Origin: Bacteroidota bacterium
Lineage (GTDB): Bacteria > Bacteroidota > Bacteroidia > JACCXN01
NCBI GenBank assembly: GCA_013696965.1
Contig: JACCXN010000005.1
Location: forward strand, 1-64,000
Reading direction: 5' to 3'
DNA length: 64,000 nucleotides
Notes under the pieces: generated by a model
Told to the model about the DNA's origin: nothing
Databases searched by the model: none
What the model saw: the letters and a program-made list of their open reading frames with translations, nothing else
Shown here: positions 1 through 64,000 of the stretch, one piece after another
Numbering within the stretch: the first letter of the stretch is position 1
How the letters are laid out: the number at the start of each line of letters is the position of its first letter
Made by a program: the position numbers and the translations under genes

Positions 1-207
1 TATCAGGGAAGTATTACCAGTAAGGAAAGACAGGTCCTACCCTAGGGTAGTGAAAAACAAGCAATCTAAAAGTAAACACAAAACGTTTACTAATTATAAA
101 CCAGCGTTTTAATCCTTAACTTAATGACATTGCCCTCCGGGGCTGAACTGGAATTAAAAATATTAATCTATAATTGTATCATCCCTTCGGGATTAGCTTT
201 TTCAGTG
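1..207. other. Hairpin-rich non-coding leader, content uncertain
   Basis: No convincing reading frame is present. The stretch holds a perfect 14-bp palindrome at 37-50 (CTACCCTAGGGTAG), a GCCC-TCCG-GGGC hairpin at 132-143 and an ATCCC-TTC-GGGAT hairpin at 181-193, directly followed by a terminator hairpin. Several short stable stems ending in a terminator would fit a small structured RNA on the plus strand. I could not match it to tmRNA, RNase P RNA, SRP RNA or 6S RNA from memory. The 5' end may lie outside the window. Confidence 0.3.
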
Positions 208-233
208 GCCTCGTAAAACGAGGCGGTTTTTTT
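208..233 (+). terminator. Rho-independent terminator
   Basis: A perfect 7-bp stem, GCCTCGT (208-214) and ACGAGGC (218-224) around an AAA loop, is followed by GG and seven T residues. This is a textbook intrinsic terminator on the plus strand. It ends whatever is transcribed from the left edge and insulates uvrB, which starts about 200 bp downstream. Confidence 0.8.
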
Positions 234-429
234 ATTTAAGTATTTCTAACCCCCAAATTAATTCAAGCATTGGAAAAAGCCAGATTTTGGGTTAGGGCGA
301 TTTCTTTTTTCATAGTCTTGCTTATAATTTTATACTTTTTGACTTTAAGATCTTTACATAATAAGGCAAGAGAATCAAAATGCAATAAAACTGTTATGAA
401 AAACGTATTTTTGTATAGAAGAATTTACA

Positions 430-2454
430 ATGGATTTTAAAATAATATCAGATTATAGCCCAACCGGAGATCAGCCAGTAGCAATTAAGCAATTGGTTGA
501 AGGACTAAAGGAGGGGACTAAAGCACAAACACTACTGGGTGTAACAGGTTCAGGGAAAACATTCACTATAGCTAATGTTATAGAGAATGTGAATAGACCA
601 ACTCTAATATTAAGTCACAATAAAACATTGGCTGCACAATTGTACGGAGAATTTAAACAGTTTTTCCCTAATAATGCAGTTGAATACTTTGTTTCTTATT
701 ACGATTATTATCAACCTGAGGCTTATATACCTAGCACCAATACCTTTATTGAAAAAGATCTCGCAATAAATGATGAAATTGAAAAACTAAGATTAAGCGC
801 AACATCATCCCTTCTTTCAGGAAGACGTGATGTTATTATTGTTTCATCAGTTTCCTGCATTTATGGAATTGGTAATCCTGCTGATTTTAAGCACAATGTA
901 ATAAACATTCAAAAAAAGGAGGTAATAAGCAGGAATAAGTTCCTTCATTCCCTAGTTAACAGTCTATACTCCAGAACAGAAGGTGAATTTAACAGGGGGA
1001 ATTTCAGGGTGAAAGGCGATACTGTAGATATTTTCCTTGCTTATGCTGATTATGCCTATCGTGTTTATTTCTGGGGTGATGAAATCGAGAAAATTGAATC
1101 ATTTGAACCATCCACTGGAATAGCCATTGAATCTTTTGATAGTGTAAATATTTATCCTGCTAATATCTTTGTAACCTCAAAAGAAAAACTACAAGGTGCT
1201 ATTTATGAAATTCAGGATGATTTGGTAAAACAATCGGAATTTTTCAAAGAAGAGCAAAGGAACCTGGAAGCTAAAAGAATTGAAGACCGGGTAACTTATG
1301 ATCTGGAAATGATCAGGGAATTGGGTTATTGTTCGGGAATAGAAAATTATTCAAGGTACTTTGATGGTCGTCCTCCCGGGTCAAGACCTTTTTGTCTTTT
1401 AGATTATTTTCCTGATGACTTTTTAATGGTCATTGATGAGAGTCATGTAACTATTCCTCAAGTAAGAGCAATGTATGGAGGCGATAGGTCAAGAAAAACC
1501 AATTTAGTTGAATACGGTTTTCGTTTGCCTTCTGCCATGGACAATCGTCCTCTAAAATTTGAAGAATTTGAAACATTGATTGGCCAAACCATTTATGTAA
1601 GTGCAACACCTGCAGATTATGAACTGGAGAAATCGGAAGGAATTGTTGTGGAACAGGTAATTCGTCCAACTGGCCTTCTTGATCCCGTAATAGAGGTTAG
1701 ACCAACAGTAAATCAAATAGATGATTTACTTGAATCCATTGCTTTAGTTACAAAGAAGGATGAAAGGACTTTGGTAACAACATTGACAAAAAAAATGGCA
1801 GAAGAGCTTTTCAAATACATGTCCAAGCTTCGAATCAGATGCAGGTATATTCATTCTGATGTAGATACCCTGGAGCGGGTTGAGATATTGCGTGATCTTC
1901 GCTTAGGCCTTTTCGATGTTCTTATTGGGGTTAATTTGCTTAGGGAAGGTTTAGATTTACCAGAAGTTTCACTCGTTGCTATTTTAGATGCAGATAAAGA
2001 GGGTTTCCTTCGCTCTGCCCGTTCACTTACCCAAACATCTGGAAGAGCTGCTAGAAATGTAAATGGAATGGTTATTATGTATGCAGACAAAGTGACCAAT
2101 TCGATGCGAATTACCATTGAAGAAACCCAGAGAAGAAGATTAAAACAAATAGCTTATAATTACGAACACAACATAATTCCTGCTCAAATGAACAAGTCCA
2201 AGGAATCTATTATGAAACAAACATCTGTGGCGGATTCCAAATCAAAGAATATTAAAGTTTACGGAGAATCTGTTGAGCCTGGTATTGCTGCAGATATGGA
2301 AATTCAATATATGCCAAAAGAACAGCTTGAAAAAATTGTAATTAAAACAAGAAAAGAGATGGAAACGGCTGCCAAGGAACTTGATTTCATTGGTGCTGCA
2401 AAACTTAGAGATGAACTATACAGTTACCAGGAACTTTTAAAAGCAAAAAAATGA
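430..2454 (+). CDS. uvrB: UvrABC excinuclease subunit B
   Basis: UvrB is the damage-verification helicase of nucleotide excision repair. UvrA loads it on DNA and it then positions UvrC for incision. At 674 residues it has the usual full length. The Walker A motif GVTGSGKTFT lies near residue 40, the beta-hairpin region with YYDYYQPEAYIP near residues 90-102, the DEAD-like VIDESH near 340, helicase motifs V and VI (GVNLLREGLDLPEV; QTSGRAARN) near 500-545, and the C-terminal UVR motif that contacts UvrC at about residues 630-670. The ATG at 430 gives the family N-terminus (MDFKIISDYSPTGDQ). The last four bases overlap the next gene, so the two are probably translationally coupled. Confidence 0.98.
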   Translation: MDFKIISDYSPTGDQPVAIKQLVEGLKEGTKAQTLLGVTGSGKTFTIANVIENVNRPTLILSHNKTLAAQLYGEFKQFFPNNAVEYFVSYYDYYQPEAYIPSTNTFIEKDLAINDEIEKLRLSATSSLLSGRRDVIIVSSVSCIYGIGNPADFKHNVINIQKKEVISRNKFLHSLVNSLYSRTEGEFNRGNFRVKGDTVDIFLAYADYAYRVYFWGDEIEKIESFEPSTGIAIESFDSVNIYPANIFVTSKEKLQGAIYEIQDDLVKQSEFFKEEQRNLEAKRIEDRVTYDLEMIRELGYCSGIENYSRYFDGRPPGSRPFCLLDYFPDDFLMVIDESHVTIPQVRAMYGGDRSRKTNLVEYGFRLPSAMDNRPLKFEEFETLIGQTIYVSATPADYELEKSEGIVVEQVIRPTGLLDPVIEVRPTVNQIDDLLESIALVTKKDERTLVTTLTKKMAEELFKYMSKLRIRCRYIHSDVDTLERVEILRDLRLGLFDVLIGVNLLREGLDLPEVSLVAILDADKEGFLRSARSLTQTSGRAARNVNGMVIMYADKVTNSMRITIEETQRRRLKQIAYNYEHNIIPAQMNKSKESIMKQTSVADSKSKNIKVYGESVEPGIAADMEIQYMPKEQLEKIVIKTRKEMETAAKELDFIGAAKLRDELYSYQELLKAKK

Positions 2455-2885
2455 TTAAAACTTCAACTATTGCTTTAATAATGGCTTGTACTTTTTTTTC
2501 ATGTAAAAGTGGTAAAATTGCCGATAAATCAAATAAGCCTCTTCATGAAAAGGTGATAGTTGAACCGGATTTTTCTAAACAAGGAAAAAACACGCGTATG
2601 CAAATTCAGGAAGTTAAACTGATTTCTGATAAAACCATCGAAATTTCATTCAGTTACAGTGGGGGTTGTAAGGAACATAGTTTTAGCCTTTATACCTCTG
2701 GAGCTCTGATAAAGACTCTTCCCCCTAAAATTCATTTATTTCTTGTTAATCATCAGCAAGAAGATGCTTGCAGGGAACTAATTACTGCTAAAATACAATT
2801 TGATATTTCAAATGCCCTTCCATCTAACACTAAAAAAACCATACTAATATTCAATGATGTTTTTGAATATGCTTTAGAAATATAG
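2451..2885 (+). CDS. Hypothetical lipoprotein
   Basis: A 144-residue protein begins with a short hydrophobic signal and a lipobox (TFFSC, Cys18), so it should be lipid-anchored. The rest is polar. It includes a GGCKEHSFSLY segment and a second Cys in DACREL, which could form a disulfide. I do not recognise a named family, although small lipoproteins with a GGCxxH segment recur in Bacteroidota. The start codon overlaps the uvrB stop (ATGA), indicating co-transcription with uvrB. No functional link to DNA repair is evident. Confidence 0.8.
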   Translation: MIKTSTIALIMACTFFSCKSGKIADKSNKPLHEKVIVEPDFSKQGKNTRMQIQEVKLISDKTIEISFSYSGGCKEHSFSLYTSGALIKTLPPKIHLFLVNHQQEDACRELITAKIQFDISNALPSNTKKTILIFNDVFEYALEI

Positions 2886-2954
2886 GTTTTTTATTTTCAA
2901 GCAAAAAGTCGTAAATTGAATTAGGATATTCCTTATTAAATTTAGATTTAGCGT

Positions 2955-5435
2955 ATGAAGTTATTCGCCACATTAACTACTTACTTGCTTTTTGTTTTTA
3001 TTGTTATTTCAAACTCTTTTGCTCAGAAAAACAAGGGAGGAATACCCCTTAGCATGGAGAAAAAAATAAACTTACCCCTTCCCTACTTTCATACAATGCC
3101 TGCATTTAATGCTGTGGAAATGTTAGCGGAGGACGATTCACTAAATGCAAATAAAATAGGCCCCTTTAGATTTGGTAAAAATTTTAATACTGCTTTTAAT
3201 TTAGAAAATTCCGGAACCTGGACAAATCTTAAGCAAAGTGGACTGATATGGCGATTAGGCATTAGTTCACCAGGTGCTTATTCTATTAATTTAATTTTTG
3301 AGGATTATTATTTACCCCCGGGAGCATTCCTTTTTATTTATAATGAAAACAAAACGCATATTCTTGGTGCATTTACTCATTTAAACAACCATTCTTCCAG
3401 AAAATTTGCAACAGATTTGATAATGGGAGATAAAATAATATTGGAATACTATGAACCTGAAAAGGCAAAAATAAAGGGCTCATTATTAATAGCAACCGTT
3501 ACGCATGCTTATAGGGACATTTTAAAATTCAGCAAAAGTGATTTTGGCTCTTCAGGCCAATGCAACATAAATGTAAATTGTAAATTAGGTGAATCCTGGG
3601 AAGAGCAAATAAGATCCGTAGTAATGCTTGTGAGCGGAGGAAATGGATTTTGTTCAGGTGTATTAATAAACAATTCTGCTCTTGATGGCAAACCCTATAT
3701 TTTAACTGCTAATCATTGTGGGAATTCCGGTTTTGAATCTTGGATTTTTCGATTTAACTGGGAAGCTCCGGATTGTGAAAATCCTACCACAGCCCCACCC
3801 TTTCAATCTTTAACTGGTGCTAAAAAAAGGGCAAACAATCCTGTTTCCGATTTTTTACTTCTCGAGATGTTTGATAAAGTTCCCCAAAGTTATAATGCCT
3901 ATTTTTCTGGATGGGAAAATAAAAACAATCAATCAGAAAAAGGAGTTACAATTCATCATCCTAAGGGGGATATAAAAAAAATATCTGAATACATTAAACC
4001 AACAGTTAGTGAAAATATAGATGGGACAGAAATTTGGAAAGTAATCTCCTGGAATAAAGGAACTACTGAACCAGGCTCATCAGGTTCTCCACTTTTTGAT
4101 CAAAATCATAGAATTATAGGCCAATTATATGGAGGGCTGGCAACATGTGATAATCCCAAGGAAGATTATTATGGCAAACTTTCCACTTCCTGGGATGGTA
4201 TTTCCAATACTTTGCGATTAAGAGATTGGTTGGACCCGATAAACTCTGGAGTTACTTTTCTTAATGGTTATGATTTTGGAATTCCAGCTTTTTCACTAGA
4301 TGCAGGTATTATTGCCACTCTAATTCCGAAAAATGAATCTATTACTTGTGTTGATTCAATTACACCTGTTTTGTTAATTAAAAATTTTGGGTTGGAAACA
4401 ATAAATTCAGTAGTTATTGAATTTAAAATCAATAATTTACCGGCTCACAAACAGCTTTTTACCCTAAATTTAATTCAAGGTGATTTTGATACCCTTATTC
4501 TTAATACAATAGGTGTAACAGTTGGGGATAATTTTTTTACTGCTTTTGTTTCAAATCCAAATGAATCTATAGATCAAAATATGGCAAATGATTCAATTCG
4601 TGTGAATTTTAAAATAAAAAATATGGATACCATTATTTCCATTTCCCCTGCTTTTAGAGAAAATTTTGAAGGATTGGATTTTCCTCCCGAAGGCTGGGAT
4701 CGAATTAACCCCGATAATAGCATAAGTTGGACAAGAACAAAAGTAGCCAGTAGCTTTTCGGAGAATGGTGCCTCCATTAGAATTACAAACTTTCACTACA
4801 ATACAAATTATCAGAGTGATTATTTACTTTCTCCGGCTTTAAATTTCACCGGCAGTTCTCCCCCAACCTTAGAATTTGATGTTGCTTATTCCCGGTTTTC
4901 ATCCCTAAAACATGATTCACTTATCGTTTCGGTTTCTGTTGATTGTATGCTTAATTGGGAAAGGATCTATGCAAAAGGCAATGCACTTCTTTCAACAAAT
5001 AATGGGGAAAATGTTACAATTTCTTTTGTTCCAAAAAAAGATGAATGGAGAAAGGAAATTATTAATCTGAATCAATTTAAAGACAACCAAAGTGTATTTT
5101 TACGGTTTGAAAACATCAATGGAAATGGGAATAATTTATATCTTGACAATATAGCCGTTTATGATGCGCTTAACAGCATTTCAAATGAAAACCCAAACCC
5201 TCATTTTAGCATATTTCCAAATCCATCTTCATCAATCTTTATTGTTAAATCAACAGAACAGGTTGAAGAAATTACAGTTTACAATTTATTAGGTGAGGTA
5301 ATTTTAAAGCTATTTGTTAAAAAGCATGAACAACAACCACAAATTGATTTATCAGCTTTTCCTGATGGAATCTATATTGTTGAACTCATTTTCCTTGAAG
5401 GAAAAAAATGGGGGAAATTAAGTAAATCAAATTAA
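2955..5435 (+). CDS. Secreted trypsin-like (lysyl endopeptidase-like) protease with T9SS sorting domain
   Basis: This 826-residue exported serine endopeptidase is probably a T9SS cargo. A signal peptide covers residues 1-23 (ending SFAQ). The chymotrypsin-fold catalytic domain spans about 200-430. The triad is visible as His254 (LTANHCG), Asp299 (PVSDFLLLEM) and Ser376 (PGSSGSPLF), in the style of Achromobacter lysyl endopeptidase. A cleaved-adhesin/MAM-like domain starts near residue 570 (ENFEGLDFPPEGWD). The C-terminal ~75 residues form a type A sorting domain (SIFPNPSS, DLSAFPDGIYIVEL). The gene is transcribed alone and converges on a small minus-strand lipoprotein gene 8 bp away. Substrate specificity is inferred from family resemblance only. 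Confidence 0.93.
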   Translation: MKLFATLTTYLLFVFIVISNSFAQKNKGGIPLSMEKKINLPLPYFHTMPAFNAVEMLAEDDSLNANKIGPFRFGKNFNTAFNLENSGTWTNLKQSGLIWRLGISSPGAYSINLIFEDYYLPPGAFLFIYNENKTHILGAFTHLNNHSSRKFATDLIMGDKIILEYYEPEKAKIKGSLLIATVTHAYRDILKFSKSDFGSSGQCNINVNCKLGESWEEQIRSVVMLVSGGNGFCSGVLINNSALDGKPYILTANHCGNSGFESWIFRFNWEAPDCENPTTAPPFQSLTGAKKRANNPVSDFLLLEMFDKVPQSYNAYFSGWENKNNQSEKGVTIHHPKGDIKKISEYIKPTVSENIDGTEIWKVISWNKGTTEPGSSGSPLFDQNHRIIGQLYGGLATCDNPKEDYYGKLSTSWDGISNTLRLRDWLDPINSGVTFLNGYDFGIPAFSLDAGIIATLIPKNESITCVDSITPVLLIKNFGLETINSVVIEFKINNLPAHKQLFTLNLIQGDFDTLILNTIGVTVGDNFFTAFVSNPNESIDQNMANDSIRVNFKIKNMDTIISISPAFRENFEGLDFPPEGWDRINPDNSISWTRTKVASSFSENGASIRITNFHYNTNYQSDYLLSPALNFTGSSPPTLEFDVAYSRFSSLKHDSLIVSVSVDCMLNWERIYAKGNALLSTNNGENVTISFVPKKDEWRKEIINLNQFKDNQSVFLRFENINGNGNNLYLDNIAVYDALNSISNENPNPHFSIFPNPSSSIFIVKSTEQVEEITVYNLLGEVILKLFVKKHEQQPQIDLSAFPDGIYIVELIFLEGKKWGKLSKSN

Positions 5436-5443
5436 AGAAAAAC

Positions 5444-5590
5444 TTATTTTCCTTTCTTGGGGATAATCATTCTATCCATTGAATTTACTTTCCTACCTTT
5501 TGTTTTTTTGGAAGAGGAACATCCTGAAAAACTCAAAAAACAAAACATAAAAAAAAGAAGAACCAATATTTTACATGCTAGTGTTTTCAT
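5444..5590 (-). CDS. Very small lipoprotein
   Basis: A 48-residue reading frame starts at the ATG at 5590 (MKTLACKILVL). It has a hydrophobic signal of about 22 residues, a lipobox (SFSGC) and a short basic tail (KKTKGRKVNSMDRM). An upstream in-frame start would add up to 21 hydrophobic residues and spoil the signal peptide, so the internal ATG is preferred. It ends 8 bp from the convergent protease gene. Such basic mini-lipoproteins are common in Bacteroidota but I know no function for them. The main support is the clean signal and lipobox. Confidence 0.55.
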   Translation of the reverse strand: MKTLACKILVLLFFMFCFLSFSGCSSSKKTKGRKVNSMDRMIIPKKGK

Positions 5591-5794
5591 AATAGCCATT
5601 AATTTAATCCCAAAGTTAACAATAATGCCAATTAATGTCAATAATAATAGCATTATTATAAAGAAAAACCTATGAAAGTATTTAATTGTTGTCTGTTTTT
5701 TTCCGACTTTTAAATATTACCGGTTCTCATTATCCATTTTACCGGTTCTAACATTAAAAACCCTTACCAACACCATTAAATCTGCTTACCTAAA

Positions 5795-7024
5795 CTAATT
5801 ATTCATTGCCTTTAATCTTTTAATAAGGGATGGATGTGAATAATATACGAATTCATAGGCAGAATGAGGGGTAAGATTACTCAAATTATCAGCAGAAAGT
5901 TTTTTTAGTGCAGAAATTAATGCATTTTTATTATACGTTTCTTTTGAATATTTATCCGCTTCATATTCATTTTTCCTGGAATTTGCATTCATAATAATTC
6001 CTAATAATAAAGAAAGTGGTGAATAAAGCAGTGAAAAAGCCAGAATTCCAATATGAAAACTGTCATTTTCAACCCCTAGGGCACCAGCTAAGGCAGGATT
6101 ATCAATAACCAAGGAAAGAATAAAAAGCATAAGTCCTGTTTGTAGAACACCCATAATTATGCCTTGCAAAGTATGTTTCTTTTTGAAATGCCCTACCTCA
6201 TGGGCTAAAATCGCAACTAGCTCCTCAACAGTATGCTTTTCAATGAGTGTATCATATAAAACAATTTTTTTTCGTGGACCCAACCCGCTAAAAAAAGCAT
6301 TAGCCTTTGAACTACGTTTAGATCCATCCATTACATAAAGATTATCAAGTTTAAAATTAACTTTATTGCAATAGGATTCAATTGCAGATCTAAGTTCGCC
6401 TTCTGGTAATGGGGATAATTTATTGAACAAGGGAATAATTACAGAGGCATAAAACATGGTTGAAAGAACCATAAAAACAATTAAGGTAATCCAAATGTAT
6501 AACCAGAAGAACATTCCTGTTTCATGGTATATCCATGTAATTAGAGCTATTAAGCCTCCGCCAATAACTACAGAAAGTAAATATCCTTTAATTTTATCCA
6601 TAATGTATGTTTTTGCTGTAGTTTTATTAAAGCCATATTTCTCCTCAATTACAAAAGTATCATACAAATCAAAAGGAGTAAAAATAATATCGGATGCAAT
6701 ACCAAGGATTCCGAAGAATAAAATTGCAATTAGAATTGGATTATCAGAGAAGGATCTTGCTAAATTATCAACAAAGGCAAACCCTTTGAATAAAAGCATG
6801 AATAAAATCAAAACAAGACTAAGAGTGCTTGTAATCATTGAAAACATAGCGCTTTCCTTGTTATATTCCTGAGATTTTCGGTATTTAATTTCATCATAAA
6901 CATCTTCTGCTTCCTTTGGTGGTGTATCATGCATATTCTTAATATTCAGGTAATTTAATATGCGTTCAAAAAGGTAATTGAAAATAATTATGGCAATTAT
7001 GATGTAAAAGATAATATGTTCCAT
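5795..7024 (-). CDS. M48 family CAAX-type membrane metalloprotease (Ste24-like)
   Basis: This 409-residue integral membrane zinc protease resembles CAAX prenyl protease 1. It has several predicted membrane helices: near the N-terminus, around 60-120, 145-205 and 290-345. The zinc motif HEVGH lies at residues 275-279 (His275, Glu276, His279), and the third ligand Glu sits in the RKNEYEADKYSKE segment near 360. An N-terminal M48_M-type region (SDNPILIAILFFGILG, FDLYDTFVIEEKYGFNKTT) is typical of the Ste24 subgroup. Bacterial members are thought to work in membrane-protein quality control rather than on prenylated proteins. It stands alone between a convergent lipoprotein gene and a decayed gene. 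Confidence 0.93.
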   Translation of the reverse strand: MEHIIFYIIIAIIIFNYLFERILNYLNIKNMHDTPPKEAEDVYDEIKYRKSQEYNKESAMFSMITSTLSLVLILFMLLFKGFAFVDNLARSFSDNPILIAILFFGILGIASDIIFTPFDLYDTFVIEEKYGFNKTTAKTYIMDKIKGYLLSVVIGGGLIALITWIYHETGMFFWLYIWITLIVFMVLSTMFYASVIIPLFNKLSPLPEGELRSAIESYCNKVNFKLDNLYVMDGSKRSSKANAFFSGLGPRKKIVLYDTLIEKHTVEELVAILAHEVGHFKKKHTLQGIIMGVLQTGLMLFILSLVIDNPALAGALGVENDSFHIGILAFSLLYSPLSLLLGIIMNANSRKNEYEADKYSKETYNKNALISALKKLSADNLSNLTPHSAYEFVYYSHPSLIKRLKAMNN

Positions 7025-7189
7025 TTAAAATTAATTTGAAGGAGGGCTAAATTAGATGTTTTTATACAACAGAGCAAGGTTATGTAAATAATAACCGATA
7101 CAAAAACCAGCGAATATTAAAAATTACTTTTTATACTGCTCAGAACAGAAAAAAATAAAACATAAATAACCCTAAGACAAGTAATAGAA

Positions 7190-7495
7190 TCAAATTAATA
7201 ATGCCATATTCTTAATTTTTAAATGATGGATTTTTAGGGCTATTTTGGATTCTGTAATAAAATGAAAAACAAACCAGTGCAGAATATATTCCAATAGGGT
7301 CCGGGAGAATATTCCAGCAATAAGCAGCATAAGCGAACTTAGAAAGGATGATTGAGTTTGGGAGTGCAATCACAAAAAAAACAGGATTAAAGGAATATAA
7401 ACTAAAAGTGTAACAGTTGCAAATGTTTTGGTTAAGGCTTCTAAAACAGGATTTTTAAATACACGTACAAGGACTATATTTTCATTCTTATCCAT
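7190..7495 (-). pseudogene. Decayed fatty-acid hydroxylase / sterol desaturase family gene
   Basis: Reading the minus strand from the ATG at 7495 gives 41 residues (MDKNENIVLVRVFKNPVLEA...) up to a TGA at 7372-7370. The same frame then continues with SLMLLIAGIFSRTLLEYI and LHWFVFHFITESKIALKIHH, stopping at 7190. The LLEYILHWFVFHF stretch followed by KIHH closely resembles the first His-box region of bacterial fatty-acid hydroxylases, where LEYxLHRFxFHF precedes further histidine boxes. The later histidine boxes are missing. The gene is therefore both interrupted by a stop and truncated at its 3' end. Loss of function is inferred. A sequencing error could explain the TGA but not the missing half. 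Confidence 0.6.
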
Positions 7496-7809
7496 TAGTT
7501 AGGCTATAAGTTAACAAAAAAAATCAAATTATATGCCACTAATATTTTAAATACACTCTTTTTCTCATTTAATAAAATTGGCAAAAATTCCTTGTGATGA
7601 ATTTACTCAATATGTAGAAAACACTCCTCATTTAAATCATTTCCTTTTATTAATAGCTGACAGAAAAATAAGGCAAAACAACAAGGCGGATTTCTTTCAG
7701 ACTGGATTACTGGCAAATACTTTAATGAATTTATGGCCTTGGAAACATTTGAATAATTGGCAGGATTTTTTATGTCATCTAAAATGAGTGAAACTTAAAA
7801 CTAAAATTT
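7496..7809. other. Intergenic stretch with one weak ORF
   Basis: The only open frame is TTG-initiated, 7578-7787 on the plus strand (69 residues). It has no ATG, no recognisable domain and mixed composition (KHLNNWQDFLCHLK at its end). I do not call it a gene. It could be debris from the same decay that affected the neighbouring hydroxylase remnant. No tRNA, inverted repeat or terminator was seen. Confidence 0.4.
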
Positions 7810-7953
7810 ATGAATAACCTTTTATACATAATTGCAGTAATTCTGGTAATTGGATGGGCAATTGGATTTTTCGCCTATGAAGCCGGAAACATTATCCATA
7901 TCTTATTGGTTGTTGCAGTAATTGCTGTTTTATTACGATTAATAAGGGGGTGA
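7810..7953 (+). CDS. lmo0937-family small membrane protein, copy 1
   Basis: This 47-residue peptide (MNNLLYIIAVILVIGWAIGF...) is almost entirely two hydrophobic segments separated by AYEAGNIIH, and it ends LLRLIRG. This is the pattern of the lmo0937 (DUF5670) family, tiny two-helix membrane proteins often found near stress genes. It is the first of two tandem near-copies (the second at 8000-8146). Function is unknown, and the family assignment comes from sequence recall. Confidence 0.8.
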   Translation: MNNLLYIIAVILVIGWAIGFFAYEAGNIIHILLVVAVIAVLLRLIRG

Positions 7954-7999
7954 AATTGCTAATAAAAACATTGCTTTTTAACTTTAAAAAATAGAAATC

Positions 8000-8146
8000 A
8001 TGACAAACTTATTATATATAATTGCCGTAATCCTGGTAATTTCTTGGGCAGTTGGGTTTTTCGCCTATGAAGCAGGAAACATAATTCATATTTTACTTAT
8101 TATCGCTGTCATAGCCGTATTACTAAGGTTGATAAGAGGAGCCTGA
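8000..8146 (+). CDS. lmo0937-family small membrane protein, copy 2
   Basis: This 48-residue peptide is almost identical to the preceding one. Changes are mostly conservative (ISWAVGF for IGWAIGF, LLIIAV for LLVVAV) and there is one extra terminal Ala. Two membrane segments flank the invariant AYEAGNIIH. The copies differ at many silent sites, so the duplication is not recent and both appear to be under protein-level constraint. They are followed by a DksA-like gene, in keeping with a general-stress neighbourhood. Confidence 0.8.
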   Translation: MTNLLYIIAVILVISWAVGFFAYEAGNIIHILLIIAVIAVLLRLIRGA

Positions 8147-8423
8147 TAAAAGGACTTTTCTTTTTGAAAATAAAATTTACAAACCTTATAATTCCCTCAT
8201 GGATGAGCACTTATTCATTGTCATAAGGCCAAAAGTTTGCATAAAGATAATAAACAAGCAAATGCTTTCCTGGGGAATTTAAATAGAAAAACCACTATGA
8301 ATCACCATAAACTAATGTTGATTGTTGTTTTTTATTTATAAAAAATCAAGAGGATACAAGTTTAATAAAAAAAAGAAAATTTTTAGATTAATTAAAACCA
8401 AGAATAAATTCATAAAATACAAT

Positions 8424-9008
8424 ATGGAAAGTATAGACAAGCCAAGGGTTCAATCAAAAACGGAGAAAGCCATAAAGAAAACAGTAAACAAGTCATTGGA
8501 AAAGAGTAAAATTAATTCTGATAAACCTGAAGCAAACTCAAAGAAAAAGATTGCTACAACAAATGAATTCAGGAAGACTAAGATTAAAGTAGAAGCGCCA
8601 AAAATCCAAACCGTTGATACAAATATTAAAAGTGGGAAAACAAGGTATTCTGATCTTGAATTACAAGAATTCAAGGAATTAATTACGCACAAACTTGCTG
8701 ATGCCAAAATAGAAGCTAAAGCTTTACACGATTTGTTAAAAAAAACCCATGATAATGGTACGGATGATACAGCAAGGGCATTTAAAAATCTTGAAGAATG
8801 CTCTGACACTCAGTCAAAGGAAGAGTTGGGACAATTGGCAAGCAGGCAACAAAAATTTATTGAACAGCTCGAACATGCTTTAATACGGATAGAAACCAAA
8901 TGCTATGGTGTTTGTCATATTTCCGGAAAACTAATACCCAAAGAAAGATTAAGAATTGTTCCACACACAACTCAAACAATAGAGACTAAGCTAATAAGTG
9001 AACGCTAA
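8424..9008 (+). CDS. TraR/DksA-family protein with Lys-rich N-terminus
   Basis: The ATG at 8424 (MESIDKPRVQSK) gives a 194-residue protein. The frame is open from 8322, but those codons are AT-rich and not protein-like. Residues 1-80 are lysine-rich and probably disordered. The rest has the DksA coiled-coil (LKKTHDNGTDDTAR, EELGQLASRQQKFIEQLEHALIRIE) and the zinc-finger-like end CYGVCHISGKLIPKERL. Only two of the four classic cysteines remain, a pattern I associate with many Bacteroidota homologues. It probably acts on RNA polymerase during stress, but this is inferred from family only. Confidence 0.88.
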   Translation: MESIDKPRVQSKTEKAIKKTVNKSLEKSKINSDKPEANSKKKIATTNEFRKTKIKVEAPKIQTVDTNIKSGKTRYSDLELQEFKELITHKLADAKIEAKALHDLLKKTHDNGTDDTARAFKNLEECSDTQSKEELGQLASRQQKFIEQLEHALIRIETKCYGVCHISGKLIPKERLRIVPHTTQTIETKLISER

Positions 9009-9198
9009 GATATTAATACGCATTGGAGTGAAATTCTTAATTAATGTATTAATTTAAACGAAAATTCAATTTATTGATTTTAGCCAAAATACACTTATTA
9101 AATTTCATGAAGCAAAAGATTCTAACAAAAATTTGATTACCAAATTAAATAGGATAAATGATTGAAACAATTCGATTATTATCAAGTCAATTTGAATT

Positions 9199-10770
9199 AT
9201 GGAAAAATTAAAAATGTTAATTGTTGACAATGATTTTACTGTTGCTTCTAACTTAAATAAACAATTAAATAAAATGGGTTATGAGGTTTGTGGAGTAGCT
9301 GAAACAAGTGAGGAAACAGCATTGAAAATTAATCAGTTTAGACCGGATTTGATTTTAATGAACTTGAATTTGAACGAAAAAGAAAACCGTAAAAACATTG
9401 AACCATATTTGGATATATATATTAAAGACAATATTCCTGTAGTTTTTTTAAGCAATAAAATAGATAAAGCTTTGCTAAAAAAAACAAGAATAATAAACAA
9501 CAGCACATTTATAACCAAACCTGTAAATTCCAAGGAATTACGTACTACTATTGGTCTGCTTTTAAAATCATCTGGGCAACAAACTGATGAAAATTTAAAA
9601 AGTGAGGAAAACAAAGAACTTCAGAGGTTAAATGCCCTAAATAGATATGAAATAATTGATTCTCCCTCTGACAATTGCTTTGATCGAATTACATTAATTA
9701 CTGCACGATTTTTCAATGTTCCTGTCGCTGTAATAACACTTGTTGACAAAACTAAGATATGGTTCAAATCGCCTCAGGGACTAATCCTGGATTACATTGA
9801 AAGAACGAATATTGACAATCATTCTATATTACCTTTAAATAGTTTTTTTGAGAACAGAGGGCAAAATAAAAAAAAATTTATTGCTGATTTTTTTTCTCCT
9901 TCTGATAAGTCCTATTGTTTTTATGCAGCCGCGCCATTAATTACCCCTGAGGGCCATATACTTGGAACTTTAAGCATTATGGACAAAGAATCCAGAACAA
10001 TAAATAAATCATCTGAAAAAATACTTACAGATCTGGCAGCAATTGTAATGGATGAGTTTGAACTCAGGCTGACATCGAAAATGGCTGTTAAATTTCAACA
10101 TGAATTAATTAACATAGCTACCACTTTTCAAAATGAAAAAATGGCTGGGGTTGAGCGTTTAAAAAACAATTCAAGTATAGATAATGAAATTAAAATACCT
10201 GCAGGAAAGATATCTTCAATGATTAAGGATTCAAGTAAACAAACGGATCAGATAATTGAAGAACTTTTTCATTCAGCAATTATCAATAGTGGAAAGATTA
10301 TACTACAAACAGAACCAGTTAATCTAACTGAAATTGCATTGGAGGTTATTAAAACTTATAGAAAAATTGCATCAAAAAAAGGACAAGTCCTTAAACTATT
10401 TATTGAAAGTAATCCTGTTGTTGAAGGGGATAGAATAAGACTTAAAGAGGTAATGGGAAATTTGATTGATAATGCAATTAAATATTCCGAACGTGATACC
10501 ATTATTGATGTAAATGTAATAGCTGGCGAAGGAAAAGCATATTTTGAAGTAAAAGATCAAGGCCAGGGACTCACTGAAGAGGATAAAGCTATATTGTTTA
10601 CAAATATTGTAAGATCAGGGGAAAGGCACTCTGAGAAGGAGTTATCCATTGGAATTGGACTATCAATCGTTAAAACTATTGTAGAAATGCACGGTGGAAT
10701 AGTAAGGGCGGAAAGTGAAGGAAAGGATATGGGAAGTAGTTTTATAGTAGAATTGCCTAAAATAAATTAA
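9199..10770 (+). CDS. Receiver-GAF-histidine kinase-like protein with altered receiver
   Basis: This 523-residue cytoplasmic signalling protein has three parts. A receiver domain spans residues 1-125 with the acidic pair (VDND), FLSN and the Lys loop (FITKPV), but Asn55 (LILMNLNL) stands where the phospho-acceptor Asp should be. A GAF domain spans about 145-285 (RYEIIDSPSDNCFDRITLIT). A C-terminal kinase part follows, with an HATPase domain from about 405 (N-box MGNLIDNAIKYSE, G1 KDQGQGL, G2 GIGLSIVKTIVEMHGG). The dimerisation region (KFQHELINIATTFQ) has a His but lacks the usual HE(I/L)RNPL-type surroundings. ATP binding looks intact, while autophosphorylation is uncertain. No partner regulator is adjacent. 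Confidence 0.85.
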   Translation: MEKLKMLIVDNDFTVASNLNKQLNKMGYEVCGVAETSEETALKINQFRPDLILMNLNLNEKENRKNIEPYLDIYIKDNIPVVFLSNKIDKALLKKTRIINNSTFITKPVNSKELRTTIGLLLKSSGQQTDENLKSEENKELQRLNALNRYEIIDSPSDNCFDRITLITARFFNVPVAVITLVDKTKIWFKSPQGLILDYIERTNIDNHSILPLNSFFENRGQNKKKFIADFFSPSDKSYCFYAAAPLITPEGHILGTLSIMDKESRTINKSSEKILTDLAAIVMDEFELRLTSKMAVKFQHELINIATTFQNEKMAGVERLKNNSSIDNEIKIPAGKISSMIKDSSKQTDQIIEELFHSAIINSGKIILQTEPVNLTEIALEVIKTYRKIASKKGQVLKLFIESNPVVEGDRIRLKEVMGNLIDNAIKYSERDTIIDVNVIAGEGKAYFEVKDQGQGLTEEDKAILFTNIVRSGERHSEKELSIGIGLSIVKTIVEMHGGIVRAESEGKDMGSSFIVELPKIN

Positions 10771-10851
10771 GTATACAATTAAGTATTCATAGAGTAAATA
10801 AATCACTGCCTATTAAACAAACCAACCATTTAACAATTTAATTTACAAGAC

Positions 10852-11301
10852 ATGATAATTTTAAAGGTAAACCAGGTAATTAATTACATATTATGTGCAT
10901 TATCAATCACAATATTTTTGGCTTGTCAAACTGGTTATAATCCAGATCATCTTGAAAGCAAACAACAATCAACACAAGATAAAACTACTGGGCAAGCAGT
11001 AGAACAATTGGATCAAAGAATTGGAGAACTTAATGAAGAAATTACTTCTGTTGAAAGACATTTAATTCAGGAGGAAAAATTTAATCAAGAAGAAATAATG
11101 AGTTCATGGCTTGATATTGAAGCTAAAAGACTGGTATTAAATCAAACAATAGATAGTTATAATACGGCAGTTCAAGAAAACCAAGAAAATCAAGCTGATC
11201 TTTTAAAGAAAGAAATAAATACATTACTTGATGAAATTCAATTAGATGTTACTAATCTTAAAGAGGATGCAAAAATAGATGGCAAAGGGGTCTTTGAATA
11301 A
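10852..11301 (+). CDS. Coiled-coil lipoprotein of unknown function
   Basis: A 149-residue protein with a hydrophobic signal and lipobox (IFLAC, Cys25) is followed by a polar region rich in Glu, Gln and Lys. From about residue 50 (VEQLDQRIGELNEEITSVERHL) to the end it has heptad-like periodicity and should form a coiled coil. It follows the receiver-GAF-kinase gene by 81 bp in the same direction and could be co-transcribed. I recognise no family. Confidence 0.75.
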   Translation: MIILKVNQVINYILCALSITIFLACQTGYNPDHLESKQQSTQDKTTGQAVEQLDQRIGELNEEITSVERHLIQEEKFNQEEIMSSWLDIEAKRLVLNQTIDSYNTAVQENQENQADLLKKEINTLLDEIQLDVTNLKEDAKIDGKGVFE

Positions 11302-11675
11302 AAAAAATTAGCAATAAAGTCTATAGTCTTCCTAAAAAAAGAATTCGTATCTAAAGTTTAACTTTTGTCTGATTTTATCTGCTGAATTCAAGTTATAATG
11401 CAACTTCTTGCGGGGTAAAATAACTACTTTCCAAGGAAAAGAGAGGGAAATTTTATAATTTTCCTCCTGTTTTTATATTCGTTTTACCTCGCAATCTAAA
11501 AGTTGCATTTGTTTATTGAATCTAATTATTATTAAATCAGGATAGAGGAAAAATTCAGAAAGTTAAATTTCAGAAAAATGGAAATAATTATTGAAATAAT
11601 TGTTTGAAAGCTTATAAATCGGGCAAAGAAAATTAAGGACTAGTTTTCTATGAAAAAGAAAATCTGGTTTCTAAA
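11302..11675. other. Gene-free region with nested inverted repeat
   Basis: No gene is visible between the lipoprotein gene and the convergent glycosyltransferase gene. The region contains a large imperfect inverted repeat, described in a separate entry. The remainder is AT-rich and featureless. Confidence 0.6.
11398..11508. repeat. Nested inverted repeat, MITE-like or structured RNA
   Basis: The left arm at 11398-11420 begins ATGCAACTT and ends GGGGTAAAA. The right arm at 11482-11508 is its imperfect complement, beginning TTTTACCTCGCAA and ending AAGTTGCAT. The outer nine bases pair perfectly, a 4-5 base bulge follows, and pairing resumes over about 12 bases with one mismatch. A second hairpin lies inside (GAGGGAAA at 11443-11450 with TTTTCCTC at 11459-11466). 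It may be a miniature transposable element without an obvious target duplication, or a bidirectional terminator between convergent genes. Confidence 0.5.
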
Positions 11676-13646
11676 TTACTTTCTTCCCAATTCTTTAAAA
11701 CATTTTAAAATAATGCTCAAATCATTGCTTATCCTGTAATCCTTGGCATAAAGCAAATTCATTTTATTTATGCTTCCTTCATCAAGTTTTTTATGCCTTA
11801 GAGGATCAGCAGTATGCAATATTCCACTCTTTATTTTAGGCAATTTAAAATTTTCAGCATTGTTTGTTTGAGCATAACTTACCCAGGATTTATTACCAGA
11901 AAGAACAATGAAAATGTTTTTAAAGAAATTGTATGGTTTGTCGACCAAAAAAATATTGATTGGAAGAAATGTCAAGAGTGACAAGGATGTTGCAATATCA
12001 AATAATCGTTTGTTTCTTTTATTCGCACTTCTTGAAATTGAATTTATATTAATGCTATATAAATCACCTGAAGTATCCACAGAATTACTGCCAATAATGT
12101 ACAAACTCTCAGGGGGAGCAATTTTATAATCAATATTGCGCAACTGTGCCATTTGATTAATAATAATATGTGAGGAAATGTCTCTTGCACAGAAAATAAC
12201 TTCATCAATTTTATATATTTCTAAAATATCCTCAAGCTTATCAAAAGTTCCTAAAAATTCAGGATGTTTTTTAATTTCATTTTGTTGTTCATCAGGAACA
12301 ACATTCCCAATAAATGAAGGATTAGCATCGGTTAATTTCAAAAGAGAAGATACCCTTGAAAATTCATCAAAATGCCCTACAATAAGGATCCGTTTTTTCT
12401 TTTCTGAATTAAGATCAAAGCCTTTTATTTTAATCAAATGAAGAATATAACGAAAAAACACAAGAGAAAAAACAGCCCACATTGCTCCAAATACAATAAG
12501 CGCGCGGGAAAATCGATATTGTTCACTCAATAAGCTGTAAACAATGAGAATAACGCCTGTACCTATTCCAATACCCTTAATAATTTTAAGCGGCTTTACG
12601 GGTTTGTCATATCCCCCACTATATAATACTGAAAGCAACCAGATAAAGGTGTAAAAAGGAAAAGCTACTGTTAGCAATTCTGTCTCAAAATGCAGGGCCT
12701 GTTCAACTTTTACTACCTTTTCCCAATAATTTTTCAACAAAAACAATCCTATCAAAATAATTGATGCATCAAATAAAGGAAGCGCTGTTTTTTTCAGGAA
12801 CCGACTAATTATTGCAGCACTGGCACGAAGGTATACTGCAAAATTAATAAGGAATGAAAAGGTTTTGGCATGTTGTTGGGAAAAATGTTTTTGAGCAAAA
12901 ATAATCATCGCATTATAAAAAACGAAAACATAATTCACGCTGCTTTTTTTTGTGCTTTCCCCCTTATAGTGAATAATGCGTGTCTTGGGAAAATAGTAAT
13001 TTTTATATCCTGCTTTAATAATTCGGTAGGAAAGATCAATATCTTCACCATACATGAAAAAAGTTTCGTCCAAAAGGCCAGTTTTATCAAGTGTTTCTTT
13101 ACGCAAAAGCATGAAGGCCCCTGATAATATCTCAACCTCATGAACTTTATTTTTATCTAAAAAACCCAAATGATACCTTCCAAAGCGCCTTGATTTTGGG
13201 AATAACCTGGAAAGCCCAAACACCTTATAAAATGCAACTTCCGGGGTGGGCAAACCTCTTTTTGATTCTGGAAGAAATTTTCCTTTTCCGTCAATCATAT
13301 AAACCCCTAATCCTCCCGCAATGGAATTGTCATCCATGAAAGAAACAACTTTTTCAAAAGTATCCTCCTCAACAACAGTATCCGGATTTAATAACAATAC
13401 ATATTCTCCACAGGCAAGCTTAATTGCCTGGTTATTTGCAAAAGAAAACCCTGTGTTTTTTTTATTTTCTATGAGTTTTACCTCAGGAAATTTTGTTTTC
13501 ACCATTTCCACAGAACCATCAACAGAATTGTTATCCACTACAAACACCTCTGAAGAAACCCTGTGGATTGCCTTATATACTGAATGCAGACACTGCTCCA
13601 GAAAATATTCTACATTATAATTTACAATGATAATAGTAAGCTTCAT
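11676..13646 (-). CDS. Glycosyltransferase family 2 fused to sugar-phosphotransferase-like domain
   Basis: In this 656-residue membrane protein, residues 1-235 are a GT-A glycosyltransferase domain (IIVNYNVEYFLEQCL, VFVVDNNSVDGS, metal site LLNPDTVVEE, MYGEDIDLSYRI), most like rhamnosyltransferase-type GT2 enzymes. Four or five hydrophobic segments cover about 285-415. A Rossmann-like domain follows (KKRILIVGHFDEFSRV, about 427 on), and then a stretch reminiscent of polyprenyl glycosylphosphotransferases (RNKRLFDIATSLSLLTF) that lacks an obvious catalytic region. The order GT2, membrane, nucleotide-binding, PHPT-like suggests polysaccharide assembly on an undecaprenyl carrier. The gene lies 21 bp downstream of recR. 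Confidence 0.85.
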   Translation of the reverse strand: MKLTIIIVNYNVEYFLEQCLHSVYKAIHRVSSEVFVVDNNSVDGSVEMVKTKFPEVKLIENKKNTGFSFANNQAIKLACGEYVLLLNPDTVVEEDTFEKVVSFMDDNSIAGGLGVYMIDGKGKFLPESKRGLPTPEVAFYKVFGLSRLFPKSRRFGRYHLGFLDKNKVHEVEILSGAFMLLRKETLDKTGLLDETFFMYGEDIDLSYRIIKAGYKNYYFPKTRIIHYKGESTKKSSVNYVFVFYNAMIIFAQKHFSQQHAKTFSFLINFAVYLRASAAIISRFLKKTALPLFDASIILIGLFLLKNYWEKVVKVEQALHFETELLTVAFPFYTFIWLLSVLYSGGYDKPVKPLKIIKGIGIGTGVILIVYSLLSEQYRFSRALIVFGAMWAVFSLVFFRYILHLIKIKGFDLNSEKKKRILIVGHFDEFSRVSSLLKLTDANPSFIGNVVPDEQQNEIKKHPEFLGTFDKLEDILEIYKIDEVIFCARDISSHIIINQMAQLRNIDYKIAPPESLYIIGSNSVDTSGDLYSININSISRSANKRNKRLFDIATSLSLLTFLPINIFLVDKPYNFFKNIFIVLSGNKSWVSYAQTNNAENFKLPKIKSGILHTADPLRHKKLDEGSINKMNLLYAKDYRISNDLSIILKCFKELGRK

Positions 13647-13667
13647 TTATAAGAAATGCGGATTGTA

Positions 13668-14282
13668 TTAATGTAAAATATTTTCATAAGGTATTCTATT
13701 TACAATTGAGCGACCAAGAGTCACTTCATCAGCATACTCTATTTCATCGCCAAAAGCAATACCTCTTGCAATTACCGAAACTTTTATTCCATATTCTTTC
13801 AATCGTTTATAAATATAAAAATTAGTGGTATCGCCCTCCATTGTTGTACTTAATGCAAGTACAATTTCTTTAACCTCACCTACTGAGGCCTTCCCTACCA
13901 ATGTTTCAATATTCAAATCATTTGGGCCTATTCCATCCATGGGGGATATAATACCTCCTAAAACATGATATACTCCTCTATGTTGTCCTGTATTCTCAAT
14001 TGCCATAACATCCCTTATGTCTTGAACAACACAAATTATTTCCTTATCACGATTTGGATTTGCACACAATTCACATAATTCCTTATCTGAAATATTATGA
14101 CAGTTTGTACAGAATTTAATTTCCCTCCGCATTCTAATTAGGCTATTTCCAAAGATATTTACAGTATCCATATCCTTTTTTAAAAGATGGAGTACCAACC
14201 TTAAAGCTGTTTTTTTTCCTATTCCCGGCAGGCTGGAAAATTGTTCTACTGCTTCTTCTATTAATTTAGATGAAAAATTCAT
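13668..14282 (-). CDS. recR: Recombination mediator RecR
   Basis: RecR (204 residues) works with RecO and RecF to load RecA on gapped DNA. The N-terminal helix-hairpin-helix region ([19 protein letters not shown]) is followed by a four-cysteine zinc finger (Cys58, Cys61, Cys70, Cys73) and a Toprim domain ([17 protein letters not shown] onward). The length and full set of motifs are normal. The start codon sits against a 170-bp divergent intergenic region shared with the symporter gene. The glycosyltransferase fusion gene follows after 21 bp, so the two are probably co-transcribed. Confidence 0.97.
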
Positions 14283-14451
14283 TGCTCAAAAATAACAAAT
14301 TACACAATTAAAAGTTTTTATTGCTGCGTTATTGTGCAGAATTAAATTTTTTCAAGTAAATAATAAATTTAATCTTTGCTACAATGAATCTTTTAATGAA
14401 TCAGAAATTAAAAGCAACTATCTTATTGCCGAATAATTAAATAAGCCAAAA

Positions 14452-15945
14452 ATGTTACCACCAGTTCTTATCATTTCATTCATACTTGGTTATTTCCTAT
14501 TGTTGATGGGAATTTCTTGGTATACAGGAAAAAAATCAGGTAATAATGATGACTTCTTTTTAGCAGGAAAAAAATCCCCCTGGTTTATTGTTGCATTTGG
14601 AATGATTGGGTCTTCTCTCTCTGGTGTTACCTTTGTTTCTATACCTGGCTGGGTTAAGGATAGTTCCTTTTCCTATATGCAGGTTGTATTGGGCTATATG
14701 GTGGGTTATTTTGTTATTGCCACGATACTAATGCCGCTTTATTACAGGCTTAATCTTACTTCAATTTATACTTACCTTGAACAGCGTTTTGGATATTGGA
14801 CATACAAAACAGGTGCGTCATTTTTTCTTTTATCCAGAACCTTAGGTTCAGCCTTGAGGCTTTTCCTTGTAGCAAATGTGCTTCAACTTACGGTTTTCAA
14901 TCATTATAATATTCCTTTTGCAATAACTGTGCTCATCACCATCGCCTTTATTTGGTTATATACCTTTAAAGGAGGAATAAAAACCATAATCTGGACTGAT
15001 ACTTTACAAACTCTTTTTATGTTGACTGCCGTTGGGGTTAGTATCTGGATTATTTCTTCTGAACTTGGTTTAGGGCCAATGCAAATGGTAAGCTTGGTTT
15101 CAGATAGCGAATATTCTAGAATATTTTTTTTCGATGATATAAACAGTAAAAATTATTTCTGGAAGCAGTTTTTAAGTGGGACTTTTATTGCCATTGTAAT
15201 GACGGGTCTTGATCAGGATATGATGCAGAAAAACCTTTCCTGTAAAAGCATAAAAGATGCTCAGAAAAATATGTTTTCTTTTAGTCTTGTTTTGCTATTC
15301 GTTAATTTGTTTTTCATGGCCTTAGGTGCATTGTTGTATTTATTTGCAACTTCAAAGGGAATTGCTCTCCCCGCCAAGACTGATGACCTTTATCCCATGC
15401 TTGCTACTCAAGGCTATTTAAGCGCTATTGCAGGAATATTTTTTATTGTTGGCTTAATTGCCGCGGCATATTCCAGTGCCGATTCTGCAATGACCGCTTT
15501 AACAACCTCAGTATGTATTGATTTTCTTGATTTAAATAAAAACGATAGCATTTCTGCCCAAAAGAAAACAGCTATCAGAAGAAGAGTTCATATCCTCATT
15601 TCAGTTATTATGGTTCTTGTAATTTTAACATTTAAAGCTATTGACCACCCCAATGTGATTAGTACCGTTTTTATTGTTGCAGGATATACTTATGGACCTT
15701 TATTGGGAATGTATGCTTTTGGCTTATTTAGTAAATATAAGGTAATGGATAATTATGTACCCTATATAGCTATTATTTCTCCTATTTTATGCTTTCTGCT
15801 GAGTATGTATTCCGAGCGTTTGTTCAATGGTTATCAATTTGGATTTGAACTGCTTATATTAAATGGATTATTTACCTTTATAGGCTTATTTGCAATTAAA
15901 ATTAAACCAGAAACAAAAGAAACCTTAGCTGTAACAAAAGTTTAA
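14452..15945 (+). CDS. Sodium:solute symporter (SSS family)
   Basis: This 497-residue inner-membrane transporter has about 13 hydrophobic segments and the LeuT-type SSS pattern: DDFFLAGKKSPW near residue 33, GMIGSSLSGVTFVSIPGW around 50-67 and the VGLIAAAYSSADSAMTALTTS segment near 330-350, which contributes sodium-site serines and threonines. The substrate cannot be read from sequence. Bacteroidota members commonly take up sugars, sialic acid or similar solutes. The gene is monocistronic, diverges from recR and converges on nfeD. Confidence 0.92.
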   Translation: MLPPVLIISFILGYFLLLMGISWYTGKKSGNNDDFFLAGKKSPWFIVAFGMIGSSLSGVTFVSIPGWVKDSSFSYMQVVLGYMVGYFVIATILMPLYYRLNLTSIYTYLEQRFGYWTYKTGASFFLLSRTLGSALRLFLVANVLQLTVFNHYNIPFAITVLITIAFIWLYTFKGGIKTIIWTDTLQTLFMLTAVGVSIWIISSELGLGPMQMVSLVSDSEYSRIFFFDDINSKNYFWKQFLSGTFIAIVMTGLDQDMMQKNLSCKSIKDAQKNMFSFSLVLLFVNLFFMALGALLYLFATSKGIALPAKTDDLYPMLATQGYLSAIAGIFFIVGLIAAAYSSADSAMTALTTSVCIDFLDLNKNDSISAQKKTAIRRRVHILISVIMVLVILTFKAIDHPNVISTVFIVAGYTYGPLLGMYAFGLFSKYKVMDNYVPYIAIISPILCFLLSMYSERLFNGYQFGFELLILNGLFTFIGLFAIKIKPETKETLAVTKV

Positions 15946-16028
15946 TTTTACTAAGAATTCAATTATTTATTTTAGATTCCACTTTTTGCATTTATGTAAT
16001 TAGCGGTTGTCCTTAATAAAATGCTTTT

Positions 16029-17390
16029 TTAGATTTTTTTTACTACCAGTTGAGCAGATTCATATTTTAATACTTTAACGGCAGCACCTTTTTCAATAAA
16101 TCCTGTTAATGCAGTTGCATCATGAGTTTCACCTTCAACTTCAACTTTTCCCGATGGGCGAAGCATTGTAAGGGCTGTTCCTTCTCTTCCAATTAAAGTA
16201 TGGCTATAAGCTGAAGCGCTGCTGTAACCTGTTGAAGTTTCCTGTGATGAATGAAGGATTATTTTATTAAAGGCGGATGAATAAAGAAGCCTTGCCCCCA
16301 AATAAATAGAAAGTATAACAGCCATAACCGCGGAAATAGAAACCATTAAAAAAGCGCGTACAAGTTTTTGGGGATCAACAAAAGTAAAGTCAAATCCATC
16401 ATTATGTACAAGACTTAAGGTTAAACCTGCAACCACTAATGCTACACCTAAAATACCTGCCACTCCAAAACCTGGGATTACAAAGATTTCAACTCCTAAA
16501 AGGATTAGTCCAAGCACGAAAAGGACGATTTCAAAATTGGATGCAAGGCCTTCCAGGTAAAGCGGAGCGAAATATAGAATAGCAGCTGTAATTGCAGTTA
16601 TGAGTGGAAATCCTATTCCCGGGGTTTGTAATTCAAAATATATCCCCCCTATTATTAGCATTATTAATATTCCACTAATAAATGGATTTATTAAAATACT
16701 TATAATTTGCTCAGTTAGGGTAAGTTCATGTTCAATTACACGATATTCTGAAATACCAATCCTTGATAGAACATCCTCCATTGAAGATATTTGTGCTTCA
16801 CAAAACCCATATTTGATAGCCTCAGTGGTTGTAAAGGTTATCACTTTGCCAGAATCAATCACTCCAGGAATATAGATATCTGGATCAACCATTGCTTCGG
16901 CAATGTCAGGATTTCGTCCTCTTATTTCTGCTGTACTCCTCATTTTTTTCCGCATATAAGACTGGTACTTATCAGGAACCTGCTGTCCTGTTTGATCTAC
17001 AACCGTAGCTGCTCCAATAGTACTTCCCGGTTGCATATATATACTATCACAAGCAATGGCAATTAAAGCTCCGGCAGAGGCCGCGTTATTCTGAATTAAA
17101 ACATATACAGGAATCTTTGAATTCAAAATTCTGGTACGAATGGAATCTGCTGCATCAACAAGTCCTCCATATGTATTCATTTCAATGAAAATAATATCCG
17201 CCTTAATTTCATGTGCAAATGTTATTGCATTGGATGTTAACCTTTGAACCGGAGGAGCAATTTGATCTTTAATTTCAAAACGGTAGATTAATTTCTCACC
17301 CGGAATTTTAATTATAGAATCCTGAGCAATTAATTTTCCGTAGAAGGAAAACAGAATGGAAAGCAATAAGCTTAATTTTAACCTGCTCAT
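16029..17390 (-). CDS. NfeD-type membrane-bound serine protease
   Basis: This 453-residue long-form NfeD protein has a signal peptide (1-22, ending LIAQ) and a ClpP-like serine protease domain (about 30-210) with Ser105 in NNAASAGALIAIACD and a conserved Lys-rich helix around 141-149 for the Ser-Lys dyad. Four to five membrane helices follow (about 225-365), and the C-terminal OB-fold NfeD domain is at about 395-453 (GREGTALTMLRPSGKVEVEG). The family usually operates with stomatin-like SPFH proteins in membrane quality control, but no SPFH gene is in the window. It lies 5 bp downstream of the IMPase gene, indicating an operon. Confidence 0.92.
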   Translation of the reverse strand: MSRLKLSLLLSILFSFYGKLIAQDSIIKIPGEKLIYRFEIKDQIAPPVQRLTSNAITFAHEIKADIIFIEMNTYGGLVDAADSIRTRILNSKIPVYVLIQNNAASAGALIAIACDSIYMQPGSTIGAATVVDQTGQQVPDKYQSYMRKKMRSTAEIRGRNPDIAEAMVDPDIYIPGVIDSGKVITFTTTEAIKYGFCEAQISSMEDVLSRIGISEYRVIEHELTLTEQIISILINPFISGILIMLIIGGIYFELQTPGIGFPLITAITAAILYFAPLYLEGLASNFEIVLFVLGLILLGVEIFVIPGFGVAGILGVALVVAGLTLSLVHNDGFDFTFVDPQKLVRAFLMVSISAVMAVILSIYLGARLLYSSAFNKIILHSSQETSTGYSSASAYSHTLIGREGTALTMLRPSGKVEVEGETHDATALTGFIEKGAAVKVLKYESAQLVVKKI

Positions 17391-17395
17391 ATATT

Positions 17396-18187
17396 TTAAT
17401 TAAAATGATGTTTGATCTTTTTTATAAATTCCTCATAAATCCCTGGACTACATGCCATGATATCCTCTCCAAAAACATAATTTTTTCCACCTTTAAAATC
17501 CTTAATAATACCTCCGGCTTGTTGAATTATAAAAGCACCGGCTGCAACATCCCATGAATTTAACCCATATTCGTAAAATCCATCAAATCTACCACATGCA
17601 ACATATGCTAAATCCGTTGCCGCAGACCCTAAACGCCTTACCCCCCGGGTTTCTCGCATAAAAACCTTTAATAACTCAATGTATTGATCCATCTTATTGT
17701 AATCGTAATAGGGGAAGCCTGTGGCCAGTAAGGAGTTTTTTAATTCAGTAGTTGAGGAAATTTTAATTTCCTTGCCATTTAAATAGGCCTTGCTCCCCTC
17801 CCATGCATAAAATTTTTCCCTTTGATTTAACTCATTAATCACACCTAAAATTAAAGTGTCATTTCTCATAAGAGCTATACTGATGCAATAACAAGGAATA
17901 CCATGGATAAAGTTAGTTGTACCATCCAAAGGATCGATTATCCAATTGTATACATCCCCTTTTTTTGAAATGGTTTTCTCTTCTGTTATAAAGCCACTTT
18001 CTGGAATTAATTTTCCAAGTGCTTTTACAAGTTGCATTTCTGCAGTTTTATCCACATAAGTTACTAAACTATTAAGGCTTTTTTCTTCTACTGACTCCTC
18101 ATTTATTTTACCTCCTTGTTCCTTAATAAATAGCCCAACAGATTCGGTTATTTCACAAACTTTATAACACAATTCTTCTAAATTCAT
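17396..18187 (-). CDS. Inositol monophosphatase family protein (SuhB/CysQ-like)
   Basis: This 263-residue Mg2+-dependent sugar-phosphate phosphatase has all metal-site motifs: EEKT near residue 70, WIIDPLDGTTNFIHG near 85-100 and WDVAAGAFIIQQAGG near 205-220. Possible substrates are inositol phosphates, fructose-1,6-bisphosphate or 3'-phosphoadenosine-5'-phosphate; the sequence does not decide. It sits directly upstream of nfeD with a 5-bp gap. I see no sign of damage. Confidence 0.93.
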   Translation of the reverse strand: MNLEELCYKVCEITESVGLFIKEQGGKINEESVEEKSLNSLVTYVDKTAEMQLVKALGKLIPESGFITEEKTISKKGDVYNWIIDPLDGTTNFIHGIPCYCISIALMRNDTLILGVINELNQREKFYAWEGSKAYLNGKEIKISSTTELKNSLLATGFPYYDYNKMDQYIELLKVFMRETRGVRRLGSAATDLAYVACGRFDGFYEYGLNSWDVAAGAFIIQQAGGIIKDFKGGKNYVFGEDIMACSPGIYEEFIKKIKHHFN

Positions 18188-18573
18188 TTCTATTGTTGTT
18201 TGTTTTGATAAACATAAAGAAAATTATTATTTCCTCAAAGGAATACAATTCTTTTCTACAGTTTCAAAATTTCAAAAAAATTAAACCATAATAAGTAAGC
18301 TGGTTAGGCTTGAATTAAAAAATTACGAGATGGATTACTCTAAAAAGGAAACAAATGCTTGCAAAAACCCCAACAGGACTCATGGAAATTTAAACAAAAG
18401 AGAGAAATCGAACAAATGAAATTTTATGAGGAAGAATACAAAACATTCATTAAGGAAAATGGAAATATTGCAACAAATGCAAATTTCACATTCAAAAGAA
18501 AATTTCAACTATAATTATATATTCAGGTAAAACGTCCTTTCATAAAATGAAAGTTGTTTTTCAATAAAAAGAT
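18188..18573. other. Intergenic stretch without a supported gene
   Basis: This gap lies between the IMPase gene start and the end of lgt. It contains a short plus-strand frame at 18416-18514 (MKFYEEEYKTFIKENG..., 32 residues) that is hydrophilic and has no recognised relative. I do not call it. No inverted repeat or tRNA was seen. Confidence 0.4.
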
Positions 18574-19734
18574 TTATTTCGCTAAATTATCCTTGTATTT
18601 TTTATTGAAATAAAACATTCCTGCAATTCCCAACAGAATTAAGCCAACAGAAATAATTTCTGCCTGTGTGGGATGAAATCCAAGGATGTTATAAACTTCG
18701 TTTACCCTTATTTTTTCAATAAAAAATCTTTCGAAACCATTTAGAACAAGATAAATTGAAAATAGCATGCCCGGAATTGTGATTTTTTTACGGATGCTCC
18801 AAAGAAAACCAAACAACATAATGCTTAATGCAGCTTCATAAAAGGCTGTAGGCCAAACCGGTTCAGGTAAAACAAAGCAATGTGAACCAATACAATCTGG
18901 AATAGGTATTCCTTCCTTAATAACATTGTTTGGATAATCATAAGCCCAAATCCAATCAGGTAAAAAACTCATCCAATTTGGTTTTGGCGCATTGTTAACC
19001 ACGCCCCAATCACCATCTCCTGAAATATGGCATCCAATACGCCCAACACCATAGGCTAGCATTAATCCCGGAGCTCCAGCATCAAATAGCCTTGTAACTG
19101 TAAGATTGTTTTTTCTTGCATACCAAATAATTGCAAACGCTCCACAAATTAATCCTCCATACATTGTCAGTCCACTAAAGGAAAGCAAGGCCCCAATTGG
19201 ATCGGCAATAAATTCTCCTGGGTTTTCCAAATTGTGAAAAATCTTTGCTCCTAATATCCCTACAAAAGCAGAAATCAGGGTGATGTTTCCAACATGTTGG
19301 TGAGGATGAATTACTTCTGTCTGCCAAAAAGGTTTATCTGCTTTTTCCTTGTTTTTTTCGGTATATTTGAGGTAAATACCCGCTGCAGCTCCAATTAAAG
19401 CTCCGAAGATGTTTCCCTTAAAAGAAAGTATAAAAAACTGGGGATCAAGAACAAAATCAGAATAATTTAAAATAATATCCAGCAATTTAAAACCTATTAC
19501 AAATCCGATTATTCCTGAAATAGCCATTTCAGTTGTTGTAGCCTTTGCTCCCTTTAATACTTTTTTTGTAATTGGTTGTAAAAAACCTTCCTCTTCTTTT
19601 CTTTTTAATTCTTTCGCAAGAAGCCAGCTTGCAAGCAAAAAAGCTATGGCAACAAAAAAGCCGAAGCTCTGAATAGGAAGTGGTATATGAATACCAAATA
19701 GATCCCTTATAAGATCTGAAATTGTTGGGTACAT
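18574..19734 (-). CDS. lgt: Prolipoprotein diacylglyceryl transferase, extended form
   Basis: Lgt attaches diacylglycerol to the lipobox cysteine of prolipoproteins at the inner membrane. The signature arginine region is clear (YGVGRIGCHISGDGDWG), as are the seven hydrophobic segments and the C-terminal GFERFFIEKIRVN. At 386 residues it is about 100 longer than a typical Lgt. The extra length lies in a charged loop after the first helix (ELKRKEEEGFLQPITK), a second loop (KYTEKNKEKADKPFWQTE) and an insertion before the WPTAFYEAAL segment. It follows mtaB by 19 bp and should be in its operon. Several lipoproteins in this window are predicted substrates. Confidence 0.93.
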   Translation of the reverse strand: MYPTISDLIRDLFGIHIPLPIQSFGFFVAIAFLLASWLLAKELKRKEEEGFLQPITKKVLKGAKATTTEMAISGIIGFVIGFKLLDIILNYSDFVLDPQFFILSFKGNIFGALIGAAAGIYLKYTEKNKEKADKPFWQTEVIHPHQHVGNITLISAFVGILGAKIFHNLENPGEFIADPIGALLSFSGLTMYGGLICGAFAIIWYARKNNLTVTRLFDAGAPGLMLAYGVGRIGCHISGDGDWGVVNNAPKPNWMSFLPDWIWAYDYPNNVIKEGIPIPDCIGSHCFVLPEPVWPTAFYEAALSIMLFGFLWSIRKKITIPGMLFSIYLVLNGFERFFIEKIRVNEVYNILGFHPTQAEIISVGLILLGIAGMFYFNKKYKDNLAK

Positions 19735-19753
19735 TTATTCTATTTTTTATTAA

Positions 19754-21085
19754 TTAATTTCTGATACTATTTCCTGAAAATAATTCTGAGGTGTATGATC
19801 CATCAGAGTCAATTTCCAACAAGTTTACATTTACTATTTCATTGATAAGAGAGGCATCAAAGGCATGTTTGACTTTAATGTAATTTTCTGAAAATCCATG
19901 CATAAATCCATCTTTGTTCTCCCCTTCAAACAAAACCTGCTGTTTACTTCCCTTGAATTTTTCGTAAAAACTCCTGCTTTTCTTTACAGAAAGTATTCTA
20001 AGCATTTTATTCCTTTGCTTTCTTATATTTAACGGAATAACCTGTTCAATATTTAAAGCATCAGTGTTGTCTCTTTCAGAATAGGTGAAAACATGAAGGT
20101 ATGAAATGTCTAAATTGTTCAAATAATTGTAGGTTTCAAGAAAATCCTGTTCTGTCTCCCCTGGGAAACCGGTAATAACATCCACTCCAATGCAGCAATC
20201 AGGCATTAAAGTTCTGATTTTTTTCACCCTTTCGGTATAAAGTTTTGTTAAGTACCTCCTGCGCATTGCTTTAAGAATCTTGTCTGATCCTGATTGTAAA
20301 GGAATATGAAAATGGGGTACAAATTTTTGTGATGTGGAAACAAATTCAATTACTTCATCCTTAAGCAGGTTTGGTTCTATGGAAGAAACCCTGAATCTAT
20401 CAATGCCCTGAACATTATCAAGTTCTTTAATCAAAGAAAGAAAATCTTCCTCATTCTTTTTATCTCCTTGCTTGCCGAAATCTCCAAGGTTAACCCCTGT
20501 AAGCACAATTTCCTTTACGCCTTTACCGGCAATTTCATTGGCATTTTTTACTGCATTTTGAATGCTATCACTTCTGCTTTTCCCCCGGGCAAGAGGAATT
20601 GTACAAAAAGAACAAGTATAATCGCATCCATCCTGAACTTTTAAAAACACTCTTGTTCTATCCCCAAAGGAATAAGCATCCACAAAAAAATCAGCTTGCT
20701 CAATTTCACAGGAATAAACCTCTGTTTTGGTTTTTTTGGATAAATCGCTAATATATTCTGCAAGACGAAATTTTTCTGAAGCACCCAAAACTAAATCCAC
20801 TCCCTCAATGGAAGCAATTTCATTTGGTTTAAGTTGGGCATAACAACCAATTACAACTATAAAAGCATCAGGAGAAAGTTTAAGGGCTGACCTTACAATT
20901 GTTTTACACTCCTTGTCAGCATTTACTGTTACAGAGCAGGTATTAATTACATAAATATCAGCGGGAGAAGAAAAATCAACCTTTTCAAAGCCCTTATTTT
21001 CAAAAATTCTGGCAATACTTGAGGTTTCTGAAAAATTCAATTTGCATCCCAATGTATGAAATGCTATTTTCTTAGGTGTTTCCAT
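19754..21085 (-). CDS. mtaB: tRNA t6A37 methylthiotransferase MtaB
   Basis: MtaB is a radical-SAM enzyme that adds a methylthio group to t6A at tRNA position 37. The ATG at 21085 (METPKKIAFHTLGCKLN) gives 443 residues and the family N-terminus. An upstream start at 21190 would add 35 residues unlike the family. Seen in order are the UPF0004 domain with three iron-sulfur cysteines (Cys14 onward), the radical-SAM motif CDYTCSFC, GVDVITGFPGETEQDF and a C-terminal TRAM-like domain. It is transcribed divergently from the peptide-binding lipoprotein gene and is followed by lgt. Confidence 0.95.
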   Translation of the reverse strand: METPKKIAFHTLGCKLNFSETSSIARIFENKGFEKVDFSSPADIYVINTCSVTVNADKECKTIVRSALKLSPDAFIVVIGCYAQLKPNEIASIEGVDLVLGASEKFRLAEYISDLSKKTKTEVYSCEIEQADFFVDAYSFGDRTRVFLKVQDGCDYTCSFCTIPLARGKSRSDSIQNAVKNANEIAGKGVKEIVLTGVNLGDFGKQGDKKNEEDFLSLIKELDNVQGIDRFRVSSIEPNLLKDEVIEFVSTSQKFVPHFHIPLQSGSDKILKAMRRRYLTKLYTERVKKIRTLMPDCCIGVDVITGFPGETEQDFLETYNYLNNLDISYLHVFTYSERDNTDALNIEQVIPLNIRKQRNKMLRILSVKKSRSFYEKFKGSKQQVLFEGENKDGFMHGFSENYIKVKHAFDASLINEIVNVNLLEIDSDGSYTSELFSGNSIRN

Positions 21086-21232
21086 TTTGTCTGCAAAAGT
21101 AGATATTTTCGCAAACCTCTGAAATATTATTTTGTTGTGTTGAAAAAGATGTTGAAAATAAAAGCGTTCAGCATCATTGTTACGCCTCAATTATGCTTAG
21201 AATTACACTTTAATTAAATTTTAAAGATTCCT

Positions 21233-22882
21233 ATGAACAAATTATTGATTTTAACCTTGGTTCTTTTAACTGTAATTAGCTGTAAACAAGCTTCAGTTCA
21301 AGAAGGTGAAACAGATGGAAGAGTTGTTTTCAAATACAATGAATCTGCAGGAATAACCTCTCTTGATCCTGCTTTTGCAAGAAGTTTTGAAAATATTGCA
21401 GTCGTTAATCAACTTTTCAATGGCCTGTTGCAGATGAATGATAAGTTGGAAATACAACCTGCAATAGCAAAAAATTGGGATATCTCAAAAGATGGTTTGA
21501 TTTATACTTTTCATTTAAGAAACAATGTTTTTTTCCATGATCATCACGTATTTGAAGGTGGAATTGGTAGAAAAGTTACTGCTTTTGATTTTGTTCATAG
21601 TTTTTTTCGGATAATTGATTCTAAAGTGGCCTCACCAGGTGCCTGGATTTTTAACGAAGTCGATTTTTCTGAAACAAGTGATTACAAGGGCTTTATAGCT
21701 GAAAATGACAGTACGCTTTCTATATACCTAAAAAGACCTTTCCCCCCTTTCCTGGGAATTCTTACCATGCAATATTGCTCAGTTGTGCCTTATGAAATTG
21801 TTGGCCATTATGGAGATGATTTTAGAAACAACCCTGTTGGAACAGGACCTTTTATGTTCAAAGCATGGAAAGAAGCAGTTAAGCTCGTTTTGGTAAAAAA
21901 CCCTACTTATTTTGAAATGGATGGCCCAAACAGACTTCCTTATCTTGATGCAATTTCAGTTTCGTTTATTAAAGAAAGACAAACTGAGTTTATGGGATTT
22001 ATCAATGGGGATTTTGATTTATTATCTGGAATTGACGGTTTACATAAAAATGAACTCATTACACCTTCAGGTGAACTGGAATCAAAATACAGTGAGAAAT
22101 TCATAATGAAAAACGAACCATTTTTAAAAACTGATTACATGGGTTTTTATATTGATAGCAATTCTCCTTTAGTGAAAGATCACCCATTAAATAAAAAAGA
22201 GGTTCGTCAAGCTATTAATTATGGCATAAACAGAAGTGAAATGGTAAAATATTTGCGTAATGGCATTGGAACACCAGCAAATGCAGGTATTATTCCGGCA
22301 GGTATGCCATCTTATAATCCTGAAGAAGTAAAGGGATATTCTTTTGATCAGGAAAAAGCCAGGGATTTATTAGCAAAAGCAGGATATCCTGAAGGTAAAA
22401 ATTTACCTGAAATTGTTTTAAGTACTACTTCTATTTACCAGGATATGGCTGAATTTGTACAAAATCAGTTAGCAACTTTAGGAATTAAAATCAAAATTGA
22501 TATTTTACCCACAGCAATTCATACTGAACAGGTGGCTCGATCGAGTTTAAATTTCTTTAGAAAATCATGGGTTGCTGATTATCCTGATGGTGAGAATTTT
22601 TTAACATTATTTTACAGCAAGAATTTTTCTCCCCTAGGTCCAAATTATACACATTTTAAAAATTCCGATTTTGACAGATTATATGAATTAGCAAAATCAG
22701 AAACGGATGATCAAAAGAGATTTAAGCTTTACAGGGAGATGGAGAACCTGGTTATTGAAGAAGCTCCCGTATTATTATTGTTCTATGACAGGGCAGTAAG
22801 ATTTTATCCAAAAACCATTTCTGGGTTAGAAGTAAATCCAATGAATTTATTAACCTTAAAGAGAGTTAAGAAAACCCATTAA
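21233..22882 (+). CDS. Oligopeptide/dipeptide ABC transporter substrate-binding lipoprotein
   Basis: This 549-residue family 5 solute-binding protein (DppA/OppA type) has a lipoprotein signal (VLLTVISC, Cys17). The characteristic early segment ITSLDPAFARSFENIAVVNQLFNGL is followed by NPVGTGPFMFKAW, the hinge-proximal KEVRQAINYGINRSEMV and a C-terminal lobe ending at the EAPVLLLFYDRAVRFYP region. Binding-protein genes usually sit with permease and ATPase genes; none is adjacent here, so the partners must be elsewhere. A MITE insertion begins 2 bp after the stop codon. Confidence 0.93.
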   Translation: MNKLLILTLVLLTVISCKQASVQEGETDGRVVFKYNESAGITSLDPAFARSFENIAVVNQLFNGLLQMNDKLEIQPAIAKNWDISKDGLIYTFHLRNNVFFHDHHVFEGGIGRKVTAFDFVHSFFRIIDSKVASPGAWIFNEVDFSETSDYKGFIAENDSTLSIYLKRPFPPFLGILTMQYCSVVPYEIVGHYGDDFRNNPVGTGPFMFKAWKEAVKLVLVKNPTYFEMDGPNRLPYLDAISVSFIKERQTEFMGFINGDFDLLSGIDGLHKNELITPSGELESKYSEKFIMKNEPFLKTDYMGFYIDSNSPLVKDHPLNKKEVRQAINYGINRSEMVKYLRNGIGTPANAGIIPAGMPSYNPEEVKGYSFDQEKARDLLAKAGYPEGKNLPEIVLSTTSIYQDMAEFVQNQLATLGIKIKIDILPTAIHTEQVARSSLNFFRKSWVADYPDGENFLTLFYSKNFSPLGPNYTHFKNSDFDRLYELAKSETDDQKRFKLYREMENLVIEEAPVLLLFYDRAVRFYPKTISGLEVNPMNLLTLKRVKKTH

Positions 22883-22883
22883 A

Positions 22884-22891
22884 TAATTTTA
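22884..22891. repeat. Target-site duplication, left copy
   Basis: TAATTTTA directly abuts the left end of the MITE and is repeated exactly at 23125-23132. Together they mark the insertion site. Confidence 0.8.
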
Positions 22892-23124
22892 TTGGTATAG
22901 GCACTTAGATCGCACATTAGTTTGTTGATTTTATTAGTAAATACTGCTGTAATTCTAAGGTTTACAAGGGACAAAATGTAATGTACTCCTTTTTTAATCA
23001 CTTTTTTATGATGCTTTATTTATTTTTAATAAAATTTAAAATGACATTAATCTCAGTATTTACAGTGATTTCAGCCCATTATGAAAATAAATTTCAATTT
23101 TTGCGACCTAAGTGCCTATACCAA
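22892..23124. mobile_element. 233-bp miniature inverted-repeat transposable element
   Basis: The left end starts TTGGTATAGGCACTTAG and the right end is its complement (CTAAGTGCCTATACCAA), giving 23-bp terminal inverted repeats with one mismatch at position 18. The element is flanked by an exact 8-bp direct repeat TAATTTTA at 22884-22891 and 23125-23132, the hallmark of transposition. It has no coding frame and an AT-rich core, so it must be mobilised in trans. I cannot assign the parent family; 8-bp duplications occur in several IS families. It inserted immediately downstream of the peptide-binding protein stop codon. Confidence 0.85.
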
Positions 23125-23132
23125 TAATTTTA
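23125..23132. repeat. Target-site duplication, right copy
   Basis: TAATTTTA directly abuts the right end of the MITE, identical to 22884-22891. The remaining sequence to 23324 holds no visible gene. Confidence 0.8.
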
Positions 23133-23324
23133 ATTACGCAAACTTTTTTAGTCCAAATTCATTTGCATTTGTATGTAAATTAAAACAAGAACTTCTAATT
23201 TATTCCAGGGATTAGCCATTTTAATGTCCTTTGTTGCATTATTTAGACAGAAGTGGGAAATTTATTCCAGGCAGAATCAAAAATATCCAATTAAAGGAAA
23301 ATGTTTTATTCTGAATTGTTTTTT

Positions 23325-23810
23325 TCATGCAATGGGTTGGCTGGGTTGATCTGGTTTAGTAGGATGTTCTGGTGGTGTGGGTGTATCGGGTCTATTTGGC
23401 AAGAAGGGCTTATCCGGTCTTTCTGGTGGACCAGGTTTGGGTTCGTTGGGTTTGCCAGGCAATTCAGGAGGTATTGGTTTGCCGGGCTGATCAGGTACTT
23501 TAGGCTCTGGTTTTGGTTCTGGTTCCCTTCTTTCAGGTGGATGCTTTGGCTTTTGATTTAATATCATTTCTGAGAAAAATTCGTTTCTGTTTACATTCAA
23601 TATCCTTATGAACGCTTTTTCATAAGGTCCTGTTCTATTGGGCAAATAAGGTTGATGCTGTATTCTTTTTGGAATAATTATACGAATTGTTTTCCTGTAT
23701 GGTTTGAGATGAATCGGTTTTGTTGAATGTGAATTAATATCAGGCGATTTATTAAAATGACATTTTGAAATTAAAAATGTTTCAGCCTTTAGACTTCCAA
23801 TATTTATCAT
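23325..23810 (-). CDS. Small protein with Pro-rich tail, unknown
   Basis: This 161-residue frame starts with MINIGSLKAETFLISKC. The N-terminal 95 residues are basic and the C-terminal 65 are strongly proline-rich (EPKPEPKVPDQPGKP and similar blocks rich in P, K and E). There is no signal peptide. The Pro-rich coding makes the opposite strand open too (23301-23561), but that complement is G/W-rich and not protein-like, so the minus frame is preferred. I recognise no family. It follows another small minus-strand frame by 13 bp. Confidence 0.45.
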   Translation of the reverse strand: MINIGSLKAETFLISKCHFNKSPDINSHSTKPIHLKPYRKTIRIIIPKRIQHQPYLPNRTGPYEKAFIRILNVNRNEFFSEMILNQKPKHPPERREPEPKPEPKVPDQPGKPIPPELPGKPNEPKPGPPERPDKPFLPNRPDTPTPPEHPTKPDQPSQPIA

Positions 23811-23823
23811 AGCATTTCTTTTT

Positions 23824-24039
23824 TTACAGTAATTTCTTTCTATTAAATATTATTGAAATTTTCCTGCCACTATTTTTTATACTTTTTATTACTTTGGCTA
23901 AGCTTTTTTTTAAATTTTTGAGGCCATAACAGTACTTTGAGTATAATATTCCCTTGATGTGTACCTTTTTCCTCACTATTTCCCCAAATATTGATAAATA
24001 GGTATACGAAGGGATGCTGTTTTTACTTTTTATAGGCAT
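23824..24039 (-). CDS. Small basic protein, doubtful
   Basis: This 71-residue frame (MPIKSKNSIPSYTYLSIFGE...) is lysine-rich and has no recognised domain. It lies 13 bp upstream of the Pro-rich protein in the same direction, so the two could form a small operon. Support is limited to an ATG-initiated frame and the shared orientation. The composition is close to that of AT-rich spacer DNA. Confidence 0.3.
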   Translation of the reverse strand: MPIKSKNSIPSYTYLSIFGEIVRKKVHIKGILYSKYCYGLKNLKKSLAKVIKSIKNSGRKISIIFNRKKLL

Positions 24040-24453
24040 ATTATCAGGATGTTTAGTTTAAAATTGAAAAAAAATTAAAAAAAATAAAATAAAGGCATAA
24101 TATTTTAGATTGGACAGTTTATATTTTTCTTTTTAAACTGAAAAATCAAATGACATGAATTCAATAATACTAGCAAAAACTCTTTTTAATTTTATTCAGT
24201 TTCGTGATTGTCTGGTTATTGAAATTTGGATAAATGATGTTGAAGATGAGTTTTTTCATGGGGAAATGGTGCTCTCAATGAATTAAGGCAGATAAAATTT
24301 TTAAATGGAAATCAAAAAAACTGTTGTGTTATCTTTCAATAAAAAGTGGCAATGAAAGGCGAAAGTTGGAATATAAAGGCAAGAAGTTAGTATAAATTTA
24401 ATAAAACAGGGTATGGATATTCGTAACATGAAAATTAATTTTAATTAAAATAT
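24040..24453. other. Intergenic region, no firm gene
   Basis: It contains one short plus-strand frame at 24155-24286 (MNSIILAKTLFNFIQFRDC..., 43 residues) without recognised similarity. Runs of A and T are long. I see no inverted repeat or RNA gene. Confidence 0.4.
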
Positions 24454-24622
24454 CATGAAAAACAACAATAAAAAAAGCCCCAGAACGGCAACAAAAAATC
24501 AAGGTAAGGAAAGGCCTTTAATAAAGGAGGATTTGAAAAATACAGGCAAAGGAACTATTTCTTCAAAAGGTGGTTTTAAATCAGCTAATGACCTAAAAGG
24601 TCATTCAGTAAAAAAGAAATAA
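24454..24622 (+). pseudogene. Short Lys-rich gene with apparent frameshift
   Basis: The ATG at 24454 opens MKNNNKKSP and then soon stops. The adjacent frame carries a protein-like continuation (GKERPLIKEDLKNTGKGTIS, then KGGFKSANDLKGH) ending at 24622. One extra base in the A7GC5 run at 24470-24482 would explain it. The joined product would be about 55 residues, hydrophilic and Lys/Gly-rich, a type of small protein found beside stress genes in Bacteroidota. It could be a true frameshift, a sequencing error in the homopolymer, or a chance open stretch. Confidence 0.35.
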
Positions 24623-24681
24623 ACCTTAATTCAAAAAATCAAACAAAAGAAAATAATATTAATAAGACAAATTGTTCAATC

Positions 24682-25203
24682 ATGACAAATACAAACAACA
24701 ACGGAAATGATTCTTTAAATTACAACAATAATACTGTTAAGGAATTATTCATTAATGAATTAGAAAAAGCTTTAAGCATGGAAACCATGCATGTAAAGAT
24801 ACTTTCAAAATTAACTCAAGCTGCATCTAACAGTGAACTTCGTGAAATGTTTGATGATCATTTTGATATTACAGAAGTACATGTGAACAGAATAGAAGAA
24901 ATATTCAGATTACTCGACAGAAAAGTTCAGACGCAAACCAATGAACCAATGGAAATGCTTTGTAAAGAAGCTGAACAAGCCATAGAGGAAGATAAGGAGG
25001 ATTTTATGAAGGATTCCATTTTATTGAACATTGCCCAAAAGATGGAACATCTGGAAATTTCCTTTTATAAGGGCCTTTTCCAATTTTTAGAAAACATTCC
25101 AAATAAAGACGTTAGAGAACTTCTTCAGGTAACAATGGAGGAGGAGGAACACATTGAAAGGATATTCAATGGGATTTCTGAATCAACACTTGCCCATGTT
25201 TAA
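24682..25203 (+). CDS. DUF892 (YciE/YciF-like) ferritin-like stress protein
   Basis: This 173-residue all-helical protein matches the YciF-type DUF892 family. The pattern FINELEKALSMETMHVKILSKL near residue 28 is followed by four helices carrying spaced Glu and His residues (EVHVNRIEEIF, KMEHLEISFYKG, EEEEHIERIF). The family adopts a ferritin-like fold, and members are induced by osmotic or oxidative stress in enterics. It neighbours an SDR gene 104 bp downstream in the same direction, a pairing common in stress regulons. Confidence 0.9.
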   Translation: MTNTNNNGNDSLNYNNNTVKELFINELEKALSMETMHVKILSKLTQAASNSELREMFDDHFDITEVHVNRIEEIFRLLDRKVQTQTNEPMEMLCKEAEQAIEEDKEDFMKDSILLNIAQKMEHLEISFYKGLFQFLENIPNKDVRELLQVTMEEEEHIERIFNGISESTLAHV

Positions 25204-25307
25204 AAACAATTTTTCGTATGCCTTTTTAATTATTCTTAAATATATCTTTTTATGATTTGCATTAATAAGCTAACCAATTAATCAACACTGATTATTTATG
25301 CTATTTT

Positions 25308-26177
25308 ATGAGTAAAAAGGGAGAGAAAAAAAAAGTTAGGCCAGCTCAGGAACAGAAAAAACAACCTGGATTAGAAAATAAAATGATGCCTAAACCAGTG
25401 GTTGAGGATAGTCGTTATGTTGGTAGTAATAAACTCAAAAATAAAATTGCCGTTATAACTGGGGGAGATAGCGGAATTGGAAGTGCTGTTGCAATTGCTT
25501 TTGCCAAGGAAGGGGCTGATGTAGCAATTATCTATCTGGAAGAACATGATGATGCAAGGCAAACACAATTAAGAGTTGAGCAAGTAAACCGCAAATGTTT
25601 TTTAATTCCGGGAAATATTGAAGATGAGGATTTTTGTAAAAATGCAATAAAAAAAATTATACATAATTTTGAAAAAATTGATGTTTTGGTAAATAATGCT
25701 GCAGTACAATTTCCCCAGGATGATTTTTTGAATATTACAGCAAAACAAATTGAACAAACATTCAGAACAAATATATTTTCCTTTTTTTATTTAACTCAGG
25801 CAGCATTACCATTTATGGGAAATGGAACGGCAATAATAAATACTACCTCTGTAACAGCTTACAGGGGTAGTAAGCATTTAATCGATTATGCTTCAACAAA
25901 AGGTGCCATAGTTTCATTTACCCGTTCACTTGCTCAAAATCTGGCCGAAAAAGGCATAAGGGTAAATGGAGTTGCCCCAGGACCAGTATGGACTCCCTTA
26001 ATTCCTTCCTCTTTTGATAAAAAACAAGTTGCCCAATTCGGCTCAGATGTACCTTTAAAAAGGGCCGCACAACCCTTTGAAATTGCCCCAAGTTTTGTTT
26101 TCCTTGCAAGTGATGATTCTTCCTATTACACAGGACAAATACTTCACCCCAATGGCGGGGAGATAATAAATGGTTAA
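25308..26177 (+). CDS. SDR oxidoreductase, general-stress type
   Basis: This 289-residue NAD(P)-dependent short-chain dehydrogenase starts with a Lys-rich tail of about 40 residues. The glycine-rich cofactor motif TGGDSGIG is at about 50-57, NNAA at about 129, catalytic Ser in TTSVTAYRG and YASTKGA (Tyr and Lys) near 193-197, and the C-terminal GQILHPNGGE. The long basic N-terminus and GGDSGIG put it with the YdaD/YhdF/GSP39-like stress SDRs. The substrate is unknown. Confidence 0.92.
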   Translation: MSKKGEKKKVRPAQEQKKQPGLENKMMPKPVVEDSRYVGSNKLKNKIAVITGGDSGIGSAVAIAFAKEGADVAIIYLEEHDDARQTQLRVEQVNRKCFLIPGNIEDEDFCKNAIKKIIHNFEKIDVLVNNAAVQFPQDDFLNITAKQIEQTFRTNIFSFFYLTQAALPFMGNGTAIINTTSVTAYRGSKHLIDYASTKGAIVSFTRSLAQNLAEKGIRVNGVAPGPVWTPLIPSSFDKKQVAQFGSDVPLKRAAQPFEIAPSFVFLASDDSSYYTGQILHPNGGEIING

Positions 26178-26757
26178 TATTTAATTATTTAAGTATTATA
26201 GAAAAGAAGCTTAACTTTTCTGTTGAAAACTCCCGCTAAAATTTATCTAAAACAGGTGTAATTAAATCTAAACTTTTTCCCTTTCCCAGCTTGCAGCCTT
26301 TGAGCTTTGAATACCTTAATACGCTAATTTTCATTTGGGAATGAAAGTAATTAGACTAAACCCTACATAGCATAAAAATTCCCCTGCTTCCTAACAGAGT
26401 GAGGAATCTTTGACAAATTGCATGAAATATAATTACATGATTAATAACACTAAATTACCTAAAGTAAAAATGAATGGTTTTAGCAAATTATCAGCCATGA
26501 ATAAAACTCTGGCTTATATTAAGTGTTCATTGTTGATTTTTTGTAACAATTGTAGAAATAAATCCACAAAAATTATAAACAAAAGGAAGCATATTTTTAA
26601 ATAAGCTGTTTTACTTTCTTTAAATTATCACGAATGAGAGTATAAACAATCTCTGTTATCAGCAATTAACCAAAGTTTAGCAAATTTCATTTATATATGT
26701 TCATTAACGGAATGATTATTGAGTTTTAATGGTAAGTTTTAATTATAATTTACTGAA
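26178..26757. other. 580-bp intergenic region with REP-like repeat
   Basis: No supported gene. A 64-residue plus-strand frame at 26410-26604 has low-complexity, AT-driven composition and is not called. The region contains a degenerate dispersed repeat at 26381-26414, listed separately. Promoter elements for the response-regulator gene at 26758 are presumably near its right end, but none is convincing. Confidence 0.45.
26381..26414. repeat. REP-like dispersed repeat, copy A
   Basis: This copy includes CAGAGTGAGGAATCTTTGAC. It matches, in reverse complement, the copy at 52953-52990 (GTCAGAGATTCCTCACCCTG). The shared core GTGAGGAATCT is a motif I associate with short dispersed extragenic repeats in Bacteroidota genomes. 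Both copies are in gene-free DNA. Confidence 0.5.
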
Positions 26758-27138
26758 ATGAAATACAAAACAGCCTTGCTGGTTGATGATGATGCCGACA
26801 GTAATTTTGTCAACAGCTGGATAGTGCGCAAAGAGTTTGCTGAAGAAGTAATTGTTAAACAATCTTCGGAGAGTGCCCTGGAATACTTAAAAACAAAAAG
26901 CAGGAATAAGTCTGAACTTCCTGATGTGATTTTTTTGGATATCAGAATGCCAATTATGGATGGGTTCGACTTTCTGGATGAATACAACAAATTACCCGAT
27001 GTAGTTAAAAGCAAGTGTAAAATAATTATGCTATCTTCTAGCTTTGACAAAAATGATTATCATAAAGCAATTGGGAATCAATTTGTATACAGGTATTTAA
27101 ACAAACCTCTCACTGTTGAGGCTCTGGCAGATATCTAA
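26758..27138 (+). CDS. Single-domain response regulator
   Basis: This 126-residue stand-alone receiver domain has an intact active site: acidic DDD near residue 10, phospho-acceptor Asp in VIFLDIRMPIMDGFDF near 61, Ser in MLSSS and Lys in YLNKPL. There is no output domain, so it is likely to signal through protein contact or as a phosphorelay partner. It resembles the small regulators that follow or precede PAS kinases in Bacteroidota. The large PAS kinase gene starts 93 bp downstream in the same direction. Confidence 0.93.
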   Translation: MKYKTALLVDDDADSNFVNSWIVRKEFAEEVIVKQSSESALEYLKTKSRNKSELPDVIFLDIRMPIMDGFDFLDEYNKLPDVVKSKCKIIMLSSSFDKNDYHKAIGNQFVYRYLNKPLTVEALADI

Positions 27139-27231
27139 CACTGATTTTTATTCATTGAATTAAAAAGGTTACAATGAATAAAAAATCTAGGTTGCTGAGC
27201 TATTCATATTGATATTACAAGTTAAAGAGTA

Positions 27232-30200
27232 ATGACCTATTTTAAACCGGAAAATCAGAAGGATGATCAAACTGCAGGTGCTGTTGAAAGACTGCAGGGG
27301 TTTTTCTTATTAATTTCTTCCGATTTAAAAATTATTTCGGTCAATAATACAGACGAAATTAATATCCCTGATTTAATACCAGGGTCTAATTTAATTGAAT
27401 CTCTATCCAAAATAAATATTGAAAAAAACAAGGAAACAATAAATGAAATTGAATCTGCTTTTTATCACGTTCTTAAACATAAAAAGACAGTGCTTCTTAA
27501 ACAAAAACAATTTTTTTTTTATCAAAACAACCTTGAAAATCATTCTTCTTTAAACATTAACTTCATTCCACTTTTCAATAAAGAGATTGTTGAAAATGTG
27601 CTCATTTATTTGAATCCTGTATCAAAAAGAGATGTTTCAGAGTCCCTGGAAAAAGTTTATTCGCTGCAAAAAAAACTATTTTCTGTGGCAAAAAAAGATT
27701 ATTCCTTTGACACAACATTGGATTATATAATTAAAATTATCGAAGAAAACAATCCCGAACTGCTCTGTTCCATTATAATACCAGAAAATGGAAAATTGCA
27801 TCAAAAGGCTTCAGCTAATTTACCTCTGCAATTTTTTGATGAAATTAACGAAATGGTAATGGAAATAGTTAAAGACAGAAAAAAAATTGATCAAATAAAT
27901 ACAGAAGAAAAATGCATCAATTTGAACAATATTGCGAATAAATATAATCTGCAAAACTATAACTGTTATATTTTAAGAGGTAAGGATAATTCATTTCTTG
28001 GCATGTTAAATGTTTTTTATAAAAAAGACGGTTATCTTACTTCGAAAGAACAGAAAATATTACAGATTGTAGTAGAATTTGCAGTTATTATTATTGAAAG
28101 AGAAAATTTCATACAATCTAATATAATAAACAGTGAAATCCTAAATGAAATTAGCAATGCACTTCCTGTTGTTATCCTTCAATTTATAAGAGAAACAAAT
28201 GGAAAATATAAATTCACGTATTTAACAGAAAATATAAAATCATTTTATGATTTTTCATCAGAAGAAATATATAATAATCCTGAAAAACTTTTAAAAAAGG
28301 TTCATCCTGATGATTTTGATGGACTAATGAATAGTATTGAAAAATCTGCTCAGAGTCTTCAAGCCTGGGATTATTCTTTTAGGGTAATAAGCCGAAACAG
28401 TAATGAATACATTTGGTTAAAGGGAAATGCAGTTCCAGAAAAAAAACAAACTCACATAGTCTGGAATGGGTCTTTAATTGATATTACTGAAATACGGGAG
28501 GCTATTGAAAAAATTACAGCTTCAGAAACAAGATATCATTTGCTCTTTGAAAAAAACCCTCTTGCGCTTATGGTAATTGAAAAAGAAAGTCTTAAGCTTC
28601 TTGATGTAAATTCAAAAGCAATAAATACTTTTGGATACACGGAAAAGGATTTGCTCCATCTTTCATTGAAAAACATACTACCAAAAGATGATTTAAAGAA
28701 ATTACAGGATGAATTAAAAAACCTGCAGCCCGGAAAAGATATTATGCTAAATTTGAAAAACATTAAAAAAAACGGGAAATTAATTGATGTTGAATTTCTT
28801 ATTACAGAATTCCAGTTTCAGGGTACAGACGCATACTTGAAAATAGTTACGGATGTAACAGCAAAATTAAAATCAGAGGATATTATCGAAAGGCAAAATT
28901 TGCTTTTTAAAGAATTATTCAATGCCTCTCCTTTTGGAATTGTATTGTTTGATGATATGGAAAGGATAATAGAAGTAAATAATTCATTTGAAAAAATATT
29001 TCAATTCAATTTTGAGGAACTTAAAAACAGATTGACAAAGGATTTTATAGTCCCTACCGAAAAACAACATGAATCCGATGAAATATTTGAGGCAGCAAAA
29101 AAACTTGAGGCTGTTCAACTTGAAACATACAGAAAAAGAAAAGATGGACAAATTCTAGACATGCTGATTGTTTACTATCCAATAAAAAGCAATGATTTAT
29201 TATTGGGCTTTTATGGAATTTATGTTGACATAAGCAAACAAAAAGAGGCGGAAAGAATACTGAAAAAAGAAAAGAACTTTACAGATTCAATGATAAATAG
29301 CCTTCCGGGAATATTATATGTAATAAGTGTATTTGAAAAAGGATTAAGACTTACCTTATGGAATGAAAACCTAAGAAAAATTTCAGGTTATACAGATCAA
29401 GAAATAATAGATTTAAAAGTAGATGCTCTTTTTAAAGGCAATGACTTAATTAAGATCAGGGAACAACTTGATATGGTTTTAACGAGTGGAAAAGCAGAGG
29501 CTGAAGCCGTTATAGTTTCAAAAAGCGGGAAGGAAACTTTATATTATTTTACAGGCATTTTATCTAAAATTTCCAATCAAAAATATATTATTGGAATGGG
29601 ACTGGATATAACCGATCGAAGCAAAAATCAGCAAATGCTCGTTATTTTAAAAAGAGGGCTTGAGAGTGTGGCTGAAGGGGTAATTATTGTAAATAACACC
29701 ATTCCTGATAAAGCCATAATGTATGTAAATCCTGAATTTTGTAGAATAACAGGGTATTCCCAAGAGGAAGTAGAGGGTAAAAATATTTTCCTTTTGAGCG
29801 GACCAAAAACAAAAAAAAGGATGATTGGCCAAATGAAAGATGCCATTCAATATGAAAGAACATTTCGTGGAGAAGTTTTAAGTTATAGGAAAGACGGATC
29901 AACTTTTTGGAATTTACTTATATTAACTCCTGTTTTTGGGGAGAACAAAGCAGCTACCCATTTTGTGGCTACGATAACCGACATTACAGATATTAAAAAT
30001 TGGCAACAGAGGTTAGAAGAATACAACATGAATTTAATAAAAGCAAATCAGGAATTAGATCGATTTGTTTACAGTACTTCCCATGATTTAAGAGCTCCTT
30101 TAACATCAGTTCTAGGATTAATAAATATTGCACTAGCGGAAACTGACCCCGAACTTCTAAGGGAATTTCTTGAAAGAATGAGAAACAGTGTATTAAAACT

Positions 30201-30717
30201 GGATTCCTTTATACAAGATATTGTTAACTATTCACGCAATTCAAGACTTGAAGTCCTAAGAAATGAAGTGGACTTCAATAAAATACTCCATGAAATTATT
30301 GAGAAATTAGAATTCATGGAAGGTACTAAATCTATTAATTTCAAAATTGATATACAAGATAGCCAAAAATTCTATTCAGATAAAAACAGATTAATTGTAA
30401 TACTAAGCAATTTAGTTTCTAATGCAATTAAGTATCAAGACAGTAAAAAAGATTACAGGTATATTTATATTCAGGTTAAAACTTTAAGGGACAAGATATC
30501 TATTGAAATAGAAGATAACGGAACTGGAATTCCAAGGGCCTATCAAAAGAAAGTTTTTGAAATGTTTTTCAGGGCTTCTGAACAATCAACAGGTTCAGGT
30601 CTTGGATTGTATATTGTAAAAGAAATGGTTGATAAATTGAAAGGGAAAATCAAAATGGAATCATCCTTAGGAGTTGGCACTAAATTTTTTATCGAGATAC
30701 CTAATCTTAAAGAGTAA
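27232..30717 (+). CDS. Multi-PAS sensor histidine kinase
   Basis: This 1161-residue cytoplasmic kinase has no transmembrane segment. A GAF-like domain lies at about 150-295. Five PAS domains follow at about 305-425, 428-550, 555-680, 683-800 and 803-930; the last resembles LOV-type PAS but lacks the photoactive Cys (GKNIFLLSGPKTKK). The phospho-acceptor is His951 (STSHDLRAPL). The HATPase domain spans about 1040-1158 (N-box with Asn1064, EDNGTGIP, SGLGLYIVKEM). It probably pairs with the response regulator just upstream. The final ~55 codons and stop are copied twice more downstream as decayed DNA. Confidence 0.93.
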   Translation: MTYFKPENQKDDQTAGAVERLQGFFLLISSDLKIISVNNTDEINIPDLIPGSNLIESLSKINIEKNKETINEIESAFYHVLKHKKTVLLKQKQFFFYQNNLENHSSLNINFIPLFNKEIVENVLIYLNPVSKRDVSESLEKVYSLQKKLFSVAKKDYSFDTTLDYIIKIIEENNPELLCSIIIPENGKLHQKASANLPLQFFDEINEMVMEIVKDRKKIDQINTEEKCINLNNIANKYNLQNYNCYILRGKDNSFLGMLNVFYKKDGYLTSKEQKILQIVVEFAVIIIERENFIQSNIINSEILNEISNALPVVILQFIRETNGKYKFTYLTENIKSFYDFSSEEIYNNPEKLLKKVHPDDFDGLMNSIEKSAQSLQAWDYSFRVISRNSNEYIWLKGNAVPEKKQTHIVWNGSLIDITEIREAIEKITASETRYHLLFEKNPLALMVIEKESLKLLDVNSKAINTFGYTEKDLLHLSLKNILPKDDLKKLQDELKNLQPGKDIMLNLKNIKKNGKLIDVEFLITEFQFQGTDAYLKIVTDVTAKLKSEDIIERQNLLFKELFNASPFGIVLFDDMERIIEVNNSFEKIFQFNFEELKNRLTKDFIVPTEKQHESDEIFEAAKKLEAVQLETYRKRKDGQILDMLIVYYPIKSNDLLLGFYGIYVDISKQKEAERILKKEKNFTDSMINSLPGILYVISVFEKGLRLTLWNENLRKISGYTDQEIIDLKVDALFKGNDLIKIREQLDMVLTSGKAEAEAVIVSKSGKETLYYFTGILSKISNQKYIIGMGLDITDRSKNQQMLVILKRGLESVAEGVIIVNNTIPDKAIMYVNPEFCRITGYSQEEVEGKNIFLLSGPKTKKRMIGQMKDAIQYERTFRGEVLSYRKDGSTFWNLLILTPVFGENKAATHFVATITDITDIKNWQQRLEEYNMNLIKANQELDRFVYSTSHDLRAPLTSVLGLINIALAETDPELLREFLERMRNSVLKLDSFIQDIVNYSRNSRLEVLRNEVDFNKILHEIIEKLEFMEGTKSINFKIDIQDSQKFYSDKNRLIVILSNLVSNAIKYQDSKKDYRYIYIQVKTLRDKISIEIEDNGTGIPRAYQKKVFEMFFRASEQSTGSGLGLYIVKEMVDKLKGKIKMESSLGVGTKFFIEIPNLKE

Positions 30718-31070
30718 ATACTTGAATTGAAAAATGTTTTTCAGGGCTTCTGAACAACAACAATTTCATGCCTTTAATTGTATTTTGTAAAAAAAGGGTT
30801 GATAAATTGAAAGTGAAAATAAGAATGGAATAATCCTTAGGAGTTGGCACTAAATTTTTTATCGAGATACCTAATCTTAATTAGTAAATACTAGAAATGA
30901 AAAATGTTTTCAGTGCTTCTGAACAATAACAGCTTAATGCCTTTAATTGTATTTTGTAAAAAAAGGATTGATAAATTGAAAGGGGAAAAAAGGATGGAAT
31001 TATCCTTAGGAGTTGGAACTAAATTTTTTATAGAGATACCTAATCTTAATTAGTAAATACTAGAATTGAA
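30560..31070 (+). repeat. Three tandem ~170-bp repeats derived from the kinase 3' end
   Basis: Copy 1 (30560-30731) is the functional end of the PAS kinase and its stop codon. Copy 2 (30732-30901) and copy 3 (30902 to about 31070) repeat it, with shared words such as CAGGGCTTCTGAACAA, GTTGATAAATTGAAAG and CCTAATCTTAA. Copies 2 and 3 contain frameshifts and stops and share changes absent from copy 1 (TGCCTTTAATTGTATTTTG), so they are non-coding and one derives from the other. The spacing stays almost constant (172, 170, about 169 bp). Confidence 0.9.
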
Positions 31071-31275
31071 ATTCGCATTTAAACGGTATTAAAAGTTTGG
31101 CCAAGCAATTACATTAATCCTTTAGATTTAAATAAAATTAATTAAAAAGCTCTATTTCAATTAATTCAATTTTTATAAGCTCTGCTTTTTGATCAAAAGT
31201 CTATCTTTGTTCCATTACAAAATATTCCGGAACAGAATTTATCCAAAAAAAGATTTGTTCCCCCTCCCGCTTTTC

Positions 31276-31308
31276 TTGAAAATTTTTAATAAAATTTCAT
31301 TATTTTTG
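31276..31308 (+). promoter_or_regulatory. Putative Bacteroidota-type promoter for the E2/gldLM-like operon
   Basis: TTG at 31276-31278 and TATTTTTG at 31301-31308 fit the Bacteroidota -33 (TTG) and -7 (TAnnTTTG) boxes with a 22-bp spacer. The first gene starts 40 bp downstream. The consensus is published knowledge. Assignment here is by eye in AT-rich DNA, where chance matches are common. Confidence 0.4.
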
Positions 31309-31348
31309 CAAATTAAAGGAATTATGCATTACTAGAAATATACAAAGA

Positions 31349-32707
31349 ATGGCTCAAATTGAATTGATTTTACCTAAAATGGGTGAGAGTGTTGCTGAGG
31401 CAACCATTATAAAGTGGTTAAAAAATGAAGGGGAGCATATTGATGCAGACGAATCTGTTTTAGAAATTGCTACAGATAAAGTTGATTCTGAAGTGCCTTC
31501 CCCAACTCAGGGTATTTTGATTAAAAGAATGTTCAATGAGGGTGATGTTGTACAAGTTGGTTCAGTAATAGCATTGATTGGCTCTAAAGAGGAGGTAAAA
31601 AACGAACCGGTAACACAGCCGGAAAAAATGACTGCTTCGGCAGTTCAAAATTCGATTCCAGCTCCAAGACATGCAGAAATAAGTGTTAAGGAAATTGAAA
31701 TTCCAAGAACCTCAGAAGGTGGAAAGTTCTACTCTCCTCTAGTACGAAATATAGCAAAAACAGAAGGTATTTCAACTACCGAACTTGAAAAGTTGCATGG
31801 AACGGGGTCTGATGGAAGGGTAACAAAAAATGATATTTTAGACTACCTATCCAAACGCTCCAATGGAACAAATATTTCTGAACCAGTTTTGGAGCAAAAT
31901 GGAAAAACAAGTTCAAGTCAACAAGTAAGTAATGTTCAAACACCGCAAATACAACAAGCCACCACATCAATAAAGCACCCCGTTGTTAGCGCTGGAGAAA
32001 ACGATGAGATAATTGAAATGGATAGGATGCGAAAGCTTATTGCAGACCATATGGTTATGTCCAAGCATGTTGCACCCCATGTTACATCATTCGTAGAAGT
32101 AGACGTTACCAACCTTGTGATGTGGAGGGAGAAAAACAAAAAGGAATTTGAAAAGCGCGAAGGAGAAAAAATAACTTATACCCCTATTTTTATCGAGGCT
32201 GTAACAAGGGCAATTAAAGAATTTCCAATGATCAACATTGCTGTTAGCGGAAGCAATATTATAAAAAGAAAAAACATAAACATAGGTATAGCAACTGCCC
32301 TGCCCACAGGAAATTTAATTGTTCCTGTAATAAAAAATGCTGATCAAATGAATTTGGTCGGATTAACAAAAACTGTAAATGATCTTGTTGCAAGGGCAAG
32401 AGTGAATAAGCTAAAACCAGATGATATTCAAGGTGGTACATTCACAATTTCCAATGTAGGAACTTTTGGAAACGTGATGGGAACACCAATTATTAATCAG
32501 CCACAAGTTGCAATACTTGCTGTTGGTGCAATACGTAAAAAACCAGTGGTAATTGAAACTCCACAAGGTGATACCATAGGAATCCGTCATATGATGTTCT
32601 TATCTATGTCTTATGATCATAGGGTTGTAGATGGAATGTTAGGTGGAACTTTTATAAGGAGAGTTGGTGATTTACTTGAAAGTTTTGATTTAAACCATCA
32701 GTTCTGA
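31349..32707 (+). CDS. Dihydrolipoamide acyltransferase (E2) of a 2-oxoacid dehydrogenase complex
   Basis: This 452-residue E2 core enzyme transfers acyl groups from the lipoyl arm to CoA. The lipoyl domain is at 1-80 with lipoyl-Lys44 (IATDKVDSEVP), a peripheral-subunit-binding domain at about 130-170 (SPLVRNIAKTEGISTTELEKL), and the catalytic domain at about 215-452 with His424 in SYDHRVVDGMLGG. It most resembles branched-chain-type E2. No E1 or E3 gene is adjacent. Instead, a gldL-like gene begins 16 bp downstream, suggesting co-transcription with the motor genes. Confidence 0.93.
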   Translation: MAQIELILPKMGESVAEATIIKWLKNEGEHIDADESVLEIATDKVDSEVPSPTQGILIKRMFNEGDVVQVGSVIALIGSKEEVKNEPVTQPEKMTASAVQNSIPAPRHAEISVKEIEIPRTSEGGKFYSPLVRNIAKTEGISTTELEKLHGTGSDGRVTKNDILDYLSKRSNGTNISEPVLEQNGKTSSSQQVSNVQTPQIQQATTSIKHPVVSAGENDEIIEMDRMRKLIADHMVMSKHVAPHVTSFVEVDVTNLVMWREKNKKEFEKREGEKITYTPIFIEAVTRAIKEFPMINIAVSGSNIIKRKNINIGIATALPTGNLIVPVIKNADQMNLVGLTKTVNDLVARARVNKLKPDDIQGGTFTISNVGTFGNVMGTPIINQPQVAILAVGAIRKKPVVIETPQGDTIGIRHMMFLSMSYDHRVVDGMLGGTFIRRVGDLLESFDLNHQF

Positions 32708-32723
32708 TCCAATTAATCCACTT

Positions 32724-33650
32724 ATGAAAAACAAGGATACTTACTTTGATTTTATTAATTTCGCCTATGGAATAGGCGCTGCCATTGTAATCATTGGTGC
32801 TATGTTTAAATTCCTTGGTTGGGATTATGCCAATGAATTTTTCCTAGTTGGATTAACTACTGAGGCTGTTGTTTTTAGCATATCTGCTTTTGAATTTAAA
32901 AAAAAGAAAACGCCTGCATCAGCGGTAAAAGTTTATCATTGGGAAAATATTTTTCCACAACTTTTAACATCTGAACTACATAATCCGGATGTACTTTCCA
33001 AAGTTGCAGAGGAACAAACTCTGAATACTGTTGCTATAACAAAATCTCTTGGAAATTTTAATCTAGCAATTGAAAAATTAAACGAAGTTAGCAACCAGTT
33101 GGTTCTTGGTATTAACACCATGTCCAATGCTATTAAACAATTGGAAAAAACAACTGAAGATTATTCCATGGAAATGGGTTTGCTTAAAGAAAATGTACAG
33201 CAATTAAATTCTTTGCATAATTCCCATTTAAGAAGTCTAGCCTTAACTCTTCCTTGTTATGAAAAAGAATTTATCAATCTTTCCAAATCCCTTTGCTCTA
33301 TAAATGAAAAATATATTAATCACAATACCAGTTTTGATCATGCTTCCTTGGTTTATGATAAACAGTTTAAGGAGTTAAATGAAAACCTTCAAAAAACAAA
33401 TTCTATTTACTTAAGGCAAATGAACCAATTGGAAGATTCATCCAGCGGATATGAAAAAGAATTCACTATGCTAAATGAAAACCTTTTGAAAATAAATTCC
33501 TTTTATACTGAACATTTATCCAAAAACGGAAGAAATTCTGAGGATTTTGAAAAAGAATTTGCTAGCCTAGGGGCAAACATGTCAAAAGTAAATTCTTTTT
33601 ATACTGATATGCTAGGAGCAGTAGGAAGAATTACTCGCCCTACTGTTTAA
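32724..33650 (+). CDS. GldL-like inner-membrane motor protein
   Basis: This 308-residue GldL/PorL-type protein has two transmembrane helices at about 11-31 and 38-57. A Lys sits in helix 1 (GAMFKFLG, Lys29) and a Glu in helix 2 (GLTTEAVVFSISAFE, Glu47), matching the charged pair seen in proton-driven GldL. The cytoplasmic tail carries five copies of a 32-residue repeat starting at residues 147, 179, 211, 243 and 275 (pattern YEKEF..LN.NL.KINSFY...L). Canonical GldL has similar but fewer, less regular units. It is followed by a gldM-like gene after 19 bp. gldK and gldN are absent. Role: probable stator of a proton-motive-force-driven complex. Confidence 0.85.
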   Translation: MKNKDTYFDFINFAYGIGAAIVIIGAMFKFLGWDYANEFFLVGLTTEAVVFSISAFEFKKKKTPASAVKVYHWENIFPQLLTSELHNPDVLSKVAEEQTLNTVAITKSLGNFNLAIEKLNEVSNQLVLGINTMSNAIKQLEKTTEDYSMEMGLLKENVQQLNSLHNSHLRSLALTLPCYEKEFINLSKSLCSINEKYINHNTSFDHASLVYDKQFKELNENLQKTNSIYLRQMNQLEDSSSGYEKEFTMLNENLLKINSFYTEHLSKNGRNSEDFEKEFASLGANMSKVNSFYTDMLGAVGRITRPTV

Positions 33651-33669
33651 ACATACAGAAATAGCTTTA

Positions 33670-34995
33670 ATGGAAGATAACAACAACAGTGATCGTAAGG
33701 CACTCAGGAACAAAATGGTAGGCTTTATGTACTTGATTTTTATAGTTCTTGCGTTCCTTTATATTCCTTCTGATTTTATTGACACAATTCGGGATGTAAA
33801 TACTTCTTTTGAAAAATCTTCAAAAGAAATGAATAGCATGAAAAATTACAATTTCCTGTTAATTAAAGCTGGATTAAAAGCTGATTCTACAATAAACAAT
33901 AAGATAATTGCAATTGACTTTAAAAGAATTTCAGTATTATCCGACAGCATATGCAATCAGCTTGAATTTATTAAGCAAAGGGTTTTGGATGTTTCTGGGG
34001 GAATCAATAAGTATGGTTTTCTAAAAAATGCCAAGGACAACCAATTTACTGATGAAATAATGCTTGAGCAGGGAGTTGCAAAAAAAATTCATACCATGTT
34101 ACATAATTTTAAAACACATATAAATAATGCAGGAACTTCTATCAATCCTGTTTTGCTTGATTCGATTTTACCAACAGATGAATTTGTAAACACCTCCACT
34201 GGGAAGAGTCAAACCTGGGAGAAATTTTATTTTTATAAAATGCCATTAACAGTTTCAATTGCCTTGATTGCAAAATTTCAAAATGATGTAAAACAAATTG
34301 AATTCATGGCAATGGAAGAATATCTTTTTAACCTTAAAGAGAATTATGAATTGACTTTGATTCCAAAAAACAAAAAAACAGAAGAAAACAAGACATTAAA
34401 AAACAACCCAAAAATCCTTGATCCTGAAGCTTACATTAAAAATCCCGGATTTAATATTTTATATGTTGATGTTGACAATCCATTAAAAATTTATCATCCC
34501 GGATTTGGAAATTCTGATATTATTGCGGAGGTATCAAAGGGTGAAATATTTAAAAAGGACAGTCTTTTTTACCTGAGGGTAAATAATGAAGGAATTGTTG
34601 TTGTTACTGCATTTAGTAAAGAAAATAAAAAATTATTGGCGAAGCAGGAATTCCTTGTAAAGAATCTACCTGAACCCTCTGCCTTTATTGCTGAGAGAAA
34701 AGGGGGCAATATTTCTTCAAAAATATTCAAACTGCAAAAGCATATTGAGGTACAAAATGAAATTTCAGATAACAAGGATGGTTACATGGTCAAAAACTTT
34801 TCCTTAATAAGGATTAGTGCAAGTTCGGAAATGCAAAAATCCAAAAACAACCATGGATCTTTTTTCAACTCAAGCACACGTGATTTAATTGATGGAGCTC
34901 AAAGAGGAGATATATTTATTTTTGACAACATCGAGGTAGAAATCCCAGGAGGAAGCATAAAAAAGGTTTCCTCAATTGTATTTACAGTTATTTAA
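33670..34995 (+). CDS. GldM-like periplasmic motor protein
   Basis: This 441-residue protein has one N-terminal membrane helix at about 16-33 (MVGFMYLIFIVLAFLYIPS) after a short cytoplasmic segment, then a long periplasmic part. The segment RNKMVGFMYLIFIVLAF and the following FIDTIRDVNTSFEKSS closely follow the GldM/PorM start. Beta-rich periplasmic domains follow; the last (about 340-441) ends GSIKKVSSIVFTV like the GldM C-terminal domain. Canonical GldM is about 510-520 residues, so roughly one domain's worth is missing. In known systems GldM spans the periplasm and transmits GldL motion to outer-membrane partners. It is flanked by the gldL-like and beta-helix genes. Confidence 0.83.
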   Translation: MEDNNNSDRKALRNKMVGFMYLIFIVLAFLYIPSDFIDTIRDVNTSFEKSSKEMNSMKNYNFLLIKAGLKADSTINNKIIAIDFKRISVLSDSICNQLEFIKQRVLDVSGGINKYGFLKNAKDNQFTDEIMLEQGVAKKIHTMLHNFKTHINNAGTSINPVLLDSILPTDEFVNTSTGKSQTWEKFYFYKMPLTVSIALIAKFQNDVKQIEFMAMEEYLFNLKENYELTLIPKNKKTEENKTLKNNPKILDPEAYIKNPGFNILYVDVDNPLKIYHPGFGNSDIIAEVSKGEIFKKDSLFYLRVNNEGIVVVTAFSKENKKLLAKQEFLVKNLPEPSAFIAERKGGNISSKIFKLQKHIEVQNEISDNKDGYMVKNFSLIRISASSEMQKSKNNHGSFFNSSTRDLIDGAQRGDIFIFDNIEVEIPGGSIKKVSSIVFTVI

Positions 34996-35001
34996 ATATT
35001 T

Positions 35002-36351
35002 ATGGCTAAAATTAATTTGTTTTTTATATTACTGACTGTGATTTCAACCTCAGTTACAAGCTCATTAATAGCAACCAATTCAGAAATAATCGTAACAAAT
35101 TTCATTGAGAAAGATCATACTTTGGAAAAAGGAATTTATATCATTGAAAACAATGTAAAAGTTAGCAAAAATGCAACTCTTACAGTAAAATCAGGATGTA
35201 AACTTTATTTTAGAAAAGGAGCTTCATTAAAAATTGACGGGGGCCTTATTCTTGAGGGAAAACCAAACAACCTAATTGAATTAACTAGTGAGGACAAGGA
35301 AAATGAAGGTTTTGGAATAGTAATATCAGGATCAACCAAGGATAAAGTAATCATTATCAATTACACCAAATTCAGTTATTTGTTAGTTCCATTGAATTTT
35401 GAAAAAAACTGGGTAAGAAAAAAAATAAATATCGAGGATAATGTGTTTGAAAACATTATAACAGGAGAAAAATCAATCATTATCAGATGTCCTGATGAAA
35501 TTACCTCCAGGGATACAATTGAATTTAATTTTTCAAAAAATAATTTCATTCAAAACAACAGCAGTATTTTCATTGAAAACATTGAATCGAATTTGTTAAA
35601 TTTACAATTCAGGTACAACCTTATAACCCAAAACTATTTTTTTGGATTTGAAGTAGGAAGCAGTTTAAACGCTCCTGTTTCTACAACTTACAATAAAAAT
35701 GATCAAGCTTTTCTAGCAGATTTTTCCGGAAATTCTATTTTCAACAATTTTCTATTGCACTCCTCTAATGATACTGTAATTCAGGAAGTGAATTTTGGAA
35801 TTCAAGGACGTGCAGAAAAGTATTCCCTGAATGATAATTATTTTGGAAATAAAAATATTCCACAAATTCAAAAAACTTTTGATCATTTCAGCAATCACCA
35901 GTTTTCGCCTTTTGTCTTTATTGATACTGCTTTACAAGTACCATCAGATTCTGTTCACGGACATATCTGGAAAATTTCGATTAACAATAATGAATTGGTT
36001 CCGAAAAATTTTCTGCCTTTATTAACAGAGCAAAAACTGGAAATTCAGATAAGTTACAATAGATCATTAATCGTTCGCGAAGGAATTAATTATATTACTT
36101 ACTCATTTTTTGATAAAATTGACAATGAATTAAAAACTAAAAGTTTATCTTGTGCTTTAAAACTTAATAAAGAAAATAAATCTATCTCTTTTATTAGCAA
36201 AGATGAGGTATATATTAAGAACCCCAATGGATATTTTTCTATTAATGGTTTAACGGATAATGATGGATTTAGAGTGCCAAAGGTTTATATTGGTAAAGAA
36301 CAATTTAAAGTATTTTTAATTAATAACAACATCAAAATTAATCTTGAATGA
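35002..36351 (+). CDS. Exported beta-helix-like protein in the gldLM-like operon
   Basis: This 449-residue protein has a signal-like N-terminus (residues 1-24), and the following residues look like right-handed parallel beta-helix rungs (NATLTVKSGCKLYFRKGASL, IDGGLILEGKPNNLIELTSE). Asn-rich turns continue to about residue 290, and a distinct C-terminal domain follows (ELVPKNFLPLLTEQKLEIQI). I recognise no named family. It starts 7 bp after the gldM-like stop and its own stop overlaps the next start by 4 bp (ATGA), so it is firmly part of the operon. It occupies the position where gldN would sit but shows no GldN resemblance. Confidence 0.75.
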   Translation: MAKINLFFILLTVISTSVTSSLIATNSEIIVTNFIEKDHTLEKGIYIIENNVKVSKNATLTVKSGCKLYFRKGASLKIDGGLILEGKPNNLIELTSEDKENEGFGIVISGSTKDKVIIINYTKFSYLLVPLNFEKNWVRKKINIEDNVFENIITGEKSIIIRCPDEITSRDTIEFNFSKNNFIQNNSSIFIENIESNLLNLQFRYNLITQNYFFGFEVGSSLNAPVSTTYNKNDQAFLADFSGNSIFNNFLLHSSNDTVIQEVNFGIQGRAEKYSLNDNYFGNKNIPQIQKTFDHFSNHQFSPFVFIDTALQVPSDSVHGHIWKISINNNELVPKNFLPLLTEQKLEIQISYNRSLIVREGINYITYSFFDKIDNELKTKSLSCALKLNKENKSISFISKDEVYIKNPNGYFSINGLTDNDGFRVPKVYIGKEQFKVFLINNNIKINLE

Positions 36352-38330
36352 CAACTAAAGTTAAAATCACACTTTCTGCAGTTTTAGTTTTTCTTATTTA
36401 TTTTTCACCCCTAACTGCATCCAATATTGAAGATGGTTATAAAAAAAGTTTTGAAAAGGCAAATTTTCAACTTTATAATCAAATGTATACTAAGGCCTTA
36501 GATTTGTTTTTAAAAATAGATTCTCTTTATCCGGATAATTCCAACATTAATTTTAAGATTGGCCTTTGTTATTATAATTTACCAACAAATAAATTAAAAT
36601 CGATTCCTTTTTTTGAAAAAGCTGTTAAAAATTTATCTGAAAAATACAACGAGAAAAAAGCTACAGAAAAAAATGCTCCATATATTACCCTTTATTATTT
36701 AGCACAGGTTTATCATTTGAATTATAGTTTTGACAATGCATTAACCACATTTAACCAATTTAAAACCTTTATTGGAACAACTGATATTCAATTAAATAAG
36801 GAGGTTGACAATTACATAAAAATGTGTAATAATGGCAAAATGTTTGTAAACGCTCCAATCCAAATTGAGATTACAAACATAGGAGAGAAAATTAATTCTG
36901 TATATCCTGAATATGCTCCTGTGATATCTGCTGATGAATCAGTACTTATTTTTACTTCCAGAAGACCTGAGAGTGCTGGTGGTAAAAAGACTGAAGATGG
37001 TCAATACTTTGAGGACATTTATATTTCAACTAAAGAGAACGGGGAATGGAGCACACCTGTTAGCATAAGCCCTAATATCAATACCGCGGCTCATGAAGCA
37101 AGTGTAGGACTCTCAGTTGATGGACAGTCTCTACTTTTATATAAGAGTGAAGGACCTGAGGGCAATATTTATATTAGTAAACTTATAGGAGATAAATGGG
37201 AAGTTCCAGTTAAGCTATCAGAAAACATTACAGGAAAATCCTGGGAACCAAGTGCAAGTATTTCAGCAGACGGAAACAGCCTGTACTTTACAAGCGATAG
37301 AAAAGGCGGTTTTGGAGGAAGAGATATTTACAAATCAAAAAAACTTCCCAATGGTGATTGGAGTTTACCAGTGAATATGGGTCCTGAAATTAACACTGAA
37401 TTTGATGAGGACGGCCCTTTTATACACCCTGATGGAAAAACATTGTTTTTTAGTTCAAAAGGACATTCTACTATGGGCGGATTTGATGTATTCTTTAGCA
37501 TTATGGATGAAAACGGAAAATTTCAGAAGCCATCAAATCTTGGATATCCGGTTAACACAACAGATGATGACATTTATTATTCCCTTTCTGCAGATGGTAA
37601 AAGAGCATATTATTCTTCTTCAAAAGAGGGTGGTTTTGGCGAAAAGGATCTTTATTTGCTTAATTTTATTGAACATAAAGAAACTCCTCTTGCACTTATA
37701 AAAGGTACAATTCTGGATGTTTATGGGAATGTACCCCTGGTTGATATTATTGTAACAGATAATGAAACAGAGGAAATTGTAGGTATTTATTACCCAAATA
37801 CTAAAACAGGAAATTATCTTTTTATTTTACCCCCGGGAGCAAATTATAATATCTCCTATGAGGCCGAAGGATATCTTTTTAAATCCGAAAACATTGATGT
37901 TCCTATAGATGCAAACTATTATGTGATTAATCAATCAATCAATCTACAACTAATAGAGATAGGACAAAAAATAGTCCTTAACAATATTTTCTTTGACTTT
38001 GGTAAATCTACTTTACGCAGTACATCAAAAGTAGAACTTCAAAAACTTTATACCCTACTAGAAAAGAATCCATCACTTACTGTTGAAATTTCTGGTCATA
38101 CAGATCATATTGGTTCAAAAGAGATGAACGTTAAGCTTTCACAGGAAAGGGCCCAGGCTGTGGTAACATACATTACAGAAAAAGGAATGGGTGGTTCAAG
38201 ATTGCTTGCTAAAGGTTTTGGAAGTGCGCAACCTCTAACAAATGGAAAGAATAATGATGGGTCTGACAATCCTGAAGGAATGCAGTTAAACAGAAGGGTT
38301 GAAATGAAAATTATAGGGATTAATAAATAA
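36348..38330 (+). CDS. PorE-like TPR/PD40/OmpA protein
   Basis: This 660-residue protein has a signal peptide (1-24), TPR-like helices (about 28-150) and five PD40 beta-propeller repeats (about 175-445, e.g. PEYAPVISADESVLIFTSRR, GGFGGRDIYKS). A carboxypeptidase-regulatory-like domain (about 455-540) and an OmpA C-terminal domain (about 544-660; GHTDHIGSKEMNVKLSQERA and NRRVE) follow. This is exactly the PorE (PG1058) architecture, the peptidoglycan-binding T9SS component of Porphyromonas. Expected location: periplasmic face of the outer membrane, bound to peptidoglycan. It overlaps the previous gene by 4 bp. There is no clear lipobox. Confidence 0.88.
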   Translation: MTTKVKITLSAVLVFLIYFSPLTASNIEDGYKKSFEKANFQLYNQMYTKALDLFLKIDSLYPDNSNINFKIGLCYYNLPTNKLKSIPFFEKAVKNLSEKYNEKKATEKNAPYITLYYLAQVYHLNYSFDNALTTFNQFKTFIGTTDIQLNKEVDNYIKMCNNGKMFVNAPIQIEITNIGEKINSVYPEYAPVISADESVLIFTSRRPESAGGKKTEDGQYFEDIYISTKENGEWSTPVSISPNINTAAHEASVGLSVDGQSLLLYKSEGPEGNIYISKLIGDKWEVPVKLSENITGKSWEPSASISADGNSLYFTSDRKGGFGGRDIYKSKKLPNGDWSLPVNMGPEINTEFDEDGPFIHPDGKTLFFSSKGHSTMGGFDVFFSIMDENGKFQKPSNLGYPVNTTDDDIYYSLSADGKRAYYSSSKEGGFGEKDLYLLNFIEHKETPLALIKGTILDVYGNVPLVDIIVTDNETEEIVGIYYPNTKTGNYLFILPPGANYNISYEAEGYLFKSENIDVPIDANYYVINQSINLQLIEIGQKIVLNNIFFDFGKSTLRSTSKVELQKLYTLLEKNPSLTVEISGHTDHIGSKEMNVKLSQERAQAVVTYITEKGMGGSRLLAKGFGSAQPLTNGKNNDGSDNPEGMQLNRRVEMKIIGINK

Positions 38331-38443
38331 AGGACAAAAAAATATTTATTCAATAAATCATATATTTGCTTTTAAACCAGCCATAACGGTTATTTTTTGA
38401 AAATTCAGTTGATGAAATTATTTCATGCAAAACCCACTTTAAA

Positions 38444-41350
38444 ATGAAAAAGCTTTTAATTTTCAACTTTCTTATTCTTTGTTCCACTGTGCTTTTTTCA
38501 CAGAATTTTGACAAAGGACTATTCAAAGAAAAATTCATTGAAGCACAATATCATATTGAATTTGAAAACTATAAACTGGCTCTTCCTATTTTTATTGAAC
38601 TAAATAAAATGGATCCTGAAAATTCAAATGTGAATTTCAAAGTTGGACTTTGCATGATTAAATCAAACATAAGAAAGGCAGAAGCTGTTGGTTTTCTTGA
38701 AAAAGCTGTATTAAATGTTTCACCAAATTACGATGATCTGAATCCCTTTGAAAAAAGAGCCCCGGTTAATGCTCTTTATTACCTTGGATTTGCCTATCAT
38801 ATTGCCTATAAATTAGATGAGGCAATTGCAACTTTTGAAAAATTCAAAAGCGTAATCAGCAAAAAAAATTATATGGTTGCTGACGCAGAAAGGTCAATAG
38901 TCATGTGTTTAAACGCTAAGGAATTCATAGGTAACAAAAAAGAATATATAATTGATTGTTTAAGTGACTCCATTAACACTCCTTATCCTGAATACAGCCC
39001 TGTTGTTTCCCTGGATGAATCAACCCTTATTTTTACAAGTAGAAGGGCTGAAGAATCAGGAAGCATCGCTGAATCCATGCATAATGAAGATATTTATATT
39101 TCTTATAAAGACAATAATGGTATTTGGTCGGCAGCAAAATCAATAGGCACAAGCATTAACACCATGGATCATGAGGCAAGTATTGGACTTTCTGCTGATG
39201 GACAAAAATTGTTTATCTATAAAAGTGATGATGGTGGTAGTATTTGGATGAGCGAACAGCTAAGTGAGAGCTGGTCTGTACCACAAAAGCTGGATTTTGA
39301 TGTTAATTCCGAACATTGGGAAACGCATGCAGTAATAACTGCTGAGCAGAAAACAATCTATTTTGCAAGCAACAGGCCAGGTGGCCAAGGTGGCAGGGAT
39401 ATTTGGATGTGTAAGAAATTGCCAAATGGAAAATGGGCAAAAGCACAAAATTTAGGAGCGCAGATAAACACAAAACATGATGAGGATGCTCCTTTTATAC
39501 ACCCCAATGGTAAAACAATTTACTTTAGCTCTGACGGTCATAAAACCATGGGAGGATTTGATATATTTTATTCTGAAATACAGGAAGATGGAAAATGGAG
39601 CAGCCCAATAAACATGGGTTATCCAATAAACACAACGGATGATGATATTTATTTTGTCACATCAGGTGATGGAAAAAGAGGTTATTTTTCTTCCCTTCGT
39701 GAGAACTGCATTGGAGAAAAAGATATTTTCATGGTTACAATTGATGATATTCAAGTGGAATCAATTACTGTACTGAAAGGAAAAATCACCATCGATGGAG
39801 ATGAAAAACTTCCCTCCGGTGCCCTTATTTATGTAACTGATGTAGAAACAGGAATTGTGGTTAACGAATCAAGGCCTAACCCTAGAACAAGTGTTTATAC
39901 ACTTGCTTTATCTCCAGGCGAGCATGGCAAAACATACTCTATTAGTTATTCTGCCGAAGGATTTGAACCTATTACCGCAACCATTGAAATTGAAGCAGGA
40001 ATGGGTTACCAGGAAATTGAAAAAGAATTGTTCCTTCACCCAATTAATTTCGAAAGCAAAACCAAAGGTACAGTTGCACTTTCCGGAACAATTAAAAACA
40101 GGCAAGGAGAATTTATTTCCGCCACAATTTCTGTAATTGATAACATTACTGGTGAAGAAATTTTTACAGCCCTAACAAAAGGTACTGAGGCACCCTATTA
40201 TTTTGTTTTGCAATTGGGGAAAAATTACAATATATCCTATGAAGCTGAAGATTACCTGTTTCATTCAGAAAATCTAAACATTCCAAATAAACCAGAATAT
40301 TCAGAAATTAAAAAGAATATTATTCTTGAAAAAATAGAAACAGGAACCAAAATTGTTTTAAATAATATTTTCTTTGATCATAATAAATCCATATTGCGAA
40401 AGGAATCTAATGTTGAATTGGAAAAATTGTATACTTTACTAAACAAAAGACCTGAATTAAAAATTGAAGTTGGCGGCCACACAGACAGTAAAGGAAACGC
40501 TGAGGTAAATATGGTTTTATCCAAAGCAAGAGCTCAGGCAGTTGTTGATTACCTGACAAAAAATGGAATAAACAGATCACGCCTTGTAGCAAAAGGTTAT
40601 GGAAAAGATGCTCCTATTGCTCCGAATAATTTAGCCAATGGAAAACCGGATTTAGATGGTATGCAATTAAACAGGCGTGTAGAGTTTAAAATTCTTGATT
40701 ATACAAAAGCTGAACTGGAAAAAGTTAGAGAAAATCAAACTAATACGGCAGAAGTTGAAACCATAATAATTGACAACAGAAGTGACCTGGTAACCAAACC
40801 AGTTAATTACACTACTAAATCCCCGTTATATGGTGTTCAAATCGGAGCTTTTCAAACATCTTTACCGAACAACGATTTCCCAAATGTAAAAAACGTTCAT
40901 AGTTTTATTGATAATGATGGAATGATTCGATATGTCATTGGTAGTTTTAACATAAGGAGCCAGGCTGAAACCCTTAAAAAAGCTGTTGTTGAAGCGGGAT
41001 ACAAGGATGCTTTTATTGTAGACGTGAATAAGGAAAAAAAGTTTACAAATGAAGTTGTTCATGAAAAAAAGCCGAAATCTCTGGAAAAAGTTGAATACAT
41101 GGTTCAGGTTGGTGCATACTCCACTACAATAACTGCCCAGGCAGCAAAGAGTATGGTAGAAATTGACGGTATTATTGAAAAACAAAACGGAGAGTTAATG
41201 CTCCTAACGGTTGGATCTTTCTCTAACATAGAAAGTGCTGAAAAATTAAAAAACGAACTTGTTGCAAAAGGGGTTCAGGAAGCTTTTGTAATTGCTTTTT
41301 TAAATGATAAAAAAATAACGCTACAGGCTGCAAAAGAATTTGCAAAATAA
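38444..41350 (+). CDS. PorE-like TPR/PD40/OmpA protein with two SPOR-like domains
   Basis: This 968-residue paralogue of the preceding protein has a signal peptide (about 1-19), TPR-like region (20-150) and PD40 repeats (175-455). It carries two carboxypeptidase-like domains instead of one (about 462-550 and 555-640) and an OmpA C-terminal domain (about 642-755; GHTDSKGNAEVNMVLSKARA). Two SPOR-like domains complete it, at about 794-870 (YGVQIGAFQTS) and 883-960 (YMVQVGAYSTT), each with an RYVIGSF- or LLTVGSF-type strand. SPOR domains normally bind denuded glycan strands, so the protein appears to grip peptidoglycan twice. It starts 113 bp after the previous gene. Confidence 0.88.
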   Translation: MKKLLIFNFLILCSTVLFSQNFDKGLFKEKFIEAQYHIEFENYKLALPIFIELNKMDPENSNVNFKVGLCMIKSNIRKAEAVGFLEKAVLNVSPNYDDLNPFEKRAPVNALYYLGFAYHIAYKLDEAIATFEKFKSVISKKNYMVADAERSIVMCLNAKEFIGNKKEYIIDCLSDSINTPYPEYSPVVSLDESTLIFTSRRAEESGSIAESMHNEDIYISYKDNNGIWSAAKSIGTSINTMDHEASIGLSADGQKLFIYKSDDGGSIWMSEQLSESWSVPQKLDFDVNSEHWETHAVITAEQKTIYFASNRPGGQGGRDIWMCKKLPNGKWAKAQNLGAQINTKHDEDAPFIHPNGKTIYFSSDGHKTMGGFDIFYSEIQEDGKWSSPINMGYPINTTDDDIYFVTSGDGKRGYFSSLRENCIGEKDIFMVTIDDIQVESITVLKGKITIDGDEKLPSGALIYVTDVETGIVVNESRPNPRTSVYTLALSPGEHGKTYSISYSAEGFEPITATIEIEAGMGYQEIEKELFLHPINFESKTKGTVALSGTIKNRQGEFISATISVIDNITGEEIFTALTKGTEAPYYFVLQLGKNYNISYEAEDYLFHSENLNIPNKPEYSEIKKNIILEKIETGTKIVLNNIFFDHNKSILRKESNVELEKLYTLLNKRPELKIEVGGHTDSKGNAEVNMVLSKARAQAVVDYLTKNGINRSRLVAKGYGKDAPIAPNNLANGKPDLDGMQLNRRVEFKILDYTKAELEKVRENQTNTAEVETIIIDNRSDLVTKPVNYTTKSPLYGVQIGAFQTSLPNNDFPNVKNVHSFIDNDGMIRYVIGSFNIRSQAETLKKAVVEAGYKDAFIVDVNKEKKFTNEVVHEKKPKSLEKVEYMVQVGAYSTTITAQAAKSMVEIDGIIEKQNGELMLLTVGSFSNIESAEKLKNELVAKGVQEAFVIAFLNDKKITLQAAKEFAK

Positions 41351-41527
41351 ATAGCAAAGCAATTTAACTTTGTGAACCTATGCTTTTCACACCTTTATTA
41401 AACGCATTTTACTTTTCGAGATGTGATTTTAAATAATATTAACATTTGTTGATATTATTTGCCGAAAATGCAGTAGAAATAATAGCAAATTTTGTATTAT
41501 TGGTAGTTGATATTTTTGATTTGAACC

Positions 41528-43102
41528 ATGCGCTATTCCTTTTCAATACTATTTTTAATTTCCATTTTATCTTTTTCTTACTTGGCGGCTTCAGCCCAAA
41601 CTGATCCACGGGAAGCAAAAGAACATTATAATAAAAGAAATTATGTAGCTGCAGTGTTGGTTTTTGATAAACTTATTAAAGAAGAGCCAGGTAATTCGGA
41701 TTACCTTCATAAAGCGGGCATTTGTTATCTTAAAACAAATATTGATAAAACCAAGGCCATCCCCTATCTTGAAAAAGCAGTGAAAATTGTAAAAGTAGAC
41801 CCTGAAGCATTTTTTGATTTAGGGTTAGCCTATCAGTATGCTTATCGTTTTGATGATGCTATTAAAAGTTTTGAAAAATATAAAACTTTTATAGCAGGGA
41901 AAGACATTGAATTAAAAAAAGCTGCAAGACAAATAGAAACTTGCTACAATGCAAAGGAATTAATCAAATATCCATTGAATGTAACATTTGAAAATATGGG
42001 TCCAGAAATAAATACTGAGTATCCTGATTACTATCCCTTTATTGCTCCGGATGAAACCTTCTTGATTTTCACTACGCGTAGAAAAGGAGCTCCTGCGGTA
42101 ATGGAATTTGATGGGTTCTACTCTTCCGATATTTATATATCAAATGCATTGAATGGAGAATTCACAAAATCCAAGTCTATTGGTAATTCAATAAATTCCA
42201 GTTTTGATGAGCAAGCAGTAGGTATGTCTGGAGACGGAAATCAGCTTTTTGTATATATTGATAATATTAAGGAATTTGGAGATATTTATCTCTCTGAAAG
42301 AAAGCCAGGAGGTACGTATAAGAAACCAGTAATAATAGGCGAAGCTGTAAATTCAAAGTCTTTAGAAACATCTGGCACCATTTCATACGATGATAACATT
42401 CTTTTTTATGCAAGCGATAAACCCGGAGGTTTTGGCGGCAGGGACATTTACATGACAAGAAAGTTACCAAATGGTAATTGGGCCCAGTCTCAAAATTTGG
42501 GTCCAAATGTTAATTCTGCTTATAATGAAGATTTTCCTAATATTCTTTCAGATGGAAAAACCCTTTATTTTGCATCTGAAGGGCATATGGGTATAGGAGG
42601 TTATGATATATTTCATACTCAATGGAATGAAGAATCCAATACCTGGTCTACACCAAAAAATGCCGGCTACCCTTTAAATACTCCAGAGGACAATCATATG
42701 ATAACATTTACCGAAGATGGAAAACATGGCTATACCTCTTTATTAAGAAAAGGTGGGTATGGAGATCTGGATATTTACAAAGTAACTTTTAATGAGGTAG
42801 AAGCTCAACAAACTGTAATTAGAGGGATATTATCCTCTCTTGATACACTTCAACCAGTTACTGCACCGTTAATAACATTGTTTGACTTAAATAATTCTGA
42901 TGCAGAGCCCAATGTTTATTCAATAAATCCAAATAATAACAGTTGTACAATTATTGTTGTGCCCGGGAAATATGAGCTTGTAATAGAAGCAGATGGATTT
43001 GATGATTACAAGGAAAAACTAGTGATTTTTGATAAGGACGGTTGGCAAGCGCAAATTGAAAAATATTTAATAATGAAGCCAACAAATTACAAAATAAAAT
43101 GA
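41528..43102 (+). CDS. TPR/PD40 protein lacking the OmpA domain
   Basis: This 524-residue third member of the series has a signal peptide (1-24, ending AASAQ), TPR helices (about 25-140) and PD40 repeats (about 165-425; TSGTISYDDNILFYASDKPG, GGFGGRDIYMTRKLPNG). One carboxypeptidase-like domain follows, and the protein ends without an OmpA or SPOR domain. The shared motif GGFGGRDIY...KLPNG shows common ancestry with the two upstream proteins. It follows after 177 bp and may have its own promoter (TATTTTTG at 41511-41518, unusually close to the ATG). It could act as an adaptor that does not touch peptidoglycan. Confidence 0.85.
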   Translation: MRYSFSILFLISILSFSYLAASAQTDPREAKEHYNKRNYVAAVLVFDKLIKEEPGNSDYLHKAGICYLKTNIDKTKAIPYLEKAVKIVKVDPEAFFDLGLAYQYAYRFDDAIKSFEKYKTFIAGKDIELKKAARQIETCYNAKELIKYPLNVTFENMGPEINTEYPDYYPFIAPDETFLIFTTRRKGAPAVMEFDGFYSSDIYISNALNGEFTKSKSIGNSINSSFDEQAVGMSGDGNQLFVYIDNIKEFGDIYLSERKPGGTYKKPVIIGEAVNSKSLETSGTISYDDNILFYASDKPGGFGGRDIYMTRKLPNGNWAQSQNLGPNVNSAYNEDFPNILSDGKTLYFASEGHMGIGGYDIFHTQWNEESNTWSTPKNAGYPLNTPEDNHMITFTEDGKHGYTSLLRKGGYGDLDIYKVTFNEVEAQQTVIRGILSSLDTLQPVTAPLITLFDLNNSDAEPNVYSINPNNNSCTIIVVPGKYELVIEADGFDDYKEKLVIFDKDGWQAQIEKYLIMKPTNYKIK

Positions 43103-43156
43103 TATTCTTTTTGAATCTTTAATATTACTTTAAAAGAATATAAAAACATATAGTGA

Positions 43157-43930
43157 ATGAAACTAAATTTAACACGCCCGCTTGCATTTTTTGATTTGGA
43201 AACTACAGGAATAAATGTAGGAAGCGACCGAATTGTAGAGATTGCGATTTTAAAAGTACATCCAAACGGTGAAAAAGAAACCCTTACGCATAGAATTAAC
43301 CCCACTATCCCTATTCCCGCTGGTGCCTCAGCAGTGCATGGGATATTTGACAAAGATCTTATTGGAAAACCAACCTTTAAAGAATTAGGAAGTAAATTGG
43401 CTGACTTTTTAGAGAATTGCGACCTAGCTGGTTATAACTCCAACAAATTCGATGTTCCTTTGCTCGTTGAAGAGTTTTTAAGGGCAGGCATAGATTTTGA
43501 AATAAAGGGTAAAAAGCTTATCGATGTTCAAACCATATTCCATATACTTGAACCTAGAACTCTTGCCGGTGCCCTTCGTTTTTACTGCAACCAGGAACTT
43601 ACCAATGCCCATCAGGCCGAGGCTGATATTCTTGCTACCTATGATGTATTAATGGCCCAATTGGAAAAATATGATCAGTTACAAAACGATGTTAATTTCC
43701 TCCATGATTTTTCTGCCAGAGGAAAAAATGCAGATTTAGCTGGAAGAATCACTTTTAACGCAAATGGAATAGAAGTCTTTAATTTCGGTAAGCATAAAGA
43801 TAAAGTTGTAGAGGAAGTATTCAAGTTAGAGCCTTCTTATTATGATTGGATGATGAATGGAGACTTTCCTCTTTCAACAAAAAACGTAATTACTGCACTG
43901 AGATTAAAAAGCAAGAACAATAAGTTGTAA
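43157..43930 (+). CDS. DnaQ-like 3'-5' exonuclease
   Basis: This 257-residue exonuclease has the DEDDh motifs: Exo I (LAFFDLETTGIN), Exo II (DLAGYNSNKFDVPLL) and Exo III (NAHQAEADILATYDVL). A short C-terminal domain follows (EVFNFGKHKDKVVEEVF...DWMMNGDFP), typical of the stand-alone Bacteroidota exonucleases that resemble the DNA polymerase III epsilon subunit. It starts 54 bp after the last TPR/PD40 gene in the same direction, probably without functional connection. Confidence 0.93.
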   Translation: MKLNLTRPLAFFDLETTGINVGSDRIVEIAILKVHPNGEKETLTHRINPTIPIPAGASAVHGIFDKDLIGKPTFKELGSKLADFLENCDLAGYNSNKFDVPLLVEEFLRAGIDFEIKGKKLIDVQTIFHILEPRTLAGALRFYCNQELTNAHQAEADILATYDVLMAQLEKYDQLQNDVNFLHDFSARGKNADLAGRITFNANGIEVFNFGKHKDKVVEEVFKLEPSYYDWMMNGDFPLSTKNVITALRLKSKNNKL

Positions 43931-43982
43931 TAAATACATTTTCCTCTAAAATTCTACTATTTTTAAAAAAATAAAGGAATGC

Positions 43983-45923
43983 TTATGCTTGTTTATCAAG
44001 AGAGAAACATACTAAAACAGTAGTTTCTTTATCTTTTATAAATTTAATTTCTCCGTTTAATTGCTCCACAAGGCTATGAACAAGGGTTAATCCCAGTGAA
44101 TCTAAATTTTTAAAATCTATTTCTCCTGGAAATCCAATTCCATTATCAACTACTCTTAAGCAATAAATTGAACCTGTTTTTTGAAATTCAACTCTGACCC
44201 TACCCTTAGGCTCTACTGTAATTCCATGCTTTAATGAATTAGAAACAAGTTCATTTAAAATTAAGCCACAGGGAATCATTTTATCCAATGGAAGATCATG
44301 ACTTTCAATATTAAATTCCATTTCAGTCAATGGAGAATCAGACATTGATTTAATAAAATAACATAAATCAGAAAAATATTCTTTAACATTTAAGCTTTTA
44401 AAATCGGTTGCTGCATATAATTTATCATGTATCATGGCCATGCATTTAATTTTATTGTTGAACTGTGCAACTACCTGAGGAGCAGACATGGTAGGATTGT
44501 AATGCAATTGGAGGTTGAGTAAACTTGAAATAAGTTGCAAATTATTTTTAACCCTATGGTGAATTTCCTTAAGCATCAATTCCTTTTCTAAATTTTGGTT
44601 TTCCAACCGAATCGTTCTATCTTTTACAGCCGTTTCAAGTTTTAAATTAATACCCTTCTTTTCTTTATTTCTTTTATATAACACAATTCCCCCTGCAAAT
44701 AAAATAATTACACTTACAGATAATGACAGGCTAGTTAACCTGCTTTTTTCTTCCGCTAAATTATGCTCGATGTTTATTAAATTCAGTTTGAAAATTTCTT
44801 TCTCGTTTTTTTCTGATTCATATTTTTTTTCTAAGTCTGTTAATTTTTGCAAATTATCCTCTTCAATTATTTTTTCTTTGATGGAATCAAAATTCAAACG
44901 ACAATTATACGCGGATAAGTAATCCTTTTGGGAAGCATAAAGCTCAGCCAATTTCTTATTGGCCATCAAAATAATGTTTCTGTTACCTATTTCATTAGCC
45001 TTTTCGATGCTTTCATAAAAGTAGGTAGCTGCCTCATCAAAGCGACTCTGATTAAAAAGCAGATTTCCAATATTATAATGGGAGAACGTAATAAATGTTT
45101 TTTCTCCTATTTCTTCAAAAATTTGTTTTGATTTTAAATAATACACCAATGCCTCGGAAAATTTTTTCTGATAATTATACACATTGGCTATATTCCCCAA
45201 ATTAAAGGCCTGGCTTCGTTTATTGTTTACTTTTTGGTTAATATTTAAAGCTTTATTATAAAAAAAAAGAGATTTTTCAAAATTTTCCTCCTCCAGGTAA
45301 ATACTGCCTAAATTATTGTATCCCTGCACCAATTTTAAGGTATCGTGGATTTCACAAGCCATATCTATAGCCTGCACAAAGAATTTTTTAGCACTCCTGA
45401 AATTTTTATTTTTCAATAAAATGCTTCCAATGCTAAGGTGTGCGTAACACAATCCTTCTTTATCCTTTAATTTTTCCAGATACTTTAAACTTAAAAGGTT
45501 GATTTGAACTCCTTGAATATACTTTTCCTGCTGACTATATATATTGCCTATATTGAGGTAAGAATCTACAATTCCTTGGTTATCGCTAATTTTTTTATAG
45601 TATTTTAATGCTTTCAGATTATTCTCAATGCCAAGTTCATAATCACTTTTCACAAAGCATATTCGTCCAAGCATAAGGTAAGAATTTGCAATTCCCAGTG
45701 TAAAGTTTTCTTTTTCGGAAATTGCAAGTGCTTCAAGTATATATGCTTTTGCTGAATCAGGATTTTGAGTATAGATGTTTTTTGAAACTTTATACAATAA
45801 GTTTACTCTTACTGTATCTTGGGACGTATTTTTTAATTCGATTAAAAGTGAATCTAAAGTCTCTGAATATATATTTAGAGAAAAAATAGTGAATAATACT
45901 AAAACAAGGATTTTCTTTAACAT
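43983..45923 (-). CDS. TPR-containing membrane histidine kinase (HisKA_2 type)
   Basis: The ATG at 45923 (MLKKILVLVLF) gives 646 residues and a proper signal peptide. The longer frame to 45977 adds 18 residues before it. About eight TPR units follow (residues 40-330; repeated NLGSIYLEEENFEKSLFFYNKAL-type units), then a coiled stretch, one membrane helix (about 390-408, LSVSVIILFAGGIVLYK) and a HisKA_2 domain with the phospho-acceptor His in KEIHHRVKNNLQLISSLL. The HATPase domain has NELVSNSLKHG and VVDNGIGFP. It is the usual Bacteroidota periplasmic-TPR sensor. No partner LytTR or NarL-type regulator is adjacent. Confidence 0.92.
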   Translation of the reverse strand: MLKKILVLVLFTIFSLNIYSETLDSLLIELKNTSQDTVRVNLLYKVSKNIYTQNPDSAKAYILEALAISEKENFTLGIANSYLMLGRICFVKSDYELGIENNLKALKYYKKISDNQGIVDSYLNIGNIYSQQEKYIQGVQINLLSLKYLEKLKDKEGLCYAHLSIGSILLKNKNFRSAKKFFVQAIDMACEIHDTLKLVQGYNNLGSIYLEEENFEKSLFFYNKALNINQKVNNKRSQAFNLGNIANVYNYQKKFSEALVYYLKSKQIFEEIGEKTFITFSHYNIGNLLFNQSRFDEAATYFYESIEKANEIGNRNIILMANKKLAELYASQKDYLSAYNCRLNFDSIKEKIIEEDNLQKLTDLEKKYESEKNEKEIFKLNLINIEHNLAEEKSRLTSLSLSVSVIILFAGGIVLYKRNKEKKGINLKLETAVKDRTIRLENQNLEKELMLKEIHHRVKNNLQLISSLLNLQLHYNPTMSAPQVVAQFNNKIKCMAMIHDKLYAATDFKSLNVKEYFSDLCYFIKSMSDSPLTEMEFNIESHDLPLDKMIPCGLILNELVSNSLKHGITVEPKGRVRVEFQKTGSIYCLRVVDNGIGFPGEIDFKNLDSLGLTLVHSLVEQLNGEIKFIKDKETTVLVCFSLDKQA

Positions 45924-46181
45924 GTGAAAAAGTATAAAATCGAAAAAATATAGAGTTAAATATGAATAAAAAAACAATTACTTCTGACGAAGGAAAAATA
46001 AATAAAAAATTCTGTATTGTGTTTGTATTTTAATGAATTCCCCTGGAAAAAAGAAAATATTTTATTTAATATGTATAGATGAATCAAGACTGTTTTTCAT
46101 TAAAAAGCAGGTCAATAAAATTAAAATCTTCTGTATTACTAATAAAATCAATAAATTTAGCGCTTTATATTAAATGAAAAG

Positions 46182-47525
46182 ATGTTTTTTCAAATATTAA
46201 AAATAATTGTTCGAATTGCTGTAGGTTTCTATTACCGTAGGACCTATGTAAAGGGAATGGAAAACATACCTATGGACAGGCCGGTTCTGCTTGCTTCCAA
46301 TCATCCCAATGCCTTTATGGATGCAATTGTACTCACTTTGTTTTTCCCACGTAGGGTTTTTTCATTGGCACGTTCAGATGTTTTTGATACTGCTGTTAAA
46401 AGAAAAGTGATGCGTTATTTTCGGATTATGCCTGTATACCGTATCCAGGACGGGGCTGACCAATTGTATAAGAATACAGAAATCTTTGAAAAATGCCATA
46501 CTTTATTAAATCAAAAATCAGGAATTCTTATTTTTCCGGAAGGTATTTGCATACAGGAAAGAAGGTTAAGAAAACTAAGAAAAGGGTTAGCCAGAATCGC
46601 CTTCGGCTCAATGGAGGTCGCTGATTTCAAAATGGATCTTTGCATTGTTCCTGTTGGTATCAATTATACCAAACCAGCCAGGCATGGAGGTGATCTTTTT
46701 TTAAATATAGATGCCCCCATAGAAGTTGAATCCTACCTTGATCAGTACAATACGGATAAAATAAGGACCATTAACAAATTAACAGCAGATGTTGAAAAGG
46801 CAATGTCTAAACTTATTGTTGTAATAGAAGATTTCAAGGATGATGAATTGGTAGGCCAATTGGAATCATTATTAGAAAATGATCCAAAATTATTTGGAGA
46901 TAATAAATTAAATCCGGTAGAAAAAGATTTTATTATAAGCCGTAAAATCACACATGGGTTAAGCGATTTTAAAAAGAATAGCCCTACTGGTTTTCAAGAA
47001 CTAAAATTAAAAGTAAGAGAATTTTTTGCAATTCTTAATTTGCAGGGATTCAAGCTGGAATTATTGAACAGAGCTATTCTTGATAAAAGTATAATAAGCT
47101 TGATTGTTCCGAAACTTTTTTTCGCTATTGCAACCCTGCCAATTTTTATGGTTGGTAGTATTCTAAATTATATACCCTACCGTTTTCCTTTTCTGCTAAC
47201 AAAAAAAATTGTAAAAAGCAATGTTGAATTTTTCTCTTCCATTAATTTAACCATTGGCACACTCATTTTTATTTTTTACTATCTCTTAATCTCTGTACTA
47301 ACTGTTGTTCTTTTCAATAGCAGCTTTGTTCCTTTATTATTAATTGCTGGACCATTTACAGGAAAATTTGCTCTTTATTATAGAAACAAATTAGTTCAAA
47401 TAGTGGCCTTGTATAAAATGAAAAACGAGCATGAATTAGCTGGAAAACTAATCAAAAATAAAAATGATATTGTTGAAAAAATTGAAAATTTAATTCATTC
47501 CATGGAGAAAGAAAAAGTATATTGA
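46182..47525 (+). CDS. PlsC-like 1-acyl-glycerol-3-phosphate acyltransferase family protein
   Basis: This 447-residue membrane-associated acyltransferase has the motif I variant LASNHPNAFMDAI (HxxxxxD spacing rather than HxxxxD) near residue 38. Motif III is FPEGICIQERRLRKLRKGLA near 117, and motif IV-like VPVGINYT lies near 167. Two or three hydrophobic segments occupy the C-terminal third (about 305-410), beyond the usual ~250-residue PlsC core. It probably acylates a lysophospholipid or another lipid precursor. The substrate is uncertain because of the atypical motif and C-terminal extension. Transcribed alone. Confidence 0.88.
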   Translation: MFFQILKIIVRIAVGFYYRRTYVKGMENIPMDRPVLLASNHPNAFMDAIVLTLFFPRRVFSLARSDVFDTAVKRKVMRYFRIMPVYRIQDGADQLYKNTEIFEKCHTLLNQKSGILIFPEGICIQERRLRKLRKGLARIAFGSMEVADFKMDLCIVPVGINYTKPARHGGDLFLNIDAPIEVESYLDQYNTDKIRTINKLTADVEKAMSKLIVVIEDFKDDELVGQLESLLENDPKLFGDNKLNPVEKDFIISRKITHGLSDFKKNSPTGFQELKLKVREFFAILNLQGFKLELLNRAILDKSIISLIVPKLFFAIATLPIFMVGSILNYIPYRFPFLLTKKIVKSNVEFFSSINLTIGTLIFIFYYLLISVLTVVLFNSSFVPLLLIAGPFTGKFALYYRNKLVQIVALYKMKNEHELAGKLIKNKNDIVEKIENLIHSMEKEKVY

Positions 47526-47565
47526 ACATAATAGCATTCAAATAAAGACTTTATGTTTTTTTATA

Positions 47566-48624
47566 TCAATCCTTTACCCTACTAAAAGATAAAGCATTAA
47601 GAATCCATTTTGGCAATGCTTTCCCAGTGTTTCTGTTCTTAACGTTCAGATACCATCCGAGCTTTTTCACAATCGGAATTTTATGTGTTTCTACAAATTC
47701 GATTAAAGTTCCATCAGGATCCTCAATATAACTAAAATGTCCTGCTGCTTCACCCATATCAAAAGTATTGGAGCTGTCTACTGTAAAAGGGAAACCTTTG
47801 TTTTCACATTCGCTTTTCAAACTGCTCATATCCTGAACATCAAAACATAAATGGATAAATCCCTGGTCGCCCCAATACCTGTTTTTGAAAATCTTATTGG
47901 GCTTTACTCCTGTTATTTGTATAAGTTCAATTGATCCTGCACCCAATAATTCACTAAAAGTGCCCGTGTTAGCTTTTGTGCGTTTTAGCAATACTCTTCT
48001 GAATGTGGCATGTCCTCCCGGAAGTGCTTGTAAATCTTCAAAATTTCCTGTAACATCATAAACCACCTTATTGTAGTCGAGAATACCACTGTAAAGAGCC
48101 ATTGATTTTTCTATATCAGAAACACCAATCATGCAACCAGAAATACCACCAGTGGCATGTTTTCCGGTTCCAAACCATTCATCTCCTTTTGAAATCTGGA
48201 AAATCATTCCATAAGGATCCTTTAAAAAGAAATGTTCATTTCCTGCCGGATCTTTATTAATTTCACTTATTACCTGAGTTCCCTCCGATTTAAAAAAAAT
48301 GAGTGCATCGTTTATGTTTCTGGTTTTTACTTGAGCAACAAAAATCCCCAAATCCCCAAGCTGAATATCATAACCAACCTCTTCTGGTTTCCTGCTAGTA
48401 TACTGCCAAATTTCAAGGCCACCGCCACCTTGCAGATTCAATGCTAATACTGCACTGCGAGAATGTACTTTCTCACCTGTATATTTTGTCATTAAAGCTG
48501 CTTCGGCACTTTCTTGAAAAATCGGAATATCCAAACCGAAATTTTTCCTATACCATTTCCAGGCTTTTTTTACATCTGGAATCCCTACTCCTATTTGTTG
48601 AATGCCGCTAATATTTTTAGCCAT
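47566..48624 (-). CDS. VOC-family protein with two glyoxalase-like domains
   Basis: This 352-residue protein has two vicinal-oxygen-chelate modules: residues 6-145 (GVGIPDVKKAWKWYRKNFG, ending FLKDPYGMIFQI) and 155-325 (GVSDIEKSMALYSGIL, FIHLCFDVQDM, EDPDGTLIEFVE). Metal-ligand His and Glu candidates are in the second module. Extradiol dioxygenases and hydroxyphenylpyruvate-dioxygenase-like enzymes share this layout, but no substrate can be named. It is the last gene of a minus-strand cluster, 26 bp after the SDR gene. Confidence 0.88.
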   Translation of the reverse strand: MAKNISGIQQIGVGIPDVKKAWKWYRKNFGLDIPIFQESAEAALMTKYTGEKVHSRSAVLALNLQGGGGLEIWQYTSRKPEEVGYDIQLGDLGIFVAQVKTRNINDALIFFKSEGTQVISEINKDPAGNEHFFLKDPYGMIFQISKGDEWFGTGKHATGGISGCMIGVSDIEKSMALYSGILDYNKVVYDVTGNFEDLQALPGGHATFRRVLLKRTKANTGTFSELLGAGSIELIQITGVKPNKIFKNRYWGDQGFIHLCFDVQDMSSLKSECENKGFPFTVDSSNTFDMGEAAGHFSYIEDPDGTLIEFVETHKIPIVKKLGWYLNVKNRNTGKALPKWILNALSFSRVKD

Positions 48625-48650
48625 TATCTATTTAAATTAATGAAAGTAAA

Positions 48651-49442
48651 TCAGGTAGTTTTAAATAGTCGAACCACTTTTAAATAAAGTGCGGGTAAAT
48701 ATCTTTTAAAATAAACAGTAAAAGTTTCGTATCCGCCTATGTAAACCTCTGTTTTTCCTCTATTTATTGCTTTTATAATAAGATATGCACATTTTTTGGC
48801 TTCCATTCCCTTTGATTGACCATCACCCATTAGGTTATATGGCTCACCGGTTTCTGTAATTGCATTTATTGTAACATTTGTTTTTATCCATCCAGGACAA
48901 GCCATTACAACCTTTATATTGTTGTGTAAAACCTCCTCGCGTAAAGAATCAAAAAAACCATGAAGAGCATGCTTGGATGATGCATAAGCTGATCTTAAGG
49001 AAATTCCAATTTTTCCTAGAATACTGCTGGTTACAATTATATATCCATAGTTTTGTTTGATCATGTATGGTAAGATTGCTTTAGTTAATGCAACATAACT
49101 AAAAAAATTAACTTCCATTATTCTTCTGTCAATATCAAGTGGGGTATTAACAACAAGCGAGCGTTGGCTTATTCCCCCGTTATTGATTAACATATCAATT
49201 CTTCCAAAAAGTTTTACAGCAATCTCTGCTTTCGATTCAAGAGAAGGTATATCCATTAAATCTAAAGGTAGTATATGAACATCTGCAGGATTTTTACACA
49301 AGTTTTTTACCCTGTTCAGCTCCTCCTCCCTTCTGGATGATAGTATTAATTTAGCACCACGGTTTGCCAGGTCAAGCGAAAGTGCTTCCCCAATTCCGGA
49401 TGAAGCTCCCGTTATCCATATTACCTTATTTCTGTAATCCAT
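48651..49442 (-). CDS. SDR oxidoreductase (DHRS7-like)
   Basis: This 263-residue short-chain dehydrogenase has the cofactor loop TGASSGIG at about 11-18, NNGG (where NNAG is usual) near 88-91, the catalytic Ser in VTSSILG and the YASSKHA Tyr-Lys pair near 155-160. The overall pattern fits the DHRS7-type SDRs common in Bacteroidota. It lies between kdsA (74 bp upstream) and the VOC gene (26 bp downstream) in the same direction. The substrate is probably a hydrophobic alcohol or ketone, by family only. Confidence 0.9.
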   Translation of the reverse strand: MDYRNKVIWITGASSGIGEALSLDLANRGAKLILSSRREEELNRVKNLCKNPADVHILPLDLMDIPSLESKAEIAVKLFGRIDMLINNGGISQRSLVVNTPLDIDRRIMEVNFFSYVALTKAILPYMIKQNYGYIIVTSSILGKIGISLRSAYASSKHALHGFFDSLREEVLHNNIKVVMACPGWIKTNVTINAITETGEPYNLMGDGQSKGMEAKKCAYLIIKAINRGKTEVYIGGYETFTVYFKRYLPALYLKVVRLFKTT

Positions 49443-49516
49443 TACTTCTTAATAATAAAATTTTATCAACCATTTTCATAAATATAATCTAGTGATTTTG
49501 GTAAGAACAGCTTAAA

Positions 49517-50332
49517 TTAGTTTAGAATAGATTTCCTGATTTTTATTAATTTGATTAACAATTCTTCAAGCTTGTCAAGTTGAAGCATATTTGCCCCGTC
49601 TGAAAGAGCTTTAGCGGGATTAGGATGGGTTTCAATAAAAATACCGTCTACTCCTACTGCAATGCCTGCTTTTGCAATTGTTTCAATCATTTCAGGACGG
49701 CCACCTGTTATTCCGGATTCCTGGTTTGGTTGCTGAAGGGAATGGGTTACATCAAGCACAACGGGAACATTGTTTTTCTGCATTTCTGGTATTCCTCTGT
49801 AATCTACAACAAGATCATTGTAGCCAAAAGTTGTTCCTCTTTCAGTTAGCATTACATTGTTATTCCCGCTTTGCTTTATTTTATCTACAGCATGTTTCAT
49901 TGCATTTGCGGATAAAAACTGGCCTTTTTTAACATTTACAAATTTTCCTGTATTGGCTGCTGCAACTAAAAGATCAGTTTGTCTACATAAAAAAGCAGGG
50001 ATTTGAAGAACATCAACATATTTTGCAGCCAGCAGTGCATCTTCTGGAGAGTGAATATCGGTAAGGGTAGGAATAGAATATTTTCCACCAACTTTTTTGA
50101 TCATTTCAAGTCCTGCTTTATCACCAATTCCTGTAAAGGAATCAAGTCTTGATCTGTTGGCCTTTTTAAAAGATGCTTTGAAAATAAATGGAATTTCCAA
50201 TTTATCGGTTATTCCAATTATACGTTCTGCAATTTCCATAACAACATCTTCCCCTTCAATAACACAGGGGCCGGCAATAAGAAAAAAATTCCCTTTAGCG
50301 GTGAATTTTATATTTGGTATTTTATCAATCAT
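49517..50332 (-). CDS. kdsA: 3-deoxy-8-phosphooctulonate synthase
   Basis: KdsA (271 residues) condenses phosphoenolpyruvate with arabinose-5-phosphate to make KDO-8-phosphate for lipopolysaccharide core. Family motifs are present: IAGPCVIEGEDV, FKASFKKANRSRLDSFTG, TDIHSPEDALLAAKYVDVLQIPAFLCRQTDL, LTERGTTFGYNDLVVD and DVTHSLQQPN. Its ATG overlaps the TGA of the DUF5723 gene by one base (TGATG), a coupling arrangement. The organism therefore makes KDO-containing LPS. Confidence 0.97.
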   Translation of the reverse strand: MIDKIPNIKFTAKGNFFLIAGPCVIEGEDVVMEIAERIIGITDKLEIPFIFKASFKKANRSRLDSFTGIGDKAGLEMIKKVGGKYSIPTLTDIHSPEDALLAAKYVDVLQIPAFLCRQTDLLVAAANTGKFVNVKKGQFLSANAMKHAVDKIKQSGNNNVMLTERGTTFGYNDLVVDYRGIPEMQKNNVPVVLDVTHSLQQPNQESGITGGRPEMIETIAKAGIAVGVDGIFIETHPNPAKALSDGANMLQLDKLEELLIKLIKIRKSILN

Positions 50333-51579
50333 CAGAATCTTCTATGAATAGCTATAAATGCACTGTTTCCTGAAGTTATTGCAGGAAACAGAAAACCTTC
50401 CAGGTTATCAGTGCCCAAAGTTAAGGTAAAATATTCTTTAATCAAGGCTCTAATTGCCAATCCTGAATTTAATCCTCCATATCCGCCAAAATCAAGCCGT
50501 GCTGAAATTTTAAATACTGGAGTTATTTGATAAATTCCACTTATATAATAATTAACATTGTAGTTAGCCAATACCCTGTATTTGATTCCCCCCATTACTG
50601 ATAAATCCTCGTTGATTGTGAAAATCTCTGCCAAATGAAAAAAGGCAGGCAGTACTGTTGTATAACTCTTTTTAACATCTGAAGCCTGTGAAACCAAACT
50701 ACTATCAGAAAAACCAGAATCAAAAACAGAATCCCTCAGAATGAAAATGTCATCAAAAGAAAAATGATGGAAACGATAATTTGTATCAACAGTATATTGA
50801 GTTGCATTTTTGTTCCATCTTATTAATCCCAAATCCCTAACCTCAAGTAGTATGCGATGTTGCAGGGTATCTAAAGTCCCGAAATTTATGGTGGTGAAAA
50901 GATCAAGTGAAACCCCTACTCCATTAGTATATTGAAATCCAATTCTTTCTGGATCTGTTCGCCTGAGATTAAGCAATAAATCAACATCAACAAATTCTAA
51001 TCCTGGTGCGGTGTAAACATTTGCTATGGGCATAGTTAAGCTTTGATGCTGATTTCCTCTTAAAACCGATAGGCCTATTCCGGATTTTCCCTGGTTAAAA
51101 ATAATCCCTCCCTCAATTTGTTGGTAACTAAGTAAATTAAATTCAAAACCGCTTAAATCTGCCGTTTTATCCTCAAAACGAGAGTTGCCAAAAAAACCTA
51201 AATTAAAAAAGTCTCGGCTAAATTCTCCATTGGTATGCTTGCGGCTTCTAAGGCCCATATACCAAGCCATGTTGGATTTACCAAAAAAAGAATCGGGTGA
51301 AACTATGAAATGTGCTCCTAAATTAATATCACCACCAAATTGGTTTAGGCTATCCAATTTATTGAATGACCTTTCTCTTGATTGATTATTAATTTCTTTT
51401 TTTAATAAAAATTTACTTGTAAAATCATTGGTAAGGGAAGTTGAATTTAAGTCATAAGAGCCATCAATTCCTACTTGAAGCGCAACATTTGGAGAATAAT
51501 AATCAAAAGGTGAATTATTAGTCTGGGCATTCAGCATTAAGCTGAAAGCAAGCCAGAATAAGAGTAAAAGGATTTTCAT
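50332..51579 (-). CDS. DUF5723-family outer-membrane beta-barrel protein
   Basis: This 415-residue protein has a signal peptide (1-18, ending LNAQ) and alternating hydrophobic/polar strands typical of a beta-barrel. The body (NLGAHFIVSPDSFFGKSNMA, AWYMGLRSRKH, IGLSVLRGNQHQSL) fits my recollection of the DUF5723 family of Bacteroidota outer-membrane proteins. The last residue is Phe (AIHRRF), the usual OMP terminus. Function unknown. It is coupled to kdsA by a one-base overlap, consistent with envelope biogenesis. Confidence 0.75.
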   Translation of the reverse strand: MKILLLLFWLAFSLMLNAQTNNSPFDYYSPNVALQVGIDGSYDLNSTSLTNDFTSKFLLKKEINNQSRERSFNKLDSLNQFGGDINLGAHFIVSPDSFFGKSNMAWYMGLRSRKHTNGEFSRDFFNLGFFGNSRFEDKTADLSGFEFNLLSYQQIEGGIIFNQGKSGIGLSVLRGNQHQSLTMPIANVYTAPGLEFVDVDLLLNLRRTDPERIGFQYTNGVGVSLDLFTTINFGTLDTLQHRILLEVRDLGLIRWNKNATQYTVDTNYRFHHFSFDDIFILRDSVFDSGFSDSSLVSQASDVKKSYTTVLPAFFHLAEIFTINEDLSVMGGIKYRVLANYNVNYYISGIYQITPVFKISARLDFGGYGGLNSGLAIRALIKEYFTLTLGTDNLEGFLFPAITSGNSAFIAIHRRF

Positions 51580-51634
51580 AGCTAAAAGTTATTTAGCTAA
51601 ATTTAAGAAAATTTCAGGATAAGTTTTTTTCTTG

Positions 51635-52858
51635 TTAATTGAATTTCTTCAACTCCTGCTTTACAGCATCTTTATGAATAGTAAAGGACATTATCTTTAG
51701 TTTGATGTAATCTTCATGATAAAAATAATATCCTTTGTTTTTACCATTAAAACCGCCACTTCCAGAGTCCTTTATCAGGAACCAATTCCCATTTGGTTTT
51801 TCAAGGTATCCAATAAGATGAATAGCATGATCATCGGTAGTAGTATTGTTTGAAAACCTAAGTTGTCTTGCATTTTCATCTATATATGCCGAAGGTATGT
51901 CATAGGTAGGAACCATGGCAAGTTCAGAATGAGAGTCATAACCTGTTTCAGAAACATCTCCTCCAATAGCAATTGTAAAGCCTGATTTAGAGGCACTTTT
52001 AATGATGTTCATAAAATCATCAAGAGGAACATTGTAATAATCCTTACTTCTCCACCAATTATCGGGTACATCGTAAAGGCTTTGTTTCCAGTATGGGTTC
52101 TCCATCAAGGACATAAAATCAACATAATCATCCGGATTAATTTTAGCTACATTTTTAAGGTATTCCTGTGGACTTATGTTTTTTCCGTTAACTGTCACTG
52201 TTGTAGGAGGAACACCAATATAATAGTTCAGGATAGATTTAACTGTGGCAACAGCTTGTTCTTCATTCCAGTTAGAGGATGTTTTAATAAATTGCAGGTA
52301 ATCGTTCATTTCCTTGAACATTAAATTGTGATCGTGAAATCTTCTCCCGTTTTTCAGCCCGTTATAAGCCTCAAGAGGAACAAGACCATGGGTTTTCATC
52401 ATCCTTTTCACAGCATTAGTTTCAGATCCTTCACCGAATTCTGATTTGCCTCTTGTTTTTACAAACTCACGTGCTTTTTCAATATACTCATAATACACAA
52501 TATAAAGTTCGGAAAGCTTTATCTGCTGGCCTGTTTGCCTGAATATTTCAGATTCATAAAAAGAGGAGGTGGAAAAACACCAACAAGTACCTGTTTCACC
52601 TTGAGAAATAGGCTTATTGCACCAGGAGGATTTAAATTCATCAACAGAAACGGGAACATCTAAGCCAGAAAAATCCATTTTAAAGGATTTTTTCTCTTCC
52701 TTTTTTGGGCTATTTGATTCTAAATTACTCTTTTGTATTTCTTCATAGAAACCTGGAACATATGGTTTATAAACACCTTTGTCTTTTTTTTGTTCTTGGG
52801 AAAACAATGTAAATGTTGAAAACAACCCCACCATTAGTAACAATATCTTTTGCTTCAT
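51635..52858 (-). CDS. Exported C1-family cysteine peptidase (bleomycin-hydrolase-like)
   Basis: This 407-residue papain-fold peptidase has a signal peptide (1-21, ending LFSQ). Gln86 and the nucleophile Cys92 are in QGETGTCWCFS, His344 in DDHAIHLIGY, and the position of the usual catalytic Asn is Asp364 (IKDSGSGG rather than xNSWG). Family layout resembles bleomycin hydrolase/PepC, which are cytosolic aminopeptidases; the signal peptide implies a periplasmic or secreted role here. No T9SS tail. Transcribed alone. Confidence 0.88.
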   Translation of the reverse strand: MKQKILLLMVGLFSTFTLFSQEQKKDKGVYKPYVPGFYEEIQKSNLESNSPKKEEKKSFKMDFSGLDVPVSVDEFKSSWCNKPISQGETGTCWCFSTSSFYESEIFRQTGQQIKLSELYIVYYEYIEKAREFVKTRGKSEFGEGSETNAVKRMMKTHGLVPLEAYNGLKNGRRFHDHNLMFKEMNDYLQFIKTSSNWNEEQAVATVKSILNYYIGVPPTTVTVNGKNISPQEYLKNVAKINPDDYVDFMSLMENPYWKQSLYDVPDNWWRSKDYYNVPLDDFMNIIKSASKSGFTIAIGGDVSETGYDSHSELAMVPTYDIPSAYIDENARQLRFSNNTTTDDHAIHLIGYLEKPNGNWFLIKDSGSGGFNGKNKGYYFYHEDYIKLKIMSFTIHKDAVKQELKKFN

Positions 52859-53169
52859 TTTTTTATATTTTTGACAAATTTAAGAGAATTTCAAAGACTT
52901 TATATGAAAATTATAACCTGAGTTTCATTTAAAATTATAATTCATACAATTTGTCAGAGATTCCTCACCCTGTTCAGAATAAGGAATCAATGAAAGGTTA
53001 CAGGAGTATCATTTGAAAATTGACCTTAGGTTAATAAGTTACTAACCAGATAAAATGCGATGAATTGTAAATTCCACTAATTAAAAAATCTCCCTTCAGT
53101 TAATCCTTGCATTTATTACTGAATTAAGAATTTAATAAAAGTGTTTTTAAAAGTAATAAATATGGAATT
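52859..53169. other. Intergenic region with REP-like repeat
   Basis: No gene is visible. The region contains the dispersed repeat copy at 52953-52990, and is otherwise AT-rich spacer between the peptidase gene start and the end of the TonB receptor gene. Confidence 0.45.
52953..52990. repeat. REP-like dispersed repeat, copy B
   Basis: This copy reads GTCAGAGATTCCTCACCCTG followed by a partial complement (AATAAGGAATC), so it could form a weak hairpin. It matches copy A at 26381-26414 in reverse orientation over a core of about 20 bases. Confidence 0.5.
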
Positions 53170-55371
53170 CTATTTTCCAAAACCAAACCTTAAACCAATA
53201 AAAAATCTTCGTCCTTGTAAAGGGCCATAGGCATAGGCGGTATCGAAATTTGGACCAAATGGGTTTTGTGGATCGATTAAAGGGCTATTTTGAGTATAGT
53301 TTAAAATATTCCTTACACCAATGTAAACTTCGAAAAACTTCTTTATTTCTTTTGTCACTTGCAGGTTTTGTAAAGTGAACCATGGAGATATCTCATCGCG
53401 TTCAAAGGGATGGTCATAAGTTGGCAATTCCATTGGGCCCATAACCTTACCAGTATAATCAATACTTGTTTTTAATTTTTTTATAGTGTAAGATAATGTA
53501 AATACACCCGATAATTTGGGAACAAAGGCCTGATTTTCCCTTACACTATTTCCATCATTATCTTCTGTAACAGCAAATACATCAAGGAAAGTTCCACCTG
53601 CAGATAATTTAAAGGGGGAATTAAATCTATGGTTGTATGATAAAGAAAATCCTCTGGATATGGAATGTCCAAGTAGATTATCATAAACAATCAGATTTTT
53701 GTCAGTTTCATAATCAGGGATTATTTTATTTTCAAAATAGGTATAAAAGATGTCAGCATCAATGGTTCCTGAACTTTCTTTGATAGTAAAAACATGGTTT
53801 ACATTTAAATTCATATTATATGATTTTTCAGGGCTCAGTTCACCTTTAACCACTACCGTTCTTGCTCCAGTAAGTGCAGCATGCTCCTCGGTAAATAAAT
53901 TTACAACCCTAAATCCTGTTCCTGCATTAAGTCTTAGGGTTGTATAGGTTGCAGGTTTGTACTTAAAGTTGATCCTGGGTGAAAAAATGCTTCCATGTTT
54001 TTCATGGTAATCAAAGCGTAAACCAGCAAGTATGCTAAGATTATCACTTAGTGCATACTCATCCTGTGCAAAAATTCCTGGTATAAAAACCCTGTCAGCC
54101 TGGTTTGTGGCAAAAGTATTGTCATCGTAAAAATTATAACGTAAACTTGATCCAAATATTAAATCATGCCTTGCTCCTATTGTTTTATCCCAAATTAAAT
54201 TGGAAAAAACAGTAGTTTGAACAGCAGCATATTCAGTATCGCCATACCAGGAGTCCTGATTGTGATTATTAAAGGATAAATCCCATCTTAGCTTTTCGTT
54301 AAAAGGAAGTTGATAAGAGCTAATTAATTCATACCTTTTTGTGTAAATGGATTCGCCATAAATGGAATCACTGCCACGAAATTGAGGAGTCCACTGGCTA
54401 ACCCCTCCGAAACGGTTTTCATCATAATATTTGGCCGAAATGTTGAATATTCTGCTGTTCTTTCTATCAAAAGAGAATTTAGAAAATAAGGAAACCCTAT
54501 TAATAAGAGGAATGTCATTAAAATTATCTTCGTTTTCATCAATGAAATTATTCATGTTATAGTAATTTCCACTAAACAACATCTTGGATTTTTTCATTTT
54601 AGGGGCAAAATAAAAATCGATGTTTTTTTCCAAATCAGATGTTCCGAATGCATTAAATCCAATCAAGGGAACATCCTGAGGCTTTTTTGTAATTACATTA
54701 ATTACCCCTGCAACTGCTTCAGTTCCATACAATGTGGATGAAGGCCCTTTAATAATTTCTATTCTTTCAATTAAAGAGGTAGCTATTCCATTTAAACCAT
54801 AAACTGTAGAAAGGGCGCTCATAATTGGCATTCCATCAATTAAAACCAGGGTGTATGGTCCTTCCATTCCATTTATATGTATATCAGAAGTCCCGCAAAC
54901 ACCACAACCAATTTGTTCTTGAACACCATTTATAGTTTCAATAGCTTGCATTATATTATTGGTAGGTGATTTTTGTAAAAAACTTGCAGTTATCACCTCT
55001 ACTTTTACTGGTGAATCACTTATGAAAGTCTCCTTCATTGTTCCTGTAACCACAATCTGGTTCAATTCCTGCAAGGAGGGTTTTATGGTTAAAATCACTT
55101 GAGTAGTTTTTCCATTTTCAATTCTTACGCTATGTTTTTTCTTTTCATATCCTACAACCGAAACAATTAACTCAAGTTCTCCTTCAGGCACATTTTCAAT
55201 GATGAAATTGCCTTGAATATCAGATGCTGCGCCAATATTAAGTCCTTTGAATCCAACATTGGCAAAAGGAACTGGTTTTCCCAAAGAAACAATATTCCCC
55301 TTTAGTGTTCCCTGGGAATAAACATTTACCCCAATTAGTGTAAAAAGGCTGAACGCGAAAAGTATTTTCAT
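53170..55371 (-). CDS. TonB-dependent receptor, probably for a metal or metal complex
   Basis: This 733-residue outer-membrane receptor has a signal peptide (1-19) and a carboxypeptidase-regulatory-like domain (about 22-105, GNIVSLGKPVPFANVGFKGL). The plug (about 120-235) contains an unusual Cys pair (GCGVCGTSDIHINGMEGPY) and the NVITKKP end. A 22-strand barrel follows, ending GLRFGFGK. It is divergent from a DtxR-type regulator and a ZIP transporter gene across a 106-bp region with a palindromic operator. This suggests import of iron, manganese or zinc, perhaps complexed. Substrate inferred from context. Confidence 0.9.
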   Translation of the reverse strand: MKILFAFSLFTLIGVNVYSQGTLKGNIVSLGKPVPFANVGFKGLNIGAASDIQGNFIIENVPEGELELIVSVVGYEKKKHSVRIENGKTTQVILTIKPSLQELNQIVVTGTMKETFISDSPVKVEVITASFLQKSPTNNIMQAIETINGVQEQIGCGVCGTSDIHINGMEGPYTLVLIDGMPIMSALSTVYGLNGIATSLIERIEIIKGPSSTLYGTEAVAGVINVITKKPQDVPLIGFNAFGTSDLEKNIDFYFAPKMKKSKMLFSGNYYNMNNFIDENEDNFNDIPLINRVSLFSKFSFDRKNSRIFNISAKYYDENRFGGVSQWTPQFRGSDSIYGESIYTKRYELISSYQLPFNEKLRWDLSFNNHNQDSWYGDTEYAAVQTTVFSNLIWDKTIGARHDLIFGSSLRYNFYDDNTFATNQADRVFIPGIFAQDEYALSDNLSILAGLRFDYHEKHGSIFSPRINFKYKPATYTTLRLNAGTGFRVVNLFTEEHAALTGARTVVVKGELSPEKSYNMNLNVNHVFTIKESSGTIDADIFYTYFENKIIPDYETDKNLIVYDNLLGHSISRGFSLSYNHRFNSPFKLSAGGTFLDVFAVTEDNDGNSVRENQAFVPKLSGVFTLSYTIKKLKTSIDYTGKVMGPMELPTYDHPFERDEISPWFTLQNLQVTKEIKKFFEVYIGVRNILNYTQNSPLIDPQNPFGPNFDTAYAYGPLQGRRFFIGLRFGFGK

Positions 55372-55396
55372 CTAATTATTTATTAAAACATTTAAG

Positions 55397-55467
55397 CAAA
55401 TATAAATATATTTTTAGACTAATCTAAATTTATTATTTCAACATTGTAAATATTTAGTCTATATTTG
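55397..55467. promoter_or_regulatory. Divergent promoter region with DtxR-type operator
   Basis: A perfect palindrome TTTAGACTAATCTAAA lies at 55413-55428, and a related half-site TTTAGTCTA at 55453-55461 sits within the inverted repeat AAATAT...ATATTT. The palindrome is similar in form to known DtxR/MDR1-type boxes (TTTAGGnnnnCCTAAA). A minus-strand TATATTTG (55404-55397) lies just downstream of the palindrome, toward the TonB receptor gene. A plus-strand TATATTTG at 55460-55467 precedes the regulator gene. The regulator is therefore expected to repress both itself and the receptor when metal is bound. Confidence 0.6.
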
Positions 55468-55477
55468 TAACAGGAAA

Positions 55478-56146
55478 ATGAATACTTACACGGAAGAAAA
55501 TTATTTAAAGGCTATTTATAAGCTTTCCAAATCCCATGATGATGGGGTTAACACCAATGCCATTGCCGATTTGTTGAAGACTAAGGCAAGTTCGGTAACT
55601 GACATGATTAAGAAATTAAATGAAAAAAATCTTCTCAACTATGTTAAATATCAAGGAGTAACACTAACACCTGAGGGTGAAAAAGTTGCTGTAAAGATTA
55701 TCCGAAAACACCGGTTGTGGGAATATTTCCTAGTGAATTGTTTGAACTTCAAATGGGATGAAGTACATGATATAGCGGAAGAACTTGAGCATATTAATTC
55801 AGATAAATTAATTAATAACCTCGATAAATTTTTAGACCATCCTAAATTCGATCCACATGGAGATCCCATTCCAGATAAGGATGGAAATATATATGAGCAC
55901 AAAGAAGTTTCCCTTGCTGATTTAGAGGATAAGCGATCAGGAATAATTGTAGGGGTAAAAGATCACTCAACACAGTTTTTAAAATACCTGGAAGGAATTC
56001 ATTTGCTTTTAGGAACAAAAGTAAAGATTATTAAAAAATTCGAATACGATGATTCTATCCTGGTTTCCACCGGAGATAACAGGGAAATAATTGTTTCAAA
56101 CAAAGTCAGCAGAAATCTATACATAAAAAAATCAATACCTAAATAA
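55478..56146 (+). CDS. DtxR/MntR-family metal-dependent transcriptional regulator
   Basis: This 222-residue repressor has an N-terminal winged helix (about 1-65; LLKTKASSVTDMIKKLNEKNL), and a dimerisation and metal-binding domain (about 66-140) with the ligands typical of the family (HRLWEYFLVNCL, EVHDIAEELEHI, HPKFDPHGDPIPD). A C-terminal FeoA/SH3-like domain covers about 150-222. The metal, Mn2+ or Fe2+, cannot be decided from sequence. A palindromic operator lies in the divergent promoter, and a ZIP transporter gene begins 2 bp after its stop. Confidence 0.93.
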   Translation: MNTYTEENYLKAIYKLSKSHDDGVNTNAIADLLKTKASSVTDMIKKLNEKNLLNYVKYQGVTLTPEGEKVAVKIIRKHRLWEYFLVNCLNFKWDEVHDIAEELEHINSDKLINNLDKFLDHPKFDPHGDPIPDKDGNIYEHKEVSLADLEDKRSGIIVGVKDHSTQFLKYLEGIHLLLGTKVKIIKKFEYDDSILVSTGDNREIIVSNKVSRNLYIKKSIPK

Positions 56147-56148
56147 GC

Positions 56149-56973
56149 ATGTTTGAAGCAGCCAAAATTTGGTTTATTGATCTTTCCCCTGTTTTCCAAG
56201 CACTTTTGGCAACCATTTTCACCTGGTTGTTAACCGCTTTTGGAGCCTCTTTTGTTTTCTTTTTCAAAAGCATGAATCGCAAGTTCATGGATGGAATGCT
56301 TGGTTTTACTGGGGGGGTAATGGTCGCAGCAAGCTTTTGGTCCTTGCTCTCTCCTGCAATAGCAATGTCTGAGGATCTTTATGTGCCTACCTGGTTTCCT
56401 GCGGCAGCTGGTTTTTTAGCAGGTGCTTTGTTTATTTATTCATTGGATAAAGTACTTCCTCATTTACACATAAATTTTAAACCATCGGAAAGTGAGGGTA
56501 TAAAAACGGACTGGCACCGTTCAACGCTTCTTGTTCTTGCAATTACCCTGCACAATATTCCAGAAGGACTTGCTATTGGAATTGCTTTTGGCGCTGTTGC
56601 AGCAGGAATTCCGCATGCTGAAATGGGTGCTGCTGTGGCCCTAGCACTTGGAATTGGCTTGCAAAACTTCCCGGAAGGCATGGCAGTTTCCATGCCCCTT
56701 AGAAGACAAGGCCTTTCTCGTTTTAAAAGTTTTTGGTTCGGTCAGCTTTCTGCCATTGTTGAACCCGTTGCAGGAGTATTGGGTGCAATTGCTGTAATTT
56801 ATGCCCAGCCCATTTTACCTTATGCTCTTGCTTTTGCAGCAGGGGCAATGGTTTATGTGGTTGTGGAGGAAGTAATACCTGAATCACAAAGGGATAAATA
56901 TACTGATACCTCTACGCTGGGTTTTATTGGTGGTTTTATTATTATGATGATTCTTGATGTTGGATTGTCTTAA
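56149..56973 (+). CDS. ZIP-family divalent metal transporter
   Basis: This 274-residue inner-membrane transporter has eight predicted helices, a histidine-containing variable loop (LPHLHINFKPSESEG) and the two signature helices TLHNIPEGLAIGIAFG (helix 4) and GLQNFPEGMAVSMPL (helix 5), whose His, Asn and Glu residues line the metal path. It is co-transcribed with the DtxR-type regulator (2-bp gap) and opposite the TonB receptor, giving an outer-membrane to cytoplasm metal import route under one regulator. Confidence 0.94.
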   Translation: MFEAAKIWFIDLSPVFQALLATIFTWLLTAFGASFVFFFKSMNRKFMDGMLGFTGGVMVAASFWSLLSPAIAMSEDLYVPTWFPAAAGFLAGALFIYSLDKVLPHLHINFKPSESEGIKTDWHRSTLLVLAITLHNIPEGLAIGIAFGAVAAGIPHAEMGAAVALALGIGLQNFPEGMAVSMPLRRQGLSRFKSFWFGQLSAIVEPVAGVLGAIAVIYAQPILPYALAFAAGAMVYVVVEEVIPESQRDKYTDTSTLGFIGGFIIMMILDVGLS

Positions 56974-57263
56974 AAAACCAAAGAAGGATAATAGCAATTG
57001 GAGATTTTAAAGAAGTTTTTTAAGATTAAGCATTTAGTAATTCTTTTTGCCTTTTGTGTTTATTTTGATACTTTTTTATAGTTCTTTTTATTAAAATTGG
57101 GGCTTTTTAAAGGATTCCAAATAAATGATTTCATATCAATCCTTGATTCCCGCTATTAATGTATTAGTTTTGCAAAAGGGAAACACACACTTCATTTTTC
57201 TCTGATACAGTTCAGCACTAAAATAAAACTTGTAACTTGTAATATTCAAATTGCAATATCAAA

Positions 57264-57728
57264 ATGGAAAAGGATAAGCATAAAACGATAATAAATATAA
57301 AAAACAGGAGAGCTTCTTTTGAATATGAGTTTTTGGATGTTTATGTAGCGGGTATTCAGTTAACAGGAACTGAAATTAAATCGATAAGAGATAGCAAAGC
57401 AAATATTACAGATGGTTTTTGCATTTTTTTAAAAGATGAACTTTGGGCAAGAAATATTCATATTGCAGAATATAAGGAAGGTTCATACAACAACCATGAA
57501 CCCAAGCGCGACCGAAAGCTGCTTCTTAACAAGGGTGAACTAAAAAAACTAGCCAATAAAACAAAAGACAAGGGCTTAACCATTGTCCCTTTGAGGTTGT
57601 TTATAAACAATAAAGGTTTTGCCAAACTGGAAATTGCCCTTGCAAAAGGAAAAAAATTATTCGATAAACGTGAGAGTTTAAAAGAAAAGGATACCAAAAG
57701 GCAAATAGACAGACTATTAAAGGAGTAG
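57264..57728 (+). CDS. smpB: SsrA-binding protein SmpB
   Basis: SmpB (154 residues) binds tmRNA and delivers it to stalled ribosomes in trans-translation. Motifs: [49 protein letters not shown] and the basic C-terminal tail [20 protein letters not shown]. Length is normal. The gene is flanked by 290 bp of featureless spacer upstream and converges on a T9SS cargo gene downstream. The ssrA gene itself is not in the window. Confidence 0.97.
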
Positions 57729-57760
57729 ATACGCTTTGATTGACAGTAAAGCTTTTTTAC

Positions 57761-58930
57761 TTACCTAACAATTAGTTTTTTATTGTACAAATCATTATTC
57801 ATTGAACCAGTAATAAGATAAACTCCACTTGGCAATCGATCATAGGGATCAATAGCAACAACAGTCTTATTATTATCAAGAACAATTACCTTTGAATAAT
57901 ATTCCCTACCAGACATATCAACAACCACGATTAAAATCTCTTTATTTAATTCTCCTGCAATTAAAATATTTAGTGCTGATCCAATAGGGGCCGGATTAGG
58001 AAAAACACTAAAGGAGGCCATTTCTTTTTTATCAAAATTAACAGCAACTAAATCAGAAAAACTAAACTTTCCATCATAATCGGTTTGCTTGAGCCTATAA
58101 TAAGACAAACCAGGGAAGGGATGCAAATCGTTTTGGGAATATGAAATTATTTGCCTGCTATTTCCAGCCGCTTTCAGCTTATGAACTTCTGTAAATTCTA
58201 TTCCGTCTGTGGTTTTCTCAATGGTAAAAAAATCATTGTTTGTTTCGGAAGCAGTTACCCATTTAAGAACTATACTGTTATCATGGGAAAAAGCCTCAAA
58301 ACTTAATAATTCAATGGGTAATGTTATTGAAAAGGTACAAGGATTTCCTTCACAACAATTTGATCCTGAACAACCAAAAGTTGTTCCTGTATTGTTAATT
58401 GTTCCTTCAACTGAAAGTGAGCCATTACCAGAAATATCTCCCCCATTACCATTATTAAAATTTCCTGAAACGGAAATGGCTCCGTTAAAAGTAACATTCG
58501 AACTGTTGTTGTTATTGGTCAAATTACCTGTTACAATCAACACACCAGTGCTCTCAACATTTATAATACTTCCATTTGCAAAGGAAATATTTCTTGTAGT
58601 GACTGTACCACCAATGTTTAAAGTTCCTCCTGTTTTAATTTCAATATCACTTGTTCCATTTCCTGTTAAAAAAGATCCTGTATTAACAGTTAAGGAAGCC
58701 ACATTGCCAGATCCAATAATAATGAGTGTTGAAAAAGTAATGTTATTGCCATTTCCAATAATTACGATATCATTATTATTAGGGATACAGCTACAGGAAG
58801 GGCCTACATGAGAAACTATTGACCAGGTTCCAGTGGTTCCATAAGGACCATTAGCTCTTGAGTAAAGAGTTGCAGAAAATACTGAAGGAATTAGTAAAAT
58901 CAAGCAAAATGATAAATATATATTTTTCAT
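57761..58930 (-). CDS. Secreted protein with T9SS type A sorting domain
   Basis: This 389-residue exported protein has a signal peptide (1-19, ending VFSA). A repetitive Gly/Asn/Thr-rich region of beta-helix-like strands follows (about 45-185), with a Cys cluster near 193-202 (FGCSGSNCCEGNPC). A linker typical of Bacteroidota secreted proteins follows (LPIELLSFEAFSHDNSIVLK, WVTASETNNDFFTIEK). The C-terminal ~80 residues are a sorting domain (SVFPNPAPIG, DPYDRLPSGVYLITG, ending KKLIVR). Probable cell-surface or released adhesin-like protein. Function unknown. Confidence 0.88.
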   Translation of the reverse strand: MKNIYLSFCLILLIPSVFSATLYSRANGPYGTTGTWSIVSHVGPSCSCIPNNNDIVIIGNGNNITFSTLIIIGSGNVASLTVNTGSFLTGNGTSDIEIKTGGTLNIGGTVTTRNISFANGSIINVESTGVLIVTGNLTNNNNSSNVTFNGAISVSGNFNNGNGGDISGNGSLSVEGTINNTGTTFGCSGSNCCEGNPCTFSITLPIELLSFEAFSHDNSIVLKWVTASETNNDFFTIEKTTDGIEFTEVHKLKAAGNSRQIISYSQNDLHPFPGLSYYRLKQTDYDGKFSFSDLVAVNFDKKEMASFSVFPNPAPIGSALNILIAGELNKEILIVVVDMSGREYYSKVIVLDNNKTVVAIDPYDRLPSGVYLITGSMNNDLYNKKLIVR

Positions 58931-59152
58931 ATGGATATAATTATTCGTTAATTAATTATTCCTCTAAGGAACTCATGAGTGCTAAAGCATTTTTATTTAT
59001 TTGACATCCCAATTTATTGTGAGTCATGTAATTATCATTAGTACTTGTGCATGACTATTCTCATAAGCTGCAATTGTTGAATATTGCAAAAAAAGTGTAA
59101 GAATAAACTAATATACCGCAAAATATAAAAAATGTTTGACAAAGGAAATTAT

Positions 59153-59188
59153 TTTTATCATATAAAAAAGTGTTTTTATATGATAAAA
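59153..59188. terminator. Perfect 16-bp AT-rich inverted repeat, possible terminator
   Basis: TTTTATCATATAAAAA (59153-59168), a loop AGTG, and its exact complement (59173-59188) form a 36-base hairpin. It lies 22 bp downstream of the minus-strand glycosyltransferase gene, so a transcription-terminating role is likely. The stem is almost pure A/T, unlike a classic GC-rich terminator, and an operator role cannot be excluded. Confidence 0.5.
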
Positions 59189-59209
59189 CTCCAATACCTT
59201 TTCATAGTC

Positions 59210-60448
59210 TCACTTTCCTTTAATATCCAATTTCCTGTATTTTATAATCATTTTTTCCAATTCCAATTTTGAAAACTCCTTTTTGTGAATTTGTTCAAGC
59301 AAGTTTTGGGAGGCTGCATGTAACTCTATATTGGAAAAATAATTATCTCGCATAAAGTGGACGAATTTCAAAGCTCTGAATCCATCAAACCAGGTATAAA
59401 ACCTTTTTCTAAAGGAATTTAGGTCTTTACTATTTTCTCTGATTTCATAGACTTTATCTTTAAAGTTAGAATCCATAAGAAATGCAACAATGGGATCTGA
59501 AAATTCCTGAAAAGTGGTTGATGTATATAATCCATCCACATGCTCCAAAAAGAATTTCATCTCCTGGAATACTTTAGGGTTGTATGTGAGAAAATATTCA
59601 GTTTTATTTTCTATCCAACTGTTTATTGCCCTTCCTGTACCAAAGGGTACCCTTGTGGATGATCTGGGAGATGGAATTATTCTTGTTGCATTAAGTTCAG
59701 TGAATGCACCAAGAGGAATTATTTTATGTAAAAAATAAAAATCTTCTCCTGCTTTTCTTTTATTCATCCCTCCCTGCTTTTGATAAACATCAGTGCGTAC
59801 TGCCATGGAAGAGCCAATTGTATGGTAGGCAAAAGGATGCCCTGCGAAACGTAATCCCGCTATATAATATCTTAAATGGAGTTCATAGTTTAGAATTCCT
59901 TCATATACTTCATGTGTAAATTCATCACCGGATAAGGGATGTTCAAAATAAATTGAACAAGCCATTGTTTTGGGATTTATCTTGAAATGGTATTCAATTG
60001 CGGTAAAATAATTGGTATCACAGGTTGAATCTGCATCAAAACAACAAATAATTCCTTTGTTATTCTTTGTAATAAGGAATCTTCTAACGGCTTCATCCAT
60101 TCCAATTTTTCGAGCCAGGCCAACCCCTGCAAATTTTGAAGGTAAATCGCAGGCTATAATAATTTTAAAATCAAGCCTTTTATCCTGGTTTGTATCTATC
60201 CATTCCTTTACCTGAGTAATCATTTTCTGTGTTTCTTTCCTTATGGGCTCTTGTGCGTCAATGGAATGATTAACAACAACAATAACCTCAACAGAACATT
60301 GAGGTTTTATACAATTCTTAAGGGAAATTAACGATTTTAGCAATTGTGGTTCGCAAAAAGCTGGAATTACAACAACAATTCCTAGATCGTGTTCAGGTTT
60401 TTTAACTATTTTTTTTGAATAAAAGGTATGTTTCTCCAGATAATCCAT
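59210..60448 (-). CDS. Glycosyltransferase family 2
   Basis: This 412-residue GT-A enzyme without a signal peptide opens VVIPAFCEPQLLKSLISL and has a DAD metal site (CFDADSTCDTNYF) near residue 140. Membrane segments are not obvious, so it may be a peripheral cytoplasmic enzyme acting in polysaccharide or glycolipid synthesis. The donor and acceptor are unknown. It is a singleton, with a perfect hairpin just downstream. Confidence 0.85.
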   Translation of the reverse strand: MDYLEKHTFYSKKIVKKPEHDLGIVVVIPAFCEPQLLKSLISLKNCIKPQCSVEVIVVVNHSIDAQEPIRKETQKMITQVKEWIDTNQDKRLDFKIIIACDLPSKFAGVGLARKIGMDEAVRRFLITKNNKGIICCFDADSTCDTNYFTAIEYHFKINPKTMACSIYFEHPLSGDEFTHEVYEGILNYELHLRYYIAGLRFAGHPFAYHTIGSSMAVRTDVYQKQGGMNKRKAGEDFYFLHKIIPLGAFTELNATRIIPSPRSSTRVPFGTGRAINSWIENKTEYFLTYNPKVFQEMKFFLEHVDGLYTSTTFQEFSDPIVAFLMDSNFKDKVYEIRENSKDLNSFRKRFYTWFDGFRALKFVHFMRDNYFSNIELHAASQNLLEQIHKKEFSKLELEKMIIKYRKLDIKGK

Positions 60449-60557
60449 GGAAGTAATGACAAAAAGTGATTTGAGGCTAAAATTTAAGGTCTGATTCAGT
60501 ATTTATTTCAGGTTGCCTATACCTCAGTTTGTTAATGAAATTCAAAAGGAATACTAA

Positions 60558-61211
60558 TTAGGGTGCAATTCGCTCTATTTGCCATTGCTCATTTTCATTT
60601 ATAAAATATCTTATACGGTCGTGCAAACGGCTTGGTCGACCCTGCCAAAATTCAATTTTTTCAGGTTTAACAATATATCCACCCCAATGAGGAGGGCGTG
60701 GGATTTCTTTGTCCTGAAATTTATTCGTTATGTCCTGAACAAGTTTATCAAGTGCTTCTCTGTTTTCAACTACAGAGCTTTGAACAGAAGCCCATGCACC
60801 AATTTGAGAACCTTTTGGACGATTGTTAAAATACAAATCAGAATCCTCAGTTATTTGTTTTTGGGCAATACCTTGTATTCTTATTTGCCTTTCCATTTGA
60901 GGCCAAAAAAAATTCATGCAAATTTTTGGATTTACTTCAATGTCTCTGCCCTTTTGGCTGTGGTAGTTGGTATAAAAAACAAAGCCATGCGTACTAAAAT
61001 CGCGTAAGTATAAAATCCTCAAAGAAGGCTGACCATGTTCAGAAACTGTGGCAAGGTCGAATGCATTAAATTCAGGAATCTGGGCTTGCATTGCTTCATT
61101 AAACCATTGTTCAAACTGTATCACTGGGTTTTTATTCACTGATTGTTCATTTAATGACTGGAGAGAGAAATCCTTTCTTAGTTTATTAATGTGTTCTCTT
61201 AGATTATCCAT
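60558..61211 (-). CDS. pdxH: Pyridoxamine 5'-phosphate oxidase
   Basis: PdxH (217 residues) is the FMN enzyme that oxidises pyridoxine- or pyridoxamine-5'-phosphate to pyridoxal phosphate. Motifs include ATVSEHGQPSLRILYLRDF, VFYTNYHSQKGRDI, FNNRPKGSQIGAWAS, WGGYIVKPEKIEFWQGRPSRLHDR and RIAP at the terminus. Length is normal and no catalytic feature is missing. Confidence 0.96.
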   Translation of the reverse strand: MDNLREHINKLRKDFSLQSLNEQSVNKNPVIQFEQWFNEAMQAQIPEFNAFDLATVSEHGQPSLRILYLRDFSTHGFVFYTNYHSQKGRDIEVNPKICMNFFWPQMERQIRIQGIAQKQITEDSDLYFNNRPKGSQIGAWASVQSSVVENREALDKLVQDITNKFQDKEIPRPPHWGGYIVKPEKIEFWQGRPSRLHDRIRYFINENEQWQIERIAP

Positions 61212-61427
61212 TTTAAAATGTTTGGTGCTGAAGGTACAAAGTTAGTAGTTGTATGGAATGTTAAATAAACAAAAATTAAAAAAAAGATTAAAGCTGATCA
61301 TAAAGTGCCCATTGGATACTTAATTTTCCTGGTTCAAATTATAATAAAGCAAAGAATAAAAGTAAATATATCGCTTATATTTGGCCAAAAAACGCATAAC
61401 CATTCAGGTTAAAAAAAACAATCACTT

Positions 61428-62012
61428 ATGAAATTATCGCCAGAATTACAATTTAACACTTCCATGGAATGGGTAAAAGCAGTGCTTTCGGATTTAGAAG
61501 GATTTTTACAGGATCATGCCGATTGTGAACGCAAGGCATCAGCCATGGCAATGAGTTTTGTTGCTAAATGTCCGGATAAGGTGGAAATAATTCCCGAATT
61601 AATAGAGACTGCTTTGGAGGAGATGGAACATTTTAAAATGGTATACCAGATTATGGAAAAACGTGGAATAAGGCTAAAGGCAGAAATACCAAAGGATTCC
61701 TATATACAACAGCTATTGGCTCTTTGCAGAAATACTCCAGATGAAAGGCTAATGGACAGAATGTTACTGGCATCAATTATTGAATGCAGGGGAGCTGAAA
61801 GGTTCCGGCTGGTGGCAGAAAACATAATAGATGCAGAACTAAAAACATTTTATAAAATGCTTTGGATTTCGGAAGCAAAACACGGCAATATTTTTGTAAA
61901 AATGATATTAAACTACCAGGATGAAAAGGAGGTTTATGAGCGCTTGGATTATCTGGTTGCAAAAGAAGCAGAAATTTGTAGGCTATTGCCAATAAGAGCT
62001 GCCCTTCATTGA
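61428..62012 (+). CDS. miaE: tRNA-(ms2io6A)-hydroxylase-like diiron protein
   Basis: This 194-residue ferritin-fold non-heme diiron enzyme has ligand residues in DHADCERKASAMAMSF, ETALEEMEHFKMV, IIECRGAERFRLV and SEAKHGNIF, which is the MiaE spacing of Glu and ExxH motifs. In enterics MiaE hydroxylates ms2i6A at tRNA position 37. Whether this organism has the full pathway cannot be judged here, though a different methylthiotransferase (MtaB) is in the window. The yqgE gene follows after 29 bp. Confidence 0.92.
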   Translation: MKLSPELQFNTSMEWVKAVLSDLEGFLQDHADCERKASAMAMSFVAKCPDKVEIIPELIETALEEMEHFKMVYQIMEKRGIRLKAEIPKDSYIQQLLALCRNTPDERLMDRMLLASIIECRGAERFRLVAENIIDAELKTFYKMLWISEAKHGNIFVKMILNYQDEKEVYERLDYLVAKEAEICRLLPIRAALH

Positions 62013-62041
62013 AAATATTTAAAAACTAAAAAACATTAGTT

Positions 62042-62608
62042 ATGGGGTTAAGTAATATAAATCCAGGTCAAGGAAAACTTCTTATTTCAGAACCATTTTT
62101 ACACGATCCCTACTTTCAGCGTTCTGTAATTTTAATCACTGAATATAGTCCAGAAACCGGTGCCAGCGGTTTAATTTTAAATAAACCAATTGATTTATCT
62201 TTAAATGAGGGTTTAACCGATTTTCCTCCCTATGATGGGCAGGTTTATCTTGGAGGACCAATTCACAAGGATAATTTGTTCTTTATTCATACCCTTGGGG
62301 AAAAAGTTGAAGATTGTGTGGAAATAATTCCAAACTTATATTGGGGAGGGAATTTTGAAATCATAAAGTCTTTAATTGCATCAAACCAAATAAGAGAAAA
62401 TCAAATACGATTTTTTGCAGGCTATTCAGGCTGGGAACCAAGGCAATTAGAAAGGGAAATAGATGAGCAAGCATGGATAGTGACTAACGCTGATGTAAAC
62501 CAAATTATGAATACCAGGAATGATTCCATGTGGTCAGAAGTACTTAAAAAAATGGGAACTGAATATGCTATTCTAGCCAATTTCCCAGTTGATCCCAGCC
62601 TTAATTAA
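62042..62608 (+). CDS. YqgE/AlgH family protein
   Basis: This 188-residue member of the YqgE/AlgH (DUF179) family has the N-terminal GQGKLLISEPFLHDPYFQRS, GASGLILNKPIDL, VYLGGPIHKDNLFFIHT and the FAGYSGWEPRQLEREI signature. Function is unresolved; the old link to alginate regulation is weak. Probably in an operon with the miaE-like gene. Confidence 0.94.
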   Translation: MGLSNINPGQGKLLISEPFLHDPYFQRSVILITEYSPETGASGLILNKPIDLSLNEGLTDFPPYDGQVYLGGPIHKDNLFFIHTLGEKVEDCVEIIPNLYWGGNFEIIKSLIASNQIRENQIRFFAGYSGWEPRQLEREIDEQAWIVTNADVNQIMNTRNDSMWSEVLKKMGTEYAILANFPVDPSLN

Positions 62609-63004
62609 GGAAAAATGAATGGAGGCATTTAAAGCAAATCAAAGGAGGGCTTTTAAGCATTTTTATAATTGGGGAAATTAATTGCCTGAATTTAGATGCT
62701 TATGGCTAAGCCTTTTAATTAAAGCAAAAGTTGATTGACAAATTTAAGATTAATTGCTCTATTTTTCAACTGATATAATTTTGAAGGGAAGGGAAATTTA
62801 AAAACTAGAGTTTATAGAGAATTAGGGTTTAATTGGGAAGTGGTAGGATAAAATAAATCTAAAAATTTCGAAAATTTTCATAAAGGAAAAAAAAAAGAAA
62901 AAAATCGTTTTATATTAACCTTTTCCTTTATTTGCATTGGAATTAATATTTACCACTAGCATTTGAGCTCCTAAAGTAGGAAAAAGTAGGAAAGGAATTT
63001 CAAA
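62609..63004. other. Intergenic region without a gene
   Basis: This stretch lies between the ends of two convergent genes. It is AT-rich with a long A run near 62885-62905 and a short direct repeat GTAGGAAAAAGTAGGAAAG near 62977-62995. No open frame longer than about 20 codons starting with ATG was recognised, and there is no stable hairpin. Confidence 0.45.
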
Positions 63005-63847
63005 TTATGAGCTAAGGTTAATAAGCAGTTGATTTAATTTTGAAGCAACAGGATGGAAATACCTCTTTTTGCCGAATCCCGCAATCCAACTTATACCGTT
63101 TATTGCATTTGTAAGAAACAGTTCATCTGCATTTAATAAATCATCAGGAGAAATTGCACACTCATAGACCTTACGGCCCTGAGAAAGAGCAAGTTCAATA
63201 ATTGTTTTACGCATTGTTCCGGCAACACACCCCTCTTCCAAGGAAGGGGTATATATTTTTCCGGATGAAACAAGAAAAAAATTAGAAGAAGTTGCTTCTG
63301 CGATGTTCCCTAATTCATTTAAAATTAAACAATCATCAAGGTTTTTTTCTATCTTATCCATTGAAGATAGCACAAAAAGCAAGGCATTGTTGGTTTTTAA
63401 ATTAGAGAGCAAATTCAAGGGTTTTCTGAATTTTTCATAAATATCAATGATTAACCCTGTTTTGTTCAAATTAAAACCATCTGTATACAATGCATTTGCT
63501 TCAATTAAATATTCCATTGAATTGTCAATGGGGGCGTAAAATCCTCCTTCTTTTCTAAAAAGTGTAACTCTAACCCTTGCATCGGCTAAAATTCCATTTT
63601 TTTTCAGTAACTCTTTAATTTGAATGCTTAAAAATTCTGCTGTAAAAAAAGCAGGTAATTGTATATTTAGAAAAGTCGCATCACGCATTAAACGCTCCAC
63701 ATGGTTGTTCAAAAAACAGATGTTATTTTTAATTACACGAACAGATTCAAAAATCCCATCTCCATATCTGAATGATCTGTTTTTAACTGAAAAAACAGGT
63801 TTGTCAGCTGGAATAAGCTCACCATTATACAGGATAAACTGCTGCAT
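63005..63847 (-). CDS. Class IV aminotransferase (branched-chain aminotransferase / aminodeoxychorismate lyase type)
   Basis: This 280-residue fold-type IV PLP enzyme begins YNGELIPADKPVFSVKNRSF and has RYGDGIFESVRV. The Schiff-base Lys is Lys151 in SNLKTNNALL, and the phosphate-binding NIAEATSSNFFLV and GCVAGTMRKTIIELA segments follow. Sequence does not distinguish 4-amino-4-deoxychorismate lyase from a branched-chain or D-amino-acid aminotransferase. Its start lies 3 bp from the stop of the rhomboid gene upstream, so the two form an operon. Confidence 0.93.
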   Translation of the reverse strand: MQQFILYNGELIPADKPVFSVKNRSFRYGDGIFESVRVIKNNICFLNNHVERLMRDATFLNIQLPAFFTAEFLSIQIKELLKKNGILADARVRVTLFRKEGGFYAPIDNSMEYLIEANALYTDGFNLNKTGLIIDIYEKFRKPLNLLSNLKTNNALLFVLSSMDKIEKNLDDCLILNELGNIAEATSSNFFLVSSGKIYTPSLEEGCVAGTMRKTIIELALSQGRKVYECAISPDDLLNADELFLTNAINGISWIAGFGKKRYFHPVASKLNQLLINLSS

Positions 63848-63850
63848 AGG

Positions 63851-64000
63851 CTAAATGAAATTTGCAATTTTATCTAAAAATTCCACAGCAAAGGAAGGCC
63901 TTATTGCAATGGTGAAAACAATTCCAAAGATGGCTCCCCAAAAGTGTGCATCGTGGTTGATATTGTCTTTTCCCCTTCGTCCCATATAAAAAGAATATCC
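63851..64000 (-). CDS. Rhomboid family protease, C-terminal fragment cut by window edge
   Basis: The last 49 codons of a minus-strand gene run to a TAG at 63851-63853. The peptide has GRRGKDNINHDAHFWGAIFG followed by a hydrophobic helix (IVFTIAIRPSFAVEFL). The HDAHFWGAIFG motif is the final transmembrane segment of rhomboid proteases, and its second His pairs with the serine that would lie outside the window. Co-directional with, and 3 bp from, the aminotransferase gene. Confidence 0.8.
   Translation of the reverse strand, partial: GYSFYMGRRGKDNINHDAHFWGAIFGIVFTIAIRPSFAVEFLDKIANFI

Follow-up and report, generated by a model that had tools for sequence, protein, structure and literature searches.

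Results

Gene organization of the locus

The stretch of DNA analyzed here (the window) comprises 64,000 nucleotides of contig JACCXN010000005.1 from a Bacteroidota bacterium. An intact gldL–gldM pair lies at positions 32724–34995, with no gldK or gldN at the locus, and is followed by four further genes; all ORFs of the locus are intact.

32724..33650, + strand: GldL2, motor ring subunit (308 aa; PF22827, TIGR03513)
33670..34995, + strand: GldM2, motor axle/shaft (441 aa; PF12081, PF21602, PF12080)
35002..36351, + strand: BH, exported β-helix and β-sandwich protein (449 aa; AF2 model, relatives' orthologues)
36348..38330, + strand: TPR–PD40–OmpA protein with PorE-like architecture (PD40 1e-24, OmpA 9e-21)
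38444..41350, + strand: TPR–PD40–OmpA protein with two C-terminal SPOR domains (OmpA 1e-20, PD40 1e-18, SPOR 2e-11)
41528..43102, + strand: TPR–PD40 protein without OmpA (PD40 1e-16, TPR_2 1e-6)

The domain matches and locus content bore out the first-pass annotation of a gldL-like/gldM-like pair lacking gldK and gldN, and the PD40 and OmpA matches did the same for its three TPR/PD40 proteins, two of them bearing OmpA. Of the spacings it had listed, the 19-bp gap between GldL2 and GldM2 and the 4-bp overlap between BH and the first TPR–PD40–OmpA gene stood, while the GldM2–BH gap proved to be 6 bp from the coordinates instead of 7 bp. Since the subsequent gaps are 113 bp (36348–38330 to 38444–41350) and 177 bp (to 41528–43102), tight coupling ends after the fourth gene, and 38444..41350 and 41528..43102 are only putative operon members. 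Promoter and terminator scans gave matches at chance numbers only.

GldL2 and GldM2 form a second, divergent GldL–GldM pair

In profile searches, GldL2 matched GldL_N (PF22827) at 6e-21 and TIGR03513 with 107 bits against a cut-off of 68.3. Besides two TM helices, it has a coiled-coil tail on the cytoplasmic side that is long and contains repeated motifs, the full 308 residues of the protein comparing with 155–219 in relatives. Tyr-15, Lys-29, and Glu-47 were invariant in an alignment of 15 GldL2 sequences, and Glu-47 aligned with Glu-49 of Flavobacterium johnsoniae GldL, which is essential (PMC8986121); the window protein thus possesses the N-terminal TM hairpin and the conserved motor glutamate of the GldL family. 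Alignment by eye placed its Glu-57 at the position of GldL Glu-59, a residue required for SprB movement but not for SprB secretion (PMC8986121). A PF22827 match in a 903-aa frame on another host contig, C3, was discounted at 18 bits, under the cut-off.

GldM2 contained GldM_1st (3e-19), GldM_3rd (2.5e-8), and GldM_4th (4e-8) in Pfam searches, which did not detect GldM_2nd (D2); just 42 aa separate domains 1 and 3, too short a stretch to hold D2. The protein has one TM helix with an arginine at the R9 position, and it scored 129.7 bits against TIGR03517, under the cut-off of 180. A profile built from the GldM2 group matched canonical GldM over its full length with a probability of 99.8%.

The genome-wide GldL/GldM search that the first-pass annotation had proposed revealed a separate canonical porP–gldK–L–M–N locus on another contig of the host genome. 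In the tree that it had also proposed, which comprised only 117 columns and few canonical rows, 55 GldL2 sequences split from nine canonical GldL sequences with support of 100/100. The host has one copy of SprA, on contig C9, whereas the window belongs to contig C5; the translocon is thus encoded apart from the module. Since SprA and GldN were present in 14/14 sampled operon genomes, the module is additional to the T9SS. Together, the canonical locus elsewhere, the retained motor residues, the split in the tree, and the conservation of the pair in other genomes support well the earlier proposal of a second motor.

The motor genes and the β-helix gene recur together in relatives

GldL2 heads an operon in 54 other loci spanning deep divergence, with one GldM gene or two tandem GldM genes next, and a β-helix protein followed the GldM gene(s) in all 33 of these loci that read far enough. 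The median gaps in relatives' operons were 8, -1, and 2 bp. In the loci read, no GldL2 operon contained a match to the gldK or gldN models, the T9SS core genes that would be expected with a T9SS motor. The named operon set was gathered by matching DNA to the motif MFKF(x)GW and is biased accordingly. Of the class genomes sampled, ~3.5% carry the operon; most genomes with a T9SS lack it, as do the two other genomes of the host's family, both only 81–86% complete. The seven-gene order, whose conservation in other Bacteroidota the first-pass annotation had proposed to test, was not conserved; the motor genes and BH recur. In one Bacteroidales relative (L153), a sub-threshold SPOR-like protein is encoded upstream of GldL2. 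Short GldM hits in relatives (L007–L022), at first assigned to the window's family, turned out to be mostly fusions of two GldL_N domains with GldM_1st, without the operon.

In lineages with two GldM genes, the motor arginine was absent from one copy in 43/43 cases and kept by the other in 33/33 cases. These GldM copies escape Pfam detection.

The β-helix protein of relatives usually carries a fused barrel

The window BH gave no family match in profile searches. A good-confidence AF2 model (pLDDT 85.7, pTM 0.86) gave it a right-handed β-helix and a β-sandwich together with a signal helix, in agreement with its initial description as an exported β-helix-like protein. In relatives, BH usually ends C-terminally in a PorG-type (DUF6089) outer-membrane barrel (BHB): DUF6089 exceeded its cut-off in the third protein of L024, L025, L041, and L153, and several other BHB barrels were recognized only by a custom HMM. 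A profile search found no DUF6089 barrel in the window BH. The AF2 model of a full BHB, of moderate quality (pTM 0.58), had eight barrel strands and gave OmpA-like fold matches. Host PorG carries a C-tail cysteine, which is not conserved in BHB proteins.

We also considered BH as a GldK/PorK track protein. That protein has an FGE-like fold (PMC12421860); the BH model consists of a β-helix and a β-sandwich, BH had no FGE or GldK family match, and the assignment was rejected. Searching PDB sequences by means of the β-helix alignment yielded no useful match, and of the many weak β-helix profile hits below ~60 bits, those inspected (L052–L056) lacked motor genes. The host encodes two stand-alone PorG-like proteins (C74 and C97), neither assignable as the barrel partner of the window BH because genomes with the BHB fusion also carry stand-alone DUF6089 proteins.

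The PorE-like genes are not defining partners of the motor

Both OmpA-bearing proteins (36348–38330 and 38444–41350) had significant PD40 and OmpA matches, with TPR and CRD-like regions below Pfam cut-offs. They scored 284 and 303 bits, respectively, against the curated PorE family (cut-off 600), and the former reached 325 bits against the CHU_0125 family (cut-off 620). PorE is an outer-membrane lipoprotein (PMC7192894); inspection by eye found no evident lipobox in either copy and no cysteine at the signal-peptide cleavage site. The TPR–PD40–OmpA family has 35 matches in the host genome, and its members follow the motor in the window only. On these grounds, we rejected the PorE-like proteins as the defining motor partner; the dedicated peptidoglycan anchor proposed at the outset is not supported in that role.

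Discussion

GldLM is the motor of the T9SS and of gliding, acting through GldK and GldN. On balance, we favor a reading in which the canonical T9SS/gliding motor has a divergent GldLM counterpart at this locus: a compact, rotary second motor that would drive an outer-membrane barrel through a β-helix and is modified in the host species. Protons would pass between five GldL2 and two GldM2 subunits and turn the GldM2 shaft, whose D4 head may engage the β-helix in place of the T9SS partner GldN, so that torque or lateral force would reach the barrel. PorM D4 contacts PorN (PMC12421860). The T9SS barrel PorG is disulfide-bonded to GldK (PMC12635249), a bond that would couple it to the drive. The BHB fusion resembles an internal form of this link: with the barrel joined to its periplasmic part in a single chain, we propose that GldK/GldN and the disulfide are dispensable. 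In the host species, whose BH lacks the fused barrel, the force would most likely go from BH either to a stand-alone barrel or to the overlapping TPR–PD40–OmpA proteins linking outer membrane and peptidoglycan. Among conceivable end tasks, we rank movement or positioning of outer-membrane proteins as the likeliest, ahead of outer membrane–peptidoglycan remodeling and then auxiliary T9SS drive. We found no prior description of a GldLM–β-helix–barrel module in the literature searched, and it looks like an undescribed way to power the outer membrane.

More tentatively, the module might belong to a new class of envelope machines driven by GldLM but apart from secretion and gliding, combining a compact motor, a β-helix and barrel in one polypeptide, and, in most lineages, a GldM axle that could be an obligate heterodimer with the arginine on one chain only. 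If true, the heterodimeric axle would contradict the model in which two arginines alternate in the 5:2 motor. Relatives' paired GldM genes, of which one lacks the motor arginine, provide a natural experiment on motor stepping. Re-use of the motor family is evident from this conserved, separate clade and its own β-helix/barrel partner, and the PorG–GldK disulfide link recently reported for the T9SS seems to exist in nature in a fused form as well. With a partner set of three to five genes, GldLM force transfer to the outer membrane should be easier to study here than in the large T9SS.

We think it unlikely that the module serves the host's own T9SS/gliding machine as an accessory motor, with GldM2 docking on the canonical GldK/GldN track and BH acting as adaptor or regulator. 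The co-occurrence with SprA and GldN in all 14 sampled operon genomes, the retention of D3 and of the PorN-contacting D4 (PMC12421860) in the window GldM2, and the by-eye Glu-59 equivalent in GldL2 are consistent with such a role; however, the loci read tie the motor to BH/BHB and never to gldK/gldN, GldL2 and GldM2 are distant from the canonical copies, with paired GldMs beyond Pfam detection, and most T9SS genomes lack the operon.

A Tol–Pal-like function, in which the motor would act via BH to move or tighten a CpoB–TolB–Pal-like TPR–PD40–OmpA link between outer membrane and peptidoglycan, for example at the division site, appears improbable to us. The 4-bp overlap of BH with a TPR–PD40–OmpA gene, the OmpA and two SPOR domains of the next gene product, and the SPOR-like protein in L153 point this way, and PorE has been read as a CpoB–TolB–Pal fusion tethering outer membrane to peptidoglycan in Bacteroidetes (PMC12204202). 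Against this, PorE-like genes do not adjoin the motor in relatives, the host has many paralogues, and an operon found in ~3.5% of sampled class genomes is therefore no general Tol–Pal replacement. That the locus is a decaying, presently functionless duplicate of the canonical motor is very improbable: although the window copy lacks D2 and the barrel, its GldM2 falls under the TIGR03517 cut-off, and two incomplete genomes of the family lack the operon, the ORFs are intact, the motor residues are kept, and the 54 other loci over deep divergence accompany a separate, fully supported clade.

Comparison with known systems

With GldLM/PorLM of F. johnsoniae and Porphyromonas gingivalis, our favored second motor shares adjacent genes, the GldL TM hairpin with its Glu, Lys, and Tyr residues, and the GldM TM arginine with D1, D3, and D4; it differs in forming its own clade, in having a β-helix(-barrel) partner and no GldK/GldN, in the apparent absence of D2 from the window GldM2, and in the two GldM genes of many relatives. 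The barrel at the C terminus of relatives' BHB belongs to the same DUF6089 family as PorG, but it is covalently fused to a periplasmic β-helix and lacks a conserved C-tail cysteine, and the window BH has no barrel. The two genes after BH share the architecture of PorE/CHU_0125 (TPR, PD40 propeller, CRD, OmpA), whereas they are far under the family cut-offs, show no visible lipobox, have many paralogues, and are not motor-linked. Finally, although the module is of the GldLM and not the MotAB type, and one GldM of each pair always lacks the motor-position arginine, relatives resemble Myxococcus AglRQS, a 5:2-type motor with two axle proteins, in likewise combining a single ring gene with two genes for the axle.

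A second GldLM-type motor in the host genome

The divergent motor genes gldL2 and gldM2 of the window are followed by a gene encoding an exported β-helix protein (BH) and by three TPR/PD40 genes.

Genes of the window locus (position, strand, product)
32724-33650, +, GldL2; GldL confirmed by Pfam and NCBIfam
33670-34995, +, GldM2; Pfam GldM domains D1, D3 and D4
35002-36351, +, BH, exported β-helix protein
36348-38330, +, TPR/PD40 protein (TPR-PD40-OmpA gene)
38444-41350, +, TPR/PD40 protein
41528-43102, +, TPR/PD40 protein

GldL2 scored 107 bits with the NCBIfam model TIGR03513 (cut-off 68.3). GldM2 scored below the cut-off of TIGR03517 (NCBIfam); its D2 domain was not detected by Pfam, and D1 and D3 are only 42 residues apart. 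BH had no family match in Pfam or NCBIfam, T9SS sorting domain included. The successive spacings are 19 bp, 6 bp, a 4-bp overlap, 113 bp and 177 bp; the first-pass annotation had the first gap and the overlap right but gave the second gap as 7 bp. A 2-oxoacid dehydrogenase E2 acyltransferase gene on the same strand (31349-32707) ends 16 bp before gldL2, and the motor transcript may be common with this metabolic gene.

A whole-genome profile check for gldL and gldM showed that contig C9 carries the full set porP-gldK-gldL-gldM-gldN-gldN, where GldL and GldM are ordinary and all four GldM domains are present. In a GldL tree of N-terminal parts (117 columns, with few canonical rows and long branches), one branch with 100/100 support separated 55 GldL2 rows from 9 canonical rows, and the window GldL2 grouped with those of the related loci L024 and L025 within an 11-member set (100/99). 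GldL scores in 395 class genomes were bimodal, at 113-155 bits for GldL2 and at most 95 bits for the other matches listed. The separate canonical locus and the split of the tree bear out the earlier proposal that the window locus is a second motor.

BH is the conserved motor partner

Relatives were gathered by profile search and by screening 84,980 species genomes for DNA that encodes exactly MFKF(x)GW, and five duplicate contigs were discarded before loci were counted. Not counting the window, GldL2 heads 54 loci: GldM is single in 7, in 45 it is present as two tandem copies or the contig is cut inside that stretch, and 2 are cut directly after GldL2. Median gaps were 8 bp (GldL2-GldM), -1 bp (GldM-GldM) and 2 bp (GldM-BH). 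A BH-type protein came next in all 33 loci readable beyond GldM, and L041 and L048 are two additional BH loci interrupted by contig ends, while models of gldK and gldN found no match in the GldL2 operons of relatives. The conserved motor partner is the third gene, BH.

Complete BH-type ORFs of relatives (~670-880 aa) run into a C-terminal barrel, which matched DUF6089/PorG above cut-off in L024 (3e-19), L025 (1.6e-18), L041 (4.7e-15) and L153 (2.3e-16), and was matched more weakly, or recognised by a custom HMM alone, in other loci; in L045 a stop codon separates the two parts. The AlphaFold2 model of the L024 protein (pLDDT 76, pTM 0.58) predicted a β-helix, a β-sandwich, a helical linker and eight barrel strands, and its top PDB fold matches were OmpA-type barrels. 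The window BH was confidently modeled (pLDDT 85.7, pTM 0.86), with a predicted signal helix, right-handed β-helix and β-sandwich and without a barrel; PL6 lyases, its closest solved folds, matched weakly (best E 6e-3). The host's own PorG has Cys241 in its C-tail, and no conserved C-tail cysteine was found in the BH-barrel proteins. Two stand-alone PorG-like (DUF6089) barrels of 306-308 aa in the host genome, G000:C74:43770-44375 (L156) and G000:C97:9418-10110 (L159), also without a C-tail cysteine, are possible barrel partners of the window BH.

Doubled GldM and an upstream coiled-coil gene

The axle gene is doubled in most relatives, with tandem divergent copies in L046-L051 and in loci such as L084, L114 and L149. 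Four doubled copies from two loci had no GldM match above the Pfam cut-off; in full-length profile comparisons, two doubled-GldM sets matched GldM2 with probabilities of 98.4 and 99.2%, and GldM2 matched canonical GldM with 99.8%. An Arg aligns with F. johnsoniae Arg9 in the second copy (33/33) and in the GldM2 group (11/11, counting both copies of the Bacteroidales loci L116 and L153). In the first copy this position is occupied by Asn, Ser, Thr, Ile or Leu in 43/43 (Arg 0/43), and Lys or Arg stands three residues beyond in 41/43. We infer that the first and second copies assemble into a heterodimer. In the published view, Arg9 of no more than a single GldM chain is paired with GldL Glu49 at any given moment (PMC12239597), and a heterodimer in which one of the charges is displaced would put this view to the test.

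Upstream of gldL2, 41 loci share a gene whose product is an exported coiled-coil protein carrying a TM helix at its C-terminus (in two-GldM loci, for example, L051 5304-5828). Three more loci have a similar gene, and three Bacteroidales loci (L116, L144 and L153) a longer version, with a sub-threshold SPOR-like part in L153. This protein is a candidate for the GldL ring anchor, called unidentified in a review (PMC9389320), or for a motor regulator. No such gene adjoins gldL2 in the window.

Other variants were also seen. Many class genomes have a natural GldL-GldM fusion, a single protein of ~350-430 aa without adjoining gldK/gldN in which a pair of GldL_N-like TM hairpins is linked to GldM_1st (L008 9263-10555, L020 9587-10639 and comparable proteins across L007-L022). 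Two GldM matches less than ~5 kb apart in G039:C52, G078:C10, G085:C49 and G090:C2 suggest that tandem copies of canonical-type GldM also exist. GldM-like proteins of ~715-760 aa (L028 298-2445, L029 7746-9899 and G065:C52:62586-63140), beside which no GldL was found, are another, unexplained variant.

Proposed force transmission

In the T9SS, PorM contacts the ring protein PorN through D4 (PMC12421860). The outer-membrane barrel PorG is disulfide-bonded to GldK and is thought to be driven along the track by that link (PMC12635249). The simplest reading of the gene linkage and domain content is that the β-helix would take over the contact made by GldK/N, and the fused barrel would take the place of disulfide-linked PorG. 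Because the barrel is missing in the window and the TPR-PD40-OmpA gene overlaps BH by 4 bp, the force may there be received by a separate barrel or by proteins that bind peptidoglycan.

PorE has been interpreted as a fusion of CpoB, TolB and Pal that tethers the outer membrane and peptidoglycan (PMC12204202), which makes a Tol-Pal-like system a rival reading worth considering. However, the window PorE-like copies score far under both curated cut-offs, and the host genome has 35 matches to this TPR-PD40-OmpA family. Moreover, relatives have no PorE-like genes behind the motor, the exception being an OmpA barrel protein after the motor in L025; the first-pass annotation had assigned the anchor role to the PorE-like proteins, a claim that gives way to BH as the conserved partner.

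Distribution and relation to known systems

GldL2 exceeded 100 bits in 12 of the 395 class genomes, and two more had a BH protein at a contig end, giving an operon frequency of ~3.5% across five families. An even phylum-wide sample contained one operon genome among 396, the window's own. Neither of the two further genomes in the window's family gave a match, but they are 81-86% complete. Every named carrier is a metagenome-assembled genome, among them the chromosome record CP051243.1 (L139). We found no description of the operon in the open-access papers searched; an earlier description, for example in a subscription paper or a preprint, is possible.

All 14 operon genomes encode SprA and GldN, and the module is therefore additional to the T9SS. 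The window locus is a member of the GldLM motor family. Without GldK and GldN, the GldL2 module falls outside the definition of the T9SS core, and it differs from the canonical GldLM motor in its partner and, in relatives, also in the composition of its axle.

Follow-up and report, generated by a model that had tools for sequence, protein, structure and literature searches.

The GldLM/PorLM motor of the T9SS and of gliding is the closest described counterpart of the locus reported here; for both processes, it has yet to be settled how an inner-membrane motor of this kind does its work at the outer membrane. In its usual setting, this motor operates with a GldK/N track or a PorK/N ring and with a disulfide-linked PorG; Liu et al. 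2025 (PMC12635249) show that a disulfide joins the Cys in the periplasmic C-terminal tail of PorG to GldK, which is part of the moving track. Within GldLM, Arg9 pairs with Glu49 of GldL, and one shaft chain at a time is thought to be engaged, as set out in a second report (PMC12239597). Here we describe a gene, termed X, that follows genes for GldL-like and GldM-like proteins in a 64,000-nucleotide stretch of DNA from a Bacteroidota bacterium, hereafter called the window. The X locus resembles the GldLM/PorLM motor in having GldL and GldM homologues that carry the motor Glu and Arg and, in relatives only, an eight-stranded PorG-family barrel as outer-membrane client. Unlike the known systems, it contains neither GldK nor GldN and has X in their place, the barrel of the relatives is joined by peptide fusion with the tail Cys missing, and its motor belongs to a separate GldL clade that is additional to the ordinary T9SS. 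A search of the open-access literature turned up neither a ringless GldLM nor a fusion of X to PorG. We consider it more likely than not that a second GldLM-type proton motor, one without the GldK/GldN ring or track, has X as its dedicated partner on the outer-membrane side.

Results

The window encodes, in order, a GldL-like protein, a GldM-like protein, X and three PD40 proteins, two of which carry OmpA domains. The genes are as follows.
32724 to 33650, + strand: altL, the GldL-like member of the second motor lineage, 308 aa; TIGR03513 at 107 bits (cut-off 68.3) and PF22827 (GldL_N)
33670 to 34995, + strand: altM, GldM-like periplasmic shaft, 441 aa; PF12081, PF21602 and PF12080 above cut-off; transmembrane Arg kept
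35002 to 36351, + strand: X, 449 aa; beta-helix and Ig-like protein, probably exported; homologues lie directly 3' of GldM-like genes
36348 to 38330, + strand: TPR, PD40, CarboxypepD_reg and OmpA protein, PorE/CHU_0125-like; PF07676 and PF00691 above cut-off, TPR and CarboxypepD_reg weak
38444 to 41350, + strand: another PorE/CHU_0125-like protein, which carries OmpA and SPOR domains; candidate member of the operon
41528 to 43102, + strand: third TPR-PD40 protein, without OmpA; candidate member of the operon

The altL product exceeded the curated GldL/PorL cut-off, and the altM product fell below that for GldM/PorM (TIGR03517, 129.7 bits; equivalog cut-off 180); its GldM_1st, 3rd and 4th domains in Pfam each exceed their own cut-off. 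The gene downstream begins with an ATG at 36348-36351, confirming the 4-bp overlap with X in the original prediction, and the upstream gap, given there as 7 bp, measured 6 bp because the GldM-like stop codon ends at 34995. The product of this downstream gene shares the domain order of the PorE/CHU_0125 family (PD40, OmpA) but scores far below both curated cut-offs (NF053607, 325 bits; NF052230, 284 bits); a neighbor of this kind was seen beside X in the window only, and genome G078 has a different barrel-OmpA gene. Inspection of the open reading frames with Pfam and NCBIfam revealed no gldK or gldN in the operon. For X itself, Pfam and NCBIfam gave zero matches at E<=1, and a search of PDB sequences gave chance-level matches only. 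X was established as a real gene family by its homologues together with a low dN/dS among its relatives (0.06-0.11 in three of five pairs, with dS not estimable in the other two), which ruled out a chance open reading frame or a pseudogene.

The AlphaFold2 model of X, built from a 26-row alignment (pLDDT 85.1, pTM 0.85), divides the protein into the following parts.
35005 to 35067, + strand: residues 2-22, hydrophobic, signal-peptide-like helix without a lipobox Cys (AlphaFold2 secondary structure and sequence)
35083 to 35901, + strand: residues 28-300, right-handed beta-helix (AlphaFold2 model, VIA-align)
35410 to 35418, + strand: residues W137-x-R139, candidate contact or fold site, invariant in all 26 aligned X sequences
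35965 to 36291, + strand: residues 322-430, Ig-like beta-sandwich (AlphaFold2), followed in relatives by a linker and a PorG-family barrel

The expectation of beta-helix rungs in the N-terminal half was borne out as to their presence, and their extent had been underestimated: they run from about residue 28 to 300 in the model and are followed by the Ig-like part. The best match in VIA-align was 7dmk_C, a PL6 lyase (Z 19.1, rmsd 4.4, 254 residues aligned), with other beta-helix proteins scoring close to it; the nearest folds were PL6 lyases, AlgG and tailspikes, and Foldseek against the PDB returned no match at E<=0.001. Export of X is probable, judging from the signal-like N-terminal helix, and its signal region contains no Cys that could form a lipobox, unlike that of GldK, an FGE/SME-fold lipoprotein. 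Only G105, W137, R139, N211 and N249 are invariant in all 26 rows, with no Asp, Glu, Lys or His among them, and to judge by sequence these residues do not appear to resemble a glycan-lyase site. Profile-profile comparison (hhalign) gave a probability of 4.1% for GldN, where the signal region alone aligned, and of 1.3% for GldK, and neither family was matched in NCBIfam, so that a relationship to either was ruled out by sequence, as had been anticipated. GldN and GldK were also absent among the fold-library matches listed for the model, which is not itself an exclusion.

In a class sample of 395 Bacteroidia genomes, the X profile (E<=1e-15) detected the gene in 14, and a GldM-like gene lies directly upstream in 13 of these carriers; in the remaining one, G227, the contig ends 182 bp upstream. 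In a phylum sample of 395 genomes, a strong full-length match was found in the genome of origin only (581.6 bits); 150 genomes matched X at E<=0.001, the best score besides the genome of origin being 58.5 bits, and judged by score alone these weak matches probably reflect generic beta-helix similarity. A further search gave, in addition to the genome of origin and G035, four weak partial matches (L005-L008), which were rejected, with no gldM neighbor within a locus of about 3 kb. A scan of named genomes with the second-motor GldL alignment yielded 52 loci, 38 of the second motor, all from records titled as MAGs, and 14 others; the search patterns were derived from the second-motor GldL, and these counts are therefore biased by the query and do not form an unbiased census. 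Nine of the 38 end before the position of X, leaving 29 informative loci, and in 28 of these X directly follows the GldM-like gene in the same orientation, with gaps of -23 to +15 bp, compared with none of the 14 other GldL loci. The single exception, L145, has altM and no X in 2.6 kb of translated downstream sequence. GldK or GldN was found at none of the 38 second-motor loci, and both were found at 13 of the 14 others. FastTree placed altL in a single clade (40 versus 27 sequences, split support 0.991); the Glu of the second transmembrane helix is retained in 40 of 40 altL sequences and the transmembrane Arg in 13 of 13 altM sequences. X is thus partnered with a GldL/GldM lineage of its own, in which the usual ring proteins are missing. 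The predicted co-occurrence with the GldM-like gene held in both searches, X had no GldN-like match, and its homologues were not located away from gldLM-like genes. The conserved order of X and the motor genes could also stem from common regulation. Two loci (L060:3953-6967 and L167:6756-9832) were considered for membership of this group and then set aside; each holds a further GldL-GldM pair without GldK/N that adjoins a barrel-OmpA gene, with no X, and GldN lies elsewhere in both genomes.

The genome that contains the window also holds a complete gldKLMN cluster on another contig, with two adjacent gldN genes (L012:5434-7350), and encodes ordinary PorG and SprA. The notion that X stands where gldN would be expected in the T9SS operon therefore had to be abandoned. 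GldN, SprA and ordinary PorG are kept in all 14 X carriers checked, indicating that the second motor is an extra machine rather than a replacement of the T9SS.

In relatives, X is fused to an eight-stranded PorG-family outer-membrane barrel. This was the case in all 26 unbroken relatives that reach the barrel (673-876 aa), 22 by direct match to the barrel profile and the other 4 because they are homologous along their full length to this fused family; the count leaves out L144, which is cut, and L158, which has a frame shift. In the latter (L158:10192-12397), the fusion is split into two overlapping reading frames where relatives are intact, and the shift may be real or an assembly error. The predicted link to the outer membrane applies to these relatives: the X protein of the window ends after the Ig-like part, is the only complete X seen without a barrel, and has no lipobox, and a barrel-profile search of the window's open reading frames gave no match. 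The barrels of the fused relatives belong to the PorG family (NF052316, DUF6089 PF19573), from which these proteins differ in carrying an X part of about 430 residues in front and in having no C-terminal tail with Cys, whereas the X of the window lacks the barrel altogether. NCBIfam PorG matched six of six fused barrels scanned (E 1e-16 to 1e-37, 60.8-128.7 bits), none of which reached the equivalog cut-off of 130 bits; the barrel of G078 scored 132.6 bits in a separate scan, and the single type B fusion scanned (see below) matched PorG weakly (16.2 bits). Among PorG-like barrels, the fused ones mostly form their own branch, with that of L120 separate. A model of the fusion from L129 (pLDDT 79.3, pTM 0.57) showed X, a linker at residues 434-493 with pLDDT <50, and eight strands at residues 504-745 forming an OmpA/OprF-like barrel (Z 17.9-18.3). 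Fusion to the barrel in nearly all relatives suggests a direct mechanical link from the inner-membrane motor to the outer membrane.

If the fusion replaces the disulfide of ordinary PorG, the tail Cys would be expected to be lost. We examined the last 25 residues of 26 fused barrels, including the piece from L158 and excluding L130, which runs off the contig end. Cys was absent in 25; the lone exception, L157, has a Cys near the end that is placed in the last strand. The best ordinary PorG of each carrier, by contrast, has the tail Cys in 14 of 14 cases, as do 29 of the 31 stand-alone PorG-like proteins compared. Two more stand-alone proteins without Cys came from a further set; all four that lack it score below the PorG cut-off, and two are from the genome of the window. 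These two stand-alone barrels (L065 and L066, on C74 and C97) are possible detached partners of X; as candidates for the detached barrel of X in that genome, they were rejected because they do not group with the fused barrels.

The second-motor loci fall into two types. Type A has one GldM-like gene, or two in L121. In type B (27 loci, comprising L114-L119 and those among L122-L168), a small coiled-coil-like gene, present in 27 of 27, is accompanied by GldL, two adjacent GldM paralogues (M1 and M2) and then the fusion. In the single locus scanned, neither Pfam nor NCBIfam gave a useful match for M1 or M2; by profile, both aligned to GldM over their length (M1, 95.7%, E 8.5e-9; M2, 85.7%, E 5.5e-6). 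The motor Arg, located eight residues before the transmembrane Tyr, is present in 14 of 14 GldM proteins of other loci; it occurs in none of 26 M1 sequences and in 20 of 20 M2 sequences by pattern, with a 21st (L127) recognised by eye. The presence of Arg in M2 and its absence from M1 point to a heterodimeric motor axle. The Myxococcus A-motility motor with AglQ/AglS resembles type B in having a single outer motor subunit and two paralogues of the inner shaft (PMC9389320); AglQ and AglS differ in belonging to the MotB-type family rather than to that of GldM, one type B paralogue lacks the motor Arg, and an AglQ-AglS pairing is not established there. In the type A locus L121 (8679-11845), both GldM-like genes carry the Arg, making it a possible intermediate. 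Large genes occur 3' of X in relatives: in type A, L045:5213-7930 has an AsmA-like gene (weak match) 3' of X-PorG, and some type B loci also have large genes at this position. The gene after the fused X in L117 (8812-11256), the one case scanned, specifies a protein with SprB repeats and a C-terminal T9SS signal of the CHU_C type IX kind, which hints at movement of an outer-membrane or surface protein as the task of the system. L122, L138 and L153, labelled Chitinophaga pinensis, are MAGs with loci like those of uncultured Bacteroidota, and the label seems doubtful.

Discussion

In the mechanism we propose, the GldL-like and GldM-like proteins would form motor and shaft, as in the T9SS, presumably with proton drive, and the shaft would contact X and push or turn its beta-helix/Ig part in the periplasm. 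In relatives, X would continue through a flexible linker into the eight-stranded PorG-family barrel, a single polypeptide thereby carrying force to the outer membrane in place of the ring and the disulfide-linked PorG, and the barrel may itself move. Because the barrel part is missing in the window, X would there have to pass force to another partner, perhaps the adjoining PorE/OmpA-like proteins. As its task, the machine may supply T9SS export with additional force, or it may move a protein of the outer membrane or cell surface. The fuller version of this proposal, that the shaft of a second GldLM motor without ring or track drives a beta-helix protein and its outer-membrane client in one polypeptide and that in one branch the shaft is an obligate M1/M2 heterodimer with a single proton-coupling Arg, strikes us as about evenly balanced between right and wrong.

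Other readings of the locus deserve consideration. X occupies the place behind the shaft gene that the ring protein GldN has in gldKLMN, and beta-helices can stack; X subunits might accordingly polymerise into a new track or ring that replaces GldK/N, with a barrel on each subunit in relatives. X has no lipobox, however, and with barrels on all subunits a track would be expected to become crowded, which makes polymerisation improbable in our estimation. A function of X as a beta-helix enzyme that acts on or binds polysaccharides in the periplasm, with no tie to the motor beyond the common operon, appears very improbable: its nearest folds do belong to PL6 lyases, AlgG and tailspikes, but the five invariant residues include no Asp, Glu, Lys or His, and both the close linkage to the motor and the fusion to a PorG-family barrel speak against an enzyme. 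Somewhat more credible, though still unlikely, is a role as an accessory of the ordinary T9SS, in which the second motor would push X-PorG against the SprA translocon and supply extra or condition-specific energy for export. The retention of SprA, GldN and ordinary PorG in every carrier checked is consistent with such a role, as is the proposed function of PorG in conveying force to the translocon (PMC12635249); the lack of GldK/N at the second-motor loci and the mostly separate branch of the fused barrels argue in the opposite direction.

For the lineage of the window, the barrel may have been lost, leaving X as a soluble protein that connects the shaft to PorE/OmpA-like proteins able to bind peptidoglycan, with the motor anchored to, or working on, the cell wall. 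The absence of a barrel, the PD40 and OmpA domains of the gene that overlaps X, and the barrel-OmpA gene that follows the fused X in G078 are in line with this arrangement. PorE-like neighbors were recognised in the window only, however, and the stand-alone PorG-like proteins elsewhere in the genome could be the lost half of X, so that we give this possibility no more than a minor chance.

Returning to X as the dedicated partner of a second motor, a natural system that retains motor and shaft, does without the large ring or track, and has the outer-membrane barrel fused to one periplasmic partner would shrink the problem of how the motor reaches the outer membrane to three or four proteins. 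The exchange of a disulfide for a peptide fusion independently hints that PorG has to stay covalently attached to the component that the shaft moves. With its single Arg, the M1/M2 pair bears on the use of two axle helices by 5:2 motors, in which five GldL surround two GldM. If true, the one-Arg heterodimeric shaft would offer a natural experiment on how many active axle helices, one or two, such a motor requires.
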